From positions 1 through 53,158 of the forward strand of contig CACFNV010000005.1 of NCBI GenBank assembly GCA_902567635.1: a DNA stretch of 53,158 bases, given 5' to 3'. Positions 1 to 53,158 of the stretch are shown piece after piece; position 1 is the stretch's first letter; each line of letters opens with the position of its first letter. The position numbers and the translations under genes were made by a program. This stretch comes from an uncultured Alphaproteobacteria bacterium (lineage in GTDB: Bacteria; Pseudomonadota; Alphaproteobacteria; Rhodobacterales; Rhodobacteraceae). Under the pieces are notes generated by a model. That model was given only the letters and a program-made list of their open reading frames with translations. It did not search any database and was not told the origin of the DNA.

Positions 1-1
1 T

Positions 2-679
2 ATAGCTAATTTTGGCTACAAAGTTTGGGTTTTAGATCTGAGGAACCACGGAGAATCAGAATGGGGCAACAATCATACTTATTTTGACTTAGCTCTCGAT
101 GTAGATAACTTTTTTAGAGAAAACAATATTTCGGATGCTTGCCTCTTAGGGCACTCCATGGGGGGAAAGGCAGCAATGCTTTTCGATTTACTCTATCCTA
201 ACCTATTAAGTAAACTAATTATCGTAGATATTGCTCCTGTAAAATATTTTTCTGCCTTTGAGTATTATCTTAAAGTCTTAAAGTCGATCGATTTGCATTT
301 ATTTAATAAAAGATCTGAAGTCGAAGATAAGATTTCAAGTGAAATAGAGGATTCTAAGATTCGGTCTTTTTTATTGCAGAATATTAAAGTTGATGAAAGA
401 GGTGTTTTAAATTGGAAAATTAATATTCAATCCTTGATAGAAAACTCAAGAGACATAAGTGATTTTCCGGAGATTAAGGTCACTTCGAAAACTAATGCCT
501 TGTTTTTGTTTGGCGCAGAATCTGAATACTTAGTAAAATCTCATAAAGGTTGCATAGACAAACTATTCTCAAATAACCGTTTCGCAGAAATTAAAGACGC
601 TGGTCACTGGGTTCATTCAGAAAAGCCAAAAGATTTTTTAGAAATTATTACAAATTTTTTGAAATCAAACTATACTTAA
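2..679 (+). CDS. Alpha/beta hydrolase (YbfF-like esterase), 5'-truncated
   Basis: The reading frame is open from base 2, so the gene begins upstream of the window; 225 residues remain. A DLRNHGES motif near the start and the nucleophile elbow GHSMGG (residues 50-55, Ser52) are typical of the alpha/beta-hydrolase fold, and GHWVHSEKP (His about residue 202) supplies the catalytic histidine near the C-terminus. The first in-frame ATG (158) lies inside the nucleophile elbow, so it is not the true start. DLRNHG resembles the YbfF group of acyl-CoA/ester hydrolases; the substrate is unknown. It is followed closely by a hypothetical gene and an aminotransferase on the same strand, probably one transcript. 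Confidence 0.85.
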   Translation: MANFGYKVWVLDLRNHGESEWGNNHTYFDLALDVDNFFRENNISDACLLGHSMGGKAAMLFDLLYPNLLSKLIIVDIAPVKYFSAFEYYLKVLKSIDLHLFNKRSEVEDKISSEIEDSKIRSFLLQNIKVDERGVLNWKINIQSLIENSRDISDFPEIKVTSKTNALFLFGAESEYLVKSHKGCIDKLFSNNRFAEIKDAGHWVHSEKPKDFLEIITNFLKSNYT

Positions 680-707
680 TTTCAAATTAATAGATAGAAA
701 TTGAACA

Positions 708-1055
708 ATGGATGATTACATTTTAGATAAAGTGATAGAAAAACGAGGTAAGGCGGAACCATCGAAGAGGAAAGAATACATTGAGTTTTTTGTAAAATTC
801 AAAGGTAAGAAATTTCCAATTACTTATTTTGACAAGAAAGTTTTGGAGATAGAAACAACTTTGGCACCAAAATTAAGAGGGTTAGTAGATATTTATCGCG
901 CGAACAAGTATTATGCACAATGTCTGATTGTAGTTAGTAATAGTAATGGCTTTAGGACCAGATATGAATATAAAAGATACACTGAAAAATCGACAAACCC
1001 TCCCAAAGATTACATAAAGTTTGAAACTCCCACAATAGAGACAGCTGACAACTAA
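708..1055 (+). CDS. Hypothetical protein, 115 aa
   Basis: I do not recognise this protein. It is small, basic in the first half and soluble-looking, with no signal peptide, membrane segment or cysteine pair; lysines and aromatic residues are frequent (for example KFKGKKFPITYF). An ATG at 708 follows the upstream hydrolase by 28 bases, and the next gene starts 13 bases after its stop, so it probably lies in an operon with the hydrolase and the transaminase. Coding potential is supported by this compact co-directional context and by base use like its neighbours. A 64-codon antisense frame over its 3' end is a shadow. No function is proposed. Confidence 0.6.
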   Translation: MDDYILDKVIEKRGKAEPSKRKEYIEFFVKFKGKKFPITYFDKKVLEIETTLAPKLRGLVDIYRANKYYAQCLIVVSNSNGFRTRYEYKRYTEKSTNPPKDYIKFETPTIETADN

Positions 1056-1068
1056 TTTGGAATGAGTC

Positions 1069-1926
1069 TTGAACAAACAAGTTTATGTAAATGGAAAGTA
1101 TTTTGATAAAAATGACGCTGTGGTATCAGTTTTCGATAGAGGTTTTTTGTTTGCCGACGCAGTTTATGAGGTGACAGCAGTAATAAATGGCTTTCTTGTA
1201 GATTGGAAGGCTCATTTTAGTAGATTGAAAAATTCTCTCAAAGAAATTAACCTAAACTTTAATATCCAAGAAAAAGAGATTTTTTCAATTCAGAAAAATC
1301 TTATTGAAAAAAATAAAATAAAAGAGGGTCTTGTATATATTCAAGTTACTAGAGGTGTTGGGGAAAGAGATTTTAATTTCTCAGAAACTCAATTTAAACC
1401 AACGATAGTTATTTTTACTCAAGAAAAGAAAATATTGAATACAGATAGAGCAAAAGAAGGTATCAAAATAGTCACCCTTGAGGAAAAAAGATGGAAACGA
1501 AGAGATATAAAAACAACTCAATTATTAGCTTCATCAATGGGAAAAAGTGAGGCAAGTAAAATAGGAAAGGATGATTGTTGGTTCATAGAAAATGGGTTTA
1601 TAACCGAGGGTTCATCGAGTAATGCATTTATTATAAATGATAATAATGAAGTTATTACAAGAGAATTATCTCATAACCTATTAGGAGGCATAACTAGATC
1701 TTCACTGCTCCACTTCTGCAAAAAAAATAATATGAAATTTAGGGAAAGTAAGTTTACGGAGTTGGAAGCTAAAAATGCTAATGAAGCTTTTATAACATCA
1801 GCAACCAACTTTGTGGTTCCCGTAATAGAAATTGACGGAGATAAAGTTGGTAAAGGGGTGGTAGGGAGCCACGTGAAGAAGTTTCAAAAACTTTACTTGA
1901 ATGAAATACAGAAAAGGCTTTCATAG
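1069..1926 (+). CDS. dat: D-amino-acid transaminase (PLP fold type IV)
   Basis: A class IV PLP aminotransferase of 285 residues that interconverts D-alanine and D-glutamate with their oxo acids, feeding peptidoglycan precursors. Visible family marks are VYVNGKYF at the N-terminus, FDRGFLFADAVYEV (residues 22-35), Lys148 in RDIKTTQLL as the Schiff-base lysine, and ITEGSSSNAF (Glu180) for cofactor binding. The start is TTG at 1069, preceded by a GGA-containing stretch; the nearby ATG at 1062 is out of frame and stops after 14 codons. A branched-chain aminotransferase or aminodeoxychorismate lyase is less likely because the N-terminal pattern follows D-amino-acid transaminases. It converges on DUF1244 with a 16-base gap. 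Confidence 0.87.
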   Translation: MNKQVYVNGKYFDKNDAVVSVFDRGFLFADAVYEVTAVINGFLVDWKAHFSRLKNSLKEINLNFNIQEKEIFSIQKNLIEKNKIKEGLVYIQVTRGVGERDFNFSETQFKPTIVIFTQEKKILNTDRAKEGIKIVTLEEKRWKRRDIKTTQLLASSMGKSEASKIGKDDCWFIENGFITEGSSSNAFIINDNNEVITRELSHNLLGGITRSSLLHFCKKNNMKFRESKFTELEAKNANEAFITSATNFVVPVIEIDGDKVGKGVVGSHVKKFQKLYLNEIQKRLS

Positions 1927-1942
1927 TCTTTTTATCGTTTTT

Positions 1943-2188
1943 TTATTTCTGGAAATTCTCTTTCCAGTTTTCGTAAGTCATTCCATAAACGTATTCTTGT
2001 GCTGCTTCTTTAGAGTAGGTTATATTCAGTTTTTCTGCTTCTTCACTCATCCATCTAGACAAACAATTTCTACAAAAGCCTGCCAAGTCCATTACGTCTA
2101 TATTTTGAACATCTGTTCTCTTTTGTAAATGTTTTATGAGCCTTCTGTAAGCAGCACTCTCCAGTTTTTCTATATTTTCAATATCCAT
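1943..2188 (-). CDS. DUF1244 family protein
   Basis: A small soluble protein of 81 residues matching the DUF1244 family, which is widespread in alpha- and gammaproteobacteria. The core reads AAYRRLIKHLQKRTDVQN followed by LAGFCRNCLSRW, with the invariant Cys39 and Cys42. The cysteine pair suggests metal binding or redox activity, but the function is unknown. The ATG at 2188 has a good Shine-Dalgarno sequence (TTGGAG, about 6 bases upstream). It is divergent from pyk across an 88-base AT-rich gap, an association common in alphaproteobacteria. Confidence 0.85.
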   Translation of the reverse strand: MDIENIEKLESAAYRRLIKHLQKRTDVQNIDVMDLAGFCRNCLSRWMSEEAEKLNITYSKEAAQEYVYGMTYENWKENFQK

Positions 2189-2276
2189 TTTTTCTCCAAC
2201 ATGTAAAATAAGAAGTGCTTTATTTTATATTTTCTTTATGCTTGCCAGTAAATAAAAATATAAAAATGAGCAGAAA

Positions 2277-3725
2277 ATGGCTAACCAACTTCACCGAAGT
2301 AGAAAAGTAAAAATTGTAGCAACTCTTGGGCCTTCTTCAGACTCCTCTACTGAAATTAAGTCCATGTTTTTAGCTGGAGCGGATATTTTTAGACTTAACT
2401 TGTCTCATGGAGATCATTCCGCAGTCAAACGAAGACACCAAATTATAAGACAGCTAGAAAAAGAATTTTCAAGACCAATTTGCATACTTGCTGATTTACA
2501 GGGCCCCAAGCTAAGGTGTGGTGATTTTCATAATGGAGGGGTTGAACTTTGCTTAGGAGAAAAATTTACTTTTGATCTTAATAAGAATTTGGGAGATAAA
2601 AATAGAGTTTGTTTACCTCATCCTGAGATATTTCAATCAGCAAAAAAAAACCACATTCTTCTAATTGACGATGGAAAAGTGGCTTTAAAGGTAACTAATA
2701 AAACGTCTGATGTAATAGAATGTGAGGTCACTAGCCCAGGTTTTGTATCTGATAAAAAGGGTGTTAATTGTCCGGACAGCATTTTGGACTTGGCGCCATT
2801 AACCTTAAAAGACAAGAAAGATTTAGATTTTGTCTGTGATTTGGGTGTCGATTGGATAGCTTTATCATTTGTTCAAAGAGCTAAAGATATAAAAGAAATT
2901 AAAGTGCTTTTGAACAATAGAGCAGGTATTATATCGAAGATAGAGAAACCCTCTGCTGTGGATGTTTTTGATGAAATTTTAGATCAATCTGACGGAATTA
3001 TGGTTGCTAGGGGGGACTTAGGCGTAGAGTTGCCTATTGAAGCTGTTCCCCCCATTCAAAAAAGATTGGTTATGAAATGCAGGGAGAAAGGTAAACCAGT
3101 AATAGTTGCCACACAAATGATGGAAAGTATGATTAAGTCATCCATTCCTACACGAGCTGAAGTTTCAGATGTTGCTCAAGCAATTTATGATGGTGTTGAC
3201 GCTGTCATGCTTTCAGCAGAGACAGCTATAGGAAATCATCCAGAAAAAGTTGTTTCAACTGTCGATAAGATTGCAATTGAGATTGAAAGGGATGCTCTAT
3301 ATTTTGAAAGTCTGGAAGCATCGAGAACGAGTTCTAAGCAAGGGGTTTCTAATGCCATAACTGTAGCAGCCAGAGAGGTAGCTGAGACGGTGAAAGTTAA
3401 GGTGATATGCTGTTTTACGCACGGTGGCACTACCGCATCACTAGCGTCAAGAGAAAGGCCAAGAGTTCCGATAATTGCATTAACGCCGAATATAATGACT
3501 GCTAGGAAGCTTACACTTTTATGGGGTCTACATTGCGTTATTACAACCTCGGTAGACAGATTTAAAAAAGCAGTTATAAACGCTTTAAAGGAGGCTAAAA
3601 AATTTGAATTTGCAGATGGTAAAGACTTAATAATTGTTATTGCTGGAGTACCATTTAATACTCCAGGTACCACAAATATATTAAGGGTAGTTTCAATGGA
3701 TGAAAATTTTGAGGATTTTTATTAA
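2277..3725 (+). CDS. pyk: Pyruvate kinase
   Basis: Catalyses PEP + ADP to pyruvate + ATP, the last step of glycolysis. At 482 residues it is full length. Visible motifs are RLNLSHG (39-45), ADLQGPKLRCG (72-82), the catalytic lysine segment SKIEKP (Lys221), the substrate and metal loop MVARGDLGVELP (242-253), and ATQMMESM with PTRAEVSDVA (from about 278). The A, B and C domains are all present. ATG 2277 is chosen; an ATG at 2266 is out of frame. The gene stands at the head of pyk-rpmI-rplT-pheS-pheT, though a separate promoter probably precedes rpmI. pckA elsewhere in the window supplies the opposing gluconeogenic direction. Confidence 0.97.
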   Translation: MANQLHRSRKVKIVATLGPSSDSSTEIKSMFLAGADIFRLNLSHGDHSAVKRRHQIIRQLEKEFSRPICILADLQGPKLRCGDFHNGGVELCLGEKFTFDLNKNLGDKNRVCLPHPEIFQSAKKNHILLIDDGKVALKVTNKTSDVIECEVTSPGFVSDKKGVNCPDSILDLAPLTLKDKKDLDFVCDLGVDWIALSFVQRAKDIKEIKVLLNNRAGIISKIEKPSAVDVFDEILDQSDGIMVARGDLGVELPIEAVPPIQKRLVMKCREKGKPVIVATQMMESMIKSSIPTRAEVSDVAQAIYDGVDAVMLSAETAIGNHPEKVVSTVDKIAIEIERDALYFESLEASRTSSKQGVSNAITVAAREVAETVKVKVICCFTHGGTTASLASRERPRVPIIALTPNIMTARKLTLLWGLHCVITTSVDRFKKAVINALKEAKKFEFADGKDLIIVIAGVPFNTPGTTNILRVVSMDENFEDFY

Positions 3726-3742
3726 AATTATAAAAGAAATAC

Positions 3743-3771
3743 TTGTATAGTGGAGATTAAATTCCTATAAC
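3743..3771 (+). promoter_or_regulatory. Candidate sigma-70 promoter for rpmI-rplT-pheST
   Basis: A TTGTAT box at 3743-3748 and a TATAAC box at 3766-3771 are separated by exactly 17 bases. They lie in the 77-base gap after pyk and about 30 bases before the rpmI start. Position and spacing fit a vegetative promoter; no transcript data support it. No infC lies upstream, so the usual infC-rpmI-rplT leader is absent here. Confidence 0.45.
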
Positions 3772-3802
3772 AACTTTTATTGAATAAAGAACTGAGTTTA
3801 AT

Positions 3803-4003
3803 ATGCCTAAAATGAAAACAAAATCTGGAGCAAAAAAGAGGTTCAAATTAACTTCTTCCGGTAGAATAAAATCAGCTCAAGCTGGAAAACGACATGGTAT
3901 GATAAAGAGATCAAGCAAATTCATTAGAAATGCTAGAGGTACAACCACATTGTGTAAGGCTGACGAGAATATCGTTAAATCGTACATGCCATATGCTCGA
4001 TAG
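3803..4003 (+). CDS. rpmI: 50S ribosomal protein L35
   Basis: A 66-residue, strongly basic ribosomal protein of the large subunit. The N-terminus [15 protein letters not shown] and the internal [10 protein letters not shown] are diagnostic of bL35. The usual partner rplT follows after 11 bases, so the two are cotranscribed and probably translationally coupled. Length and sequence are typical of the family. Confidence 0.97.
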
Positions 4004-4014
4004 GAGATAAACAG

Positions 4015-4374
4015 TTGACTAGAGTTAAGTCAGGAGTAATTACACACGCAAGACACAGAAGGGTTGTCAAGGCAGCAAAAGGTTACTATGGAGCTAGAAG
4101 TAGAAACTTTAAAACAGCTAAACAAGCTGTTGACAGAGCTATGCAGTATGCGACTAGAGATAGAAAAGTAAGAAAAAGAGTTTTCAGAGCATTATGGATT
4201 CAAAGGATAAATGCAGCGGTAAGGGAATATGATAATAAGATGACCTATTCAAGTTTTATTTTCGGGTTAGAGAAATCAGGTATTTCTTTAGATAGGAAAG
4301 TATTAGCAGATCTTGCAGTAAAAGATCCAAAAGTTTTTGGAGAAATAGTTACAAAAGTCCAGAGCGCCCTTTAG
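4015..4374 (+). CDS. rplT: 50S ribosomal protein L20
   Basis: A 119-residue basic protein that binds 23S rRNA early in 50S assembly. The N-terminus [15 protein letters not shown] and the segment [13 protein letters not shown] are characteristic of bL20. Translation starts at TTG 4015 with a clear AGGAG at about 4002-4006 overlapping the end of rpmI; no in-frame ATG exists nearby. L20 represses its own operon in some bacteria, but no leader structure of that kind could be identified by eye. Confidence 0.97.
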
Positions 4375-4440
4375 TTAGGATAATCCTTTTGTATAAGATT
4401 TCGTGCCATTCATATTTATAAGGTTTGAATAGCAACCAAA

Positions 4441-5529
4441 ATGTTAGATATAGAGACCATTAATAAAAAGTATCTGGATCTAATAGGATCAGCCGAAAGT
4501 ACAGAGAAATTAGATAATATTCGATTGGAAGCTATTGGCAAAAAAGGTGAGGTTACCTTATTGATGAGGTCTCTGGGTAACATGGAACATCAAGAAAGGT
4601 TGCACGTATCACCACTATTAAATAATTTAAAAAAGAATATTGAAGAAGCTTTACTCGCTAGGAAAGAAAACTTAAAAGAGGAAGAAATAAAACTTTCTAT
4701 GAACAACGAATGGCTAGATTTATCTCAGGATTCTCGTGAGATAAATAAAGGTTCAATTCATCCGGTTAGTCGAGTTACAGAAGAAATTATTTCTATTTTT
4801 GCTGATTTAGGTTTTTCTGTTGCAGAGGGCCCCCAAATAGAGAGTGATTGGTATAATTTTGATGCTCTCAATATCCCTCCTGATCATCCAGCCAGGCAAG
4901 AGTTTGACACATTTTATGTCGATGGAGGAAAGCAGATAAAAGAAGGAAGCGTGCCAAATGTATTGAGAACACATACAAGTCCTGTACAGATTAGGTTTAT
5001 GGAAGAAAATGGAGTGCCTTGTAAAATTATTGCTCCTGGAAGAGTGTTTAGATCTGACTACGATCTGACCCATACCCCAATGTTTCATCAAGTAGAAGGT
5101 TTAGCAATTGGTGAGAAGATATCTATGGCCAACTTAAAATGGGTATTAGTTGAATTTTGCAAAGCATTTTTTGAACTTGAAGATTTGGACTTGCGTTTTC
5201 GAGCTAGTCATTTTCCATTTACTGAACCTTCAGCTGAAGTAGATATAAGATGTTCATGGTCTGATAATAAATTGGTAATAGGAAAAGGAGACGACTGGCT
5301 AGAAATTTTAGGTAGCGGAATGGTTCATCCCAAGGTCCTTGAAGCTGCGGGAGTGGATAGTGAGAAATATCAAGGATTTGCTTTTGGTATGGGTATTGAC
5401 AGATTAGCTATGTTAAAATATGGGATTCCTGACTTAAGATCTTTTTTTGAAAATGATCTTAGATGGTTAGAGCATTATAGTTTTTCCCCAGAAAGTTCAC
5501 CAAATCTCTACGACAAACTAAGTGGTTAA
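4441..5529 (+). CDS. pheS: Phenylalanyl-tRNA synthetase alpha subunit
   Basis: Catalytic subunit of the alpha2-beta2 enzyme that charges tRNA-Phe. It has 362 residues: an N-terminal coiled-coil region (about 1-100) and a class II catalytic core. Motif 2 is seen in [20 protein letters not shown], and motif 3 in [18 protein letters not shown] near residue 310-330. ATG 4441 is the start. Thirty-two bases separate it from pheT, so both subunits come from one transcript with rpmI and rplT. Confidence 0.97.
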
Positions 5530-5561
5530 GGGTATATTTATATTATGGAATTTATTTTAAT

Positions 5562-7964
5562 ATGAGGTTTTCTTTTTCATGGCTAAAAGATTATCTGGAA
5601 ACTAGTGAAACTCCTGAAAGCATTGGTGAGGCTCTTACCGATTTAGGTTTAGAGATAGAAGCTCTTATCAACCCCAAGGCCAGCTTGTTTGACCTTACCG
5701 TCGGGGAAATATTATCTTTTGTTAAACACCCCAATGCTGATAAATTGAAGGTATGTCGCGTGAAAACCTCAGATAATATTTTAAATATTATTTGTGGAGC
5801 TCCAAACGTTAAAAAAGGCATGAAAGTTGTAGTTGCAAAACCAGGAAATTTTATTCCAGGCCTGAACATGACACTGAAAAAATCTGAAATACGAGGAGTT
5901 CAGAGTGAAGGTATGATGTGCTCAGAAAGAGAGTTGGAGATTTCAGATGAACATGACGGAATAATTGAATTACCAAAGGGGGCAGAAGTAGGGACGTCTT
6001 ATTCAAGCCTTGTAGACGAGAATAAAATATTTTTTGAAATAGCTATAACGCCCAATCGCCCTGATGCACTGGGAGTGTTTGGAATTGCAAGAGACCTTGC
6101 AGCTCGAGGTTTAGGCGTTCTTAAACCTGCCAAGCATGAAACATTTAAAGAAGATTTTGTCAGTAATCTAAACATTGAGTTAGATAAGAGTGTTAAAGGA
6201 AAAGAATGTCCTTTTTTTGTAGGAAGGTCTATAAAAAATGTCACCAATGCTGAATCTCCGCAATGGCTAAAACAGAGATTAGAAAGCATAGGACTTAAAC
6301 CAATATCTGCGTTGGTGGATATAACAAACTATATTACCTTCGATCGAGGAAGACCATTACATGTGTTTGATTCTGACAAAATAAGTGGTGATTTAAGAGT
6401 TCGTAAATCCTTTTCGGGTGAAAAATTCCATGCCCTTGATGAAAAAATTTATGATTTAGATGCAGGAATGACAGTTATCGTAGATGAAAAAGAAATTATT
6501 TCACTAGGTGGGATAATTGGTGGTCTAAATAGTGCTGTTTCAAGAGAAACAAAAAACGTTCTTTTAGAGGCTGCTTACTTTGAACCAATTTCTATTGCAT
6601 CAACCGGTAGAAAATTGAAGATCAATTCGGATGCTAGATATAGGTTTGAAAGAGGCATAGATCCTAGCTTTACTATTCCTGGTAATACCATTGCAACCAA
6701 AATGATTTTGGATATCTGTGGAGGTAGAGCTTCCAAACCGATTATAGCTGGATTTGATCCAAAACCAAATAAAGAAGTTCTCTTTAATCCCCAAAAAGTG
6801 AATAATTTAATTGGAATAAAGATAAATTTAGAAGACCAAAAATCAATCCTAAAGTCACTGGGTTTTATTTTAGATGACAAAAAAGAGAATATACTTGTAA
6901 GAGTACCCTCATGGAGACCGGATGTCCATGGTGAGGCAGACTTAGTTGAAGAAATCGCAAGAGTAAGTTCATTAGCCAATTTGCCAAGCGCTCCGCTTTA
7001 TAGAGACACTTCAGGAGTTATGAAGCCAATACTCACAAGAAAGCAAAGCAGAGAAGGATTAGCAAAAAGAACATGCGCGTCGTTAGGTTATGTTGAATGT
7101 GTCTCTTATAGTTTTTTAGATGAATTTGCCTCTAAAAAATTTAATTCTGGAAAAGATGAAGTCCTGCTTTCCAATCCCATAAGTTCTGAAATGACTAATA
7201 TGAGAAATTCAATTATTCCAGGATTGATAAGAATTATTGAGAGAAATCAAGCCAGAGGCTCAGCAGATATGGCTCTTTTTGAGCTTGGTCAGTGTTTTTT
7301 AAGCAATAAAGTAGGTGATGAAAGTAGTGAGATTAGCGGTGTATTGATTGGAAATAATTATTCAAATAGCTTATACAAGAATAGTCGTGCTTACGATGTT
7401 TTTGACGTAAAGAGAGATCTAGTAGAATTATTAAAGGCCATGGGCCTTAACTTTGAAAAGCTTAAAATGAGTAGAGATACACCACATTTTTTACATTCGG
7501 GAAGATCAGCAAAAATGTCCTTAGGAAATAAGTGTGTAGCTATCTTCGGTGAAATTAGTCCTTTATTTCTAAAAGATTTTTCAATAAGAGGTAGAGTTAA
7601 CTGTTTTACTGTTTTTTTAGAAAATATACCTTTTTCGAAGAACAAAAAGATAAGTAGGAATCCTTTAATTATCAATACTCTTCAGGCAGTTGAAAGAGAT
7701 TTTTCATTTATAGTTGATCAAAGATGTGAATACGAAAATATCAAGACAGCTATATTTTCCATTAAGAATGAACTTATAGAGAAAGTCACGATTTTCGATA
7801 TATTTTCGGGAAAAAAAGAATTAGAAACAGAGAAAAAGTCGTTGTCCGTGAGGGTAAAGATACAACCTAAAACCGCTACTTTAAAAGATCACGAGATAGA
7901 CAAAATTAGCAAAGAAATTATTAGCGTTGTTGGATCAAAAGTAGGTGGTTTATTAAGGCAGTAA
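5562..7964 (+). CDS. pheT: Phenylalanyl-tRNA synthetase beta subunit
   Basis: An 800-residue structural and editing subunit of PheRS. Domains in order: a tRNA-binding (EMAP-like) domain near residues 40-150 with AKPGNFIPGLNM; the B3/4 editing domain, including DITNYITFDRGRPLHVFD; the B5 domain around 400-470 (WRPDVHGEADLVEEIARV); the catalytic-like core; and a C-terminal FDX-ACB anticodon-binding domain containing ERDFSFIVD. It ends 10 bases before the convergent greA stop, leaving no room for a classic terminator. Nothing is missing. Confidence 0.96.
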   Translation: MRFSFSWLKDYLETSETPESIGEALTDLGLEIEALINPKASLFDLTVGEILSFVKHPNADKLKVCRVKTSDNILNIICGAPNVKKGMKVVVAKPGNFIPGLNMTLKKSEIRGVQSEGMMCSERELEISDEHDGIIELPKGAEVGTSYSSLVDENKIFFEIAITPNRPDALGVFGIARDLAARGLGVLKPAKHETFKEDFVSNLNIELDKSVKGKECPFFVGRSIKNVTNAESPQWLKQRLESIGLKPISALVDITNYITFDRGRPLHVFDSDKISGDLRVRKSFSGEKFHALDEKIYDLDAGMTVIVDEKEIISLGGIIGGLNSAVSRETKNVLLEAAYFEPISIASTGRKLKINSDARYRFERGIDPSFTIPGNTIATKMILDICGGRASKPIIAGFDPKPNKEVLFNPQKVNNLIGIKINLEDQKSILKSLGFILDDKKENILVRVPSWRPDVHGEADLVEEIARVSSLANLPSAPLYRDTSGVMKPILTRKQSREGLAKRTCASLGYVECVSYSFLDEFASKKFNSGKDEVLLSNPISSEMTNMRNSIIPGLIRIIERNQARGSADMALFELGQCFLSNKVGDESSEISGVLIGNNYSNSLYKNSRAYDVFDVKRDLVELLKAMGLNFEKLKMSRDTPHFLHSGRSAKMSLGNKCVAIFGEISPLFLKDFSIRGRVNCFTVFLENIPFSKNKKISRNPLIINTLQAVERDFSFIVDQRCEYENIKTAIFSIKNELIEKVTIFDIFSGKKELETEKKSLSVRVKIQPKTATLKDHEIDKISKEIISVVGSKVGGLLRQ

Positions 7965-7974
7965 GCAAAAATTT

Positions 7975-8445
7975 TTATTTGTAAGTTATTTTGATTACTT
8001 CATAAGATTTTGTTCCACCAGGAGTTCTGACTTCTACTTCATCACCCTCTTCTTTTCCTATTAAGGCTCTTGCTAACGGAGAATTAATATTGAGCAATTG
8101 ATTTTCTAAGTCTGCCTCTGCTTCTCCTACTACTTGATATTCAACCTCTTTATCTGCCTCATCTAAGTACAAAGTGACAGTTGCTCCAAATTTTATAGAT
8201 CCAGAGAGGCTAGATATATCAATAACTTCTGCTAATGATAAAATACCTTCAAGTTCCTTTATTCTTCCCTCTATAAAAGATTGCTTTTCCCTTGCTGCGT
8301 GATATTCGGCATTTTCAGACAAATCGCCTAGTTCTCTAGCTTCGGCAATCGCCTGAATTATAGCTGGTCTATCTGTGGACTTTAATTTTTTCAACTCTGC
8401 CTCTAGACGACCATGTCCTGATTTTGTTAAAGGGATTTTCTCCAT
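7975..8445 (-). CDS. greA: Transcription elongation factor GreA
   Basis: A 156-residue factor that enters the RNA polymerase secondary channel and stimulates cleavage of backtracked RNA. The N-terminal coiled coil begins [18 protein letters not shown] and contains [15 protein letters not shown], whose acidic tip residues act in cleavage. The C-terminal FKBP-like domain contains [16 protein letters not shown]. It is divergent from the ETF-QO gene across 131 AT-rich bases. A TATAAT box on this strand at 8533-8528 could serve as its -10, but no good -35 is seen. Confidence 0.96.
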
Positions 8446-8576
8446 TTTTTTTATCTAATTTTTTTTATTTTTATTCTATCATTTTTTAAATTTTTTTACA
8501 TCTTTATTAAGAAAAAACTATATGCTAATTATACGGCATTATTTTATCCAATATTTTGAAGTTTTGTGGTTAGAGA

Positions 8577-10217
8577 ATGAGAGAGAAAATTGAATATGAC
8601 ATTGTAATTGTAGGTGGAGGTCCTTCAGGTCTGTCCGCTGCTATTAGGGCAAAGCAGCTTGATCCTAATTTAAATATTGTGGTTCTTGATAAGGGATCTG
8701 AAATAGGTGCCCATATCTTGTCTGGAGCGGTTCTTGACCCTATCGGACTAGACAAGCTTATCCCTGATTGGAGGCAAACAGATATTCCCGTAAAAACTAA
8801 AGTTCTTGAGGATAATTTTTTCCTTCTTGGGCCCTCAGGAAAGATAAGGATCCCAAGGTTTTTTCTTCCACCCCTCATGGGCAATCACAACAATTACATT
8901 GTTTCAATGGGAAATGTTTGTAGGTGGCTAGCTCAGTATGCTGAAAATTTGGGCGTAGACATATTTCCGGGCATGTCGTGTAATGATTTAGTTTTTGGGG
9001 ATAACGGTGAAGTTAGAGGGGTAATAGCTGGTGAGTTCGGCATTGATAAAAATGGGAAAAAAACTCAAGGTTATGAACCTGGTATGGAAGTCTTAGGAAA
9101 ATTTGTTCTTATCGGTGAAGGTGTCAGGGGATCATTATCAAAGATACTAATAAAAAAATATAAATTAGATGAGAGCTGTGAACCTCAAAAATTTGGTATT
9201 GGAATGAAAGAAATATGGGAAATTAAGCCTGAATTTCATAAAGAGGGAAGTGTATTTCATTCTATGGGTTGGCCTTTGGGTAGAAATGCGGGGGGTGGTT
9301 CATTTTGCTATCATGCTGAGAATAATCAAATTTATTTAGGTTTAGTAGTGCATTTGAATTATGAAAACCCATATTTGTTTCCATATATGGAGTTTCAAAA
9401 ATTCAAACATCACCCTTCAATTAAAAAAATGTTGGTTGGAGGAAAGAGAGTTTCGTATGGAGCTAGAGCTATAAGTGAAGGGGGTTATCAATCAATTCCC
9501 AAATTAAGTTTCCCTGGAGGGTTATTGATGGGATGTTCTGCTGGTCTAGTTAATGTACCAAGAATTAAAGGCAATCATAACGCTATGTTATCTGGAATTT
9601 TGGCTGCTGAGACGGTATTTAATTCGATAACTTCGGGTGAAGAAAATGTTGAATTGAGAGGGTACGATTTAGAAATCAGGAAAGGGAAAATAGGAAAAGA
9701 CCTTAATCCAGTTAAAAATGTAAAACCATTGTGGTCACGGTTTGGTTTATATGCGTCTCTAATTTTGGGAGGTATTGATATGTGGATTGCAAATATTTGT
9801 GGATTTAATATTTTTGGGACCATGAAACATAAAAAAACAGATGCTCAAAGTACTCTCCCAGCGAAAAATTTTAAGGAAATTGACTACGACAAACCAGATG
9901 GGATTATAAGTTTTGATCGACTTACAAATGTTAGTTTTTCAGGAACTAATCACGAAGAGGATCAGCCTTGCCACTTAGTCTTAGGGAAGCCTTCAATTCC
10001 CATAAGAATAAATTTACCGACTTATGATGAACCAGCTCAAAGGTATTGTCCTGCAGGGGTTTATGAAGTTATTGAGAAAAAGAAAAACTCGTATTTATTC
10101 CAGATCAACGCACAAAATTGTGTTCATTGTAAAACCTGCGATATTAAGGATCCTAGTCAGAACATTACCTGGAAAACGCCACAAGGAGGAGATGGCCCTA
10201 ACTATCCTAATATGTAA
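8577..10217 (+). CDS. Electron-transfer flavoprotein-ubiquinone oxidoreductase
   Basis: A membrane-associated FAD/[4Fe-4S] enzyme that passes electrons from reduced ETF to ubiquinone. It has 546 residues. The N-terminal dinucleotide-binding motif is VGGGPSGLSAA, GAHILSGAV follows, and the C-terminal cluster domain has RYCPAGVYEV plus NCVHCKTCDIKDP, giving the four cysteine ligands. ATG 8577 is the start. It would work with EtfAB (39919-41606) and acyl-CoA dehydrogenases such as Mcd (34742-36435). The exported TPR gene begins 16 bases after its stop. Confidence 0.95.
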   Translation: MREKIEYDIVIVGGGPSGLSAAIRAKQLDPNLNIVVLDKGSEIGAHILSGAVLDPIGLDKLIPDWRQTDIPVKTKVLEDNFFLLGPSGKIRIPRFFLPPLMGNHNNYIVSMGNVCRWLAQYAENLGVDIFPGMSCNDLVFGDNGEVRGVIAGEFGIDKNGKKTQGYEPGMEVLGKFVLIGEGVRGSLSKILIKKYKLDESCEPQKFGIGMKEIWEIKPEFHKEGSVFHSMGWPLGRNAGGGSFCYHAENNQIYLGLVVHLNYENPYLFPYMEFQKFKHHPSIKKMLVGGKRVSYGARAISEGGYQSIPKLSFPGGLLMGCSAGLVNVPRIKGNHNAMLSGILAAETVFNSITSGEENVELRGYDLEIRKGKIGKDLNPVKNVKPLWSRFGLYASLILGGIDMWIANICGFNIFGTMKHKKTDAQSTLPAKNFKEIDYDKPDGIISFDRLTNVSFSGTNHEEDQPCHLVLGKPSIPIRINLPTYDEPAQRYCPAGVYEVIEKKKNSYLFQINAQNCVHCKTCDIKDPSQNITWKTPQGGDGPNYPNM

Positions 10218-10233
10218 GAGACACAAACAGAAA

Positions 10234-11904
10234 ATGATTAAAACAACAAAGTTCTTTTTATTTCTATTGGTGCTTAATATTATATTTTTAAAAACTTTGT
10301 TTGCAACTTCCGGCTCATACGTGGCAGGTAAGTTTGCAGAAATGAACAGAGACTTTTCAAGAGCATCAGACTATTTCATTGATTTGGTTAGTAGAGGAAA
10401 AACAACTGATTCCATTTTAGGGAAAGCAATTGTCTATTCATCTATTTCTGGTGAGTTTGATATTTCGCTAGCGATTGCGAGGAAAATAGATAGCACAAAC
10501 CTGGTTTATCGCCCTTCTAGCTTATTACTGTTCGCAGACGCGATAAATAAAAGAGATAAAAAATTATTATCTCTGAGCTTTTCTAAACACAAAAATCAGT
10601 TGCCCAATTTTTTCAAAAAGATCACAAACTTTTGGATGTTAATAATTAATAATAAAAAAGAAGAAGCTTTTAGATTTATTAATTCCATAGAAGTAAATAA
10701 TGAAACTCAACTCAAAGTGGTTCACTACAATCAACTTCTAGGATATATATACTTTGATGATTATGAGCTGGCGTCCACCTTGTATTTAAATGGAGAGTTT
10801 AACGAGTTTTTATTTGACTCTGACTCCGCTTTGACAGTTGCGTATTATTTTTTCAAAAAGGGTAATATTCAAATTGCAGAGGAAATATCCGAAAAAATCA
10901 AGGGAGCTACTGATAGGGCTTCTTACTCTTTAAGGTTTCTTGAAACTATAAAAGGTTTAAAAGATATAAAAAAGTTTGATGTCGATCCATATAAACAACT
11001 CGCGGAGATATTTTTCAGATGGTCTCAAACAACTAACGAACGAGAAAAAGGCTATGTGACTAAGTTATTTTATTTAAGCTTAGCACTTCACGCATCGAGA
11101 TCTTCGACGTTTTTTAAGTTAAAATTAGCCGAAATTCTTGTAAAATTAGATAACAACGACTTAGTTGTGCGTGGCTTAGAAGATATTAAAGGCACAGACA
11201 TTTTTTATTTAGACACAATCTTACAAAATGTTACAGCATTAATTCAAAATGATCAGAGAAAAAAAGCTGAAATTATTATTAATAAACTTTTAGAAAAAAA
11301 TTATTATAGTTCAGAGATCCTAAAATTTCATGGAAATGTTCAAAGAAAAAATTTCCTTTATTCTGATTCGATTGAAACTTACACCAAAGCACTTGAAGTC
11401 GCTGAAAATGAAGGGAATTTAAAAGAAACTTGGTCAATTTTATTTTTAAGAGGCATCGCGTATGAACGGCAAAAAAACTGGAGTTCTGCTGAAAAAGACT
11501 TTGTAAGCGCTTTGGAAATTAATCCCGATCATCCACAAATTTTGAACTACATGGGTTATAGCCTTTTAGAGAGAAGAGAAAAGCTGGATCAGGCTATGAG
11601 AATGATTATAAAAGCTAATGAAAAAGCACCGGACAGTTATCATATAATTGACTCCTTAGGATGGGCTTTTTATATAAGTGGAAATTTTGAGGAGGCTCTT
11701 TTCCATTTAGAAAGAGCTATGGCATTAGAGTCTCTCGACCCTATCGTGAATGACCATTTGGGAGACACTTTTTGGAAATTGGATCGAAAAAGGGAGGCTA
11801 GATTTCAATGGAAAAAAGCTCTTAATCTGGATCCAGATGAAAAAGATGCAAAAAAAATAAAGGAGAAAATAAAATTTGGTTTGATTGATACAAAATCAAA
11901 TTGA
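10234..11904 (+). CDS. Exported tetratricopeptide-repeat protein
   Basis: A 556-residue TPR protein. ATG 10234 gives a typical signal peptide (MIKTTKFFLFLLVLNIIFLK, then ATSG). The open frame extends back to 10024 inside the ETF-QO gene, but that extension would bury the signal peptide and overlap by nearly 200 bases, so it is rejected. At least three clear TPR units lie in the C-terminal third, including AYERQKNWSSAEKDFVSALEIN and WAFYISGNFEEALFHLERAM. Related TPR proteins sit beside ispE in other alphaproteobacteria; the role is unknown but probably a periplasmic or outer-membrane scaffold. ispE follows within 16 bases. Confidence 0.88.
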   Translation: MIKTTKFFLFLLVLNIIFLKTLFATSGSYVAGKFAEMNRDFSRASDYFIDLVSRGKTTDSILGKAIVYSSISGEFDISLAIARKIDSTNLVYRPSSLLLFADAINKRDKKLLSLSFSKHKNQLPNFFKKITNFWMLIINNKKEEAFRFINSIEVNNETQLKVVHYNQLLGYIYFDDYELASTLYLNGEFNEFLFDSDSALTVAYYFFKKGNIQIAEEISEKIKGATDRASYSLRFLETIKGLKDIKKFDVDPYKQLAEIFFRWSQTTNEREKGYVTKLFYLSLALHASRSSTFFKLKLAEILVKLDNNDLVVRGLEDIKGTDIFYLDTILQNVTALIQNDQRKKAEIIINKLLEKNYYSSEILKFHGNVQRKNFLYSDSIETYTKALEVAENEGNLKETWSILFLRGIAYERQKNWSSAEKDFVSALEINPDHPQILNYMGYSLLERREKLDQAMRMIIKANEKAPDSYHIIDSLGWAFYISGNFEEALFHLERAMALESLDPIVNDHLGDTFWKLDRKREARFQWKKALNLDPDEKDAKKIKEKIKFGLIDTKSN

Positions 11905-11920
11905 AGAGATAATTCTTAAA

Positions 11921-12769
11921 ATGAAAAATTCTACAGAAACAGTTTTTGCAAACGCTAAAGTTAATCTAGCCCTTCACGTTACAGGCAGACGAAGTGACAG
12001 CTATCATTTTCTTGATAGCTTGGTAGTCTTTCCAAAAATAAAAGATATATTAATGATTAAAGAGGCAAATAATTTCAGTGTATCAATTGGAGGAGAGTTT
12101 TCCGATTGGGTAGACCCAGAAGAAAACTCGGTTATAAAAGCATACGATTTAGTGAAGAATAAACTTCAGTCAAACTTTTCGATCCATTTGGAGAAAAATA
12201 TACCTGTTGGAGCTGGATTGGGGGGTGGATCAGCGGATTCTGCCGCGGTCTTGAGGTATTTTCAAAAGAAATACAAAATAGAAATTCCTAAGAAAGAAAT
12301 GATTGCTCAAATAGGAGCTGATGTTCCTGTGTGCTTGTCAAAGAAATTCCAAAGGGTTAGAGGTATTGGAGAAATTACAGAAGAAATTTATGAGAATAAT
12401 TTTGAACTATGGATAGTTCTGGTTAATCCAAGAATTAACGTCTCAACTGGAAAAATATTTCAATCACTAAAAGAAACAGAGAATAAGGGGCTTGAAAGCT
12501 TCAAAGGTTTTAAAGCTAGTAAAGACTTTATCAAGTATTTGCTGAGGCAGAGGAATGATCTTCAGAGTGTAGCTTGTGAAAAATATCCAGAAATAAAATG
12601 TGTTCTTGATGAAATTTTAGAGACAAAAAGTAATTTGCTAGCAAGAATGACAGGTTCTGGCTCTACATGTTTTGGTCTCTATTCCAAAATGGAAGATGCC
12701 TTGAGAGCACAAGAAAACATGAGAGAAAAATTCAAAAGTTGGTGGGTGAAATATTCAAAAGTCTTCTAA
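11921..12769 (+). CDS. ispE: 4-diphosphocytidyl-2-C-methyl-D-erythritol kinase
   Basis: A GHMP-family kinase of the MEP isoprenoid pathway that phosphorylates CDP-ME at the 2-hydroxyl. ATG 11921 gives 282 residues beginning a few positions before ANAKVNLALHVTGRR, the usual IspE start; the earlier in-frame TTG at 11885 would overlap the TPR gene. The ATP loop PVGAGLGGGSADSA is at about 95-108, and ARMTGSGSTCFGLY is the C-terminal GHMP motif. It converges on the polyprenyl diphosphate synthase with a 4-base overlap, so two isoprenoid genes lie tail to tail. ispH is also in the window. Confidence 0.94.
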   Translation: MKNSTETVFANAKVNLALHVTGRRSDSYHFLDSLVVFPKIKDILMIKEANNFSVSIGGEFSDWVDPEENSVIKAYDLVKNKLQSNFSIHLEKNIPVGAGLGGGSADSAAVLRYFQKKYKIEIPKKEMIAQIGADVPVCLSKKFQRVRGIGEITEEIYENNFELWIVLVNPRINVSTGKIFQSLKETENKGLESFKGFKASKDFIKYLLRQRNDLQSVACEKYPEIKCVLDEILETKSNLLARMTGSGSTCFGLYSKMEDALRAQENMREKFKSWWVKYSKVF

Positions 12770-13782
12770 GTATTTCTATAAACTATCTCTGAGGCAAGAT
12801 CTATCAGCAAGCCCCTCATCTCAGAATCGGGCAATTCTTTCAATGAAAAAACCGCTCTCTCTGACCAACTTGCTGCTTGGCTTAAAGTAAATTTTAAAGA
12901 CTTAGTTCTATATAGAATTTCTAACACCCGTTCAAAATCACCGTTTTTTGAAATACCTTTCTCAAAAATTTCCGTAAGTAAAAATTTCTCATTATTTGAT
13001 GCATTATTCATAGCATGAATAATTGGGAGGGTAATTTTCTGTTCATTGAAGTCATCTCCCGTGTTTTTACCAATGGCACTTTTACTCCCAATGTAGTCAA
13101 GATAATCGTCTATTAGTTGAAAGCTTATCCCAATAAACTCGCCATAATTTGTAACTGCTTCTATATTTTCTTTTTTTGTATTAGCTAAAATAGAGCTTGC
13201 ATGACATGCGGCAATAAAAAGTGCAGCGGTTTTGCTTTTTATAACATCCATATATTGCTCTTCAGTTGTTTTTATATTTCTTGTTACACCCATTTGAAGA
13301 ATCTCTCCCTGCGAGATTATTGCTGATGCATTGGAAAGTATTTTCATTACTGGCAGGGAATTTGTTTTTACCATTAACTGAAAAGCTCTGGAAAAAAGGA
13401 AATCTCCAACAAGAACAGCTGATTTATTGTCCCATACAAGGTTTGCAGTAGTTTTTCCTCTACGCTTTTCGCTACCATCTATAACATCATCATGTAATAG
13501 GGTAGCAGAATGAACATATTCGATTGCAGTTGCTAAATATGTGTCAGCATCACCCTCATAGTTGAACAGATCTGCTACAGCTAATGTTAAAAGTGGACGA
13601 ATTCTTTTTCCACCGGACTTTACTAAATGAGAGGCGATGCTTTGTATAATTGGAGCCTTTTCTGCTTTCAAGCAGCTTTCAATCAGCTCACTTGTAGACG
13701 AAACTTTTTCCACTAAGCTATCAGAAATTTGCGTTAAAATCGAATTCAATTTTTGCTCCGTATTCAAAATAAGAATATTCAA
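12766..13782 (-). CDS. ispB: Polyprenyl diphosphate synthase (octaprenyl type)
   Basis: A long-chain trans-prenyltransferase of 338 residues that elongates FPP with IPP units, probably for the ubiquinone side chain. The first aspartate-rich motif is LLHDDVID (DDVID at 98-102), the second QLIDDYLDY (225-229), and GGKRIRPLL (57-65) binds the substrate diphosphate. Chain length cannot be read reliably from sequence; octaprenyl or decaprenyl are the usual alphaproteobacterial products. It is divergent from the methyltransferase gene with a roughly 70-base gap. Confidence 0.92.
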   Translation of the reverse strand: MNILILNTEQKLNSILTQISDSLVEKVSSTSELIESCLKAEKAPIIQSIASHLVKSGGKRIRPLLTLAVADLFNYEGDADTYLATAIEYVHSATLLHDDVIDGSEKRRGKTTANLVWDNKSAVLVGDFLFSRAFQLMVKTNSLPVMKILSNASAIISQGEILQMGVTRNIKTTEEQYMDVIKSKTAALFIAACHASSILANTKKENIEAVTNYGEFIGISFQLIDDYLDYIGSKSAIGKNTGDDFNEQKITLPIIHAMNNASNNEKFLLTEIFEKGISKNGDFERVLEILYRTKSLKFTLSQAASWSERAVFSLKELPDSEMRGLLIDLASEIVYRNT

Positions 13783-13853
13783 ATAACATTTATTTATTAA
13801 AATAGGTACTATTAAAAGAAAAACTACTTCTTTATTATTTTTATGTGAGAAGA

Positions 13854-14603
13854 ATGCAAACTCAAACTACTAAGAATAAGTTTCTCGGCGATAGACTAGA
13901 TATTTTTCAGTTTTCAGAAGGATTTAGGGGAACAACAGATACGGTCTTATTAGCGGCATGCATACAAGCGTCATCGGGAGAAAAAGTTCTTGAATTGGGT
14001 TGTGGTGTGGGGGTTGGACTTTGTTGTCTTTTATCTAGATTGAGTGGGCTTGAAGCATATGGAATTGAAATAGATCGAAATTCTGCCAATCTTTGTAAAG
14101 AAAATTTAAAAATTAACCAATTGAAAGCCACAGTAATCAACTCTGATTTATCAAATAAAGCAATGAAGATAAATAAAATTTCGTTTGATCATATTTTTAT
14201 GAATCCACCTTTCTACAAGGAGGGAGTGGTGAAAAAGATCTCGAACAAATCAATCAGCATAGCAAAAATTGAGGTTTTAAAACTTGAGTCATGGATAAGG
14301 TTAGCTTCTAAGAGATGCAAGCCAAGAGGAAAAATTACCATTATACAGAGAAGCGATAGGCTTCCAGAGATATTAAGTCTTTTGAAAGGCAGTTTTGGTT
14401 CTATCAAGGTATTACCATTATCTTCCTTCAAAGGAGATCCTACGAAAACGGTTATTGTGCAAGCCACAAAGGGTAGTAAGGGGATTTTTAAATTATATCC
14501 TCAAAAAAATATACATATAAGAACAGGAAAGGGGAAAGAGGCGACCTATGAAGATGAATTTAGAGAAATATTGTGGGACGGGAAGGCCCTACACTTTAAT
14601 TAA
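13854..14603 (+). CDS. tRNA1(Val) adenine-N6-methyltransferase-like (TrmN6/YfiC family)
   Basis: An SAM-dependent class I methyltransferase of 249 residues. Motif I is VLELGCGVGVGLCCL, and motif IV is MNPPFYKEG, the N/D-PP-F/Y signature of amino methyltransferases acting on adenine N6 or glutamine. The overall order follows the YfiC/TrmN6 family, whose E. coli member methylates A37 of tRNA1(Val). ATG 13854 is chosen; GTG 13845 is an in-frame alternative three codons upstream. The substrate is inferred from family only. A 204-base gap follows, unusually long for this window. Confidence 0.83.
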   Translation: MQTQTTKNKFLGDRLDIFQFSEGFRGTTDTVLLAACIQASSGEKVLELGCGVGVGLCCLLSRLSGLEAYGIEIDRNSANLCKENLKINQLKATVINSDLSNKAMKINKISFDHIFMNPPFYKEGVVKKISNKSISIAKIEVLKLESWIRLASKRCKPRGKITIIQRSDRLPEILSLLKGSFGSIKVLPLSSFKGDPTKTVIVQATKGSKGIFKLYPQKNIHIRTGKGKEATYEDEFREILWDGKALHFN

Positions 14604-14807
14604 ATAATAAAGTTATCTATTTTAAAGATTTTTAACTCCGCGTTTCTAAGAAGCCATAAAACTTTTCCAAGTGCCCAAATTTGAGTTACACCTATCTAAG
14701 AAATTATTGGTAACTGCCAAGTTTTACGTTTTACTTATAAAGTATTGGTAATTTATAGTTGAAATAAACAGTTCTCCAAGGTAACGAAGACCATAAATTC
14801 AAAAAAA
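14604..14807. other. Intergenic gap between convergent genes, nothing recognised
   Basis: This 204-base gap between the methyltransferase and tlpA stop codons is the longest non-coding stretch in the window. I found no tRNA cloverleaf, no open frame of note and no strong GC-rich hairpin followed by a T run. The only feature seen is the octamer ATTGGTAA occurring twice (near 14705 and 14744). It may hold a weak bidirectional terminator, a small RNA or a decayed gene; none is supported. Confidence 0.4.
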
Positions 14808-15389
14808 TTATTTGTTTTCTATTTTTAAGAGAGCATTAAAAAATTCGTAAATTTCTTCTTTTTGCCAGTCTATGTCACCTAAAATACGACCCACTTCTTT
14901 TCCTTTAGAACTAACTATTATAGTAGTAGGTAGTCCGATGACTTTATAAGAGATTGCAGTTTTTCCTGATGGATCTCTAAATTTTGGAAGTTCATCAATT
15001 TCGTTCTTAAGAAAAAAATCTTCTATGTGAGAAATTGAGTTTCTACCTGATGCTATTGTAATTATTTCAAGTTTTTCTTTTTTAAATTTTTTTGCTAAAT
15101 GATTGAGAGAAGGCATTTCTTTTTTACATGGTGCACACCAAGTTGCCCAGAAATTAATTATTAAAATTTTTCGTTCAGTATTAATCTCTACTATATTATT
15201 TTGGCTATCTGTAATTTTTAATGACTTGACCTTATTTTTTTCTTTGATAAATAAAAATTTTTTTAGATCATCTTTTATATAGTTTTTTAAACCATTTTCG
15301 TAGATACTGCCTCCAAAAGCGTTAAAAGGTATGAACAATTTGTAAGTAAGGATAAGTAGGAAAAGAAGTGTATTTGAATAGTGTCTCAT
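14808..15389 (-). CDS. tlpA: TlpA/ResA-like thiol-disulfide oxidoreductase
   Basis: A secreted or membrane-anchored thioredoxin-fold protein of 193 residues. ATG 15389 gives an N-terminal hydrophobic signal (SNTLLFLLILTYKLF), then the redox centre WATWCAPCKKEM (Cys85, Cys88) and the cis-proline region GLPTTIIV. Such proteins keep cytochrome c or oxidase assembly cysteines reduced in the periplasm. A TTG at 15413 would add eight residues and run into the argH start region. The divergent argH begins only 27 bases away, so at least one promoter must lie inside a coding region. The tlpA/argH pairing is common in alphaproteobacteria. Confidence 0.88.
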   Translation of the reverse strand: MRHYSNTLLFLLILTYKLFIPFNAFGGSIYENGLKNYIKDDLKKFLFIKEKNKVKSLKITDSQNNIVEINTERKILIINFWATWCAPCKKEMPSLNHLAKKFKKEKLEIITIASGRNSISHIEDFFLKNEIDELPKFRDPSGKTAISYKVIGLPTTIIVSSKGKEVGRILGDIDWQKEEIYEFFNALLKIENK

Positions 15390-15416
15390 ACCTTTGTTAT
15401 AGTGTTGGAACAAAAA

Positions 15417-16815
15417 ATGTCTAATAGGAAAATTTCAAATAAGATGTGGGGAGGACGTTTTAATGATCAAACACTGCCTTTGATGGAGGAGATCAACTCA
15501 TCTATAGATATAGATAAGCGATTAGCTTTAGTTGATATTATGGGGTCGAGAGCTCATGTAAAAATGCTTGCTCAAAGAAAGATAGTTAAACAGGCCACTA
15601 AGCGAAAAATTCTTAAGGGTCTTGATCAGATTGAGAAAGAAATTATTCTAGGTAAATTTTCATACAAAAAATCACTAGAAGATATACATATGAATATAGA
15701 GTCGCGGTTGCATAAAATTATTGGGAATGAAGCAGGCATGTTGCATACGGCTAGATCAAGAAATGATCAAGTTGTAACTGATTTTAGAATTTGGATAAGA
15801 GAATCTATTGACCAAATAAATAAGGAGCTAGAGCTTTTGAAACAATCTTTTGTCGAATTAGCTGAAAAAAACTTTGAGACTATATTCCCTGGCTATACTC
15901 ATATGCAAATAGCTCAGCCAGTAAAATTTAGTCATCATATGCTTGCTTATGTTGAGATGTTTCATAGAGACGGATTGAGATTTCATGAGACAAGAAAAAG
16001 ATTAAATGAATGCCCTCTAGGTGCAGCAGCTTTAGCTGGAACTTCATTTCCAATTGATAGGGAATATACGGCTAAAGAGCTAGGCTTCGATAGTCCAATG
16101 AGAAATAGTATGGATGCCGTTTCAGATAGAGATTTTGTTATTGAGTTTATTTTTAATGCTTCTATCTGCATGGTACATTTTAGCAGATTAGCAGAGGAAT
16201 TAATTCTTTGGAGTTCTTCAGAGTTTAATTTTATTGATTTGCCTGACAATCTTGTTACGGGATCTTCGATAATGCCGCAAAAGAAAAATCCAGATGCTGC
16301 AGAATTGATAAGAGCAAAATCTGGTAGAGTTTATGGAGCATTAATTTCGCAGTTGACTATGATGAAGGGATTACCGCTTTGCTATTCAAAGGATATGCAA
16401 GAGGATAAAGAGTCAGCATTTGATGCCTTTGATACATTGATCCTAGTAATAAAAATTACCAATTTGCTAATTGGATCTATTCAAATAAATAAAGAAAATA
16501 TGGAAAAGCAGGCAGAAAATGGTTTCTCAACCGCTACGGATTTAGCAGATTGGTTAGTAAAAAAACCTTAATATTCCATTTAGAGAAGCACATAGAGTTA
16601 CAGGTAGAATAGTTAATTTTGCATTAAAAAATGACATGAAATTATCAGAAATTGGGTTATCTGATTTAAAAAAATTTGACTCAAGAATTAATGAGGATGT
16701 TTTTAACATCCTTAATGCTAAGAGCTCAGTTGACTCCCGCAATAGTTATGGAGGAACTTCATCAGAGCAAGTTAAAAAGCAATTGCGTTATTGGAAGAAA
16801 CGGCTAAATGATTAA
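15417..16815 (+). pseudogene. argH: Argininosuccinate lyase, reading frame broken by a one-base insertion
   Basis: ArgH splits argininosuccinate to arginine and fumarate. From ATG 15417 the frame shows WGGRF, HTARSRNDQVVTDFR and the signature GSSIMPQKKNPD, then stops at 16569-16571 right after an A7 run (16559-16565). The missing C-terminus resumes one base further on, at 16567: LNIPFREAHRVTGRI down to SVDSRNSYGGT, ending at TAA 16813-16815. Removing one A gives WLVKNLNIPFREAH and a normal 465-residue protein. The tail is otherwise undamaged, so this is a very recent mutation or a base-calling error. An in-frame ATG-free GTG at 15381 was rejected as start. Confidence 0.9.
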
Positions 16816-16927
16816 GACGATAATATTATTAGTAATAACACTTATTTCTTTCCTAAGCTTGGTTAGCTGCGGTATTAAATCACCGCCCTTTCTAGACAGT
16901 ACCTCGGAAGTAATAAGAAATGGTTGA
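16808..16927 (+). CDS. Small LptM-like lipoprotein between argH and lysA
   Basis: A 39-residue open frame whose ATG overlaps the end of argH and whose TGA overlaps the lysA start by 8 bases. It has a basic start, a hydrophobic core (IILLVITLISF) and a lipobox LVSC followed by GIKSPP, so mature lipoprotein would be only about 19 residues. This resembles the LptM/YifL family (Leu-x-x-Cys-Gly-x-Lys-Gly-Pro-Leu), which helps LPS transport protein LptD mature in E. coli and sits beside lysA or dapF in many proteobacteria. The GPL part is not conserved here, so family membership is likely but not certain. Confidence 0.72.
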   Translation: MIKTIILLVITLISFLSLVSCGIKSPPFLDSTSEVIRNG

Positions 16928-18173
16928 ATGTCTTAGCTATAGAAAGAGTGAGCTTCAGATGGAAAAAGTTGAAGTTTCCAAAGTTGTGAAAGAAGTACAG
17001 ACTCCATTTTATTTGTATTCACGATCACAAATTACTGATAATTTTTTTAAATTTTCGCAAGCAGTTTCGTCGTTGGATAATTTGATATGCTATTCCATCA
17101 AAGCAAACGGAAATCTTTCAGTAATAAAAGCTATTGCCGAGTTAGGTGGTGGTGCTGATGTGGTATCCTTGGGTGAATATAAAAGGGCAATGAAAGCAGG
17201 AATTGATAGCAGCAAGATTGTTTTTTCAGGAGTAGGAAAGCAGGATTTTGAAATTTCAGAGTCTTTAAAATGTGGGTTGCTTCAATTTAATGTCGAAAGT
17301 ATTTCTGAATTAGAAATGATTAATAAGATTTCATCCAATTTAGGTAAAATTGCCCCAATTGCTTTCAGGGTAAATCCTGATATTGATGCGGGTACTCATG
17401 AGGGAATATCGACTGGAAAGGCAGACAACAAATTTGGAATTCCTTTGAATGACGCATTAAAAATATATCAATATGCCAATAGTCTGAATAACATTGAAAT
17501 TGTTGGTATAGATGTCCATATTGGAAGTCAGATTAGTGACCTAAGATCTTTTGAGAAAACGTTTTCTCATTTATCGAAGCTATTAGAGAGATTAAAAAAA
17601 GAAAAAATTGTTATTAAGCATATAGATGTTGGGGGAGGCTTGGGCATAAAATACTCAGACACAGATTCCGTTCCAGATATCATAGAATATGGAAGAATTA
17701 TTGAGAGAGCTTTAGGAGATTTAGGATGTAAAATTATATTTGAACCCGGCAGATATATTGTAGGAAATGCAGGTCTTTTGGTTACAAAAGTGATTTATAA
17801 AAAAAGTGGTGAGAAAAAAGATTTCGTAATTCTCGATTGTGCGATGAATGATTTTTTTAGGCCTGCCTTATATGGAGCCAATCATAGGATTATACCTTTA
17901 AAAAAGAAATTTGGTAAAATCTTAGTAGACATAGTGGGCCCGGTTTGTGAAACTACCGACACCTTTCTTAAAGATCACAAATTTGATGACATTGCTGAAG
18001 GTGATTTTTGTGCGTTTATGGATGTAGGGGCATATGGGGCTGTACTTTCATCTGAATATAACTCGAGACCACTTATACCCGAAGTAATGGTATCTCGTTC
18101 GGAATTCCATGTTGTAAGAAAGAGGCCCTCTTTTGAGGATATGATTGAAAGAGAGTCTATGCCAGAGTGGTAA
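16920..18173 (+). CDS. lysA: Diaminopimelate decarboxylase
   Basis: A fold type III PLP enzyme converting meso-diaminopimelate to lysine. It has 417 residues; PLP lysine Lys61 is in YSIKANGN, and HIGSQI, DVGGGLGI and EPGRYIVGNAG are the other barrel motifs. The C-terminal half has VCETTDTF (substrate cysteine) and MDVGAYGAVLSSEYN. ATG 16920 is supported by the conserved N-terminal pattern leading to TPFYLYS. It overlaps the small lipoprotein by 8 bases and the convergent zinc-ribbon gene by 17 bases. Confidence 0.96.
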   Translation: MVECLSYRKSELQMEKVEVSKVVKEVQTPFYLYSRSQITDNFFKFSQAVSSLDNLICYSIKANGNLSVIKAIAELGGGADVVSLGEYKRAMKAGIDSSKIVFSGVGKQDFEISESLKCGLLQFNVESISELEMINKISSNLGKIAPIAFRVNPDIDAGTHEGISTGKADNKFGIPLNDALKIYQYANSLNNIEIVGIDVHIGSQISDLRSFEKTFSHLSKLLERLKKEKIVIKHIDVGGGLGIKYSDTDSVPDIIEYGRIIERALGDLGCKIIFEPGRYIVGNAGLLVTKVIYKKSGEKKDFVILDCAMNDFFRPALYGANHRIIPLKKKFGKILVDIVGPVCETTDTFLKDHKFDDIAEGDFCAFMDVGAYGAVLSSEYNSRPLIPEVMVSRSEFHVVRKRPSFEDMIERESMPEW

Positions 18174-18924
18174 CAAAAAATTGGGAAATTTTGAAATATA
18201 TATTTTTCAGAAGCCCAAAAATTATATCAGAGTAATAATAAATTTTGGTTACAAGTTGTTCTGTAATAGGAAACCTAGTAACAATCTCTTCACCAAAAAT
18301 AAACATCAAGCTTGCTGAAAATATTAAGAAAACCAAGATACTCGATATGTATAAAATAAGCCGATTATCTTTCTTCTGTGTTGCATGTGCAGGGGTATCT
18401 GATCCTATATCTTCGCGAGCCTTCTTAAGAAGTTCTGTAGATTCTCTTAATCTTTTCTCAATTTCAATTTCCTTATTATTTCTCTTTTCAACAGAATTGG
18501 CATTTTCCTCTTTTGAGGTATCTGATTGTCTTTTTAAGTCTGGAAAATTCTGGGTTGGTCCATTTTCTGTAGCTATTTCAGAGTTTTCGGTAGTTTCAAA
18601 ATTAAAAGTTACATCGCTTTTTTCTTTAGTCTTTAAAATTTTTTTATCACTATTTTGAGTCCCAAAGCTATTATCAATCTCTGCCAATGCCAAGGAACTT
18701 AAAAGTTGAGATTGACTCTTCAGATCATCGATTGATAGAGCAGTCATCCCGTTTTCATTTGTTTCTTCGAATTCTTCATTACTTTCAGATTTTTCTTTGC
18801 TAGGACTGTCTGTCCATGAGGATTTGCATTTATAGCAGATAAATTTTACTGTGCGTCTAGCATTAGAGCGTTCACTTACTTGATACTCTGCTTTACAATC
18901 TGGACAAAAAACGTGCATATTCAT
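18157..18924 (-). CDS. MJ0042-type zinc-ribbon protein with one membrane segment
   Basis: A 255-residue protein with an N-terminal zinc ribbon (CPDC at 7-10 and CYKC at 30-33), the MJ0042 finger. A long acidic, low-complexity, Glu/Ser-rich linker follows (about 38-187), then one transmembrane helix (about 189-211) and a short tail. In many alphaproteobacteria this gene precedes ftsE-ftsX and plsC; here it is divergent from plsC and no ftsEX is present. The function is unknown. Its tail overlaps lysA by 17 bases. Confidence 0.82.
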   Translation of the reverse strand: MNMHVFCPDCKAEYQVSERSNARRTVKFICYKCKSSWTDSPSKEKSESNEEFEETNENGMTALSIDDLKSQSQLLSSLALAEIDNSFGTQNSDKKILKTKEKSDVTFNFETTENSEIATENGPTQNFPDLKRQSDTSKEENANSVEKRNNKEIEIEKRLRESTELLKKAREDIGSDTPAHATQKKDNRLILYISSILVFLIFSASLMFIFGEEIVTRFPITEQLVTKIYYYSDIIFGLLKNIYFKISQFFVTTLA

Positions 18925-19018
18925 GGGTAAATTTCTATATAGATTTTTTATTAATAATAAAGCAAAGATGACATTTTATAAATATTAATTTTATTTTTAG
19001 AGTAATAAAAAGAAACAT

Positions 19019-19756
19019 ATGAAAAGAAAATTTAAATTTGTTTTCCAAAATAGTCTGGCAACTTCACTTATTTACTTCTTATTAATAGTTCTAGGTCTAA
19101 TAATGATTCCTTACGCCTCCTATTCGAGATTAAATGCTATCCGTGCAATAAAATTATACTGCAGACTGGTATTTTTAATTTTAAAAGTATTTTTGAAAAT
19201 TAAATTAGATATAAGAGGATTTATACCTGAAAATAAACCGGCCATTATTTGTTCGAAACATCAGTCGTTTTTGGATGTTCTTATGTTGCTTTATATTTTA
19301 CCTCAACCTAGGTTTGTAATGAAATCAGAGCTGAATAGAATTCCCATTTTCTCGTTCTATGCAAAAAAAATTGGATGTTTTAGCGTTCAAAGGGATAATA
19401 AAAGGGATGCTCTAACAGCTATCATTGAAACAATAAAAAAAGAACAGCAGGAGACTAACGGGCAATTAGTGATATATCCCGAAGGTACAAGGACATTACC
19501 TGGTGAAACGGTAGAGTATAAAAAGGGCATAGAAATTTTATTTTCTAGACTAAAAAGACCCCTTTTTCTCGTGTCCACAAATTCCGGATTAATATGGCCT
19601 AAGAGAGATGCTTTTAAATATAAGGGAATTGCATCTATGCATTTTATTAAAAAAATTGAATATAATTCAAAACGTTCTGATTTTATGGTGGAAATAAGAA
19701 AAACTATAGAGGATGATTCACTACGACTCTATAATGTGGAAAAATCAAGAAATTGA
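19019..19756 (+). CDS. plsC: 1-acyl-sn-glycerol-3-phosphate acyltransferase
   Basis: A membrane acyltransferase of 245 residues that makes phosphatidic acid. A hydrophobic segment (about 14-31) precedes the catalytic HQSFLD (His81, Asp86), and the acceptor-phosphate motif is YPEGTR. ATG 19019 is the start. Its 3' end overlaps the convergent accA by 12 bases, placing phospholipid synthesis tail to tail with fatty-acid initiation. Confidence 0.93.
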
Positions 19757-20704
19757 TATAGTTCCCATCTCTATAAATTTTTCAGTTCTTGATTTCTTTA
19801 TTTGTTTTGGACTCATTGTTTTAAACTTGTCTATTTCTTTAAATATGATCTGCTCAACATCAGAAATAATTTTTTCTTTATCCCTATGGGCTCCACCTAG
19901 AGGTTCTGACACAATATAATCGACAACGCCGATTTCTTTTAAGTTTTGTGCTGTAAGTTTTAATGCATCTGCTGCTTCTTTCATTTTATCACTATTTTTC
20001 CAAAGAATAGACGCACATCCTTCAGGAGAAATTACAGAATAAATTGAGTGTTCAAGCATAATAACTGAATTAGCAGATGCCAGCGCTACTGCTCCACCCG
20101 AACCGCCCTCTCCTATAATAACGGAAATGATAGGGACACTTATTTCTAAGCAGGTTTGGGTTGATCTTGCTATTGCCTCGGCTTGTCCCCGTTCCTCAGC
20201 ACCTTTACCTGGATATGCCCCTGGAGTGTCTATGAAAGTTACAACTGGAAGTTGAAACTTGTCGGCTAATTTCATTAGACGAACGGCTTTACGATAACCT
20301 TCAGGTCTGGCCATTCCAAAATTCCTTTTTAGCCTATTTTCAGTGCTATTACCCTTCTCGTGACCAATTACCACTATAGGAATATCTTTTAACCTTCCTA
20401 TTCCCCCAACTATTGCTAAATCTTCTGCAAAATTTCTATCTCCGCTCAAAGGAGTGAATTCTTTAATTAATGAATTAATATATTCAAGAGAATGGGGTCG
20501 ATCAGGATGTCGGGCCACTTGGCATTTTTTCCAAGGGCTCAAATTGTCATACAGATCTTTAAGTACTTTTTCCGACTTTTTATGTAGATCATCTATTTCA
20601 TTTTTTATATTTTTGCTATTAGAAGTTTTGCTCAAAGCTTCTAGTTCAGCTACCTTTCCTTGAAGCTCAATAAGATCTTTTTCAAATTCTAGAAAGTTTT
20701 TCAT
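19745..20704 (-). CDS. accA: Acetyl-CoA carboxylase carboxyltransferase subunit alpha
   Basis: A 319-residue carboxyltransferase subunit that, with AccD, moves CO2 from biotin to acetyl-CoA. Conserved segments are [34 protein letters not shown] and [12 protein letters not shown]. It begins 11 bases after the mcl1 stop on the same strand, so mcl1 and accA are probably cotranscribed. accD is not in the window. Length and sequence are typical. Confidence 0.96.
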
Positions 20705-20715
20705 TTTGATTTAGT

Positions 20716-21678
20716 TTATTTACCAAAAATTTTGTCATGCTGATCTATCAAAACTTTAGCTTGCTTTATAGATGCTATATCAATGAGTTTTCCGTTAAAT
20801 ACTGCTGCGCCTGCACCTTCTTTTTCTGCATCTTCCATTGCTTTGATAATTCCATGGGCGTTTTCAAGAGCCTCTTTCGATGGGGTAAATATCTCGTTTG
20901 CAAGCTCAATTTGAGAAGGGTGTATTGCCCATTTACCAGCCATACCAAGAGTTGCAGATCTTTTGGCCTGGGCGATATAGCCTTCCTTGTCAGAAATGTC
21001 GCCGAATGGTCCATCAACTGGCAACAAACCATTTGCTCTACATGTCGCAATCATAGAAACCATTGGCTGATGCCAAGGGTCCATTAATTGTTTATCACCC
21101 TTTTCTGAAAGAGTATAATAACCAGATTGGGTACCTCCAATATTTGTTGTTTGCATGCCCATAGATGCAGCATAATCTGCTACGCCAAAGCTCATGGAGA
21201 TCAACCTTTCACTGGAAACTGCTATTTCATTAATATTTTCTAAACCAGCAGCAGTTTCTATAATAACTTCGAAGTTAATTTCTTTCTTTCTTTTATTTTT
21301 TTTCTCTAAGGCTGTTACAAAAGCATCGACGGCATAGACATCACTCGAGTTACCCGCTTTTGGTATCATTATGCAGTCTAATCTTTCATTTTTATTATCT
21401 AACAGCGAAAGAATATCATCAACCCAATACTCTGTATCTAAGCCATTAATTCTTACTGATAGTGTCTTTGTCCCCCAATCTATTTTTGTGATTGCCTCAG
21501 AGATATTTTTCCTAGCTTCTGCTTTACTTGTTGGAGCTACGCTATCTTCTAGATCAAGATTAATTACATCAGCTTTAGAGGTTGCCATTTTTTCAAAAAG
21601 TTCCGGTCTGGACCCCGGACCAAAAAGTTGGCATCTGTTTAATCTTTCAGGAATTGGTGGCTGTAGTAAAAAACTCAT
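20716..21678 (-). CDS. mcl1: L-malyl-CoA/beta-methylmalyl-CoA lyase
   Basis: A CitE/HpcH-like TIM-barrel lyase of 320 residues. The N-terminus RLNRCQLFGPGSRPELFEKM, NLDLEDSVAP, SVRINGLDT, ADYAASMGMQTT and LGMAGKWAIHPSQIE follow the Mcl1 group of Rhodobacter-type malyl-CoA lyases rather than citrate lyase beta. In the ethylmalonyl-CoA pathway Mcl1 cleaves beta-methylmalyl-CoA to propionyl-CoA and glyoxylate, and condenses acetyl-CoA with glyoxylate to malyl-CoA. The mcd pieces at 34742-36435 support that role. A serine-cycle or other CoA-lyase role remains possible. Confidence 0.87.
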   Translation of the reverse strand: MSFLLQPPIPERLNRCQLFGPGSRPELFEKMATSKADVINLDLEDSVAPTSKAEARKNISEAITKIDWGTKTLSVRINGLDTEYWVDDILSLLDNKNERLDCIMIPKAGNSSDVYAVDAFVTALEKKNKRKKEINFEVIIETAAGLENINEIAVSSERLISMSFGVADYAASMGMQTTNIGGTQSGYYTLSEKGDKQLMDPWHQPMVSMIATCRANGLLPVDGPFGDISDKEGYIAQAKRSATLGMAGKWAIHPSQIELANEIFTPSKEALENAHGIIKAMEDAEKEGAGAAVFNGKLIDIASIKQAKVLIDQHDKIFGK

Positions 21679-21742
21679 AATTAATCCTCTATTTTATTTA
21701 AAAATTATAAAATATATTAGTTTTAATAAATAAAAAAACAAC

Positions 21743-22918
21743 TCATGAAAATGTATTTTTGATTCGATCAACTGCCATCTTTAATATTTCATTTCTGCAG
21801 GCTAAATTTAATCTTACAAAGTTTTTTCCTGTCTTTCCAAAATTATAACCAAAACTGGGTACAACTTTAGCATCCTGGACGAATAGCTTTTTCAATTGGT
21901 CTTCATTTATGTGTAAAGCACTGCAGTCAACCCATGCAAGGTACGTAGACTCTAAATTGAATAGGTTTAAATTTTTTATGTTTTTTAATCCGTCAGAAAA
22001 ATCTTTTCTATTCTTATCCAAATATTTCATCAATTCATTTAACCATGTTTCGCCACCATTATAGGCAGCCTCAGTCATTATCATACCAAACCGATTTGGT
22101 GTTTTTCCAAAAGCCTTATGTTCCTCATCATAAATTTTGTGAAGTTTTCTGTCTGGTATTATAGTTGTCCCTGTGTGGCAACCAGCGATATTAAAGCTTT
22201 TGGTTGCGGCCGTGAAGACTAAAGTTATCTCTTCAGCTTCTGGAGCAGCTTTTAAAAAAGTCAAATGACTCTTGTCTCTATAAGTTAGATCATGGTGTAT
22301 CTCATCCATAAATATAAATATTCCTTTTTTTATGCAGAATTCAGCGAGCTTTTTCAGGTCTTTTTTACTCCAAACCTTTCCTCCTGGATTGTGCGGGCTA
22401 CTAAAAATCAATATTTTTTCTTTCCCAGACAATTTTTTCTCGAGCCCTTCAAAATCTAACTCGTATTGTTGGTTCTTTACTGAGAGAGGAATTTCTTTTG
22501 CAATTCTGTTATTGTTTTTTATTGTTAGATAGAAGGAATAATATATTGGTGAAAAAACAATTATTTCGTCCCCAGGTTCTGAGAACGCTCTTAACCCCAT
22601 TCCAATTCCTGAATTTACACCATGAACCACAGAACACCAATCCATTGAAATATCCCAGTTGTGACGTTTTTTCATCCATCCTTTAACCGCTTCAAGATAA
22701 CTATGGTGACTTCCATAATAGCCGAAAACACCATGTCTTACTTCTCTTTCCATCGCATCAAGAACACTTTGAGGAGAGTTAAAGTCCATGTCTGCTACCC
22801 ACATCGAGATGGAGCTATCCGGGTCAGCGTTATATAAACTTTTTAAGCTATCATATTTAGATAGATGTTTATCTTTATTATCAATATATTTATCGAAATT
22901 AACTATGATTTCTTCCAT
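21743..22918 (-). CDS. patB: PatB/MalY-type PLP C-S lyase
   Basis: A fold type I aminotransferase-like enzyme of 391 residues. The family start MWVADMDF is at about 39-46; FSSPHNPGGKVW holds the cofactor asparagine, FMDEIHHDL the aspartate, and AATKSFNIAG the PLP lysine. Members cleave cystathionine or cysteine to pyruvate, ammonia and a thiol. A methionine-synthesis or sulfur-salvage role is likely; the substrate is not fixed by sequence. It is divergent from def across about 60 bases. Confidence 0.88.
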   Translation of the reverse strand: MEEIIVNFDKYIDNKDKHLSKYDSLKSLYNADPDSSISMWVADMDFNSPQSVLDAMEREVRHGVFGYYGSHHSYLEAVKGWMKKRHNWDISMDWCSVVHGVNSGIGMGLRAFSEPGDEIIVFSPIYYSFYLTIKNNNRIAKEIPLSVKNQQYELDFEGLEKKLSGKEKILIFSSPHNPGGKVWSKKDLKKLAEFCIKKGIFIFMDEIHHDLTYRDKSHLTFLKAAPEAEEITLVFTAATKSFNIAGCHTGTTIIPDRKLHKIYDEEHKAFGKTPNRFGMIMTEAAYNGGETWLNELMKYLDKNRKDFSDGLKNIKNLNLFNLESTYLAWVDCSALHINEDQLKKLFVQDAKVVPSFGYNFGKTGKNFVRLNLACRNEILKMAVDRIKNTFS

Positions 22919-22978
22919 GGTAAATGTATAAAGGTTTATTTGAAAAACGTCTATATTTAAGAAGAATTGAGTTTATTG

Positions 22979-23488
22979 ATGACTATTAAAAAAATTTTAA
23001 TGTATCCTGATCCACGCTTATTAAAACAATCTGTGAAGATAGATAAGATAGATACCAAAATTAAAGCTATAGCTGAAGATCTTGTAGATACCATGTATTC
23101 CGCGGACGGTGTTGGGCTGGCTGCACCTCAGATAGGGATTAACAAAAGAATCTTTGTAATGGATTGTAATGATGGACAAGAACAAAAAGAATATGTGATT
23201 GTAATAAATCCAGAGGTTACAAGTTCATCTGAAGAGTTAAATACTCATAAGGAGGGCTGTTTGTCCATTCCCGAAATAACTGAGGAAGTAGTTAGACCAG
23301 AAAAGGTAAACGTAAGTTATCAGGACCTTTCTGGAAATTTGAAAACTAAACAGTTGGATGGTTTATGGGCTACTTGTTTTCAGCATGAATTAGATCACCT
23401 GAATGGAAAACTTTTTATTGATTATTTAAGACCAATAAAAAAAGCTTTAATAAAAAACAAAATAAAAAAATTAAATAAAAAACGTTAA
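22979..23488 (+). CDS. def: Peptide deformylase
   Basis: A metalloenzyme removing formyl groups from new N-termini. ATG 22979 gives 169 residues starting MTIKKILMYPDPRL, the usual family start; the in-frame TTG at 22967 is less likely. The three metal-site motifs are GVGLAAPQIG, EGCLSIP (cysteine ligand) and QHELDH (two histidines and catalytic Glu). The tail is lysine-rich (IKNKIKKLNKK). It forms a two-gene unit with fmt, 15 bases apart, pairing formylation and deformylation. Confidence 0.95.
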   Translation: MTIKKILMYPDPRLLKQSVKIDKIDTKIKAIAEDLVDTMYSADGVGLAAPQIGINKRIFVMDCNDGQEQKEYVIVINPEVTSSSEELNTHKEGCLSIPEITEEVVRPEKVNVSYQDLSGNLKTKQLDGLWATCFQHELDHLNGKLFIDYLRPIKKALIKNKIKKLNKKR

Positions 23489-23503
23489 CCAGGGGAAGAT
23501 TTT

Positions 23504-24412
23504 ATGAAAATTGTATTTATGGGGTCCTCTGAATTTGCTATTCCCTCTCTTAGAGCTTTATTAAAAGATAAAAGAGAAATCTTAGCAGTTTATACGCAGC
23601 CACCAAGGCCTGCAGGAAGAGGTAAAAAGGTGAAAAATGTACCTCTTGCGGAATATGCTTTAGCAAAAAACATAACAATCCATCAACCTTTAAATTTTAA
23701 GGAATCCAACATTGTACAGACTTTAAAGAACTATGAGCCAGATATTATAATAGTTATTTCATACGGCTTATTACTGCCAGCAGAAATTTTATCTATACCA
23801 AAATTACTTTGTATAAATGTTCATGCGTCACTTCTTCCTAGATGGAGAGGAGCGTCTCCGATAAATCATTCAATCTTCAGTCGAGATGACTTTACAGGGA
23901 TATCGATAATAAAGATGGTAGAAGAGTTAGACGCAGGTCCAATATTGAATGAGAAGAAAATAGCGCTTACCAATAAAAAAAACTATGGTGATTTATATAG
24001 TGAATTAGGTCAATTGGGAGCTGAAGTTCTTCTGGATACTCTTGAAAGACCAAGTTTAACGCAGATGAGAGAGCAGGATTCTTCAAAAGTAACATATGCA
24101 CCCAAAATAAAGAAAGAGGATACAAAAATTGATTTCAATAAAAGCGCTTTAGAAATAGAGGCAAAAATTCGAGGATTGGCTCCTTCACCTGGTGCTTGGA
24201 TCAATTACCGAAATGAAAGACTGAAAATTTTTAAAGCAAATATTGTAGAAGGCTCTACCAGTCCTGGGGAAATAGTAGGTCCCAATTTTGTTATTGGGTG
24301 TGGTAAAAATTTGATAGAGGTACTCGAGCTTCAAAGGCCAGGAAAAAGTGTGCTAAAAGTAGAAGATTTTTTAAAAGGCTGGAGAATAAAAAAAGGAGAC
24401 TTCGTAAATTAG
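23504..24412 (+). CDS. fmt: Methionyl-tRNA formyltransferase
   Basis: Formylates initiator Met-tRNA using 10-formyl-THF. It has 302 residues with FMGSSEFAIPSLRAL at the start, YTQPPRPAGRGKK, the catalytic segment NVHASLLPRWRGASPI and a C-terminal OB-like domain. A strong ribosome site (AGGGGA) precedes ATG 23504. Its stop lies 3 bases from the convergent rnhA stop. Confidence 0.96.
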   Translation: MKIVFMGSSEFAIPSLRALLKDKREILAVYTQPPRPAGRGKKVKNVPLAEYALAKNITIHQPLNFKESNIVQTLKNYEPDIIIVISYGLLLPAEILSIPKLLCINVHASLLPRWRGASPINHSIFSRDDFTGISIIKMVEELDAGPILNEKKIALTNKKNYGDLYSELGQLGAEVLLDTLERPSLTQMREQDSSKVTYAPKIKKEDTKIDFNKSALEIEAKIRGLAPSPGAWINYRNERLKIFKANIVEGSTSPGEIVGPNFVIGCGKNLIEVLELQRPGKSVLKVEDFLKGWRIKKGDFVN

Positions 24413-24415
24413 CAA

Positions 24416-24895
24416 TCAGAGTTGAGAGATTGTTTTTGCCTCATCACGTCCCTTTCTTGCTAATGCATCCGCTATTTCATTCCCTAGTTCTCCTGAGTGC
24501 CCCTTTACCCATTCCCAGTTAACTGAATGCTTTGATACTAATTTGTCTAATTGTTCCCATAAATCTTTATTTTCAACAGGCTTTTTATCAGATTTACGCC
24601 AATTATTTTTTTTCCAACTAAATAACCATTCCGTTATTCCTTTTCTGACATAGGTACTATCCGTTCGAATTGTAAGTGATACACCATTCTTTTGATTTAA
24701 TTTCTCCATTGCTTTTATGGCTCCGATGAGCTCCATTCTATTATTAGTCGTATGAACTTCATTTCCATAAAATTTATTTTCCTTTAGTATCTCACCTTTT
24801 TTATTTTCAGCTTTGAAGTATAGACCCCAGCCTCCTGGTCCTGGGTTGCCACTGCATGCTCCGTCCGTGTAAGCAATTATCCTTAATTTAGACAT
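24416..24895 (-). CDS. rnhA: Ribonuclease HI
   Basis: A 159-residue endonuclease that degrades RNA in RNA-DNA hybrids. The catalytic acids are in YTDGACSGNPGPGGWG (Asp11), NRMELIGAI (Glu) and RTDSTYVRKGITEW (Asp), followed by KGHSGELGNEIAD near the C-terminus. It overlaps the upstream DUF3429 gene by 8 bases, so translation is probably coupled. In many alphaproteobacteria the order is ispH-thrB-rnhA. Confidence 0.95.
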   Translation of the reverse strand: MSKLRIIAYTDGACSGNPGPGGWGLYFKAENKKGEILKENKFYGNEVHTTNNRMELIGAIKAMEKLNQKNGVSLTIRTDSTYVRKGITEWLFSWKKNNWRKSDKKPVENKDLWEQLDKLVSKHSVNWEWVKGHSGELGNEIADALARKGRDEAKTISQL

Positions 24896-25322
24896 TAAAG
24901 CCCATTATAATCAAACAAATTAAAACAAGAACTGTCATTGGCATTCTAAGGCTAATCCACCAAAATGGCATTACTTGAGCTTTAAACAATTTTCTTTCAA
25001 TTTCTAAGAGGTATAAGAAACCCAAAGCTAAAATAAATCCTGTAAGAATTGGAAAACTTAACGCGAATAAAGATAAAATAACTGGGATAATACTTAGCCA
25101 CAAATAGCTACTTTTCTCTATTTCATTTAAACATGAGAAGAAAGCACAACCGCTCATAAAGCAAAGAATAAACGCAGCGTATTGGAGTGAAGCTTTCAAT
25201 AGTAAATCACTTTTTTCTTGAGGTAGTATATTCAATTTAAATGATAAAACGGCACCAATAAAAAAGGGTATCAAACCTAACAAACTTATTGTTAAAATGC
25301 TTTTTGGAACTCCTTTGAACAT
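24888..25322 (-). CDS. DUF3429-like membrane protein
   Basis: A 144-residue integral membrane protein with about four to five hydrophobic segments, for example ILTISLLGLIPFFIGAVLSF and LWLSIIPVILSLFALSFP. The pattern, with YAAFILCFMSGCAFF in the second segment, resembles DUF3429, whose function is unknown. It sits between ispH and rnhA (4-base gap and 8-base overlap), where homoserine kinase thrB often lies in relatives. Assignment is from the overall pattern only. Confidence 0.68.
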   Translation of the reverse strand: MFKGVPKSILTISLLGLIPFFIGAVLSFKLNILPQEKSDLLLKASLQYAAFILCFMSGCAFFSCLNEIEKSSYLWLSIIPVILSLFALSFPILTGFILALGFLYLLEIERKLFKAQVMPFWWISLRMPMTVLVLICLIIMGFNV

Positions 25323-25326
25323 ATTC

Positions 25327-26283
25327 CTATCTTAATATCGGAGGAACTTTGAATTCAATTAATTCCTTTCTCGTGGTGTCAGAAATAATTTTGGTTTTAA
25401 ATTTATTTTGAATTGATTTTATAACTTCTTGAACCAAGTGGTCAGGGGCTGAGGCCCCTGAAGTTAATCCAAGTGATTTGATTTTACTTAATTTTTCCCA
25501 GTTAATTTTTGTTTTATCTTCAATAAGGTAGGCCTCTTTACATCCACCACTCTTAGCTACATCAACAAGTCTTTGTGAATTTGAAGAGTTCTCAGAGCCA
25601 ACAACAAGAAACATATCTACTTTTCCTACTATCTTCTTTACTTCTTCTTGTCTATTAGTGGTCGCATAACAAATATCTTCCTTCTTTGGATTTTCAATCT
25701 CAGGAAATCGAATATTTAATGCCTCAGCTATCTCTTTTGTATCATCAACTGATAGAGTAGTTTGGGTTACATAGGCCAATTTTTTAATGTTTTTAGGGTT
25801 AATTTTTTTAACTTGGTCTTTATTTTCGACCAATAAAACTGCATCTTTCGGTAGTTGGCCCATAGTTCCAATTGTTTCAGGATGATCTTTGTGCCCTATC
25901 ATTATAATCTGGTATCCTTTTTCATAAAATCTCTTAATTTCGTTATGAACTTTTGTTACAAGAGGACAAGTAGCGTCAACATAAATCATTTGTCTACTTT
26001 TTGCTTTTTCTGGGACACTTTTTGGGACTCCATGGGCAGAAAATAAGACAGGTCTATCAGAGGGACACTCATCTAATGAATCTACAAAAATAGCGCCCTT
26101 TTCAGTCAAATCGTTAACTACATGTTTATTATGTACTATCTCATGCCTTACATAAATAGGAGGACCCCATTTTTTAAGAGCTAATTCAACCATTTCTATT
26201 GCTCTATCAACACCGGCGCAAAAACCTCTTGGGTTGGCTATGTGTATCACAAGTGTTGAGCTTCTTTTCTTATCGTCAAGCAT
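25327..26283 (-). CDS. ispH: 4-hydroxy-3-methylbut-2-enyl diphosphate reductase
   Basis: An iron-sulfur enzyme that makes IPP and DMAPP in the last MEP-pathway step. It has 318 residues; cluster cysteines are in NPRGFCAGVDRA, YVDATCPLVTKVH and DICYATTNRQ. HGVPKSVPE and TSGASAPDHLV are also typical. It is first in an ispH-DUF3429-rnhA unit, divergent from folK across 65 bases. ispE and ispB are in the same window. Confidence 0.96.
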   Translation of the reverse strand: MLDDKKRSSTLVIHIANPRGFCAGVDRAIEMVELALKKWGPPIYVRHEIVHNKHVVNDLTEKGAIFVDSLDECPSDRPVLFSAHGVPKSVPEKAKSRQMIYVDATCPLVTKVHNEIKRFYEKGYQIIMIGHKDHPETIGTMGQLPKDAVLLVENKDQVKKINPKNIKKLAYVTQTTLSVDDTKEIAEALNIRFPEIENPKKEDICYATTNRQEEVKKIVGKVDMFLVVGSENSSNSQRLVDVAKSGGCKEAYLIEDKTKINWEKLSKIKSLGLTSGASAPDHLVQEVIKSIQNKFKTKIISDTTRKELIEFKVPPILR

Positions 26284-26348
26284 CGGTTTATGTTATACAT
26301 TATCTGCATAAAATACCACCTTTTTAAGCAAAACATTGAGGCTCTTAT

Positions 26349-26909
26349 ATGAATGAATATGTTTTAATACTTGGAGCCAATATGCCAAGCAAATTTGGAG
26401 ATATTTTAACCACCCTCCAAATGTGTATTGAGCATATAAAAAGGGAAGAACCTATCAATTTAATTTCTCAAAGCAAATGGTATGAGTCAGAAAGCTTTCC
26501 AGACAAAAGCAAACCAACATTCATAAATGTTGGAATAAAGATAATATCTAATCTTGACCCCTATCAAATTTTAAAAATAATAGATGAAATTGAAAAAGGT
26601 TTTGGTAGGATTCGGATAAGTAGATGGGATTCCAGAGTGTGCGATATTGATATTATTTATTGCAACAAAAAAATCATCCCGACACGTAATATTCTTGAAA
26701 AATGGATGAGTCTGAAAATTGAAGAGCAATTAATAAAAACTCCCAGTAGCTTAATATTGCCCCATCCCAGAATACAAGACCGCTTATTTTTCCTTTTCCC
26801 TCTAAATGAATTGTCTCCTAATTGGAGACACCCAATTTTAGGAAAAACGGCAAAGGAAATACTTGACAGCATTCCACAGAATGCAATAGATGTAGTGAAA
26901 GTTATTTAA
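26349..26909 (+). CDS. folK: 2-amino-4-hydroxy-6-hydroxymethyldihydropteridine pyrophosphokinase
   Basis: A 186-residue HPPK of folate synthesis. The N-terminus VLILGANM, the segment SKWYESE, NVGIKI and the signature FGRIRISRWDSRVCDIDII, with HPRIQDRLFFLFPL, match the family. The acidic DID pair binds magnesium. It is slightly longer than average because of an insertion around residues 115-135. folK preceding rpoZ is typical of alphaproteobacteria; a 24-base gap separates them. Confidence 0.9.
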   Translation: MNEYVLILGANMPSKFGDILTTLQMCIEHIKREEPINLISQSKWYESESFPDKSKPTFINVGIKIISNLDPYQILKIIDEIEKGFGRIRISRWDSRVCDIDIIYCNKKIIPTRNILEKWMSLKIEEQLIKTPSSLILPHPRIQDRLFFLFPLNELSPNWRHPILGKTAKEILDSIPQNAIDVVKVI

Positions 26910-26933
26910 GATATTTTTTGATAGGAATTTGAA

Positions 26934-27299
26934 ATGGCTAGAGTCACTGTAGAAGATTGTATTGACAAGGTCCCAAGTAGATTTGAGTTGGTTTTACTGG
27001 CAGCTCACCGGGCAAGAATGATATCTAGTGGCCAGGAACCCAGTGTTGAGAGAGATAATGACAAAAATCCGGTTCTTGCCCTAAGAGAGATTGCTGTTGA
27101 AACTGTAACCTATGAACAACTGAAGGAAGCTGCTATAGAAAGTCATCAAAGACAAATCGAAGTTGATGAGCCTGATGAAGAAAACCTTTCTTTACTGTCT
27201 GGAGAAAAAAATGTGGCAGAAGAAAGTAAAGCTGAAGATGGCCTCAATGAGGATCTTCTTAGAGCTTTAATGGAAGCTAAAAATACAGAAAAAGAGTAG
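26934..27299 (+). CDS. rpoZ: RNA polymerase omega subunit
   Basis: A small subunit that helps assemble beta-prime into RNA polymerase and forms part of a ppGpp site. It has 121 residues; [28 protein letters not shown] style start and [12 protein letters not shown] define the family (each seen in order). The tail beyond residue 75 is acidic and variable. It precedes the ppGpp synthetase/hydrolase gene by 39 bases, an arrangement conserved in many proteobacteria. Confidence 0.94.
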
Positions 27300-27338
27300 A
27301 AAAACTTTTTTTCCACTAATTAACTTGGGCTGGTAGCA

Positions 27339-29498
27339 ATGTTATCTTTTGAGGATCTTATAGAAGATATAAAAAAGTATAACCCAAACTCTAATACTCA
27401 GCTTATAAATGATGCTTATGACTTTGGTTTAGCGGCGCACGATGGGCAAATGAGAAAATCAGGAGAACCTTTTTTCTCTCACCCTTTACAGGTAGCGAAA
27501 ATATTAACAAATCTTAAATTAGATGACGCGACTATCGTAACTGCTTTGCTTCATGATACAATAGAGGATACCAAGAGGTCTTTTTCGGATGTTTCACAAA
27601 AATTTGGAGGTGAGGTTGCCAATTTAGTAGATGGCGTAACCAAACTATCTAACTTAGAGGTAGCGTCTCTTGAAAAGAAGCAAGCTGAAAATTTCCGAAA
27701 ACTAATAGTCGCTATAAGTAAAGATTTGAGAGTTCTTCTGGTAAAACTAGCTGATCGATTACACAATATGAGGACTATTAAGGCAGTAAGTCATCAAAGA
27801 CAATTGGACAAAGCTAATGAAACCATGGATATATATGCTCCCTTGGCAGGAAGAATGGGTATACAATCCATAAGAGACGAACTGGAGGATTTAAGTTTTA
27901 GAATTTTGAATCCGGAGGGGAGAAACTCAATTATAAGAAGGTTCCTCAAATTAAAGAAAGAAAGTGATGATCTCATCCCAAAAATTATAGAAGATATTGA
28001 GTCACAACTTACCTCGGTTGGCGTAAAAGCTTTGGTTTCAGGAAGAGAAAAAAAGCCATACTCTATATGGCGAAAGATTCAGGATAAAAAGCAAGCCTTT
28101 TATAAGCTTTCAGATATATTTGGTTTTAGAATAATTACAAAAAATGAACAAGAAGTTTACACCGCGTTAGGCGCTGTTCATAGTAGATGGTCAGCTGTGC
28201 CAGGCAGGTTCAAAGATTATGTTAGTCAACCCAAATCAAATGGATATAGGTCTATACATACAACTGTTTCTGGGCGAGACGGCAAGAGAGTAGAGGTTCA
28301 AATTAGAACCAAGGAAATGCATGAAGTTGCTGAAACAGGGGTTGCTGCTCGTTGGTCTTATAGGGACGGAGAAAGGTTTGAAAATCCTTTTGCTGTTGAT
28401 CCATCGGGTTGGTTGAAAAGAATTTCAGAAGAGTTTATCTGGGTAGACAATTCAGATGATTTTTTAGAACAAATGAAACTTGAAATGTTTCAAGATAAAG
28501 TGTTTTGTTTTACTCCTAAGGGTGAAGTCGTTAAATTGCCGCGAGGAGCAACGCCCCTTGATTTTGCTTATTCCATTCACACTTCTATAGGAGATAGTTG
28601 TGTAGGGTCTGAAGTAGATGGAAGAAAAGCTCCATTATGGACTAGGTTAAAAAATGGCCAGTCAATAAAAATTGTTACGGCTAATGGACAAAAACCAAGT
28701 GCTAGCTGGGAAGAAATGGTAGTAACAGGTAGAGCTAAAGCCTCTATCAGAAAGAGCATAAGAGAAGAAAGAAGGATAGAAGATGTTAAGCTAGGCAAGG
28801 AAATAGCGAGAGTTTCTTTAGAAAGAATAGGTAAAAAACTTACCGAGAACGCGGTTAGAATTGCAGCAAAAAAATTTGGTCTAGGCGCAGCAGAAAATGT
28901 ATTTTCTGCATTGGGCTCAGTTCAGATAACGGGTTTTGATTTGGTGAATAGCTTGTATCCAGAGCTGATAAACTCTCAAAATGCCCCTCTGTCTATTGAA
29001 CAAAATTCAATAAACTTTATAGGTTTGTCACCTCACAGTAACGGATCTCCCGCGCCATGCTGTCAACCAGTTCCAGGTGATCGTATAGTGGGAATCGGGC
29101 GAGAAAATAGAGGGGTAGCCGTTCATGCGATAGATTGTGAATTACTCATCACGTTTGAAGAAAAGCCTAACCTTTGGCTAGATGTAAGGTGGCCAGTAGA
29201 AGATGCGAAGCCAGCACACTCCACAAGCATTGAAGTAACAATGGTGAATAGCGTAGGCGTTTTGGGTAGGATTTGTACCCTCATAGGAGAGCAAGGCGCC
29301 AATATAATTGATCTCAAATTTAATTTGAGAAAGCCAGATTTTTATAAAACTGTTTTTGAATTAACTGTTAGAGACTTGAAGCATGTTTACAATATTATGA
29401 CCTCTATAGAGGTGGACATTGATGTATCAGAGGTTAGCAGATATCGATCTTTAGACAGTGAAAAAGAAATAAGTAAAACTAATGGATTAAATAAGTAA
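27339..29498 (+). CDS. rsh: Bifunctional (p)ppGpp synthetase/hydrolase, RelA/SpoT (Rsh) type
   Basis: A stringent-response enzyme of 719 residues. Domains in order: HD hydrolase (FSHPLQVA, LLHDTIEDT, RLHNMRTI) with its metal residues intact; synthetase (GREKKPYSIWRKIQ, DIFGFRII, NGYRSIHTTV); TGS (KVFCFTPKGEVVKLP); a cysteine-containing region (CCQPVPGDRIVGIG); and a C-terminal ACT domain (VGVLGRICTLI). The RFKD motif in the synthetase is the form seen in bifunctional enzymes. It is probably the only long Rsh, as is usual in alphaproteobacteria. Confidence 0.95.
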   Translation: MLSFEDLIEDIKKYNPNSNTQLINDAYDFGLAAHDGQMRKSGEPFFSHPLQVAKILTNLKLDDATIVTALLHDTIEDTKRSFSDVSQKFGGEVANLVDGVTKLSNLEVASLEKKQAENFRKLIVAISKDLRVLLVKLADRLHNMRTIKAVSHQRQLDKANETMDIYAPLAGRMGIQSIRDELEDLSFRILNPEGRNSIIRRFLKLKKESDDLIPKIIEDIESQLTSVGVKALVSGREKKPYSIWRKIQDKKQAFYKLSDIFGFRIITKNEQEVYTALGAVHSRWSAVPGRFKDYVSQPKSNGYRSIHTTVSGRDGKRVEVQIRTKEMHEVAETGVAARWSYRDGERFENPFAVDPSGWLKRISEEFIWVDNSDDFLEQMKLEMFQDKVFCFTPKGEVVKLPRGATPLDFAYSIHTSIGDSCVGSEVDGRKAPLWTRLKNGQSIKIVTANGQKPSASWEEMVVTGRAKASIRKSIREERRIEDVKLGKEIARVSLERIGKKLTENAVRIAAKKFGLGAAENVFSALGSVQITGFDLVNSLYPELINSQNAPLSIEQNSINFIGLSPHSNGSPAPCCQPVPGDRIVGIGRENRGVAVHAIDCELLITFEEKPNLWLDVRWPVEDAKPAHSTSIEVTMVNSVGVLGRICTLIGEQGANIIDLKFNLRKPDFYKTVFELTVRDLKHVYNIMTSIEVDIDVSEVSRYRSLDSEKEISKTNGLNK

Positions 29499-29500
29499 TT

Positions 29501-30142
29501 ATGGTTTTTAGAAGAAGAGAAAAAAGGTCATTTCTAAAATTTTTTTGGGAAGTCATACTTTCAATAAAAGGGCTTTCTCGAGCAATTGAGTATATAAAAA
29601 TTAGAATAAAAAGAATTCCGGATACGCCACATAAGATTTCTTTAGGGGTAAGTTGTGGAATATTTGCGAGTTTCACACCTTTTTTTGGGCTTCACTTCGT
29701 AATAGCAGGTATCTTGAGTTATTTAATTAGAGGAAATGTTTTGGCTTCCCTTATCGGGACCTTTGTTGGAAACCCGATTACCTTTCCCTTTATTACATTA
29801 TTTAATTTAAAGCTAGGGGAACTACTAGTAGGAAAAAGTGAATCTACAAAATATGACGGAGGTGAGATTTTTGAGGGGTTCTTAGACATAATTTTTCTTT
29901 TTTACAAAAAGTTTTTTACAGATGGTTCATTTGTTGAAAATAGCTCCCCAAAAGCTACCGAGTTTATATATACTTTTTTTCTTCCCTACTCTTTGGGTGG
30001 GCTTATACTCGGAATTGTGGGGGCGAGCACATCGTATTTTCTGTTGAGACCACTAGTGGATACCTATCAGAAAAGAAGGCGAAAGAAAAAAAAATTAAGA
30101 CAAGAAAAGAGACTATGGAGAAAAAAGTTTGAAACGAGATAA
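29501..30142 (+). CDS. DUF2062 membrane protein
   Basis: A 213-residue membrane protein. A basic N-terminus leads to PHKISLGVSCGIFASFTPFFGLHF and GNVLASLIGTFVGNPIT, the hallmarks of DUF2062. A third hydrophobic segment (LGGLILGIVGASTSYFLL) and a very basic tail follow. The function is unknown; members cluster with lipid and cell-envelope genes. It begins 2 bases after rsh and overlaps pdxJ by 14 bases. Confidence 0.85.
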   Translation: MVFRRREKRSFLKFFWEVILSIKGLSRAIEYIKIRIKRIPDTPHKISLGVSCGIFASFTPFFGLHFVIAGILSYLIRGNVLASLIGTFVGNPITFPFITLFNLKLGELLVGKSESTKYDGGEIFEGFLDIIFLFYKKFFTDGSFVENSSPKATEFIYTFFLPYSLGGLILGIVGASTSYFLLRPLVDTYQKRRRKKKKLRQEKRLWRKKFETR

Positions 30143-30875
30143 CATTCGTCTAGGCGTAAACATTGACCATGTAGCTACTTTGAGAAATGCTAGAGGTACA
30201 TTTTATCCAGATCCTTTGGAAGCCGCAAAAATAGTTAAGGAAGCAGGGGCTGACGGGATTACAGCACACTTGAGAGAAGATAGAAGGCATATCAATGATG
30301 ATGACATAAAGAATTTAAAAACAAATCAAAAACTCCCATTAAATCTAGAGATGGCAGTAACAGTTGAGATGCAGAAAATTGCGATCGAAACTGTACCTAA
30401 CGCTGTTTGCTTGGTTCCAGAGAAAAGAGAGGAAAGGACTACAGAGGGTGGTTTAAAAGTTAAGGGAAATCAGAATAATTTAAAAAGTTTTATCTTTCCG
30501 CTAAAAAGTGCAGGAATACGTATTTCACTGTTTATAGAGCCTGATATCATGCAAATTAAAGCTGCTAAAGAAGTTGGTGCGGATATTGTGGAATTACATA
30601 CCGGACATTTTTGTGATTTATTTGAAAAATCGATGGTAAAAGAATATACAAATTATCATAAAAAATTGGAGGATGCTTCCAAATATGCATCATATTTGGG
30701 TTTAGAGGTGCATGCGGGCCATGGTTTGACAGTAAATTCAGTTAAGTATCTTCGCGAATTACCTCAGATAAGGGAACTAAATATCGGACATTCTATAATA
30801 AGTGACAGCATTTTTATGGGATTAGCAAGTGCTGTAAAACGTATGAAGAAGATGATAAATAGTGATAGAGGATAA
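30129..30875 (+). CDS. pdxJ: Pyridoxine 5'-phosphate synthase
   Basis: A TIM-barrel enzyme joining 1-deoxyxylulose 5-phosphate and 3-amino-1-hydroxyacetone phosphate to pyridoxine 5'-phosphate. It has 248 residues; LGVNIDHVATLRNARG at the start, LREDRRHI, LEMAVTVEM, LVPEKREERTTEGG and HAGHGLT are family motifs. The start is TTG 30129, with GGAG at 30117-30120 inside the overlapping DUF2062 gene. It supplies the cofactor used by Dat, LysA and PatB. Confidence 0.95.
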   Translation: MKRDNIRLGVNIDHVATLRNARGTFYPDPLEAAKIVKEAGADGITAHLREDRRHINDDDIKNLKTNQKLPLNLEMAVTVEMQKIAIETVPNAVCLVPEKREERTTEGGLKVKGNQNNLKSFIFPLKSAGIRISLFIEPDIMQIKAAKEVGADIVELHTGHFCDLFEKSMVKEYTNYHKKLEDASKYASYLGLEVHAGHGLTVNSVKYLRELPQIRELNIGHSIISDSIFMGLASAVKRMKKMINSDRG

Positions 30876-30887
30876 AGGAGCTGTTAT

Positions 30888-31280
30888 TTGATAGTTGGTG
30901 TAGGTATTGATTTAATAAATATCCAGAGAATACAAAAAGTCTTGGATAGATTTGGGTCGAGGTTTGAAAATAGAGTCTTTTCATCTGAAGAGATAAACAG
31001 ATCGAGAAGAAAATATGACAAAGCATCTTCGTATGCAAAAAGGTGGGCAGCGAAAGAAGCTTGCTCTAAAGCATTAGGTATAGGTTTAAGAATGGGGATT
31101 TCTTGGAAAGAAATGAATATAACCAACCTTCAATCTGGAAAACCAATATTAAAAATAGAAGGTAAAGCTCAACTCATCTTAAAAAAAATTACTCCGAAAG
31201 GCTATAAAGCGAGAATTCACGTTAGCTTAACCGATGACTATCCATGGGCCAAAGCTTTGGTAATGATCGAGGCTATTTGA
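30888..31280 (+). CDS. acpS: Holo-[acyl-carrier-protein] synthase
   Basis: Transfers 4'-phosphopantetheine from CoA to ACP. It has 130 residues. VGVGIDLINIQRI carries the metal aspartate, and KRWAAKEACSKALG the second acid. The start is TTG 30888, set by a strong AAGGAG at 30875-30880. It follows pdxJ by 12 bases, a pairing widely conserved in proteobacteria. Confidence 0.94.
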   Translation: MIVGVGIDLINIQRIQKVLDRFGSRFENRVFSSEEINRSRRKYDKASSYAKRWAAKEACSKALGIGLRMGISWKEMNITNLQSGKPILKIEGKAQLILKKITPKGYKARIHVSLTDDYPWAKALVMIEAI

Positions 31281-31334
31281 AAACATTTATTGTGGGCATT
31301 GCGTAAACAGATATATTTAGGTTATATAACTCTG

Positions 31335-32129
31335 ATGAAATCAAATAAGAAGAATCTTAAATCTGGACCAATTTATGAGCTTATTAACACCCTAGTTATT
31401 GCTCTTTTGCTTGCTGGCTTGATTAGAACAGTATTATTCCAACCTTTTTGGATACCTACTGGTTCCATGAAACCAAATTTGTTAGTAGGTGACTTTCTAT
31501 TTGTTAACAAATTCTCATATGGTTTTTCAAGGTATTCATGCCCCTTCTCTCTGTGCCCAATTAATGGAAGGATATTTTTTTCTGAACCAAAAAGAGGAGA
31601 TGTTGTCGTTTTTCGGCATCCGAGAAGTGGGAAGGACTATATAAAACGTGTTATAGGACTACCAGGGGATAAGATAAAGATTGAAGATGGGGTGGTTTTT
31701 ATAAATGAAGAAGAGATAAAACAAAGTAAACTACCTAATTTCATGGAAGAAAAAAGAGAACAGGGATCAATGAAATCTATACCTCAATGTGCAAATGAAC
31801 CTGTTCCAATGGGAAGTGTGAACTGTATAAAGTACCAATCAAGGGAAAAATTACCCGAAGGGGTTACATATTCTATATTAGACCTTGGAAAAGAGATGGG
31901 TGATAATACACAAGATTTTATAATCGGTGAAAGGCAATACTTTTTTCTTGGTGATAATAGGGATAATTCTTTGGATAGTAGGTTCGACAAGCAGTTTGGG
32001 GGAGTAGGTTTGGTTCCGGCTGAATATTTAATTGGTAAGGCCTCAATAGTTATTTTTTCCTCCAGAGGAAGGTCCATTTTTTATTTTTGGACTTGGCGAA
32101 AAGATCGTTTTTTCAAGGTAATCAGTTGA
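31335..32129 (+). CDS. lepB: Signal peptidase I
   Basis: A membrane serine/lysine protease removing signal peptides. ATG 31335 gives 264 residues and places one membrane anchor at about 16-38 (LINTLVIALLLAGLI). The catalytic serine is in IPTGSMKP and the lysine in GKDYIKRVIGLPGD; FFLGDNRDNSLDSR is box E. The open frame extends upstream to a TTG at 31290, but the ATG fits the family better. It overlaps rnc by 4 bases. Confidence 0.94.
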   Translation: MKSNKKNLKSGPIYELINTLVIALLLAGLIRTVLFQPFWIPTGSMKPNLLVGDFLFVNKFSYGFSRYSCPFSLCPINGRIFFSEPKRGDVVVFRHPRSGKDYIKRVIGLPGDKIKIEDGVVFINEEEIKQSKLPNFMEEKREQGSMKSIPQCANEPVPMGSVNCIKYQSREKLPEGVTYSILDLGKEMGDNTQDFIIGERQYFFLGDNRDNSLDSRFDKQFGGVGLVPAEYLIGKASIVIFSSRGRSIFYFWTWRKDRFFKVIS

Positions 32130-32821
32130 GACTAAACAAAGCGAAAAAAAAACTCTGTAATAATATAAATTACCAATTTACTAATCTAAAACTCTTGGAA
32201 CAAGCGTTGACACATTCTTCTGCAAGTAAATTGGGCAAACCAAATAATGAACGGCTAGAATTTTTGGGAGATCGAATTCTGGGTCTTGTAATAGCAGATG
32301 AGTTATTGAGACTTAATCCAAAAGCGTCAGAAGGTCAAATAGCTACTTACTATAACTCTCTTGTTAAAAAGGAAACATGCTCAAGAATAGCATTAGATTT
32401 GAATTTGGAAAATGCATTAAATCTTGGAAAGTCTGTTTCTAAAAATAATGAACGAAAAAAAATTAAAATGCTTGGGGATGCAATTGAAGCATTAATAGGA
32501 GCTATATACCTGGATTCAGGTTTCAAAAATGTCCATAAAATAGTTATGGATCTTTGGAAAAATGAGATCCAATTTGTCCGAAACTTAGAAATGCATGCTA
32601 AGACTGCTTTGCAAGAATGGTTGCAATCTCAAGGGTTACCGCCGCCAATTTATAAAGAAATATCAAGATTGGGACCAGACCATGAGCCAAAATTTTTTGT
32701 CGAAGTAAGCATTCGGTCAGGAGAAATTGCAGAGGGGGAAGGGTCAACTAAGAGGGACGCCGAAACTTCAGCAGCAGGTTTAATTTTAAAGAAAATAAAA
32801 TCCCTTAATGAAATCAAGTAA
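32126..32821 (+). CDS. rnc: Ribonuclease III
   Basis: A double-strand-specific endonuclease for rRNA and mRNA processing. It has 231 residues: a catalytic domain with ALTHSSAS and NERLEFLGDRILGL, GDAIEALIGAIYLD for the second acidic site, and a C-terminal dsRNA-binding domain ending with EGSTKRDAETSAAGLIL. The start is placed at TTG 32126, which overlaps the lepB stop (TTGA) and has AAGG 7 bases upstream; the frame is open back to 32087. Confidence 0.93.
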   Translation: MRLNKAKKKLCNNINYQFTNLKLLEQALTHSSASKLGKPNNERLEFLGDRILGLVIADELLRLNPKASEGQIATYYNSLVKKETCSRIALDLNLENALNLGKSVSKNNERKKIKMLGDAIEALIGAIYLDSGFKNVHKIVMDLWKNEIQFVRNLEMHAKTALQEWLQSQGLPPPIYKEISRLGPDHEPKFFVEVSIRSGEIAEGEGSTKRDAETSAAGLILKKIKSLNEIK

Positions 32822-33662
32822 GCAGAAGTCTCTAAAAATTTTGGTATTGGGCAAGCCAAATGTTGGTAAAAGTACTTTAATTAACCATTTTATTGGAGAA
32901 AAAGTTTCTATCGTATCTAGAAAGGCGCAAACTACTAGAAAAAATATCACAGCTATAACTACTGAAGGGATTAATCAGATCACTTTCATAGATACTCCGG
33001 GATTAAATTCCAAAAAAAAGAATGTGAGTATAAAAGAAACTTTTCGTTCTTCTGTAATCAGTACCGATTTACTTGTCTATATCGTTGATGATAGAAAAAT
33101 AAGCAGATTTTTTGATAACCAATTAAAAAATGAATTATTGGGTTTTCATTTAAGGTTTACAAAAAAAATATTGGTTATAAATAAAATTGATAAAATTAAT
33201 AAAGATGAACTTCTTAAAATCACTGTAGAAACTTACAAAAAAATGGAATTTGATGAGACTTTTTTTATATCTTTAAAAAAAGGCTATGGCACTAAAGAGA
33301 TGGGTAATTGGTTGAAGAGTCAGTTGATAGAAAGGAACTGGGAATTTAAACGGAATGAAAAAAGTAATCTCGGGAAAGAACAATTTCTGTGTGAATTAAC
33401 ACGAGAACAAATTTTACACAACTTCCATGAGGAAATACCATACAATTTAGAGGTAGTGATAGATTATATCCGAGCGGGAAGAGGTAATTCACTAAAAATA
33501 TATCAAACAATTTTATTGAATAAAAGCAGCTACAAGCCAATTATTTTGGGAAAAAAAGGAAATGGAATTAAAAAATTATCTCAAAAAACAAGATTAGAGA
33601 TGGAAAAGTTTTTAAATAGAAAAGTTCACCTTTTTTTAAATTTGAAAATAGATAGGGATTAA
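32808..33662 (+). CDS. era: GTPase Era
   Basis: A ribosome-assembly GTPase binding the 3' end of 16S rRNA. It has 284 residues. G1 is GKPNVGKSTLIN, G3 DTPGL and G4 NKID; a C-terminal KH domain contains ILGKKGNGIKKLSQKTRLEM. It is a little shorter than the usual 290-300 residues but nothing essential is lacking. ATG 32808 overlaps the rnc stop by 14 bases, so rnc and era are coupled. Confidence 0.95.
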   Translation: MKSSKQKSLKILVLGKPNVGKSTLINHFIGEKVSIVSRKAQTTRKNITAITTEGINQITFIDTPGLNSKKKNVSIKETFRSSVISTDLLVYIVDDRKISRFFDNQLKNELLGFHLRFTKKILVINKIDKINKDELLKITVETYKKMEFDETFFISLKKGYGTKEMGNWLKSQLIERNWEFKRNEKSNLGKEQFLCELTREQILHNFHEEIPYNLEVVIDYIRAGRGNSLKIYQTILLNKSSYKPIILGKKGNGIKKLSQKTRLEMEKFLNRKVHLFLNLKIDRD

Positions 33663-33674
33663 AAGAATTAACAT

Positions 33675-34001
33675 TTGAATTTTGCAACCAATTTAGTAAT
33701 AGATCTTTTAAGAAAAGACATAGAGCGTGACGGCGTCCCCTTTTATTTAGAAAAAAAAGGTAATAGAGAAGCGGGTGCAATATTTATAAAACATGACTTA
33801 ATGGACGGATACATAGAGCTTTATCATAGAGTCTATAACAATAATGGAGAGAAAAAATTTCAGTCCCTTGATATTCTTGAGAGGCTAAAATGCGAAGAGT
33901 TTATAAAAAAGCAAATAGCCTTTGACCCAGACGTTTGGATTATTGAGGTTGAGGCTCGAGATTTTAAATTAGATAAAGTATTTTCGAAGTTAGGTTTGTG
34001 A
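33675..34001 (+). CDS. DUF1491 family protein
   Basis: A 108-residue protein of a mostly alphaproteobacterial family of unknown function. The diagnostic end is QIAFDPDVWIIEVEARD, and REAGAIFIKHDLMDGYIELY matches the family core. No signal or membrane segment is present. The start is TTG 33675 because no ATG lies near the family start; the ribosome site is weak. It lies between era and recO in a repair and ribosome-assembly operon. Confidence 0.8.
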   Translation: MNFATNLVIDLLRKDIERDGVPFYLEKKGNREAGAIFIKHDLMDGYIELYHRVYNNNGEKKFQSLDILERLKCEEFIKKQIAFDPDVWIIEVEARDFKLDKVFSKLGL

Positions 34002-34004
34002 AGT

Positions 34005-34745
34005 ATGAGATGGGAAGATGAAGGCTTATTATTAAGTGTTAGGAAATATGGAGAGACTTCAGCACTAATTGAATTATTAACACGTTCACATGGAAAGAGA
34101 GCTGGCCTTTTAAGAGGAGCATTTAAAAAAAATATAAGGCCAATTATCCAGCCAGGAAACCAACTGCAAATAACATGGAGTTCCAGACTGGAACAGAGCC
34201 TGGGTCAATTCAAAGTTGAACTATTAAGGTCAAGGTTTCATTTAATTTCAAGAAATAAAGAGAAAATTCATTTATTAAACTTAGTTTGTACCTTTTGTTC
34301 AGCTTATTTACCAGAGCGTGATTCAGTGAATAATTTATATCAAAGAACGATCCATCTATTAGATTCTGAGAAAGAGATATTAGTAACTTTGTTGTGCTAT
34401 ATTAAATGGGAGATGACTTTATTAAAGGATCTGGGTTTCGGTCTAGACCTAAGAAAATGCGTTGTCACAGGATCTTCTGACTGCCTATCCTATGTATCCC
34501 CTAAAAGCGGATGTGCTGTATCACAGCAAGCAGCAAAAGGATGGGAGGATAGGTTGTTAATTTTACCTGATTTCTTGACTAATAAAGATAAGAATGAGAA
34601 TGTTTCCCCTAAAGGAATTGAGGATGGTTTACTTTTAACAGGCTATTTTCTCAAGAAATGGCTTTCTCCAGTAAAAAAATATAATAGTGAACCACTTTTT
34701 GATACTAGGGATAGACTACTAAATTATTTAAAGTCAAATCTTTAA
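34005..34745 (+). CDS. recO: DNA repair protein RecO
   Basis: Loads RecA on SSB-coated single strands with RecR. It has 246 residues: an N-terminal OB fold (MRWEDEGLLLSVRKYGETSAL) and a helical domain with the zinc-like segment LRKCVVTGSSDC and YVSPKSGCAVS. ATG 34005 lies 3 bases after the DUF1491 stop. Its tail overlaps the convergent mcd gene by 4 bases. In many relatives parC follows here; in this window about 8 kb separates recO from parC. Confidence 0.92.
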   Translation: MRWEDEGLLLSVRKYGETSALIELLTRSHGKRAGLLRGAFKKNIRPIIQPGNQLQITWSSRLEQSLGQFKVELLRSRFHLISRNKEKIHLLNLVCTFCSAYLPERDSVNNLYQRTIHLLDSEKEILVTLLCYIKWEMTLLKDLGFGLDLRKCVVTGSSDCLSYVSPKSGCAVSQQAAKGWEDRLLILPDFLTNKDKNENVSPKGIEDGLLLTGYFLKKWLSPVKKYNSEPLFDTRDRLLNYLKSNL

Positions 34746-35998
34746 ACAAGTAATCGTTTTGCAATAACTTGAGCCTGAATCTCTGCCGCTCCTTCAAATA
34801 TATTAAGTATTCTGGCGTCACAAAGAACTCTACTGATTGGATATTCTAATGCGAAACCGTTTCCGCCATGTATTTGAAGAGAGTTGTCAGCGGCTGACCA
34901 AGCAATTCTGGCAGCTAATAGTTTTGCCATGCCTGCTTCTAGATCACACCGCTTATTTTGGTCTTTTGCTCTGGCTGAACTGTAAGTTAACTGTCTTGCC
35001 ATCATTATTTCAACTGCCATATTAATGAGTTTATCTTTAACTCTGGGAAAGCTTATCAATTTTTCTCCAAACTGTTCCCTTTCAGTGGCGTATTTAAGTC
35101 CTAAATCAAAAGCATTTTGTGCAACGCCAATTGCGCGAGCTGCTGTTTGAATACGAGCACTTTCAAATGTTTCCATCAATTGACGAAAGCCTCTGCCTTC
35201 TTCATTACCCAAAAGGTTTTCTTTCTTTATTTTAAAGTTATCAAAATTCAACTCATATTCTTTCATTCCCCTGTATCCTAAAACTTGAATCTCACCTCCC
35301 TTTATTCCGTCGTTGGGGAAGTCGTTATCTGAATTTCCGCGTATTTTGGGGGCTAGAAACATAGAAAGTCCCTTATAATTACTAAATTCTGAGTTGGTTC
35401 TTGCCAATACGGTCATAAGATCTGCTCTGGCTGCATGCGTTATCCAAGTTTTATTTCCAGTGACTTGGTAGTGATCGCCTACTAGTTTAGCTCTTGTCTG
35501 AAGACTTCCTAAATCAGAACCCACATTAGGCTCGGTAAAAACAGCGGTGGGAATAATCTCACCGTTGGCTATTCTTGGAAGCCATTTTTCCTTTTGGGCA
35601 TCACTACCTCCACAAAGAATAAGCTCAGAAGCTATGTCTGTTCTTGTAGCAAGGCTTCCAACTCCTATATAACCTCTTGACAATTCTTCAGAAACTACAC
35701 ACATACTGATTTTGTCTAGACCTATGCCACCATATATCTCCGGAATTGTAAGGCCAAAAACGCCCATTAATGCTAATTGATCAATAATTTCCATAGGAAT
35801 AAGCTTGTCTTCAAGATGCCAGCTATGAGCATTGGGTTCAATTTTATCTCTGGAAAACTTAAAAAACTGCTCTCTTATTATTGTTTGGTCCTCATTTAGA
35901 CCGTCATTTCCGATAGTTGGAATTGAACTATGTTCTTTAACTAATTTAATAAACTGATTTTTAAGTATTTCAAGTTCATTAATCTCTAAAAATAACAT
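34742..35998 (-). CDS. mcd: Methylsuccinyl-CoA dehydrogenase, dehydrogenase part (split)
   Basis: An acyl-CoA dehydrogenase module of 418 residues. The segments GVFGLTIPEIYGG, EELSRGYIGVGSL, TAVFTEPNVGSDLG, LEAGMAKLLAARIAW, IHGGNGFALEYPISR and LNIFEGAAEIQ (probable catalytic Glu) follow the (2S)-methylsuccinyl-CoA dehydrogenase group, which makes mesaconyl-CoA in the ethylmalonyl-CoA pathway and hands electrons to ETF. Usual Mcd proteins are about 550 residues with an N-terminal domain; that domain is the next ORF upstream, ending at the TAATG where this one begins. Codons also stay open 10 triplets upstream of the ATG. A general acyl-CoA dehydrogenase is the alternative. Confidence 0.85.
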   Translation of the reverse strand: MLFLEINELEILKNQFIKLVKEHSSIPTIGNDGLNEDQTIIREQFFKFSRDKIEPNAHSWHLEDKLIPMEIIDQLALMGVFGLTIPEIYGGIGLDKISMCVVSEELSRGYIGVGSLATRTDIASELILCGGSDAQKEKWLPRIANGEIIPTAVFTEPNVGSDLGSLQTRAKLVGDHYQVTGNKTWITHAARADLMTVLARTNSEFSNYKGLSMFLAPKIRGNSDNDFPNDGIKGGEIQVLGYRGMKEYELNFDNFKIKKENLLGNEEGRGFRQLMETFESARIQTAARAIGVAQNAFDLGLKYATEREQFGEKLISFPRVKDKLINMAVEIMMARQLTYSSARAKDQNKRCDLEAGMAKLLAARIAWSAADNSLQIHGGNGFALEYPISRVLCDARILNIFEGAAEIQAQVIAKRLLV

Positions 35999-36435
35999 TA
36001 TGTTAGTGCTAGAAAAAATCTCAAAAAAGATTTATTTATGTCCAATTCGTCTGGTCTTATAAACTCGTTTTGAGACATCAAGATGCCTCCCCTCAGTTGG
36101 TGTAAATATTCATTGAAACCTAAGATCAATATTAATCTTTCCAATGCACCAAACTTTTTTTCAATACTCAATTCGTAAGCCCATGAACTAATACTCTTCA
36201 ATGCTTCAGTGTAAGTTGCGTACCAAGCTAGTCCATGCAATTTCTTTTGATGAAAATTTTTATCCGTGACCGGGTCACTGTTAATAAGCTTTTTTAGCGG
36301 GCGCTTGAGATTATCGATGTAAGCAGTCAGTTCTTTAGATACAAGAAATGCTTTCTCTATTAAAATCTTTGATTCGATAGCAGAAATTGAGTCATTTACT
36401 TCTGTCAATCTTCTATTAACTGTCAATTCATTCAC
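35998..36435 (-). CDS. Methylsuccinyl-CoA dehydrogenase, N-terminal domain part (split)
   Basis: A 145-residue helical protein. HGLAWYATYTEALKSISSWA, LILGFNEYLHQLRGGILMSQ and EFIRPDELD match the N-terminal extension of methylsuccinyl-CoA dehydrogenase, directly upstream of the matching dehydrogenase ORF. The two share one base (TAATG at 36000-35996). In the 31 bases where both frames are open (36031-36001) lie two A6 runs (T6 on the coding strand); one extra base in either would fuse the frames into a protein of about 570 residues. So it is either a translationally coupled split subunit or half of a frameshifted gene. ATG 36435 is used; TTG 36426 also has ribosome-site support. Confidence 0.78.
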   Translation of the reverse strand: MNELTVNRRLTEVNDSISAIESKILIEKAFLVSKELTAYIDNLKRPLKKLINSDPVTDKNFHQKKLHGLAWYATYTEALKSISSWAYELSIEKKFGALERLILILGFNEYLHQLRGGILMSQNEFIRPDELDINKSFLRFFLALT

Positions 36436-36442
36436 CTATGAT

Positions 36443-36470
36443 AATTTACGTTCAAGTATCCACTTGTCAA
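36443..36470 (-). promoter_or_regulatory. Candidate promoter for the split mcd
   Basis: On the minus strand a perfect TTGACA (36470-36465) is followed after 16 bases by TAAATT (36448-36443), or after 18 by AATTAT. The start of transcription would fall about at the ATG 36435, implying a leaderless or nearly leaderless mRNA unless the TTG at 36426 is used. The -35 match is strong, the -10 only fair. Confidence 0.35.
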
Positions 36471-36503
36471 TATGGTCGAATATTGTTTTAATTCAATAAA
36501 ATA

Positions 36504-37202
36504 TTAAATAAATATCCTTCCTTCTTTCTTTAATTTTACTGATTCTTTAGATGGTAAGGATTTTGCACAACCCTCATAAACTCTTTTAGCTGTCCAAAAT
36601 AAAATCATAGCATCAATTAAATCATCAGGTCTTACCTCAATATTTGCGTCCAATTTTGAGGCCACTTCAATTGGGTCTAACCCTTCTTCTTCTAGTAGTT
36701 TTAATCTTTCAAACATACCAAAGGTAGTTTTTTTGGAACTCTCAAGCTCTACTTTTTTTAACATTTTAAAACTACACTCTGGATGTCCCTCGATTATTTT
36801 ATTCGTAGACCGTTTAAGTGATATTACTTCGATAATTTTCTCCTTCAGGTTCCAGGACTGCTTTGAAAGACCTTTTCCGTATCTTTTTTTACTGAGCTCA
36901 TTGGCAGATGAATAATTTTTACATTCTAAAATTGTCCTTGATGGCGTTAGGAATATTGTGCTTTGCTTTTTGCTGCCTAAAAATTTTTTTGCCAGTATGT
37001 CACAGTCTCTACTATATTTTGTTGGACTTAGTATAGTGGGCATATCAATAACAATTATTGATTTTTGAAAGTTAGATAACAAAAAACCTAGTGATGTAGA
37101 AAATTGCACATTGTTAATTGAGGAGCTGTGACTTTTACCTGAAACTAAAATCCAACCTTTTGAACAGCCATCAATTCCTACTAAATTGGTAAATTTAGGC
37201 AT
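36504..37202 (-). CDS. DUF429 family protein (predicted RNase H-fold nuclease)
   Basis: A 232-residue protein of the DUF429 family. LVGIDGCSKGWILVSG at the start and IIVIDMPTIL give the two acidic strands of the RNase H-like fold, with FLTPSRTIL, EGHPECSFKML and DDLIDAMILFWTAKR further on. DUF429 members are predicted nucleases, but no function is proven. Its ATG overlaps the pckA stop by 8 bases, so it is translated after pckA; the link to PEP metabolism is obscure. Confidence 0.82.
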   Translation of the reverse strand: MPKFTNLVGIDGCSKGWILVSGKSHSSSINNVQFSTSLGFLLSNFQKSIIVIDMPTILSPTKYSRDCDILAKKFLGSKKQSTIFLTPSRTILECKNYSSANELSKKRYGKGLSKQSWNLKEKIIEVISLKRSTNKIIEGHPECSFKMLKKVELESSKKTTFGMFERLKLLEEEGLDPIEVASKLDANIEVRPDDLIDAMILFWTAKRVYEGCAKSLPSKESVKLKKEGRIFI

Positions 37203-38799
37203 TAATTAGTTTTTTATAAACCTGAGTTACTTCATCGTTAATGAAGTCAAAAACTTTAAAATTGTCAATGAACATTTTTTTAAGATTTTCAGCTGTTTGA
37301 TCATATAAGGAGGGTTCGTCCCATGTTTCTCTCGGTGATAGCAAACTGTCCGAGACATCTTCCACTTTAAGAGGAACTGAAAAATGAAAAACTTTGTCTT
37401 TGCGGAGGACAAGTTTCTTGTCTTGGTTCAGTATGAATTTTAAAATTTTTCTTGTGTTTTCAATAGAAATTCTTTTGCCTTTTCCAAAACCACCACCGCT
37501 CCATCCCGTATTTAAAAGCCAAACATTAGGTTTTTCGGTTTCTAGTCGGTTCCACAGTAATTTTCCATAAACCTCGGGTTTTTGAGGAATAAAAGGAGCA
37601 CCAAAGCATGCGGAAAAGGTTGGTTGAGGTTCTTTTATGCCTTGTTCTGTTCCTGCAACTTTAGCCGTAAAGCCAGACAGAAAATAAAAAATTGCCTCTG
37701 CAGAGGTTAGTTTTGCTATAGGAGGTAGAACTCCAAATGCATCACAAGTTAGCATAATTATATTTTTGGGGTTACCTCCATAACCTTTCTTTGATGAATT
37801 TTTTATGTATGAGATTGGATACGCACAACGCATATTTTGCGTGATACTATCATCAGAAAAGTCAAGAGTTCTCTCAATGGGATCAAATTTCATATTTTCG
37901 ATTATTGTGGCAAACTTTTCGGTCGTTGCGAATATTTCAGGTTCTTCTTTCTGTTTTAAATTAATAGTTTTGGCATAACAGCCACCTTCAAAATTAAAAA
38001 CACCTTTATCTCCCCACCCATGTTCATCATCTCCAATCAAAACTCTTTCTGGGTCTGCGGAAAGTGTTGTTTTCCCAGTTCCAGAGAGTCCAAAAAAGAG
38101 AGCTACATCATCGGTATCTGATATAGCGTGATTAGCAGAACAATGCATAGGCATTACGTTTGAGTCAGGAAGGAGATAGTTTAAAAGTGTAAAGATGGAC
38201 TTTTTATTTTCCCCAGCATACCCAGTACCACAAATTAAAATTAACTTCTTTTCAATATTTAAGGCTATTGTAGTTTTAGATTGGCAACCATGTTTTTCAG
38301 GATCTGAAAAAAAACTGGGACAATTGATAATGGTGTACTCTGGCACAAATTTAGACAAATAATCTTTTGAAGGGCTATTTAAAAGGTGCCTTATGAATAG
38401 ACTATGCCAAGCTAGTTCTGTAATAACTCTCACGTTCAAAAGCGCATCTGTATCTCTAGCTGCAGTCAGGTCTTGAGAGTAATAAGTTTTTCCTTCCATA
38501 TGCCTTAGTAGATCACCATATAAAGTATCAAAGTTTTCCAATGTCATCTTTTTATTATTTTCCCACCATATTTTTTCGCTACTGGAAGATTCAACTACAA
38601 TGTGCTTGTCATTTGGAGATCTACCAGTTTTTTCACCTGTATAAACAATAAGGGATCCACCTTTCCCTAGATGCCCTTCAGATCTATTTATAGCATGTTC
38701 CATTAGCTCGATATCGTTCAAATTATAAAAAACCTGTTCAATACCGGACATTCCATGATCTTCAACGGTTACGTAAGGTAATTTTAGTTGTTTATGCAT
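37195..38799 (-). CDS. pckA: Phosphoenolpyruvate carboxykinase (ATP)
   Basis: Converts oxaloacetate and ATP to PEP and CO2, the gateway to gluconeogenesis from C4 acids. It has 534 residues, full length. The kinase loop GLSGTGKTTLSADPER, IGDDEHGW, the substrate motif YTGEKTGRSPNDK and NTGWSGGGFGKG are all intact. It is divergent from rapZ across 198 bases. In other alphaproteobacteria pckA faces chvI-chvG-hprK-rapZ; only rapZ remains here. It complements the ethylmalonyl-CoA enzymes nearby. Confidence 0.96.
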   Translation of the reverse strand: MHKQLKLPYVTVEDHGMSGIEQVFYNLNDIELMEHAINRSEGHLGKGGSLIVYTGEKTGRSPNDKHIVVESSSSEKIWWENNKKMTLENFDTLYGDLLRHMEGKTYYSQDLTAARDTDALLNVRVITELAWHSLFIRHLLNSPSKDYLSKFVPEYTIINCPSFFSDPEKHGCQSKTTIALNIEKKLILICGTGYAGENKKSIFTLLNYLLPDSNVMPMHCSANHAISDTDDVALFFGLSGTGKTTLSADPERVLIGDDEHGWGDKGVFNFEGGCYAKTINLKQKEEPEIFATTEKFATIIENMKFDPIERTLDFSDDSITQNMRCAYPISYIKNSSKKGYGGNPKNIIMLTCDAFGVLPPIAKLTSAEAIFYFLSGFTAKVAGTEQGIKEPQPTFSACFGAPFIPQKPEVYGKLLWNRLETEKPNVWLLNTGWSGGGFGKGKRISIENTRKILKFILNQDKKLVLRKDKVFHFSVPLKVEDVSDSLLSPRETWDEPSLYDQTAENLKKMFIDNFKVFDFINDEVTQVYKKLINA

Positions 38800-38997
38800 A
38801 GTTGGGGTTTATTCCCTTTTAGCTTTACAAAATGTGATTTTTGCATAGATAAAATCAAGTATTCTTATTAATCACAAAATATAAAGAAATACAATCAAAA
38901 ATAGTGGTAGCTAAACAACATTTTAATCTAATTCAATAGTCCTGATTTTGACCTGCATTTTCCATTGTGATAACATTTTCTTTTACGATGGAGTCTA

Positions 38998-39852
38998 ATG
39001 AAGCCACACGATTTATTTCTTGTAATCGGCCAGTCAGGTGCAGGTAGAACAACTGTCATTCATGTTCTAGATGATCAAGGTTTTGACACTTTAGATAATG
39101 TTCCAATTCATCTTATTTCCAGAATAGTTTCAGATCAGTTATTTGAGAAACCTCTAGCTTTAGGGGTTGATATTAGTTCCAAAAGCTTTTCGGCGAATAA
39201 TTTATTTAAAGAACTTAACAATTGGAGAGCAAAGAGTGACTCCAACGTGTTAATTATTTTTCTTTCTTGTAAAACTGAAACTTTATTGAATCGTTTTAGT
39301 ATTACTAGAAGACCTCACCCAATGATAGGTGAGAAAAGTTTGAAAAACTCGATAAAAAAAGAATTGGAAATTATTGGTCCGCTTCGAGACCAAGCTGACT
39401 TCATAATAGATACAAGCTCCACAAGCCCTAATGACCTTAGATTGAAGTTAGGAGCTATGTTCTCTATAAATAGTAAGCAAAATATAAAAATTTTAATTCA
39501 GTCCTTTTCTTTTAGAAAGCGTATCCCACATGGGCTTGATATGGTGTTTGATTGTCGATTTTTAAAAAACCCAAACTGGGTAGAGACCTTAAAGAATTCA
39601 GATGGGACCAAAAAAGATGTTTCTGGCTATATAAGAAGAGACAAGAGTTGGACTATTTTTAGAGATTATTTAAAAGGTATGGTGCTGCATGTTATACCAG
39701 CATTTGAGAAGGAGGGTAAATACTATTTATCAATAGGGTTTGGTTGCACTGGAGGAAAACATCGTTCAGTGTTTGTTTCTCAATTTCTTTATGATGAGCT
39801 GAAGAAAAGAAAATTTGCTGTGGAGCTGATGCATAGTAATTTGTCTATTTAG
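38998..39852 (+). CDS. rapZ: RapZ-family nucleotide-binding protein
   Basis: A 284-residue P-loop protein. The N-terminal loop is GQSGAGRTT with Arg where most P-loops have Lys, and FDTLDNVPIHL follows. The C-terminal domain has SFRKRIPHGLDMVFDCRFL and FGCTGGKHRSV, the RapZ signature. In E. coli RapZ guides RNase E to a small RNA for amino-sugar control; in alphaproteobacteria its gene usually follows hprK and PTS genes. Neither is present here, so the role is open. The gene is full length. Confidence 0.92.
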   Translation: MKPHDLFLVIGQSGAGRTTVIHVLDDQGFDTLDNVPIHLISRIVSDQLFEKPLALGVDISSKSFSANNLFKELNNWRAKSDSNVLIIFLSCKTETLLNRFSITRRPHPMIGEKSLKNSIKKELEIIGPLRDQADFIIDTSSTSPNDLRLKLGAMFSINSKQNIKILIQSFSFRKRIPHGLDMVFDCRFLKNPNWVETLKNSDGTKKDVSGYIRRDKSWTIFRDYLKGMVLHVIPAFEKEGKYYLSIGFGCTGGKHRSVFVSQFLYDELKKRKFAVELMHSNLSI

Positions 39853-39918
39853 AGAGACTTTAACTATCACATTAACTCTATAAGTCTGTGGGAAATAGCT
39901 GAAAATTTTCTAAATTGT

Positions 39919-40845
39919 TTAAAGCTTTTTCTCTATCTCTGGAACAGCTTTGAATAGATCTTCAACCAATCCAAAATCTGCTACCTGAAAAATAGGCGCT
40001 TCCTCGTCTTTGTTGATAGCTACGATAACTTTACTATCTTTCATTCCCGCTAAATGTTGTATCGCTCCAGATATACCTACTGCTACATAAAGCTCCGGTG
40101 CTACAACTTTACCAGTTTGGCCTACTTGCCAATCATTAGGAGCAAAACCGGAGTCTACCGCAGCTCTAGAAGCACCCACTGCTGCACCCAGTTTATCTGC
40201 AAGTTTTTCAATCACAGCGAAATTTTCCTTACTACCAACCCCCCTGCCTCCTGAAACAATTACCTTAGCTGATGTTAACTCAGGTCTATCATTATCTTGA
40301 ACTTTGTTTTCTAACCAGCTTGAGATCTTATTTTGAATATTTATACTCAACTTTTCTATTTTTGCATTACCTCCTGATGGGGCTGAGTTGAAATTACTGG
40401 TTCTTATTGATACCAGTTTAATTTTGTCTTTACTTTGAACTCTTTGAATAGCATTACCTGCATAGATTGGTCTTTCAAAAGTGTCAGTTTCTATGATTTT
40501 TGACACATCTGAAACTATCATCATATCTAAAATTCCTGCTATTCGAGGGAGCAGGTTCTTGCCAAAGGAACTGGAGGGGACAAAAATGTGTGTGTATTCC
40601 TTTAAAAGTTCAATCAGATCGGCTGAATATGATTCAGCTAGGTTTTCAGAAAGTAGTTCACTTTCAATAACCTTTATCGTGTCAACTTTTTCGATGCTCT
40701 GAAGTTGCTTTGCTGCTTGGTCACAATTGCTTGAAGCACAGAGTACGTCTACAGTCGAAAGCTCGCTTGCAGCACATATAGTTTTGCTAGTTTGATCTTC
40801 AGCCAACGTTCCGTTGTGGATTTCTGCAATAACAAGAATTTTCAT
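39919..40845 (-). CDS. etfA: Electron transfer flavoprotein subunit alpha
   Basis: The FAD-binding subunit of ETF, 308 residues. The N-terminal domain begins [13 protein letters not shown]; the C-terminal FAD domain has [48 protein letters not shown] and [11 protein letters not shown]. It begins one base inside the etfB stop (TAATG at 40845), so the subunits are translationally coupled. Reduced ETF would be oxidised by ETF-QO at 8577-10217. Confidence 0.96.
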
Positions 40846-41606
40846 TAATTTCTCCCTGCATTTTTTTTTATTTTTTCAACCAGCTCATCTACATTTTCAA
40901 CAATTATTCCAGACGCTCTTGTTTCAGGCTCTTTTGTTTCTAAAATTTTTAGGCGTGGTGAAATATCTACCGCCAGATCCTCTGGTTTCATTTCTTCCAA
41001 TGGCTTTCTCTTCGCTTTCATAATGTTTGGAAGACTGGCATACCTTGGTTCATTAAGTCTTAAATCCACTGATACGACTGCTGGAAGGTTAATTTTGATT
41101 GTTTGTAGTCCTCCATCAATTTCACGGGTAACTTTACAATTATCTTTATCTAAATCTATTTCTGAAGCAAACGTCGCCTGAGGCCAATCTAGTTTTGCTG
41201 ACAGCATTTGAGCTGTGGCATTAAAATCATTGTCAATCGCTTGCTTACCACACAAAATTAATTTTGGGTCTTCTTTTTTTACAATTGCAGCCAAAAGATT
41301 GGACACCGTTAATGGTTCAATATCAACATTTACGTCTGTCGACGCAACAATTAAGATAGCTCTGTCAGCTCCCATTGCCAAAGCAGTTCGTAACGTCTCT
41401 TGATTTTGTTGAACTCCAATGGAAACTGCTATTATTTCTTCGGCAACACCCTTTTCTTTGAGGCGTATTGCTTCTTCTAGAGCTATTTCATCGAAAGGAT
41501 TCATTGACATTTTCACATTAGCTAAATCTACACCACTACCGTCAGCCTTTACCTTGGCTTTTACGTTGTAATCTAGAACTCTTTTCACTGGGACTAAAAT
41601 TTTCAT
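40845..41606 (-). CDS. etfB: Electron transfer flavoprotein subunit beta
   Basis: The AMP-binding subunit of ETF, 253 residues. [33 protein letters not shown] and [17 protein letters not shown] are characteristic, and the recognition-loop region [18 protein letters not shown] docks to dehydrogenases. An AAAGG ribosome site precedes the ATG. It accepts electrons from acyl-CoA dehydrogenases, including the split Mcd about 5 kb away. The adenosyltransferase gene lies 68 bases upstream on the same strand. Confidence 0.96.
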
Positions 41607-41674
41607 TTAAAACCTTTAAGTTACAAAATTAACATTCAAAATATGCACTAGTAATAAAGAGGGTACAAGGGATT

Positions 41675-42235
41675 TTACAAGTTTTCTCCTGGTTCCCAAA
41701 GAATTTCAGAAGAATTTTCTTGATTGTCCAACCTTGAAGCTACAAAAAGCCAATCCGATAATCTATTTAGGTATTTCAATGCATTTTGATTAATTTTTTC
41801 TTTCCTATTAAGTGATACGAGACTTCTTTCTGCGCGACGGCAAATTGTTCGAGATAAATGCATGAATGAGGCTGTTTTAGACCCGCCTGGAAGTATAAAG
41901 CTTTTGAGAGGCTGCAAAGTTTTATTCATGGCATCTATATTTGATTCTAATTTTTTAACTTGGTTATTTGAAATTCTAAGTTTTTTTTGTGATTCATTTT
42001 CATCAGGAACGCAAAGATCAGCTCCAAGGTCAAAAAGATCATTTTGAATTTTAGCCAGTATTCCGCTCATTTCTAGGCTAGCATAGTTCTTTACTATTCC
42101 GATACTAGCGTTTAATTCGTCCACGTTGCCGTATGCAATCACTCGCTCGCTATCTTTTGAAACGCGACTTCCATCACCTAAGGCTGTATCGCCTTTATCT
42201 CCAGTTTTGGTGTAAATTTTATTAAGTGTTACCAT
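41675..42235 (-). CDS. pduO: Cob(I)alamin adenosyltransferase, PduO type
   Basis: Makes adenosylcobalamin from ATP and cob(I)alamin. It has 186 residues; KIYTKTGDKGDTALGDG is the ATP-binding start, GNVDELNASIG and RTICRRAERSLV (the arginine helix) complete the site. A PduO enzyme implies B12-dependent mutases such as ethylmalonyl-CoA and methylmalonyl-CoA mutase, which fits Mcd and Mcl1. It is preceded on the same strand by the HIG1-like gene 3 bases away. Confidence 0.94.
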   Translation of the reverse strand: MVTLNKIYTKTGDKGDTALGDGSRVSKDSERVIAYGNVDELNASIGIVKNYASLEMSGILAKIQNDLFDLGADLCVPDENESQKKLRISNNQVKKLESNIDAMNKTLQPLKSFILPGGSKTASFMHLSRTICRRAERSLVSLNRKEKINQNALKYLNRLSDWLFVASRLDNQENSSEILWEPGENL

Positions 42236-42238
42236 AGC

Positions 42239-42442
42239 TCAACTTGGCTCAACAAAGTAAACGAACAATAGAATCAACAGAATTGCCATTGCTTGCAACA
42301 AAATTCTCAAGCGCATTATTTTATTCGCATATTTTCTGTTAAAACTTCCCCCAAATGCAAAACCACCCAATCCAATCATAAGAACTATAAGAACGACCAA
42401 GCAAGCGATTATTACGTAGATATGAGCATTTTGTAAGATCAT
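42239..42442 (-). CDS. HIG1-like twin-transmembrane protein
   Basis: A 67-residue protein with two hydrophobic helices (about 8-30 and 45-63) separated by FGGSFNRKYANKIMRLR, the pattern of the HIG1 domain found in mitochondrial respiratory supercomplex factors and in many alphaproteobacteria. It heads a gene string with pduO, etfB and etfA, an order seen in other alphaproteobacteria. A link to respiratory complexes is inferred from the family. Confidence 0.82.
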   Translation of the reverse strand: MILQNAHIYVIIACLVVLIVLMIGLGGFAFGGSFNRKYANKIMRLRILLQAMAILLILLFVYFVEPS

Positions 42443-42579
42443 AAGTTATCCAGAAAATATAATAAAAGTCATTTATCTTGATACATATAAAATAATTTTA
42501 TTTTTTGTCTAATTATTAATTTAATTTTTGTTAATTTGATATAAGGGTATTCATATTACAAAAATGAATTCAAATTGAT

Positions 42580-44802
42580 ATGGATGATACAGAAAATAAT
42601 ACTAGGGAAGACCTCGCTAATGCTCTTCAAGATAGGTATTTGGTTTACGCTCTTTCTACTATCATGGATAGAGCGCTTCCTGATGCAAGAGATGGTCTGA
42701 AACCTGTTCATAGAAGAATTTTATACGCTATGAATAACCTAAAACTTAACCCGCAATCATCTTTTAGGAAGTGTTCCAAGATAGTCGGGGAAGTGATGGG
42801 AAATTTTCATCCTCACGGTGACAAGGCCATCTATGATGCGCTGGCCCGCTTAGCGCAGGAATTCAGTGTGAGATATCCTCTGATAGAGGGTCAAGGTAAT
42901 TTTGGAAATATAGATGGAGATAATCCGGCTGCCCAGAGATACACTGAAGCCAGGTTGTCAAACTACTCATCATATATGTTATTGGGTTTGGAAGAGGACT
43001 CCGTAGATTATAAGGATACATATGACAATTCTGACAAGGAGCCTATCGTTCTGCCAGCGAGTTTTCCTCAACTTTTGGCGAATGGCTCATCTGGAATAGC
43101 GGTTGGCATGGCGACTAGTGTTCCTCCACACAATTTAAGAGAGTTACTTAATGCAGCCAAATTTCTTATCGATAACCCAAATTGCTTGATTGAAGATCTT
43201 ACTCAGATAATTTTAGGTCCTGATTTTCCTACTGGCGGACTAATTTTAGATAATCAAGATAAAATCAATGAAATCTATCAGTCAGGAAAGGGAAGCTTGA
43301 GGCTTAGGTGCAGGGGTGAGGTAGAAAATCTATCACATGGCAATTGGCAGTTTATAATCTATGAGATACCTTTCCAGGTTCAAAAAGGGAAACTTATTGA
43401 AAAGATTGCTGATCTAATTTCAAGTAAGAAGTTAGCTGACGTTCAAAATGTCCGAGACGAGAGCTCAGATAGAGTCAGAATAGTTCTAGAACCAAGAACA
43501 AGGAAGGTAGACAAAGATAAGATGATGAGATCGCTGTACAAATTTACTGATCTCGAGACAAAAATTCCAATTAACTTGAATGTCCTAGTTGATGGTATAT
43601 CTCCTAAAACATGCGACCTAAAGGAACTTTTACAGGTATTTATTGAACATCAAAGACAAATTTTAACAAGGAGGTCAAACTTCAGACTCAAGAATATTGA
43701 TCGGCGTTTATACATTATAGAAGGATTGATACAAGCATATATTAATCTTGATAAAGTGATAAAAATTATCAGAGAAGAAGAGAATCCAAAAGCTATTTTA
43801 ATTCAAGAGTTCGAGTTGAGTGATTTGCAGGCCGAATCAATATTAAACCTTAGACTAAGAGCTCTGAGAAAACTTGATGAAGAAAGATTAATAAAAGAGC
43901 AACAGGATCTTATGAAAGAGCGAGAGGAATTAGAAGATTTATTAGAAAGCAAGAAGATACAGTGGAAGCATGTTAAAAGCCAACTCAAAAATACTGAAAC
44001 CAGTTTATCCGGTGATTCAAAAAATTGGGGAAGGCTAACGGATTTTCATTATGAAAGTGAAGATGAACTTGATTTAATCAATCAAGAAAATAACGATTAT
44101 TCTCCTGTAACAGTAGTGCTTTCGGAAAGTGGCTGGATTCGAGGTTATAAAGGACACAACATTTCCTCTGATTCATTTAGAATAAGAGATGGAGACAAGA
44201 TTAAATATTGTCTTGAGGTTACAAATAACCAGAAATTGGTTTTAATTACATCGGAAGGTAGATCTTACAACTTGTTTGTTGATCAGATTTCAAAAGAAAA
44301 GGGTTATGGTGAGCCTTTGAACATCTTGATAGGTATTAATGGTAGTTTCAAGGTAGTGAGTGTATTTAAGTTTGAATCAGATAAAAAGGGCCTAATTTTT
44401 TCAAAAAAAGGTTTAGGTTTTATAGTTGACTTTTCTTCTTTAACTAGCATGACTAAATCTGGTCGGCAGGTTTTTGAATTGGCTACTGATGATGAAGTTA
44501 TTGGGCTTTATGAGCTATTAGGAGAAAAAATAATTATTTTAAGTACTGAATATAAGCTATTAATTTTTCCACTTAGTGAAATTCCAACTTTGAAGAAAGG
44601 GAAGGGAGTTCGGCTACAAAGATATAGGGAAGAGAATACACTTGATATTACTTTTTTGGCAAAGGATGAAAATAAGCACCCAATTATGAGGCAGCTCGGT
44701 TTAAAAGATTTAGATGAGATTCAGAAATGGTATGGGAAAAGAGGTCAAGTTGGAAAACTTGCTACGAAGAAATTGATAAGAAAGAAAATCAGTCGATTTT
44801 GA
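42580..44802 (+). CDS. parC: DNA topoisomerase IV subunit A
   Basis: The DNA-cleaving subunit of topoisomerase IV, 740 residues. ALSTIMDRALPDARDGLKPVHRR is split across the start of the winged-helix domain, and the active tyrosine is Tyr121 in AAQRYTEARL. The tower and coiled-coil domains follow, and the C-terminal domain is a beta-pinwheel of repeats without a GyrA box, so ParC rather than GyrA. At the position of E. coli Ser80 it has Lys82 (HPHGDKAIYDA). parE is not in the window. The 137-base upstream gap is very AT-rich. Confidence 0.93.
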   Translation: MDDTENNTREDLANALQDRYLVYALSTIMDRALPDARDGLKPVHRRILYAMNNLKLNPQSSFRKCSKIVGEVMGNFHPHGDKAIYDALARLAQEFSVRYPLIEGQGNFGNIDGDNPAAQRYTEARLSNYSSYMLLGLEEDSVDYKDTYDNSDKEPIVLPASFPQLLANGSSGIAVGMATSVPPHNLRELLNAAKFLIDNPNCLIEDLTQIILGPDFPTGGLILDNQDKINEIYQSGKGSLRLRCRGEVENLSHGNWQFIIYEIPFQVQKGKLIEKIADLISSKKLADVQNVRDESSDRVRIVLEPRTRKVDKDKMMRSLYKFTDLETKIPINLNVLVDGISPKTCDLKELLQVFIEHQRQILTRRSNFRLKNIDRRLYIIEGLIQAYINLDKVIKIIREEENPKAILIQEFELSDLQAESILNLRLRALRKLDEERLIKEQQDLMKEREELEDLLESKKIQWKHVKSQLKNTETSLSGDSKNWGRLTDFHYESEDELDLINQENNDYSPVTVVLSESGWIRGYKGHNISSDSFRIRDGDKIKYCLEVTNNQKLVLITSEGRSYNLFVDQISKEKGYGEPLNILIGINGSFKVVSVFKFESDKKGLIFSKKGLGFIVDFSSLTSMTKSGRQVFELATDDEVIGLYELLGEKIIILSTEYKLLIFPLSEIPTLKKGKGVRLQRYREENTLDITFLAKDENKHPIMRQLGLKDLDEIQKWYGKRGQVGKLATKKLIRKKISRF

Positions 44803-45262
44803 GGTCAATTAATATTTTATTCAATAAACCATTGATGAGAATATGCTCTTTACCAGAGGGATAAAAAGATTTGGTGATCTCAATGAACTGAGAGATCACA
44901 ACTTTTATAGGAGTTTTGTTTTGAATTATTTCGGAGCTTGCCGCTCTTAATATGGCTCTCAAAGTAGGGTCAATTGTTTTTAGGTTCCAGTCGTTGTCAA
45001 AAGCTTTATTTATTGTTTTGTCTATAATCCTCTGATTAAATGATGCGCCCTCTATGATTTTTTCACAAAGGCTGTAGTTTGGCTTTATTATGGTAGAGCC
45101 CTCAAACTGTTCCTTTTGAAGTTTTTCTTTTAGCTCTCGTTTTATCTGATTAAAACTCTTGCCTGCTGCTTCCATCTGAAAAAGAGCTTGAACCGCAAAT
45201 AATCTAGAGGTGGTATTCTTATTTTCTTTTTCAGATTTTTTTTGCACTTCTTTTCTTTTCAT
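44789..45262 (-). CDS. nusB: Transcription antitermination factor NusB
   Basis: An all-helical factor of 157 residues that binds boxA with NusE. RLFAVQALFQMEAAG at the start and DPTLRAILRAASSEII, with PIKVVISQFIEITKSF, define the family; the highly basic first 18 residues are an extension. Its start overlaps the ribH 3' end by 32 bases. Its tail overlaps the convergent parC by 14 bases. It is last in the rib gene set, as in other alphaproteobacteria. Confidence 0.9.
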   Translation of the reverse strand: MKRKEVQKKSEKENKNTTSRLFAVQALFQMEAAGKSFNQIKRELKEKLQKEQFEGSTIIKPNYSLCEKIIEGASFNQRIIDKTINKAFDNDWNLKTIDPTLRAILRAASSEIIQNKTPIKVVISQFIEITKSFYPSGKEHILINGLLNKILIDLKID

Positions 45263-45713
45263 ATTCCTTTATTTTTAGCAACTGAAGCATAGCAATAGTT
45301 GCTTCACCGCCCTTGTTTTGACCTAAAGGATCTGCCCTCTCTTGTGCTTGACGCTCATTTTCTACAGTCAAAATGCAATTTCCTATACATAACCTTTGAA
45401 GCCCTAGTTTCGAAATTGCTCGAGCACTCTCCTCGCTAACAATTTCATAATGGGAAGTTTCTCCTCTAATAACACATCCGATGGCCACAAAACCGTCATA
45501 TTTATGCTCGAGAAGCTTTATAGCGGTAGGTATTTCTAGAGCTCCTGATACCTCTACAATACTTATCTCCATATCTAACTTTTCTAAGATTTCTGAGCAG
45601 CCTTGTATAAGGCTTTGTGTTATATCTTTATAGTATGTGGCTGCAACCAGACAAATGTTCGATTGATTATTTAGTACGGGAATTTTACCCAAGTCCGTTT
45701 TACTAGATATCAT
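45231..45713 (-). CDS. ribH: 6,7-dimethyl-8-ribityllumazine synthase
   Basis: Condenses the pyrimidine and butanone phosphate to lumazine, the riboflavin precursor. It has 160 residues. VEVSGALEIPTAIKLL, FVAIGCVIRGETSHYEIV and GNCILTVENERQAQERA are the conserved strands and loops, with the catalytic histidine in SHYE. It starts immediately after the ribB stop with no gap. The C-terminal tail is lysine-rich and overlaps nusB. Confidence 0.95.
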   Translation of the reverse strand: MISSKTDLGKIPVLNNQSNICLVAATYYKDITQSLIQGCSEILEKLDMEISIVEVSGALEIPTAIKLLEHKYDGFVAIGCVIRGETSHYEIVSEESARAISKLGLQRLCIGNCILTVENERQAQERADPLGQNKGGEATIAMLQLLKIKEYEKKRSAKKI

Positions 45714-46793
45714 TTAAAAGCCTACCGTTGAAACTATTTCAAGCCCATAACCCTCAAGCCCAACAACTTTAGGTAACTTAGAGTTAGAAAGTAGTTTAAT
45801 TTTTTTAACACCTAAATTAGATAATATTTGAGCGCCGATACCATATTCTTTGAGAGTTTCAGTTTTCGTTTTTATCTCCTCTTTTTTTGAGATACCTGCA
45901 CCAAGAATTACTATTATTCCCCTTTTGTCTTTGATTATCTTTCCCATTGCTTTACCTATTTCATCGGTTCTTTCAGGCACTAGGCCTAATAAATCTCGAT
46001 ACAACTCAAGTTTGTGCATTCTAACAAGGACAGGATCAGCATCTTTCACATTTCCCATTTGCATAACAATGTGCTCAGATGAGTCTATTTCGTTTTTAAA
46101 CTTGGTAACTTTCCATTGTCCCCCATATATTGAGCTTAAATCTGAGCTTTCCATCTCCTTTATCAGATTATCATTTCTTCTACGATAAGATATCAGATCA
46201 GAAATTGTTCCTATTTTTAAATCGTGCTGCTTAGAAAATTTCTTCAGATCATCAAGTCTTGCCATACTGCCATCTTCGTTCATGATTTCACAAATTACCC
46301 CGGAAGGATTTAATCCTGCAAGACGAGAAATGTCGACAGCGGCCTCAGTATGGCCCGCTCTAACTAAAACCCCTCCATCTCTTGCTCTAAGAGGGAATAC
46401 ATGCCCGGGAGTAGCAATATCCTCACTTAGTACTTGCGGGTTTATAGCAACGGATATGGTTTTTGCTCTATCTTTCGCAGATATACCTGTAGTAACTCCT
46501 TCTCTAGACTCGATTGAAACTGTGAAAGCTGTTTCATGTCGAGATGAGTTGGTGGACGCCATTAACGGTATTTTTAATTTATTGATTTGTTCGGATGATA
46601 GAGCAAGGCATATCAGACCTCTACCATATGTCGCCATAAAGTTTATCGCGTTTGGTGTGGCCATCTGCCCTGGAATAATTAGATCACCTTCATTTTCTCT
46701 GTCTTCGTGATCTACAAGTATAAACATTTTGCCATTTCTAGCATCTTCAATAATATGTTCAATCGTAGACACATCCGAAGAGTAATCACTCAT
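45714..46793 (-). CDS. ribB: 3,4-dihydroxy-2-butanone-4-phosphate synthase with degenerate RibA-like domain
   Basis: A 359-residue fusion. Residues 1 to about 205 are a complete RibB domain: DHEDRENEGDLIIPGQM, SRHETAFTVSI, TPGHVFPLRARDGGV and HTEAAVDISRLAGL. Residues about 206-359 align with GTP cyclohydrolase II (VLVRMHKLELYRDLLGL, YGIGAQILSNLGVKKIKLLSN) but contain no cysteine, so the three zinc ligands are gone, and the RGIGL substrate segment is absent. It is therefore of the RibBX kind known from alphaproteobacteria and probably makes only the butanone phosphate. A separate ribA should exist elsewhere. Confidence 0.92.
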   Translation of the reverse strand: MSDYSSDVSTIEHIIEDARNGKMFILVDHEDRENEGDLIIPGQMATPNAINFMATYGRGLICLALSSEQINKLKIPLMASTNSSRHETAFTVSIESREGVTTGISAKDRAKTISVAINPQVLSEDIATPGHVFPLRARDGGVLVRAGHTEAAVDISRLAGLNPSGVICEIMNEDGSMARLDDLKKFSKQHDLKIGTISDLISYRRRNDNLIKEMESSDLSSIYGGQWKVTKFKNEIDSSEHIVMQMGNVKDADPVLVRMHKLELYRDLLGLVPERTDEIGKAMGKIIKDKRGIIVILGAGISKKEEIKTKTETLKEYGIGAQILSNLGVKKIKLLSNSKLPKVVGLEGYGLEIVSTVGF

Positions 46794-47412
46794 GATTTCT
46801 TTTCTCCGTTTTTAATATCTTATCGACATATCTCGCTAAGATATCAATTTCAATATTTACTTTTTCTTCCAGATTTATTGAACTCCAGTTCGTGTTTTTC
46901 TTTGTATGTGGGATAAAATTAACGTTAAAGTTTTTTTTGTTTACTTGGTTTACCGTCAATGAAGTTCCATTGATTGTGACTGATCCTTTTTGAGCAATAA
47001 ATTTAATTATTTGGTCACCTACTTCAAAAGTTACATCGGTACTGCCTTCAATATCTTTAATCTTATTGATTATTCCAATTCCATCAATATGACCTGTTAC
47101 TATATGCCCTCCAAGTTCATCTCCAATCTTAAGTGCTCTCTCTAAATTTATTTTTTTTCCTTTAGACCAACCAAACTTACTATCGCCAATATTTGTTTTT
47201 GATACAGTTTCCTCAGAAACTTCAACTTTGAACCAATTATTATTTTTTTCTATTCCTCTATCTATAACTGTTAAACACACGCCATCGCAACTAATATAAC
47301 AACCAAGGTCGATTTCTTCCCATTTGTAGCTACAAAATATTTTTGCCTGAAAGTCTTTAACTTTTTTAAAGTCACTAACCAAACCTATATCAGATATGAT
47401 TCCGGTAAACAT
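46786..47412 (-). CDS. ribE: Riboflavin synthase (alpha chain)
   Basis: Dismutates two lumazines to riboflavin. ATG 47412 gives 208 residues starting MFTGIISDIG, the family start; the frame is open further upstream to 47445 but that overlaps ribD. Two lumazine-binding repeats are seen, each with a GDELGGHIVTGH-like or CDGVCLTV segment; SVTINGTSLTVN belongs to the second. It overlaps ribB by 8 bases. Confidence 0.95.
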   Translation of the reverse strand: MFTGIISDIGLVSDFKKVKDFQAKIFCSYKWEEIDLGCYISCDGVCLTVIDRGIEKNNNWFKVEVSEETVSKTNIGDSKFGWSKGKKINLERALKIGDELGGHIVTGHIDGIGIINKIKDIEGSTDVTFEVGDQIIKFIAQKGSVTINGTSLTVNQVNKKNFNVNFIPHTKKNTNWSSINLEEKVNIEIDILARYVDKILKTEKRNHE

Positions 47413-47417
47413 TTTAA

Positions 47418-48581
47418 TTAAGTCTCCTGTGTAGTTGGTTGCCAAACGGCCTCAATGTCATCTACCCAATTTTTGATATATTTCAATTTTAGTCTAGGGA
47501 AAGTCTTGATGCGAGTATTTACTGGAAGAAAATCATTAAAGGTAGGCATTGCCGTTCCATTTAAGATATTATTACCCCAAAAAATTATGATTTCATCAAA
47601 AAAAGCTTCTTTAATAAAACTAGTCCAAATTGAGCTACCACCCTCAACCAATAGCTTATTTATTCCCAAGCTACCGATTTTTAACAAAATTTCTGATATG
47701 TCTAGCTTTCCTTTTTTCTTCCCTATCTGTATCGGATTTAAACCGAGTTTTCTTATTTGGTTTATTTTCGCCTTATCGCAATTCTTTTTTGTGAAAACAT
47801 AAATTTTTTCTTTCTGATTAAATTTGATAATTTTTAATTTTTTGGAGTAAGGTATTGAGAGATTAGCATCCAAGATAAAGACAAATTTTTGTGGAATATT
47901 TTGATACTCTTCGCGTAAATTTAATCTGGGGTTATCACGCAAAACAGTTTTTTTCCCAACAAGTATTGCATCATGATTTGACCTGATCAACTGGACTTTT
48001 TTTCTTGATAAATCACCACTAATCCATTTGCTTTCACCTTTTATTGTTCCTATTTTTCCGTTTATAGATGATGCTATTTTTAAACTCACAAAAGGTTTAT
48101 TTTCTTTTTTTCTCTTTAGATAACCGCCCACGATATCCAACATTTCTTCTTTAAAGATTTTTGCATTTATGCAGTCAATTCCAGCGCTTTTAAGAATATT
48201 AGCTCCCTTACCTTGAGTTCTTTCGTCTGGATCCTTTAGAAGAAAAATAACTCTGTCTGCACCAAATTTTATTAGTTCTTTTGCACAAGAGGGAGTGGTA
48301 TCATCATGTGCACAAGGTTCAAGAGTGGTGTAAACGTTTATTTTTTCTTTCTTTTCAGATGTTTGATATAAATAATGCCTTTTTGCTTGCTCCATTGCCA
48401 CTATTTCTGCATGGGGCCTTCCATTTATGCTAGTACAACCTCTGCCAATTATCGTCTGGCCGTATGTAATCACGCACCCTACTGAAGGATTAGGTCCAGT
48501 TAACCCGATACCTCTTCTAGCTATGTTTAAAGCAATTTTTAATAAACGTGTATCGAAATTATTGATTTCAGAAGAGGTCAT
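47418..48581 (-). CDS. ribD: Bifunctional riboflavin deaminase/reductase
   Basis: Carries out the second and third pyrimidine steps of riboflavin synthesis. It has 387 residues: an N-terminal zinc deaminase (GRPHAEIVAMEQA; TLEPCAHDDTTPSCAKELI, with the HAE and PC...C ligands) and a C-terminal reductase (SLKIASSINGKI, LLVEGGSSIWTSF). The deaminase loop has CAHDDTTPSC where CSHxGRTPPC is more usual. It is 8 bases after nrdR and 5 before ribE, so one transcript. Confidence 0.94.
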   Translation of the reverse strand: MTSSEINNFDTRLLKIALNIARRGIGLTGPNPSVGCVITYGQTIIGRGCTSINGRPHAEIVAMEQAKRHYLYQTSEKKEKINVYTTLEPCAHDDTTPSCAKELIKFGADRVIFLLKDPDERTQGKGANILKSAGIDCINAKIFKEEMLDIVGGYLKRKKENKPFVSLKIASSINGKIGTIKGESKWISGDLSRKKVQLIRSNHDAILVGKKTVLRDNPRLNLREEYQNIPQKFVFILDANLSIPYSKKLKIIKFNQKEKIYVFTKKNCDKAKINQIRKLGLNPIQIGKKKGKLDISEILLKIGSLGINKLLVEGGSSIWTSFIKEAFFDEIIIFWGNNILNGTAMPTFNDFLPVNTRIKTFPRLKLKYIKNWVDDIEAVWQPTTQET

Positions 48582-48589
48582 TTTCTGAG

Positions 48590-49063
48590 TCAGTTATTAC
48601 TTGCTTCAATTTTTTTTGGGTGAAGTTCAGAAACAAAATCCTCAAAATCACCTAGCGCTTGAAAATTCTTATAGACACTTGCAAATCTTACATAAGCAAC
48701 CGTATCTATTCTGGCTAGGGTTTCCATAACTATTTTTCCTATTTTATCCGACTGAATGTCGCTATCGCCTAGACTTTCGAGCCTACGCACTATCCCTGTT
48801 ATCATTTGTTCAACTCTTTCAGGTTCAATAGGACGCTTTTGCAAAGCAATTCTTATAGATCTTTCAAGTTTATCTCTATCAAAGATTTCTCTTCTATTAT
48901 TCTTCTTAAGAACAAACAAATCTCTAAGTTGAACTCTTTCATAGGTCGTGAAACGCCCTGCACAGCCTGGACAATGACGTCTTCTTCTTATAGATATGTG
49001 GTCTTCAGACGGCCTGCTATCTTTAACCTGTGTATCGTTGTGACCGCAGAATGGGCATCTCAA
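48590..49063 (-). CDS. nrdR: Transcriptional repressor NrdR
   Basis: A zinc-ribbon/ATP-cone repressor of ribonucleotide reductase genes. It has 157 residues: zinc ribbon MRCPFCGH with CPGCAGRF, and an ATP cone ([20 protein letters not shown]). It leads the riboflavin gene set, as in many alphaproteobacteria, but the usual upstream glyA is replaced here by rpoD, whose end lies 87 bases away. No NrdR box pair was found in the nearby gaps. Confidence 0.95.
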
Positions 49064-49150
49064 AGCATTCTCCTGTAAATTTTCTCAACCTAACTTCAAA
49101 TAATTATATACTTTTGAAGGGTTATTTCCAACAAGTTATGTGACTAAAGG

Positions 49151-51121
49151 TCATTGGTCCAAAAACGACCTCAGTTTTCTGCTACGGCTAGGATGTTTTA
49201 ATTTTCGCAAAGCCTTAGCTTCAATCTGTCTGATCCTTTCCCTTGTAACGCTGAACTGCTGGCCAACCTCTTCAAGAGTGTGATCGGTATTGACACCGAT
49301 ACCAAAACGCATTCTTAATACTCTCTCTTCCCTTGGTGTTAAACTGGCAAGAACTCGGGTTGTCGTTTCCTTTAAATTCCCCTGAATGGCATTATCAAGA
49401 GGAAGCAAAGCATTTTTGTCTTCTATAAAATCTCCCAATTGACTGTCCTCTTCGTCACCTATCGGCGTTTCTAGGCTGATGGGCTCTTTGGCAATTTTCA
49501 TAACTTTTCTGACTTTGTCTAATGGCATCTGCAGCTTTGAAGCTAACTCCTCAGGTGTTGGCTCCCTTCCAATTTCATGAAGCATTTGTCTTCCAGTTCG
49601 AACTAATTTATTAATTGTTTCGATCATGTGAACTGGAATTCTGATAGTTCTTGCTTGATCAGCGATTGACCTGGTTATAGCTTGTCTTATCCACCATGTT
49701 GCATAAGTTGAAAATTTGTAACCTCTGCGGTATTCAAATTTGTCCACTGCCTTCATTAGCCCAATGTTACCTTCTTGAATTAAGTCAAGAAATTGCAAGC
49801 CTCTGTTTGTATATTTCTTGGCAATAGAAATCACTAAACGAAGATTGGCCTCTACCATCTCTTTTTTTGCAATTCTGGCTTCATTCTCGCCTTTTTTTAC
49901 TTTTTGAACTATTCTTCTAAATTCCGCTATATCAACGTTTATTAGATTTCCAATTTTTGACATTTGACTTCTCAGGTCTTCTACTTCACTTTTGTGCTCA
50001 GAAGAAAAAATATTCCAACCCCTGGAACTGAGCTTGGAAACCTTTTCAAGCCATGATACTTCGAGTTCATGATCTTTGTATTCTTTAACAAATTCTTTTC
50101 TGTTTATTCGAGATGCATCTGCGATTTTAACCAGACTACTGTCTACATTCATAATAGCCTTATTTATACCATATAATTGATCTATAAGAGCCTCGATACG
50201 ATTGTTGTGAAAGTGCAGTGAATTAAGTTGTTGGACAATTATAAAACGCGCTTCTTGATATTTTTTTTCATCCTTAACTGAAAAACTTTTCTGCTTATTG
50301 ATGGTCGACTTCATCCTCTTATTTTGCAATTGCTTTAAAGCCTTATATTTATTATCAATTTCATCCAGAACGTTTAATACTTGTGGAGTAAGGGCTTGTT
50401 CCATTGCAGCCAAGGAGACATTAATTTCATCATCATCATCATCATCATCAGATTTTACTTCTGTCTGTTCTTCTGTCGGAGCTAAAACTTCATCATCTTT
50501 CTCTTGCTTTGAAGAGCTCTCGATATTTTTTTTGTATGAATCTAAATCATTCTCTACGGACTCTATTCCTTCTTGATCAGAAAATGTAGTTTCTAAATCT
50601 ATTACGTCACGTAACATGATTTCACCGTTAATTAGCTCATTCCGCCAGATGGTTATTGCTTGAAAAGTGAGAGGGCTTTCGCACAAGCCTGTAATCATTA
50701 TATTTCTGCCTGCCTCTATTCTTTTTGCTATTGCTATCTCACCTTCCCTCGAAAGAAGCTCTACTGAGCCCATTTCTCTCAGGTACATTCTTACGGGATC
50801 GTCGGTTCTGTCAAGATTCTCACCTTCCAGATTTGTTGCAACTAATTCTTTTGAAGAGGAAGTCTCGGGTTTTTCTTCTGATTCCTCTGACTCTTCAGTA
50901 TCAGAATCAGTATTTATTCCCATGTTTATGAGTTCCGTCATAAAATCTTCAATTTGATCAGATGATAAGCGCTCGTTTACTACTAACTCTTCTAATTCAT
51001 TAGGGGTTATGAACCCTTTAATTTTTGCTTTAGCTATAGCACTTTTTATTCTGTTTTCTGTATCATCTATTACAGCACTCTCTTGTTCTTTTTCACGAGC
51101 TTGATTTTCTTGCTTATTCAT
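49151..51121 (-). CDS. rpoD: RNA polymerase primary sigma factor (sigma-70)
   Basis: The housekeeping sigma factor, 656 residues. Region 1.1 ([11 protein letters not shown]), region 1.2 ([20 protein letters not shown]), a long non-conserved region with a run of seven aspartates, region 2 ([37 protein letters not shown]), region 3 ([12 protein letters not shown]) and region 4 ([30 protein letters not shown]) are all present. It starts 26 bases after dnaG on the same strand, the classic dnaG-rpoD pair. Confidence 0.97.
50427..50450 (-). repeat. Trinucleotide repeat encoding an aspartate run in rpoD
   Basis: Eight tandem CAT triplets on the plus strand (GAT-type codons on the coding strand) give seven consecutive Asp residues in the variable region between sigma regions 1.2 and 2. 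Such repeats can change length by slippage without breaking the frame. It is a short acidic spacer in a region of sigma-70 known to vary. Confidence 0.6.
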
Positions 51122-51147
51122 AAATCATTTTTCCTTAGCTATTTTTC

Positions 51148-53055
51148 TTAGGTTTTTCGCCTGACTTTATTGCTTAATTGATCGAGGGTTTCTTTATATG
51201 CTTCTTTTTCTTTAGCTATTGATTCTTTGATATATTTTTCCCCACTGATCGCTAAGTGATATTTTATTTGAGCTTTCTCAAGTGATTCGCTTTCATCTTT
51301 TGATTCGCCCGCATCGCTTTTTAACTTAATTTTTAAATCTTTCAACCTTTCTAGTCTATTTAAAGCTAAATTATGCAGTGAAATAGCGTTTAAAAGAAGT
51401 TTTTTTGATTTTTCGGCCTCTTTATCGTTGTTATAAATTAAATGGCTTTTTAATGAAGGGTCTTTTTGTAATGTTCTCTTTTTTACTTTCTCGATAATGT
51501 CGGGGGCAATACTTTCTTCTAATTTCTCTGTTATTTCCCAAAACAATTTTCTCAAACTTGGGTCTTGAAATTCAAGCTCATTCAATTTCATTCTGTTTCC
51601 AATGAAAAGCGATGGATTATTTACAAGACAGTAAATAATTTCTGCTTCAATTTTTTCTAACTCTCTTTCAGATTCTTTAAAACTATTGGATTTTTTCGTT
51701 GTTAATCCAGAGTAAAAATGTTTTTCAGATTTAAATTGAGTTTTTTTATTAAATTTAGTGGAAGTATTGAATTTTTCTAACTTTTCCCTAATTTTAGAAA
51801 AAAAAAGCTTCCGCACCTCTATATCCTTAATAGAAATAGCTTTTCTTTTAAGGTTCAATTCCATCTTCCTTATCCTTTCAGGGCTATCAATATTTTTAGC
51901 CGTTTTTTCGCGATCAAAAATAAAGTCTACAATAGATACCGAATTATTCACCAAGTCTATTACAGACTCTCTGCCCTCTGACCTCAACATGTCATCAGGG
52001 TCAAAATTTTCTAAAGGTCTAGCGATGCGCAGGGTTCTATTGTGAGTTAAAAAAGGAAGGGCTAATTCGACTACTCGTTCAGTGGCTTTTAAGCCAGCTT
52101 TATCTCCATCAAAAAAAAGTACTGGTTCCTCACAAGTTTCCCAAATTAAATTCAATTGTTTTTCTGTTAAGGCTGTACCCAAGGGAGCAACAGAAGTTTT
52201 AATGGAAGAATTACACAAAGATATCACATCCATGTATCCTTCCACAATAATCAAATCATCCTTTCTTAAATGTTTTCTTGCATTGTTTAAGTTGAAAATA
52301 ATAGAACCTTTTTTGAAAATATCTGTTTCTGGGGAGTTCAGGTACTTGGCCCCAAATCCCTCATTTATAGCCCTTCCTCCAAATGCGACTATTTTGCTAT
52401 ACTTGTTTAGAATAGGAAACATAATCCTATCTCTAAACCTATCAAATAGATCATTTTTTTCTGATGTGATAGAAAGGCCTGTTTTTTCAATGGTTTCTCT
52501 TGAAAAACCTTTTGCCAATAGGACTTTTGTTAATGTATGTCCTTCTTTAAGTGAGTAACCAATTTTAAATTCCTTGATGGTATCTTTAGATATTCCTCTT
52601 TGAATTAAATAATTAAGTGCCTTTGTGCCTTTTGGTGAAAATAAGTTTTCATTGAAAAATTCACAGGCAATCTGATGAATAGTTATTAACTCTTTTTGAA
52701 GATTAAGTCTTCTCTCCGACAAAATATCTTTGCTTTTGCTGTTACTTTCCAATTGATAGTTGAGGCCTGCCTTTTCGCTTAGATTTTTAACCGCTTCTTG
52801 AAAAGAAAGCCCTTCTTTTTCAACTAAGAAATTAAAAACGTTACCCTTGGAATGACATCCAAAGCAGTAATAAAATGCTTTATTGTCGTCTACATGAAAA
52901 GAAGCTGTCTTTTCACTGTGAAATGGGCAGGGGGCCCAAAAGTCGCGTTTGGCCTGGTTACTCTTTTTATTGTCCCAAACCACGTACTTCGAGACTACAG
53001 ATGACAGAGACACACGTTCTTTTATTTGTTCTAGAAATGATTTTGAAAATGCCAT
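51148..53055 (-). CDS. dnaG: DNA primase
   Basis: Makes RNA primers at the replication fork. ATG 53055 gives 635 residues starting MAFSKSFLEQIKERVSL; an ATG four codons upstream (53067) is less likely. The CHC2 zinc finger (CPFHSEKTASF; YYCFGCHSKGN), the TOPRIM core (LIIVEGYMDVISL; LFFDGDKAG) and a C-terminal DnaB-binding region are present. It precedes rpoD by 26 bases. The start codon lies in an 8-base inverted repeat. The other macromolecular-synthesis partner, rpsU, is absent. Confidence 0.95.
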   Translation of the reverse strand: MAFSKSFLEQIKERVSLSSVVSKYVVWDNKKSNQAKRDFWAPCPFHSEKTASFHVDDNKAFYYCFGCHSKGNVFNFLVEKEGLSFQEAVKNLSEKAGLNYQLESNSKSKDILSERRLNLQKELITIHQIACEFFNENLFSPKGTKALNYLIQRGISKDTIKEFKIGYSLKEGHTLTKVLLAKGFSRETIEKTGLSITSEKNDLFDRFRDRIMFPILNKYSKIVAFGGRAINEGFGAKYLNSPETDIFKKGSIIFNLNNARKHLRKDDLIIVEGYMDVISLCNSSIKTSVAPLGTALTEKQLNLIWETCEEPVLFFDGDKAGLKATERVVELALPFLTHNRTLRIARPLENFDPDDMLRSEGRESVIDLVNNSVSIVDFIFDREKTAKNIDSPERIRKMELNLKRKAISIKDIEVRKLFFSKIREKLEKFNTSTKFNKKTQFKSEKHFYSGLTTKKSNSFKESERELEKIEAEIIYCLVNNPSLFIGNRMKLNELEFQDPSLRKLFWEITEKLEESIAPDIIEKVKKRTLQKDPSLKSHLIYNNDKEAEKSKKLLLNAISLHNLALNRLERLKDLKIKLKSDAGESKDESESLEKAQIKYHLAISGEKYIKESIAKEKEAYKETLDQLSNKVRRKT

Positions 53056-53085
53056 AGAATCATACAATCAACGTCATATTCTATG
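53053..53085 (-). promoter_or_regulatory. Inverted repeat over the dnaG start codon
   Basis: CATAGAAT at 53053-53060 and ATTCTATG at 53078-53085 form a perfect 8-base inverted repeat with a 17-base loop. On the coding strand the dnaG ATG is part of the 3' arm, so an mRNA hairpin would hide the start codon, or the repeat could be a protein-binding site. In such AT-rich DNA chance is a real alternative. Confidence 0.3.
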
Positions 53086-53158
53086 ATTTTTTTAACAAAT
53101 AAAAAATTATTTTTTTCGAAACAGGATAGTTATTTGTGAAGTTCTAAATCTATCTCTT

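Follow-up and report, generated by a model that had tools for sequence, protein, structure and literature searches.

The methylsuccinyl-CoA dehydrogenase locus of this uncultured alphaproteobacterium is occupied by two ORFs that, on sequence comparison, together form a single ordinary mcd, the gene for (2S)-methylsuccinyl-CoA dehydrogenase (Mcd), with the reading frame broken by one missing T. The locus lies in a stretch of 53,158 nucleotides, here termed the window, which belongs to a genome, G000, that is 58% complete. Very probably, as judged from comparison with related genomes, this is the one-chain Mcd of the ethylmalonyl-CoA pathway, and one T of a T7 run was lost by base-calling, amplification or assembly error. 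In such a case the organism would have an ordinary one-chain Mcd, the loss of the T from the draft would break the frame after approximately codon 137, and the first out-of-frame stop (TAA) would by chance overlap a native internal Met codon, mimicking a translationally coupled pair.

The 5′ part of mcd, ORF N, spans 35998-36435 on the minus strand, starts with GTG and encodes 145 residues, and the 3′ part, ORF C, spans 34742-35998 on the same strand, starts with ATG and encodes 418 residues, as given in the ORF list of the window. The coordinates agree with the original prediction that the two ORFs share one base in the sequence TAATG and that two six-base runs are present, which on the plus strand are A6 runs at 36013-36018 and 36023-36028. 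The prediction also assigned an Mcd-type N-terminal domain to the first ORF and an Mcd-like acyl-CoA dehydrogenase to the second, and both assignments are borne out by the solved Mcd structure of Paracoccus denitrificans, PdMCD (6es9). ORF N matches this chain solely in the N-terminal extension (residues 54-127, E 5e-14), and the best match of ORF C is the remainder of the chain, the acyl-CoA dehydrogenase core (residues 148-550, E 4e-187). Aligned to this structure, ORF N and ORF C are collinear with it and belong to a single protein. The two differ in that PdMCD is one chain, with 551 residues in the entry, whereas the frame in the window is broken at approximately PdMCD position 130-134.

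ORF C keeps 13 of 13 checked active-site, FAD-contact or catalytic residues from a list given in the available text of PMC5798300, including Arg252, Arg376, Arg421 and Glu535, and all 13 are identical to those of PdMCD. The three arginines for the carboxyl group, the Ala285/Phe287 pocket and the catalytic Glu535 are thereby all kept. An Mcd is recognized by an extension of ~170 residues fused to an acyl-CoA dehydrogenase core, and here both regions are found adjacent and in order, with the fusion interrupted by the one-base shift alone. ORF N gave no NCBIfam or Pfam family for the N-terminal extension at E values up to 0.001, and the surveys of other genomes were for this reason queried with ORF N itself and with an alignment, A1.

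The closest relative, G009 (isolate AG-435-J13; loci L003 and L032), has an unbroken mcd in a single frame of 564 codons, which is 92% identical in DNA to that of the window over the gene and the 44 bases before it. Congeners with names of the form "isolate AG-..." are presumably single-cell genomes; three of six such titles say MAG. The sole gap inside mcd in this alignment is one base at 36023-36028, where the coding strand has T6 in the window and T7 in G009, which supports the suggestion that one base had been lost at one of the T6 runs. The second T6 run of the coding strand, at 36013-36018, is T4-A-T in G009 and was made by substitution, with no change in length. ORF N is 83% identical to its G009 homologue, and its final ~8 codons are outside the native frame. 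Across the break site G009 reads NKSFFKILSSDNIMLFLEI; the native-looking linker with SFFEIF that had been proposed on restoring one T is close to this translation. From the shift to the ATG, the window translates in the native frame as EIFSSTNI and G009 as KILSSDNI. Relative to G009, dN/dS is 0.24 for the N half (20.5 nonsynonymous and 19.5 synonymous changes) and 0.10 for the C half (26 nonsynonymous and 59 synonymous changes), and both halves of mcd were therefore under constraint until recently.

The same comparison bears on the TAATG junction, which had been taken as a possible sign of gene fission giving a two-subunit Mcd with translation coupled through the overlap. Each of the two frames is indeed uninterrupted and corresponds to its own region of Mcd, and a one-base overlap also joins the nearby etfB and etfA genes. 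However, the unbroken gene of G009 has the CATAATG of the overlap too, in frame; thus, the TA-ATG that resembles a coupling signal is inherited sequence, and the junction has gained no new start signal. In the other 15 congeners aligned, there is no TAATG at the break site. When one-base deletions were made in silico in the intact G009 mcd, 228 of 1575 (14%) placed the new stop only a few bases from an ATG in the native frame, a figure that rises to 409 of 1575 (26%) when GTG and TTG are counted too. The adjacency of stop and start in TAATG is within chance expectation. For the Mcd of G009, AlphaFold2 (mean pLDDT 84.8) places the broken segment, residues ~138-147, within two short predicted helices, 135-141 and 144-150 (block pLDDT 79 and 91), rather than in an obviously loose loop.

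Surveys of other genomes also argue against fission, which is the least likely reading of the locus and a very improbable one. Among 61 genomes, G000 and 60 relatives, the N domain was found in 40 and had no match in 21, some of which are incomplete; in all 39 relatives that have the domain, it lies in a stop-free open frame of 542-670 aa. A GTDB search that used just the core half gave 593 matches, and the best 80 of these, six being on the same contigs as congeners in the 61-genome survey, all have frames of 558 aa or longer. Across the class, alignment A1 matched in 161 of the 385 genomes searched; among the 150 matches listed, 145 are in frames of at least 538 aa and five are shorter. The five comprise G000 itself, G326, in which a run of N falls inside the gene, and G150, G163 and G263, which by position reach a contig end. 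One further genome, G161, had been listed with a TAG, and its mcd has a whole frame of 538 aa. Besides G000, no split Mcd in continuous sequence was thus seen among the 39 relatives, the best 80 of 593 GTDB matches and the 150 class matches listed, and a split conserved in the lineage was not observed. Every examined relative with an mcd has an intact gene across the linker, the outcome named beforehand as one that would refute fission. In the literature search, "methylsuccinyl-CoA dehydrogenase" was not found together with "split gene", and no paper naming AG-435-J13 was found.

The mcd locus is not the only place where G000 departs from G009 in this manner. Over ~381 kb of aligned sequence, the two assemblies differ by 193 indels, 174 of which are not a multiple of three, and 26 of these 174 fall 45 or more bases within an ORF of at least 80 aa. 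The clear gene breaks among the 26 are in mcd, argH, sucC and an ABC transporter permease gene, all in homopolymer runs and always with G000 as the broken copy; no clear break with G009 as the broken copy was found in the ~381 kb compared. The argH gene, encoding argininosuccinate lyase (15381-16806 of the window, plus strand), has one extra A (A7 at 16559-16565 versus A6 in G009), which shortens the product to 396 aa from the 470 of G009. It is present in a single copy in the G000 assembly as two abutting pieces that correspond to profile positions 1-375 and 376-454, the final 79 positions of the profile being encoded in a different frame, at 16570-16806. The sucC gene, encoding the beta subunit of succinyl-CoA ligase (G000:C11:19042-20236; L135, L222 and L223), has C9 versus C8 in G009, and this 401-aa gene, also a single copy in the assembly, is cut into pieces that correspond to profile positions 1-296 and 278-385. 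The permease gene (L129, 10293-10750) has two T-run insertions relative to G009, T8 versus T7 and T6 versus T5, 45 bases apart, and is shortened from 253 to 131 aa.

In a count of shortened ORFs, 5 of 312 G009 ORFs have a shortened counterpart in G000 (argH, the permease, mcd, L115 and L180), and 2 of 316 do in the reverse comparison (L207 and L121); of these seven, argH, the permease and mcd are clear breaks and the other four are candidate breaks. An earlier count of broken genes (23 of 312 and 9 of 316) was dropped, as it contained false breaks from far-upstream starts and from indels near 5′ ends. The sucC break is outside the shortened-ORF count, probably because the L135 stretch ends within its ORF, and was found from the indel list. 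Of the remaining indels in the list of 26, those in L131, L201, L212, L214 and L217 are compensated within the gene, and no effect on a gene was assigned to those in L121, the L127 cluster, L130, L135 at 9629 and the window at 18950.

It would be odd for argH, sucC and mcd each to have been split by a one-base change in the same genome; a shared technical cause is the simpler explanation. The mcd gene of the window is probably an ordinary gene with a homopolymer error, and we infer that the base absent from the reads or the assembly is present in the cell. According to excerpts of PMC8443664, a single-cell workflow averages 3.0 indels per 100 kbp, and the workflow behind G000 may differ; in the portion of PMC5519541 consulted, an indel-rate figure was not found. 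If G009 came from a single-cell workflow, it has fewer clear breaks than the PMC8443664 benchmark, as excerpted, predicts. From the lack of clear breaks in G009, it follows that G000 is either the poorer assembly or the carrier of real mutations.

The second of these possibilities, a fresh and real mutation, is the main rival to technical error. Replication slippage in the sampled cell or strain would recently have turned T7 into T6, and mcd would now be inactive or greatly reduced. Homopolymer runs commonly mutate in this way, and they are frequent in the window, with 259 of at least six bases. Four broken genes in G000 and no clear one in G009 would also fit decay in G000. Nevertheless, a recent mutation is unlikely: the same cell would have to have lost argH and sucC as well, two core genes that the assembly contains once each, both halves of mcd still show constraint, and the ethylmalonyl-CoA pathway, a route for acetyl-CoA (C2) assimilation, appears to be operating. 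Crotonyl-CoA carboxylase/reductase (Ccr) is above the cut-off and whole in G000. For isocitrate lyase, none of the 22 genomes searched (G000, 13 congeners and eight more from the class) passes the cut-off, and six, including G000, have weak partial matches; five of 14 control genomes pass. The presence of Ccr with isocitrate lyase below the cut-off therefore makes the ethylmalonyl-CoA pathway the likely C2 route, in which case a working Mcd would be expected, as far as genomes that are incomplete allow.

A frame that is truly shifted could also yield full-length Mcd by recoding, either through −1 ribosomal slippage or through RNA polymerase slippage that adds a U in the T6 runs. The frame of ORF N reads TCT TTT TTG, which contains a zero-frame T TTT TTG heptamer, the right frame for such a slip. 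As reported in excerpts of PMC5574713, insertions made during transcription cluster in A/T runs and become more frequent as the runs lengthen, and according to excerpts of PMC3017870, eight genes of Blochmannia vafer have homopolymer frameshifts that may be corrected in this way. The frameshifts described there for Blochmannia and Buchnera resemble those of G000 in being one-base homopolymer indels in otherwise intact genes. They differ in having longer A/T tracts, 9 to 12 bases in Blochmannia, and in that some shifts are conserved between species (excerpts of PMC3017870), whereas the mcd run is short, with six bases, its shift is kept by no relative examined and the companion break in sucC involves a C run. 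A conserved slippery site with a shifted second frame was not found, as 16 of 16 aligned congener genes are in one frame and the T run at the break site is missing in 15 of the 16. In addition, restoring the frame at the companion breaks in argH, sucC and the permease gene would mean taking a base out, which transcription rarely does in homopolymer runs: the deletions reported in the available text of PMC5574713 are few, 15 (21%) in Buchnera and 3 (<1%) in E. coli. Recoding at mcd is accordingly improbable, more so than a recent mutation. It is equally hard to credit that the mcd, argH, sucC and permease shifts are all real and tolerated by this marine lineage, whether through slippage that yields full-length enzymes or, for Mcd, as two co-translated chains that assemble.

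Taken at face value, the record would introduce a false new two-subunit Mcd, and argH and sucC would seem to be missing from the lineage, as if it were auxotrophic for arginine and had an interrupted TCA cycle; once the shared pattern of one-base homopolymer slips is recognized, such false inferences are prevented. A real two-chain Mcd, if true, would be informative because the extension is described, in excerpts of PMC5798300, as mimicking a dimer-dimer interface. Elsewhere in the window, at 39919-42235, etfA and etfB overlap by one base and a gene for a PduO-type cobalamin adenosyltransferase adjoins them. The etf pair and the PduO gene would fit an ETF-dependent Mcd and a B12-dependent mutase step.
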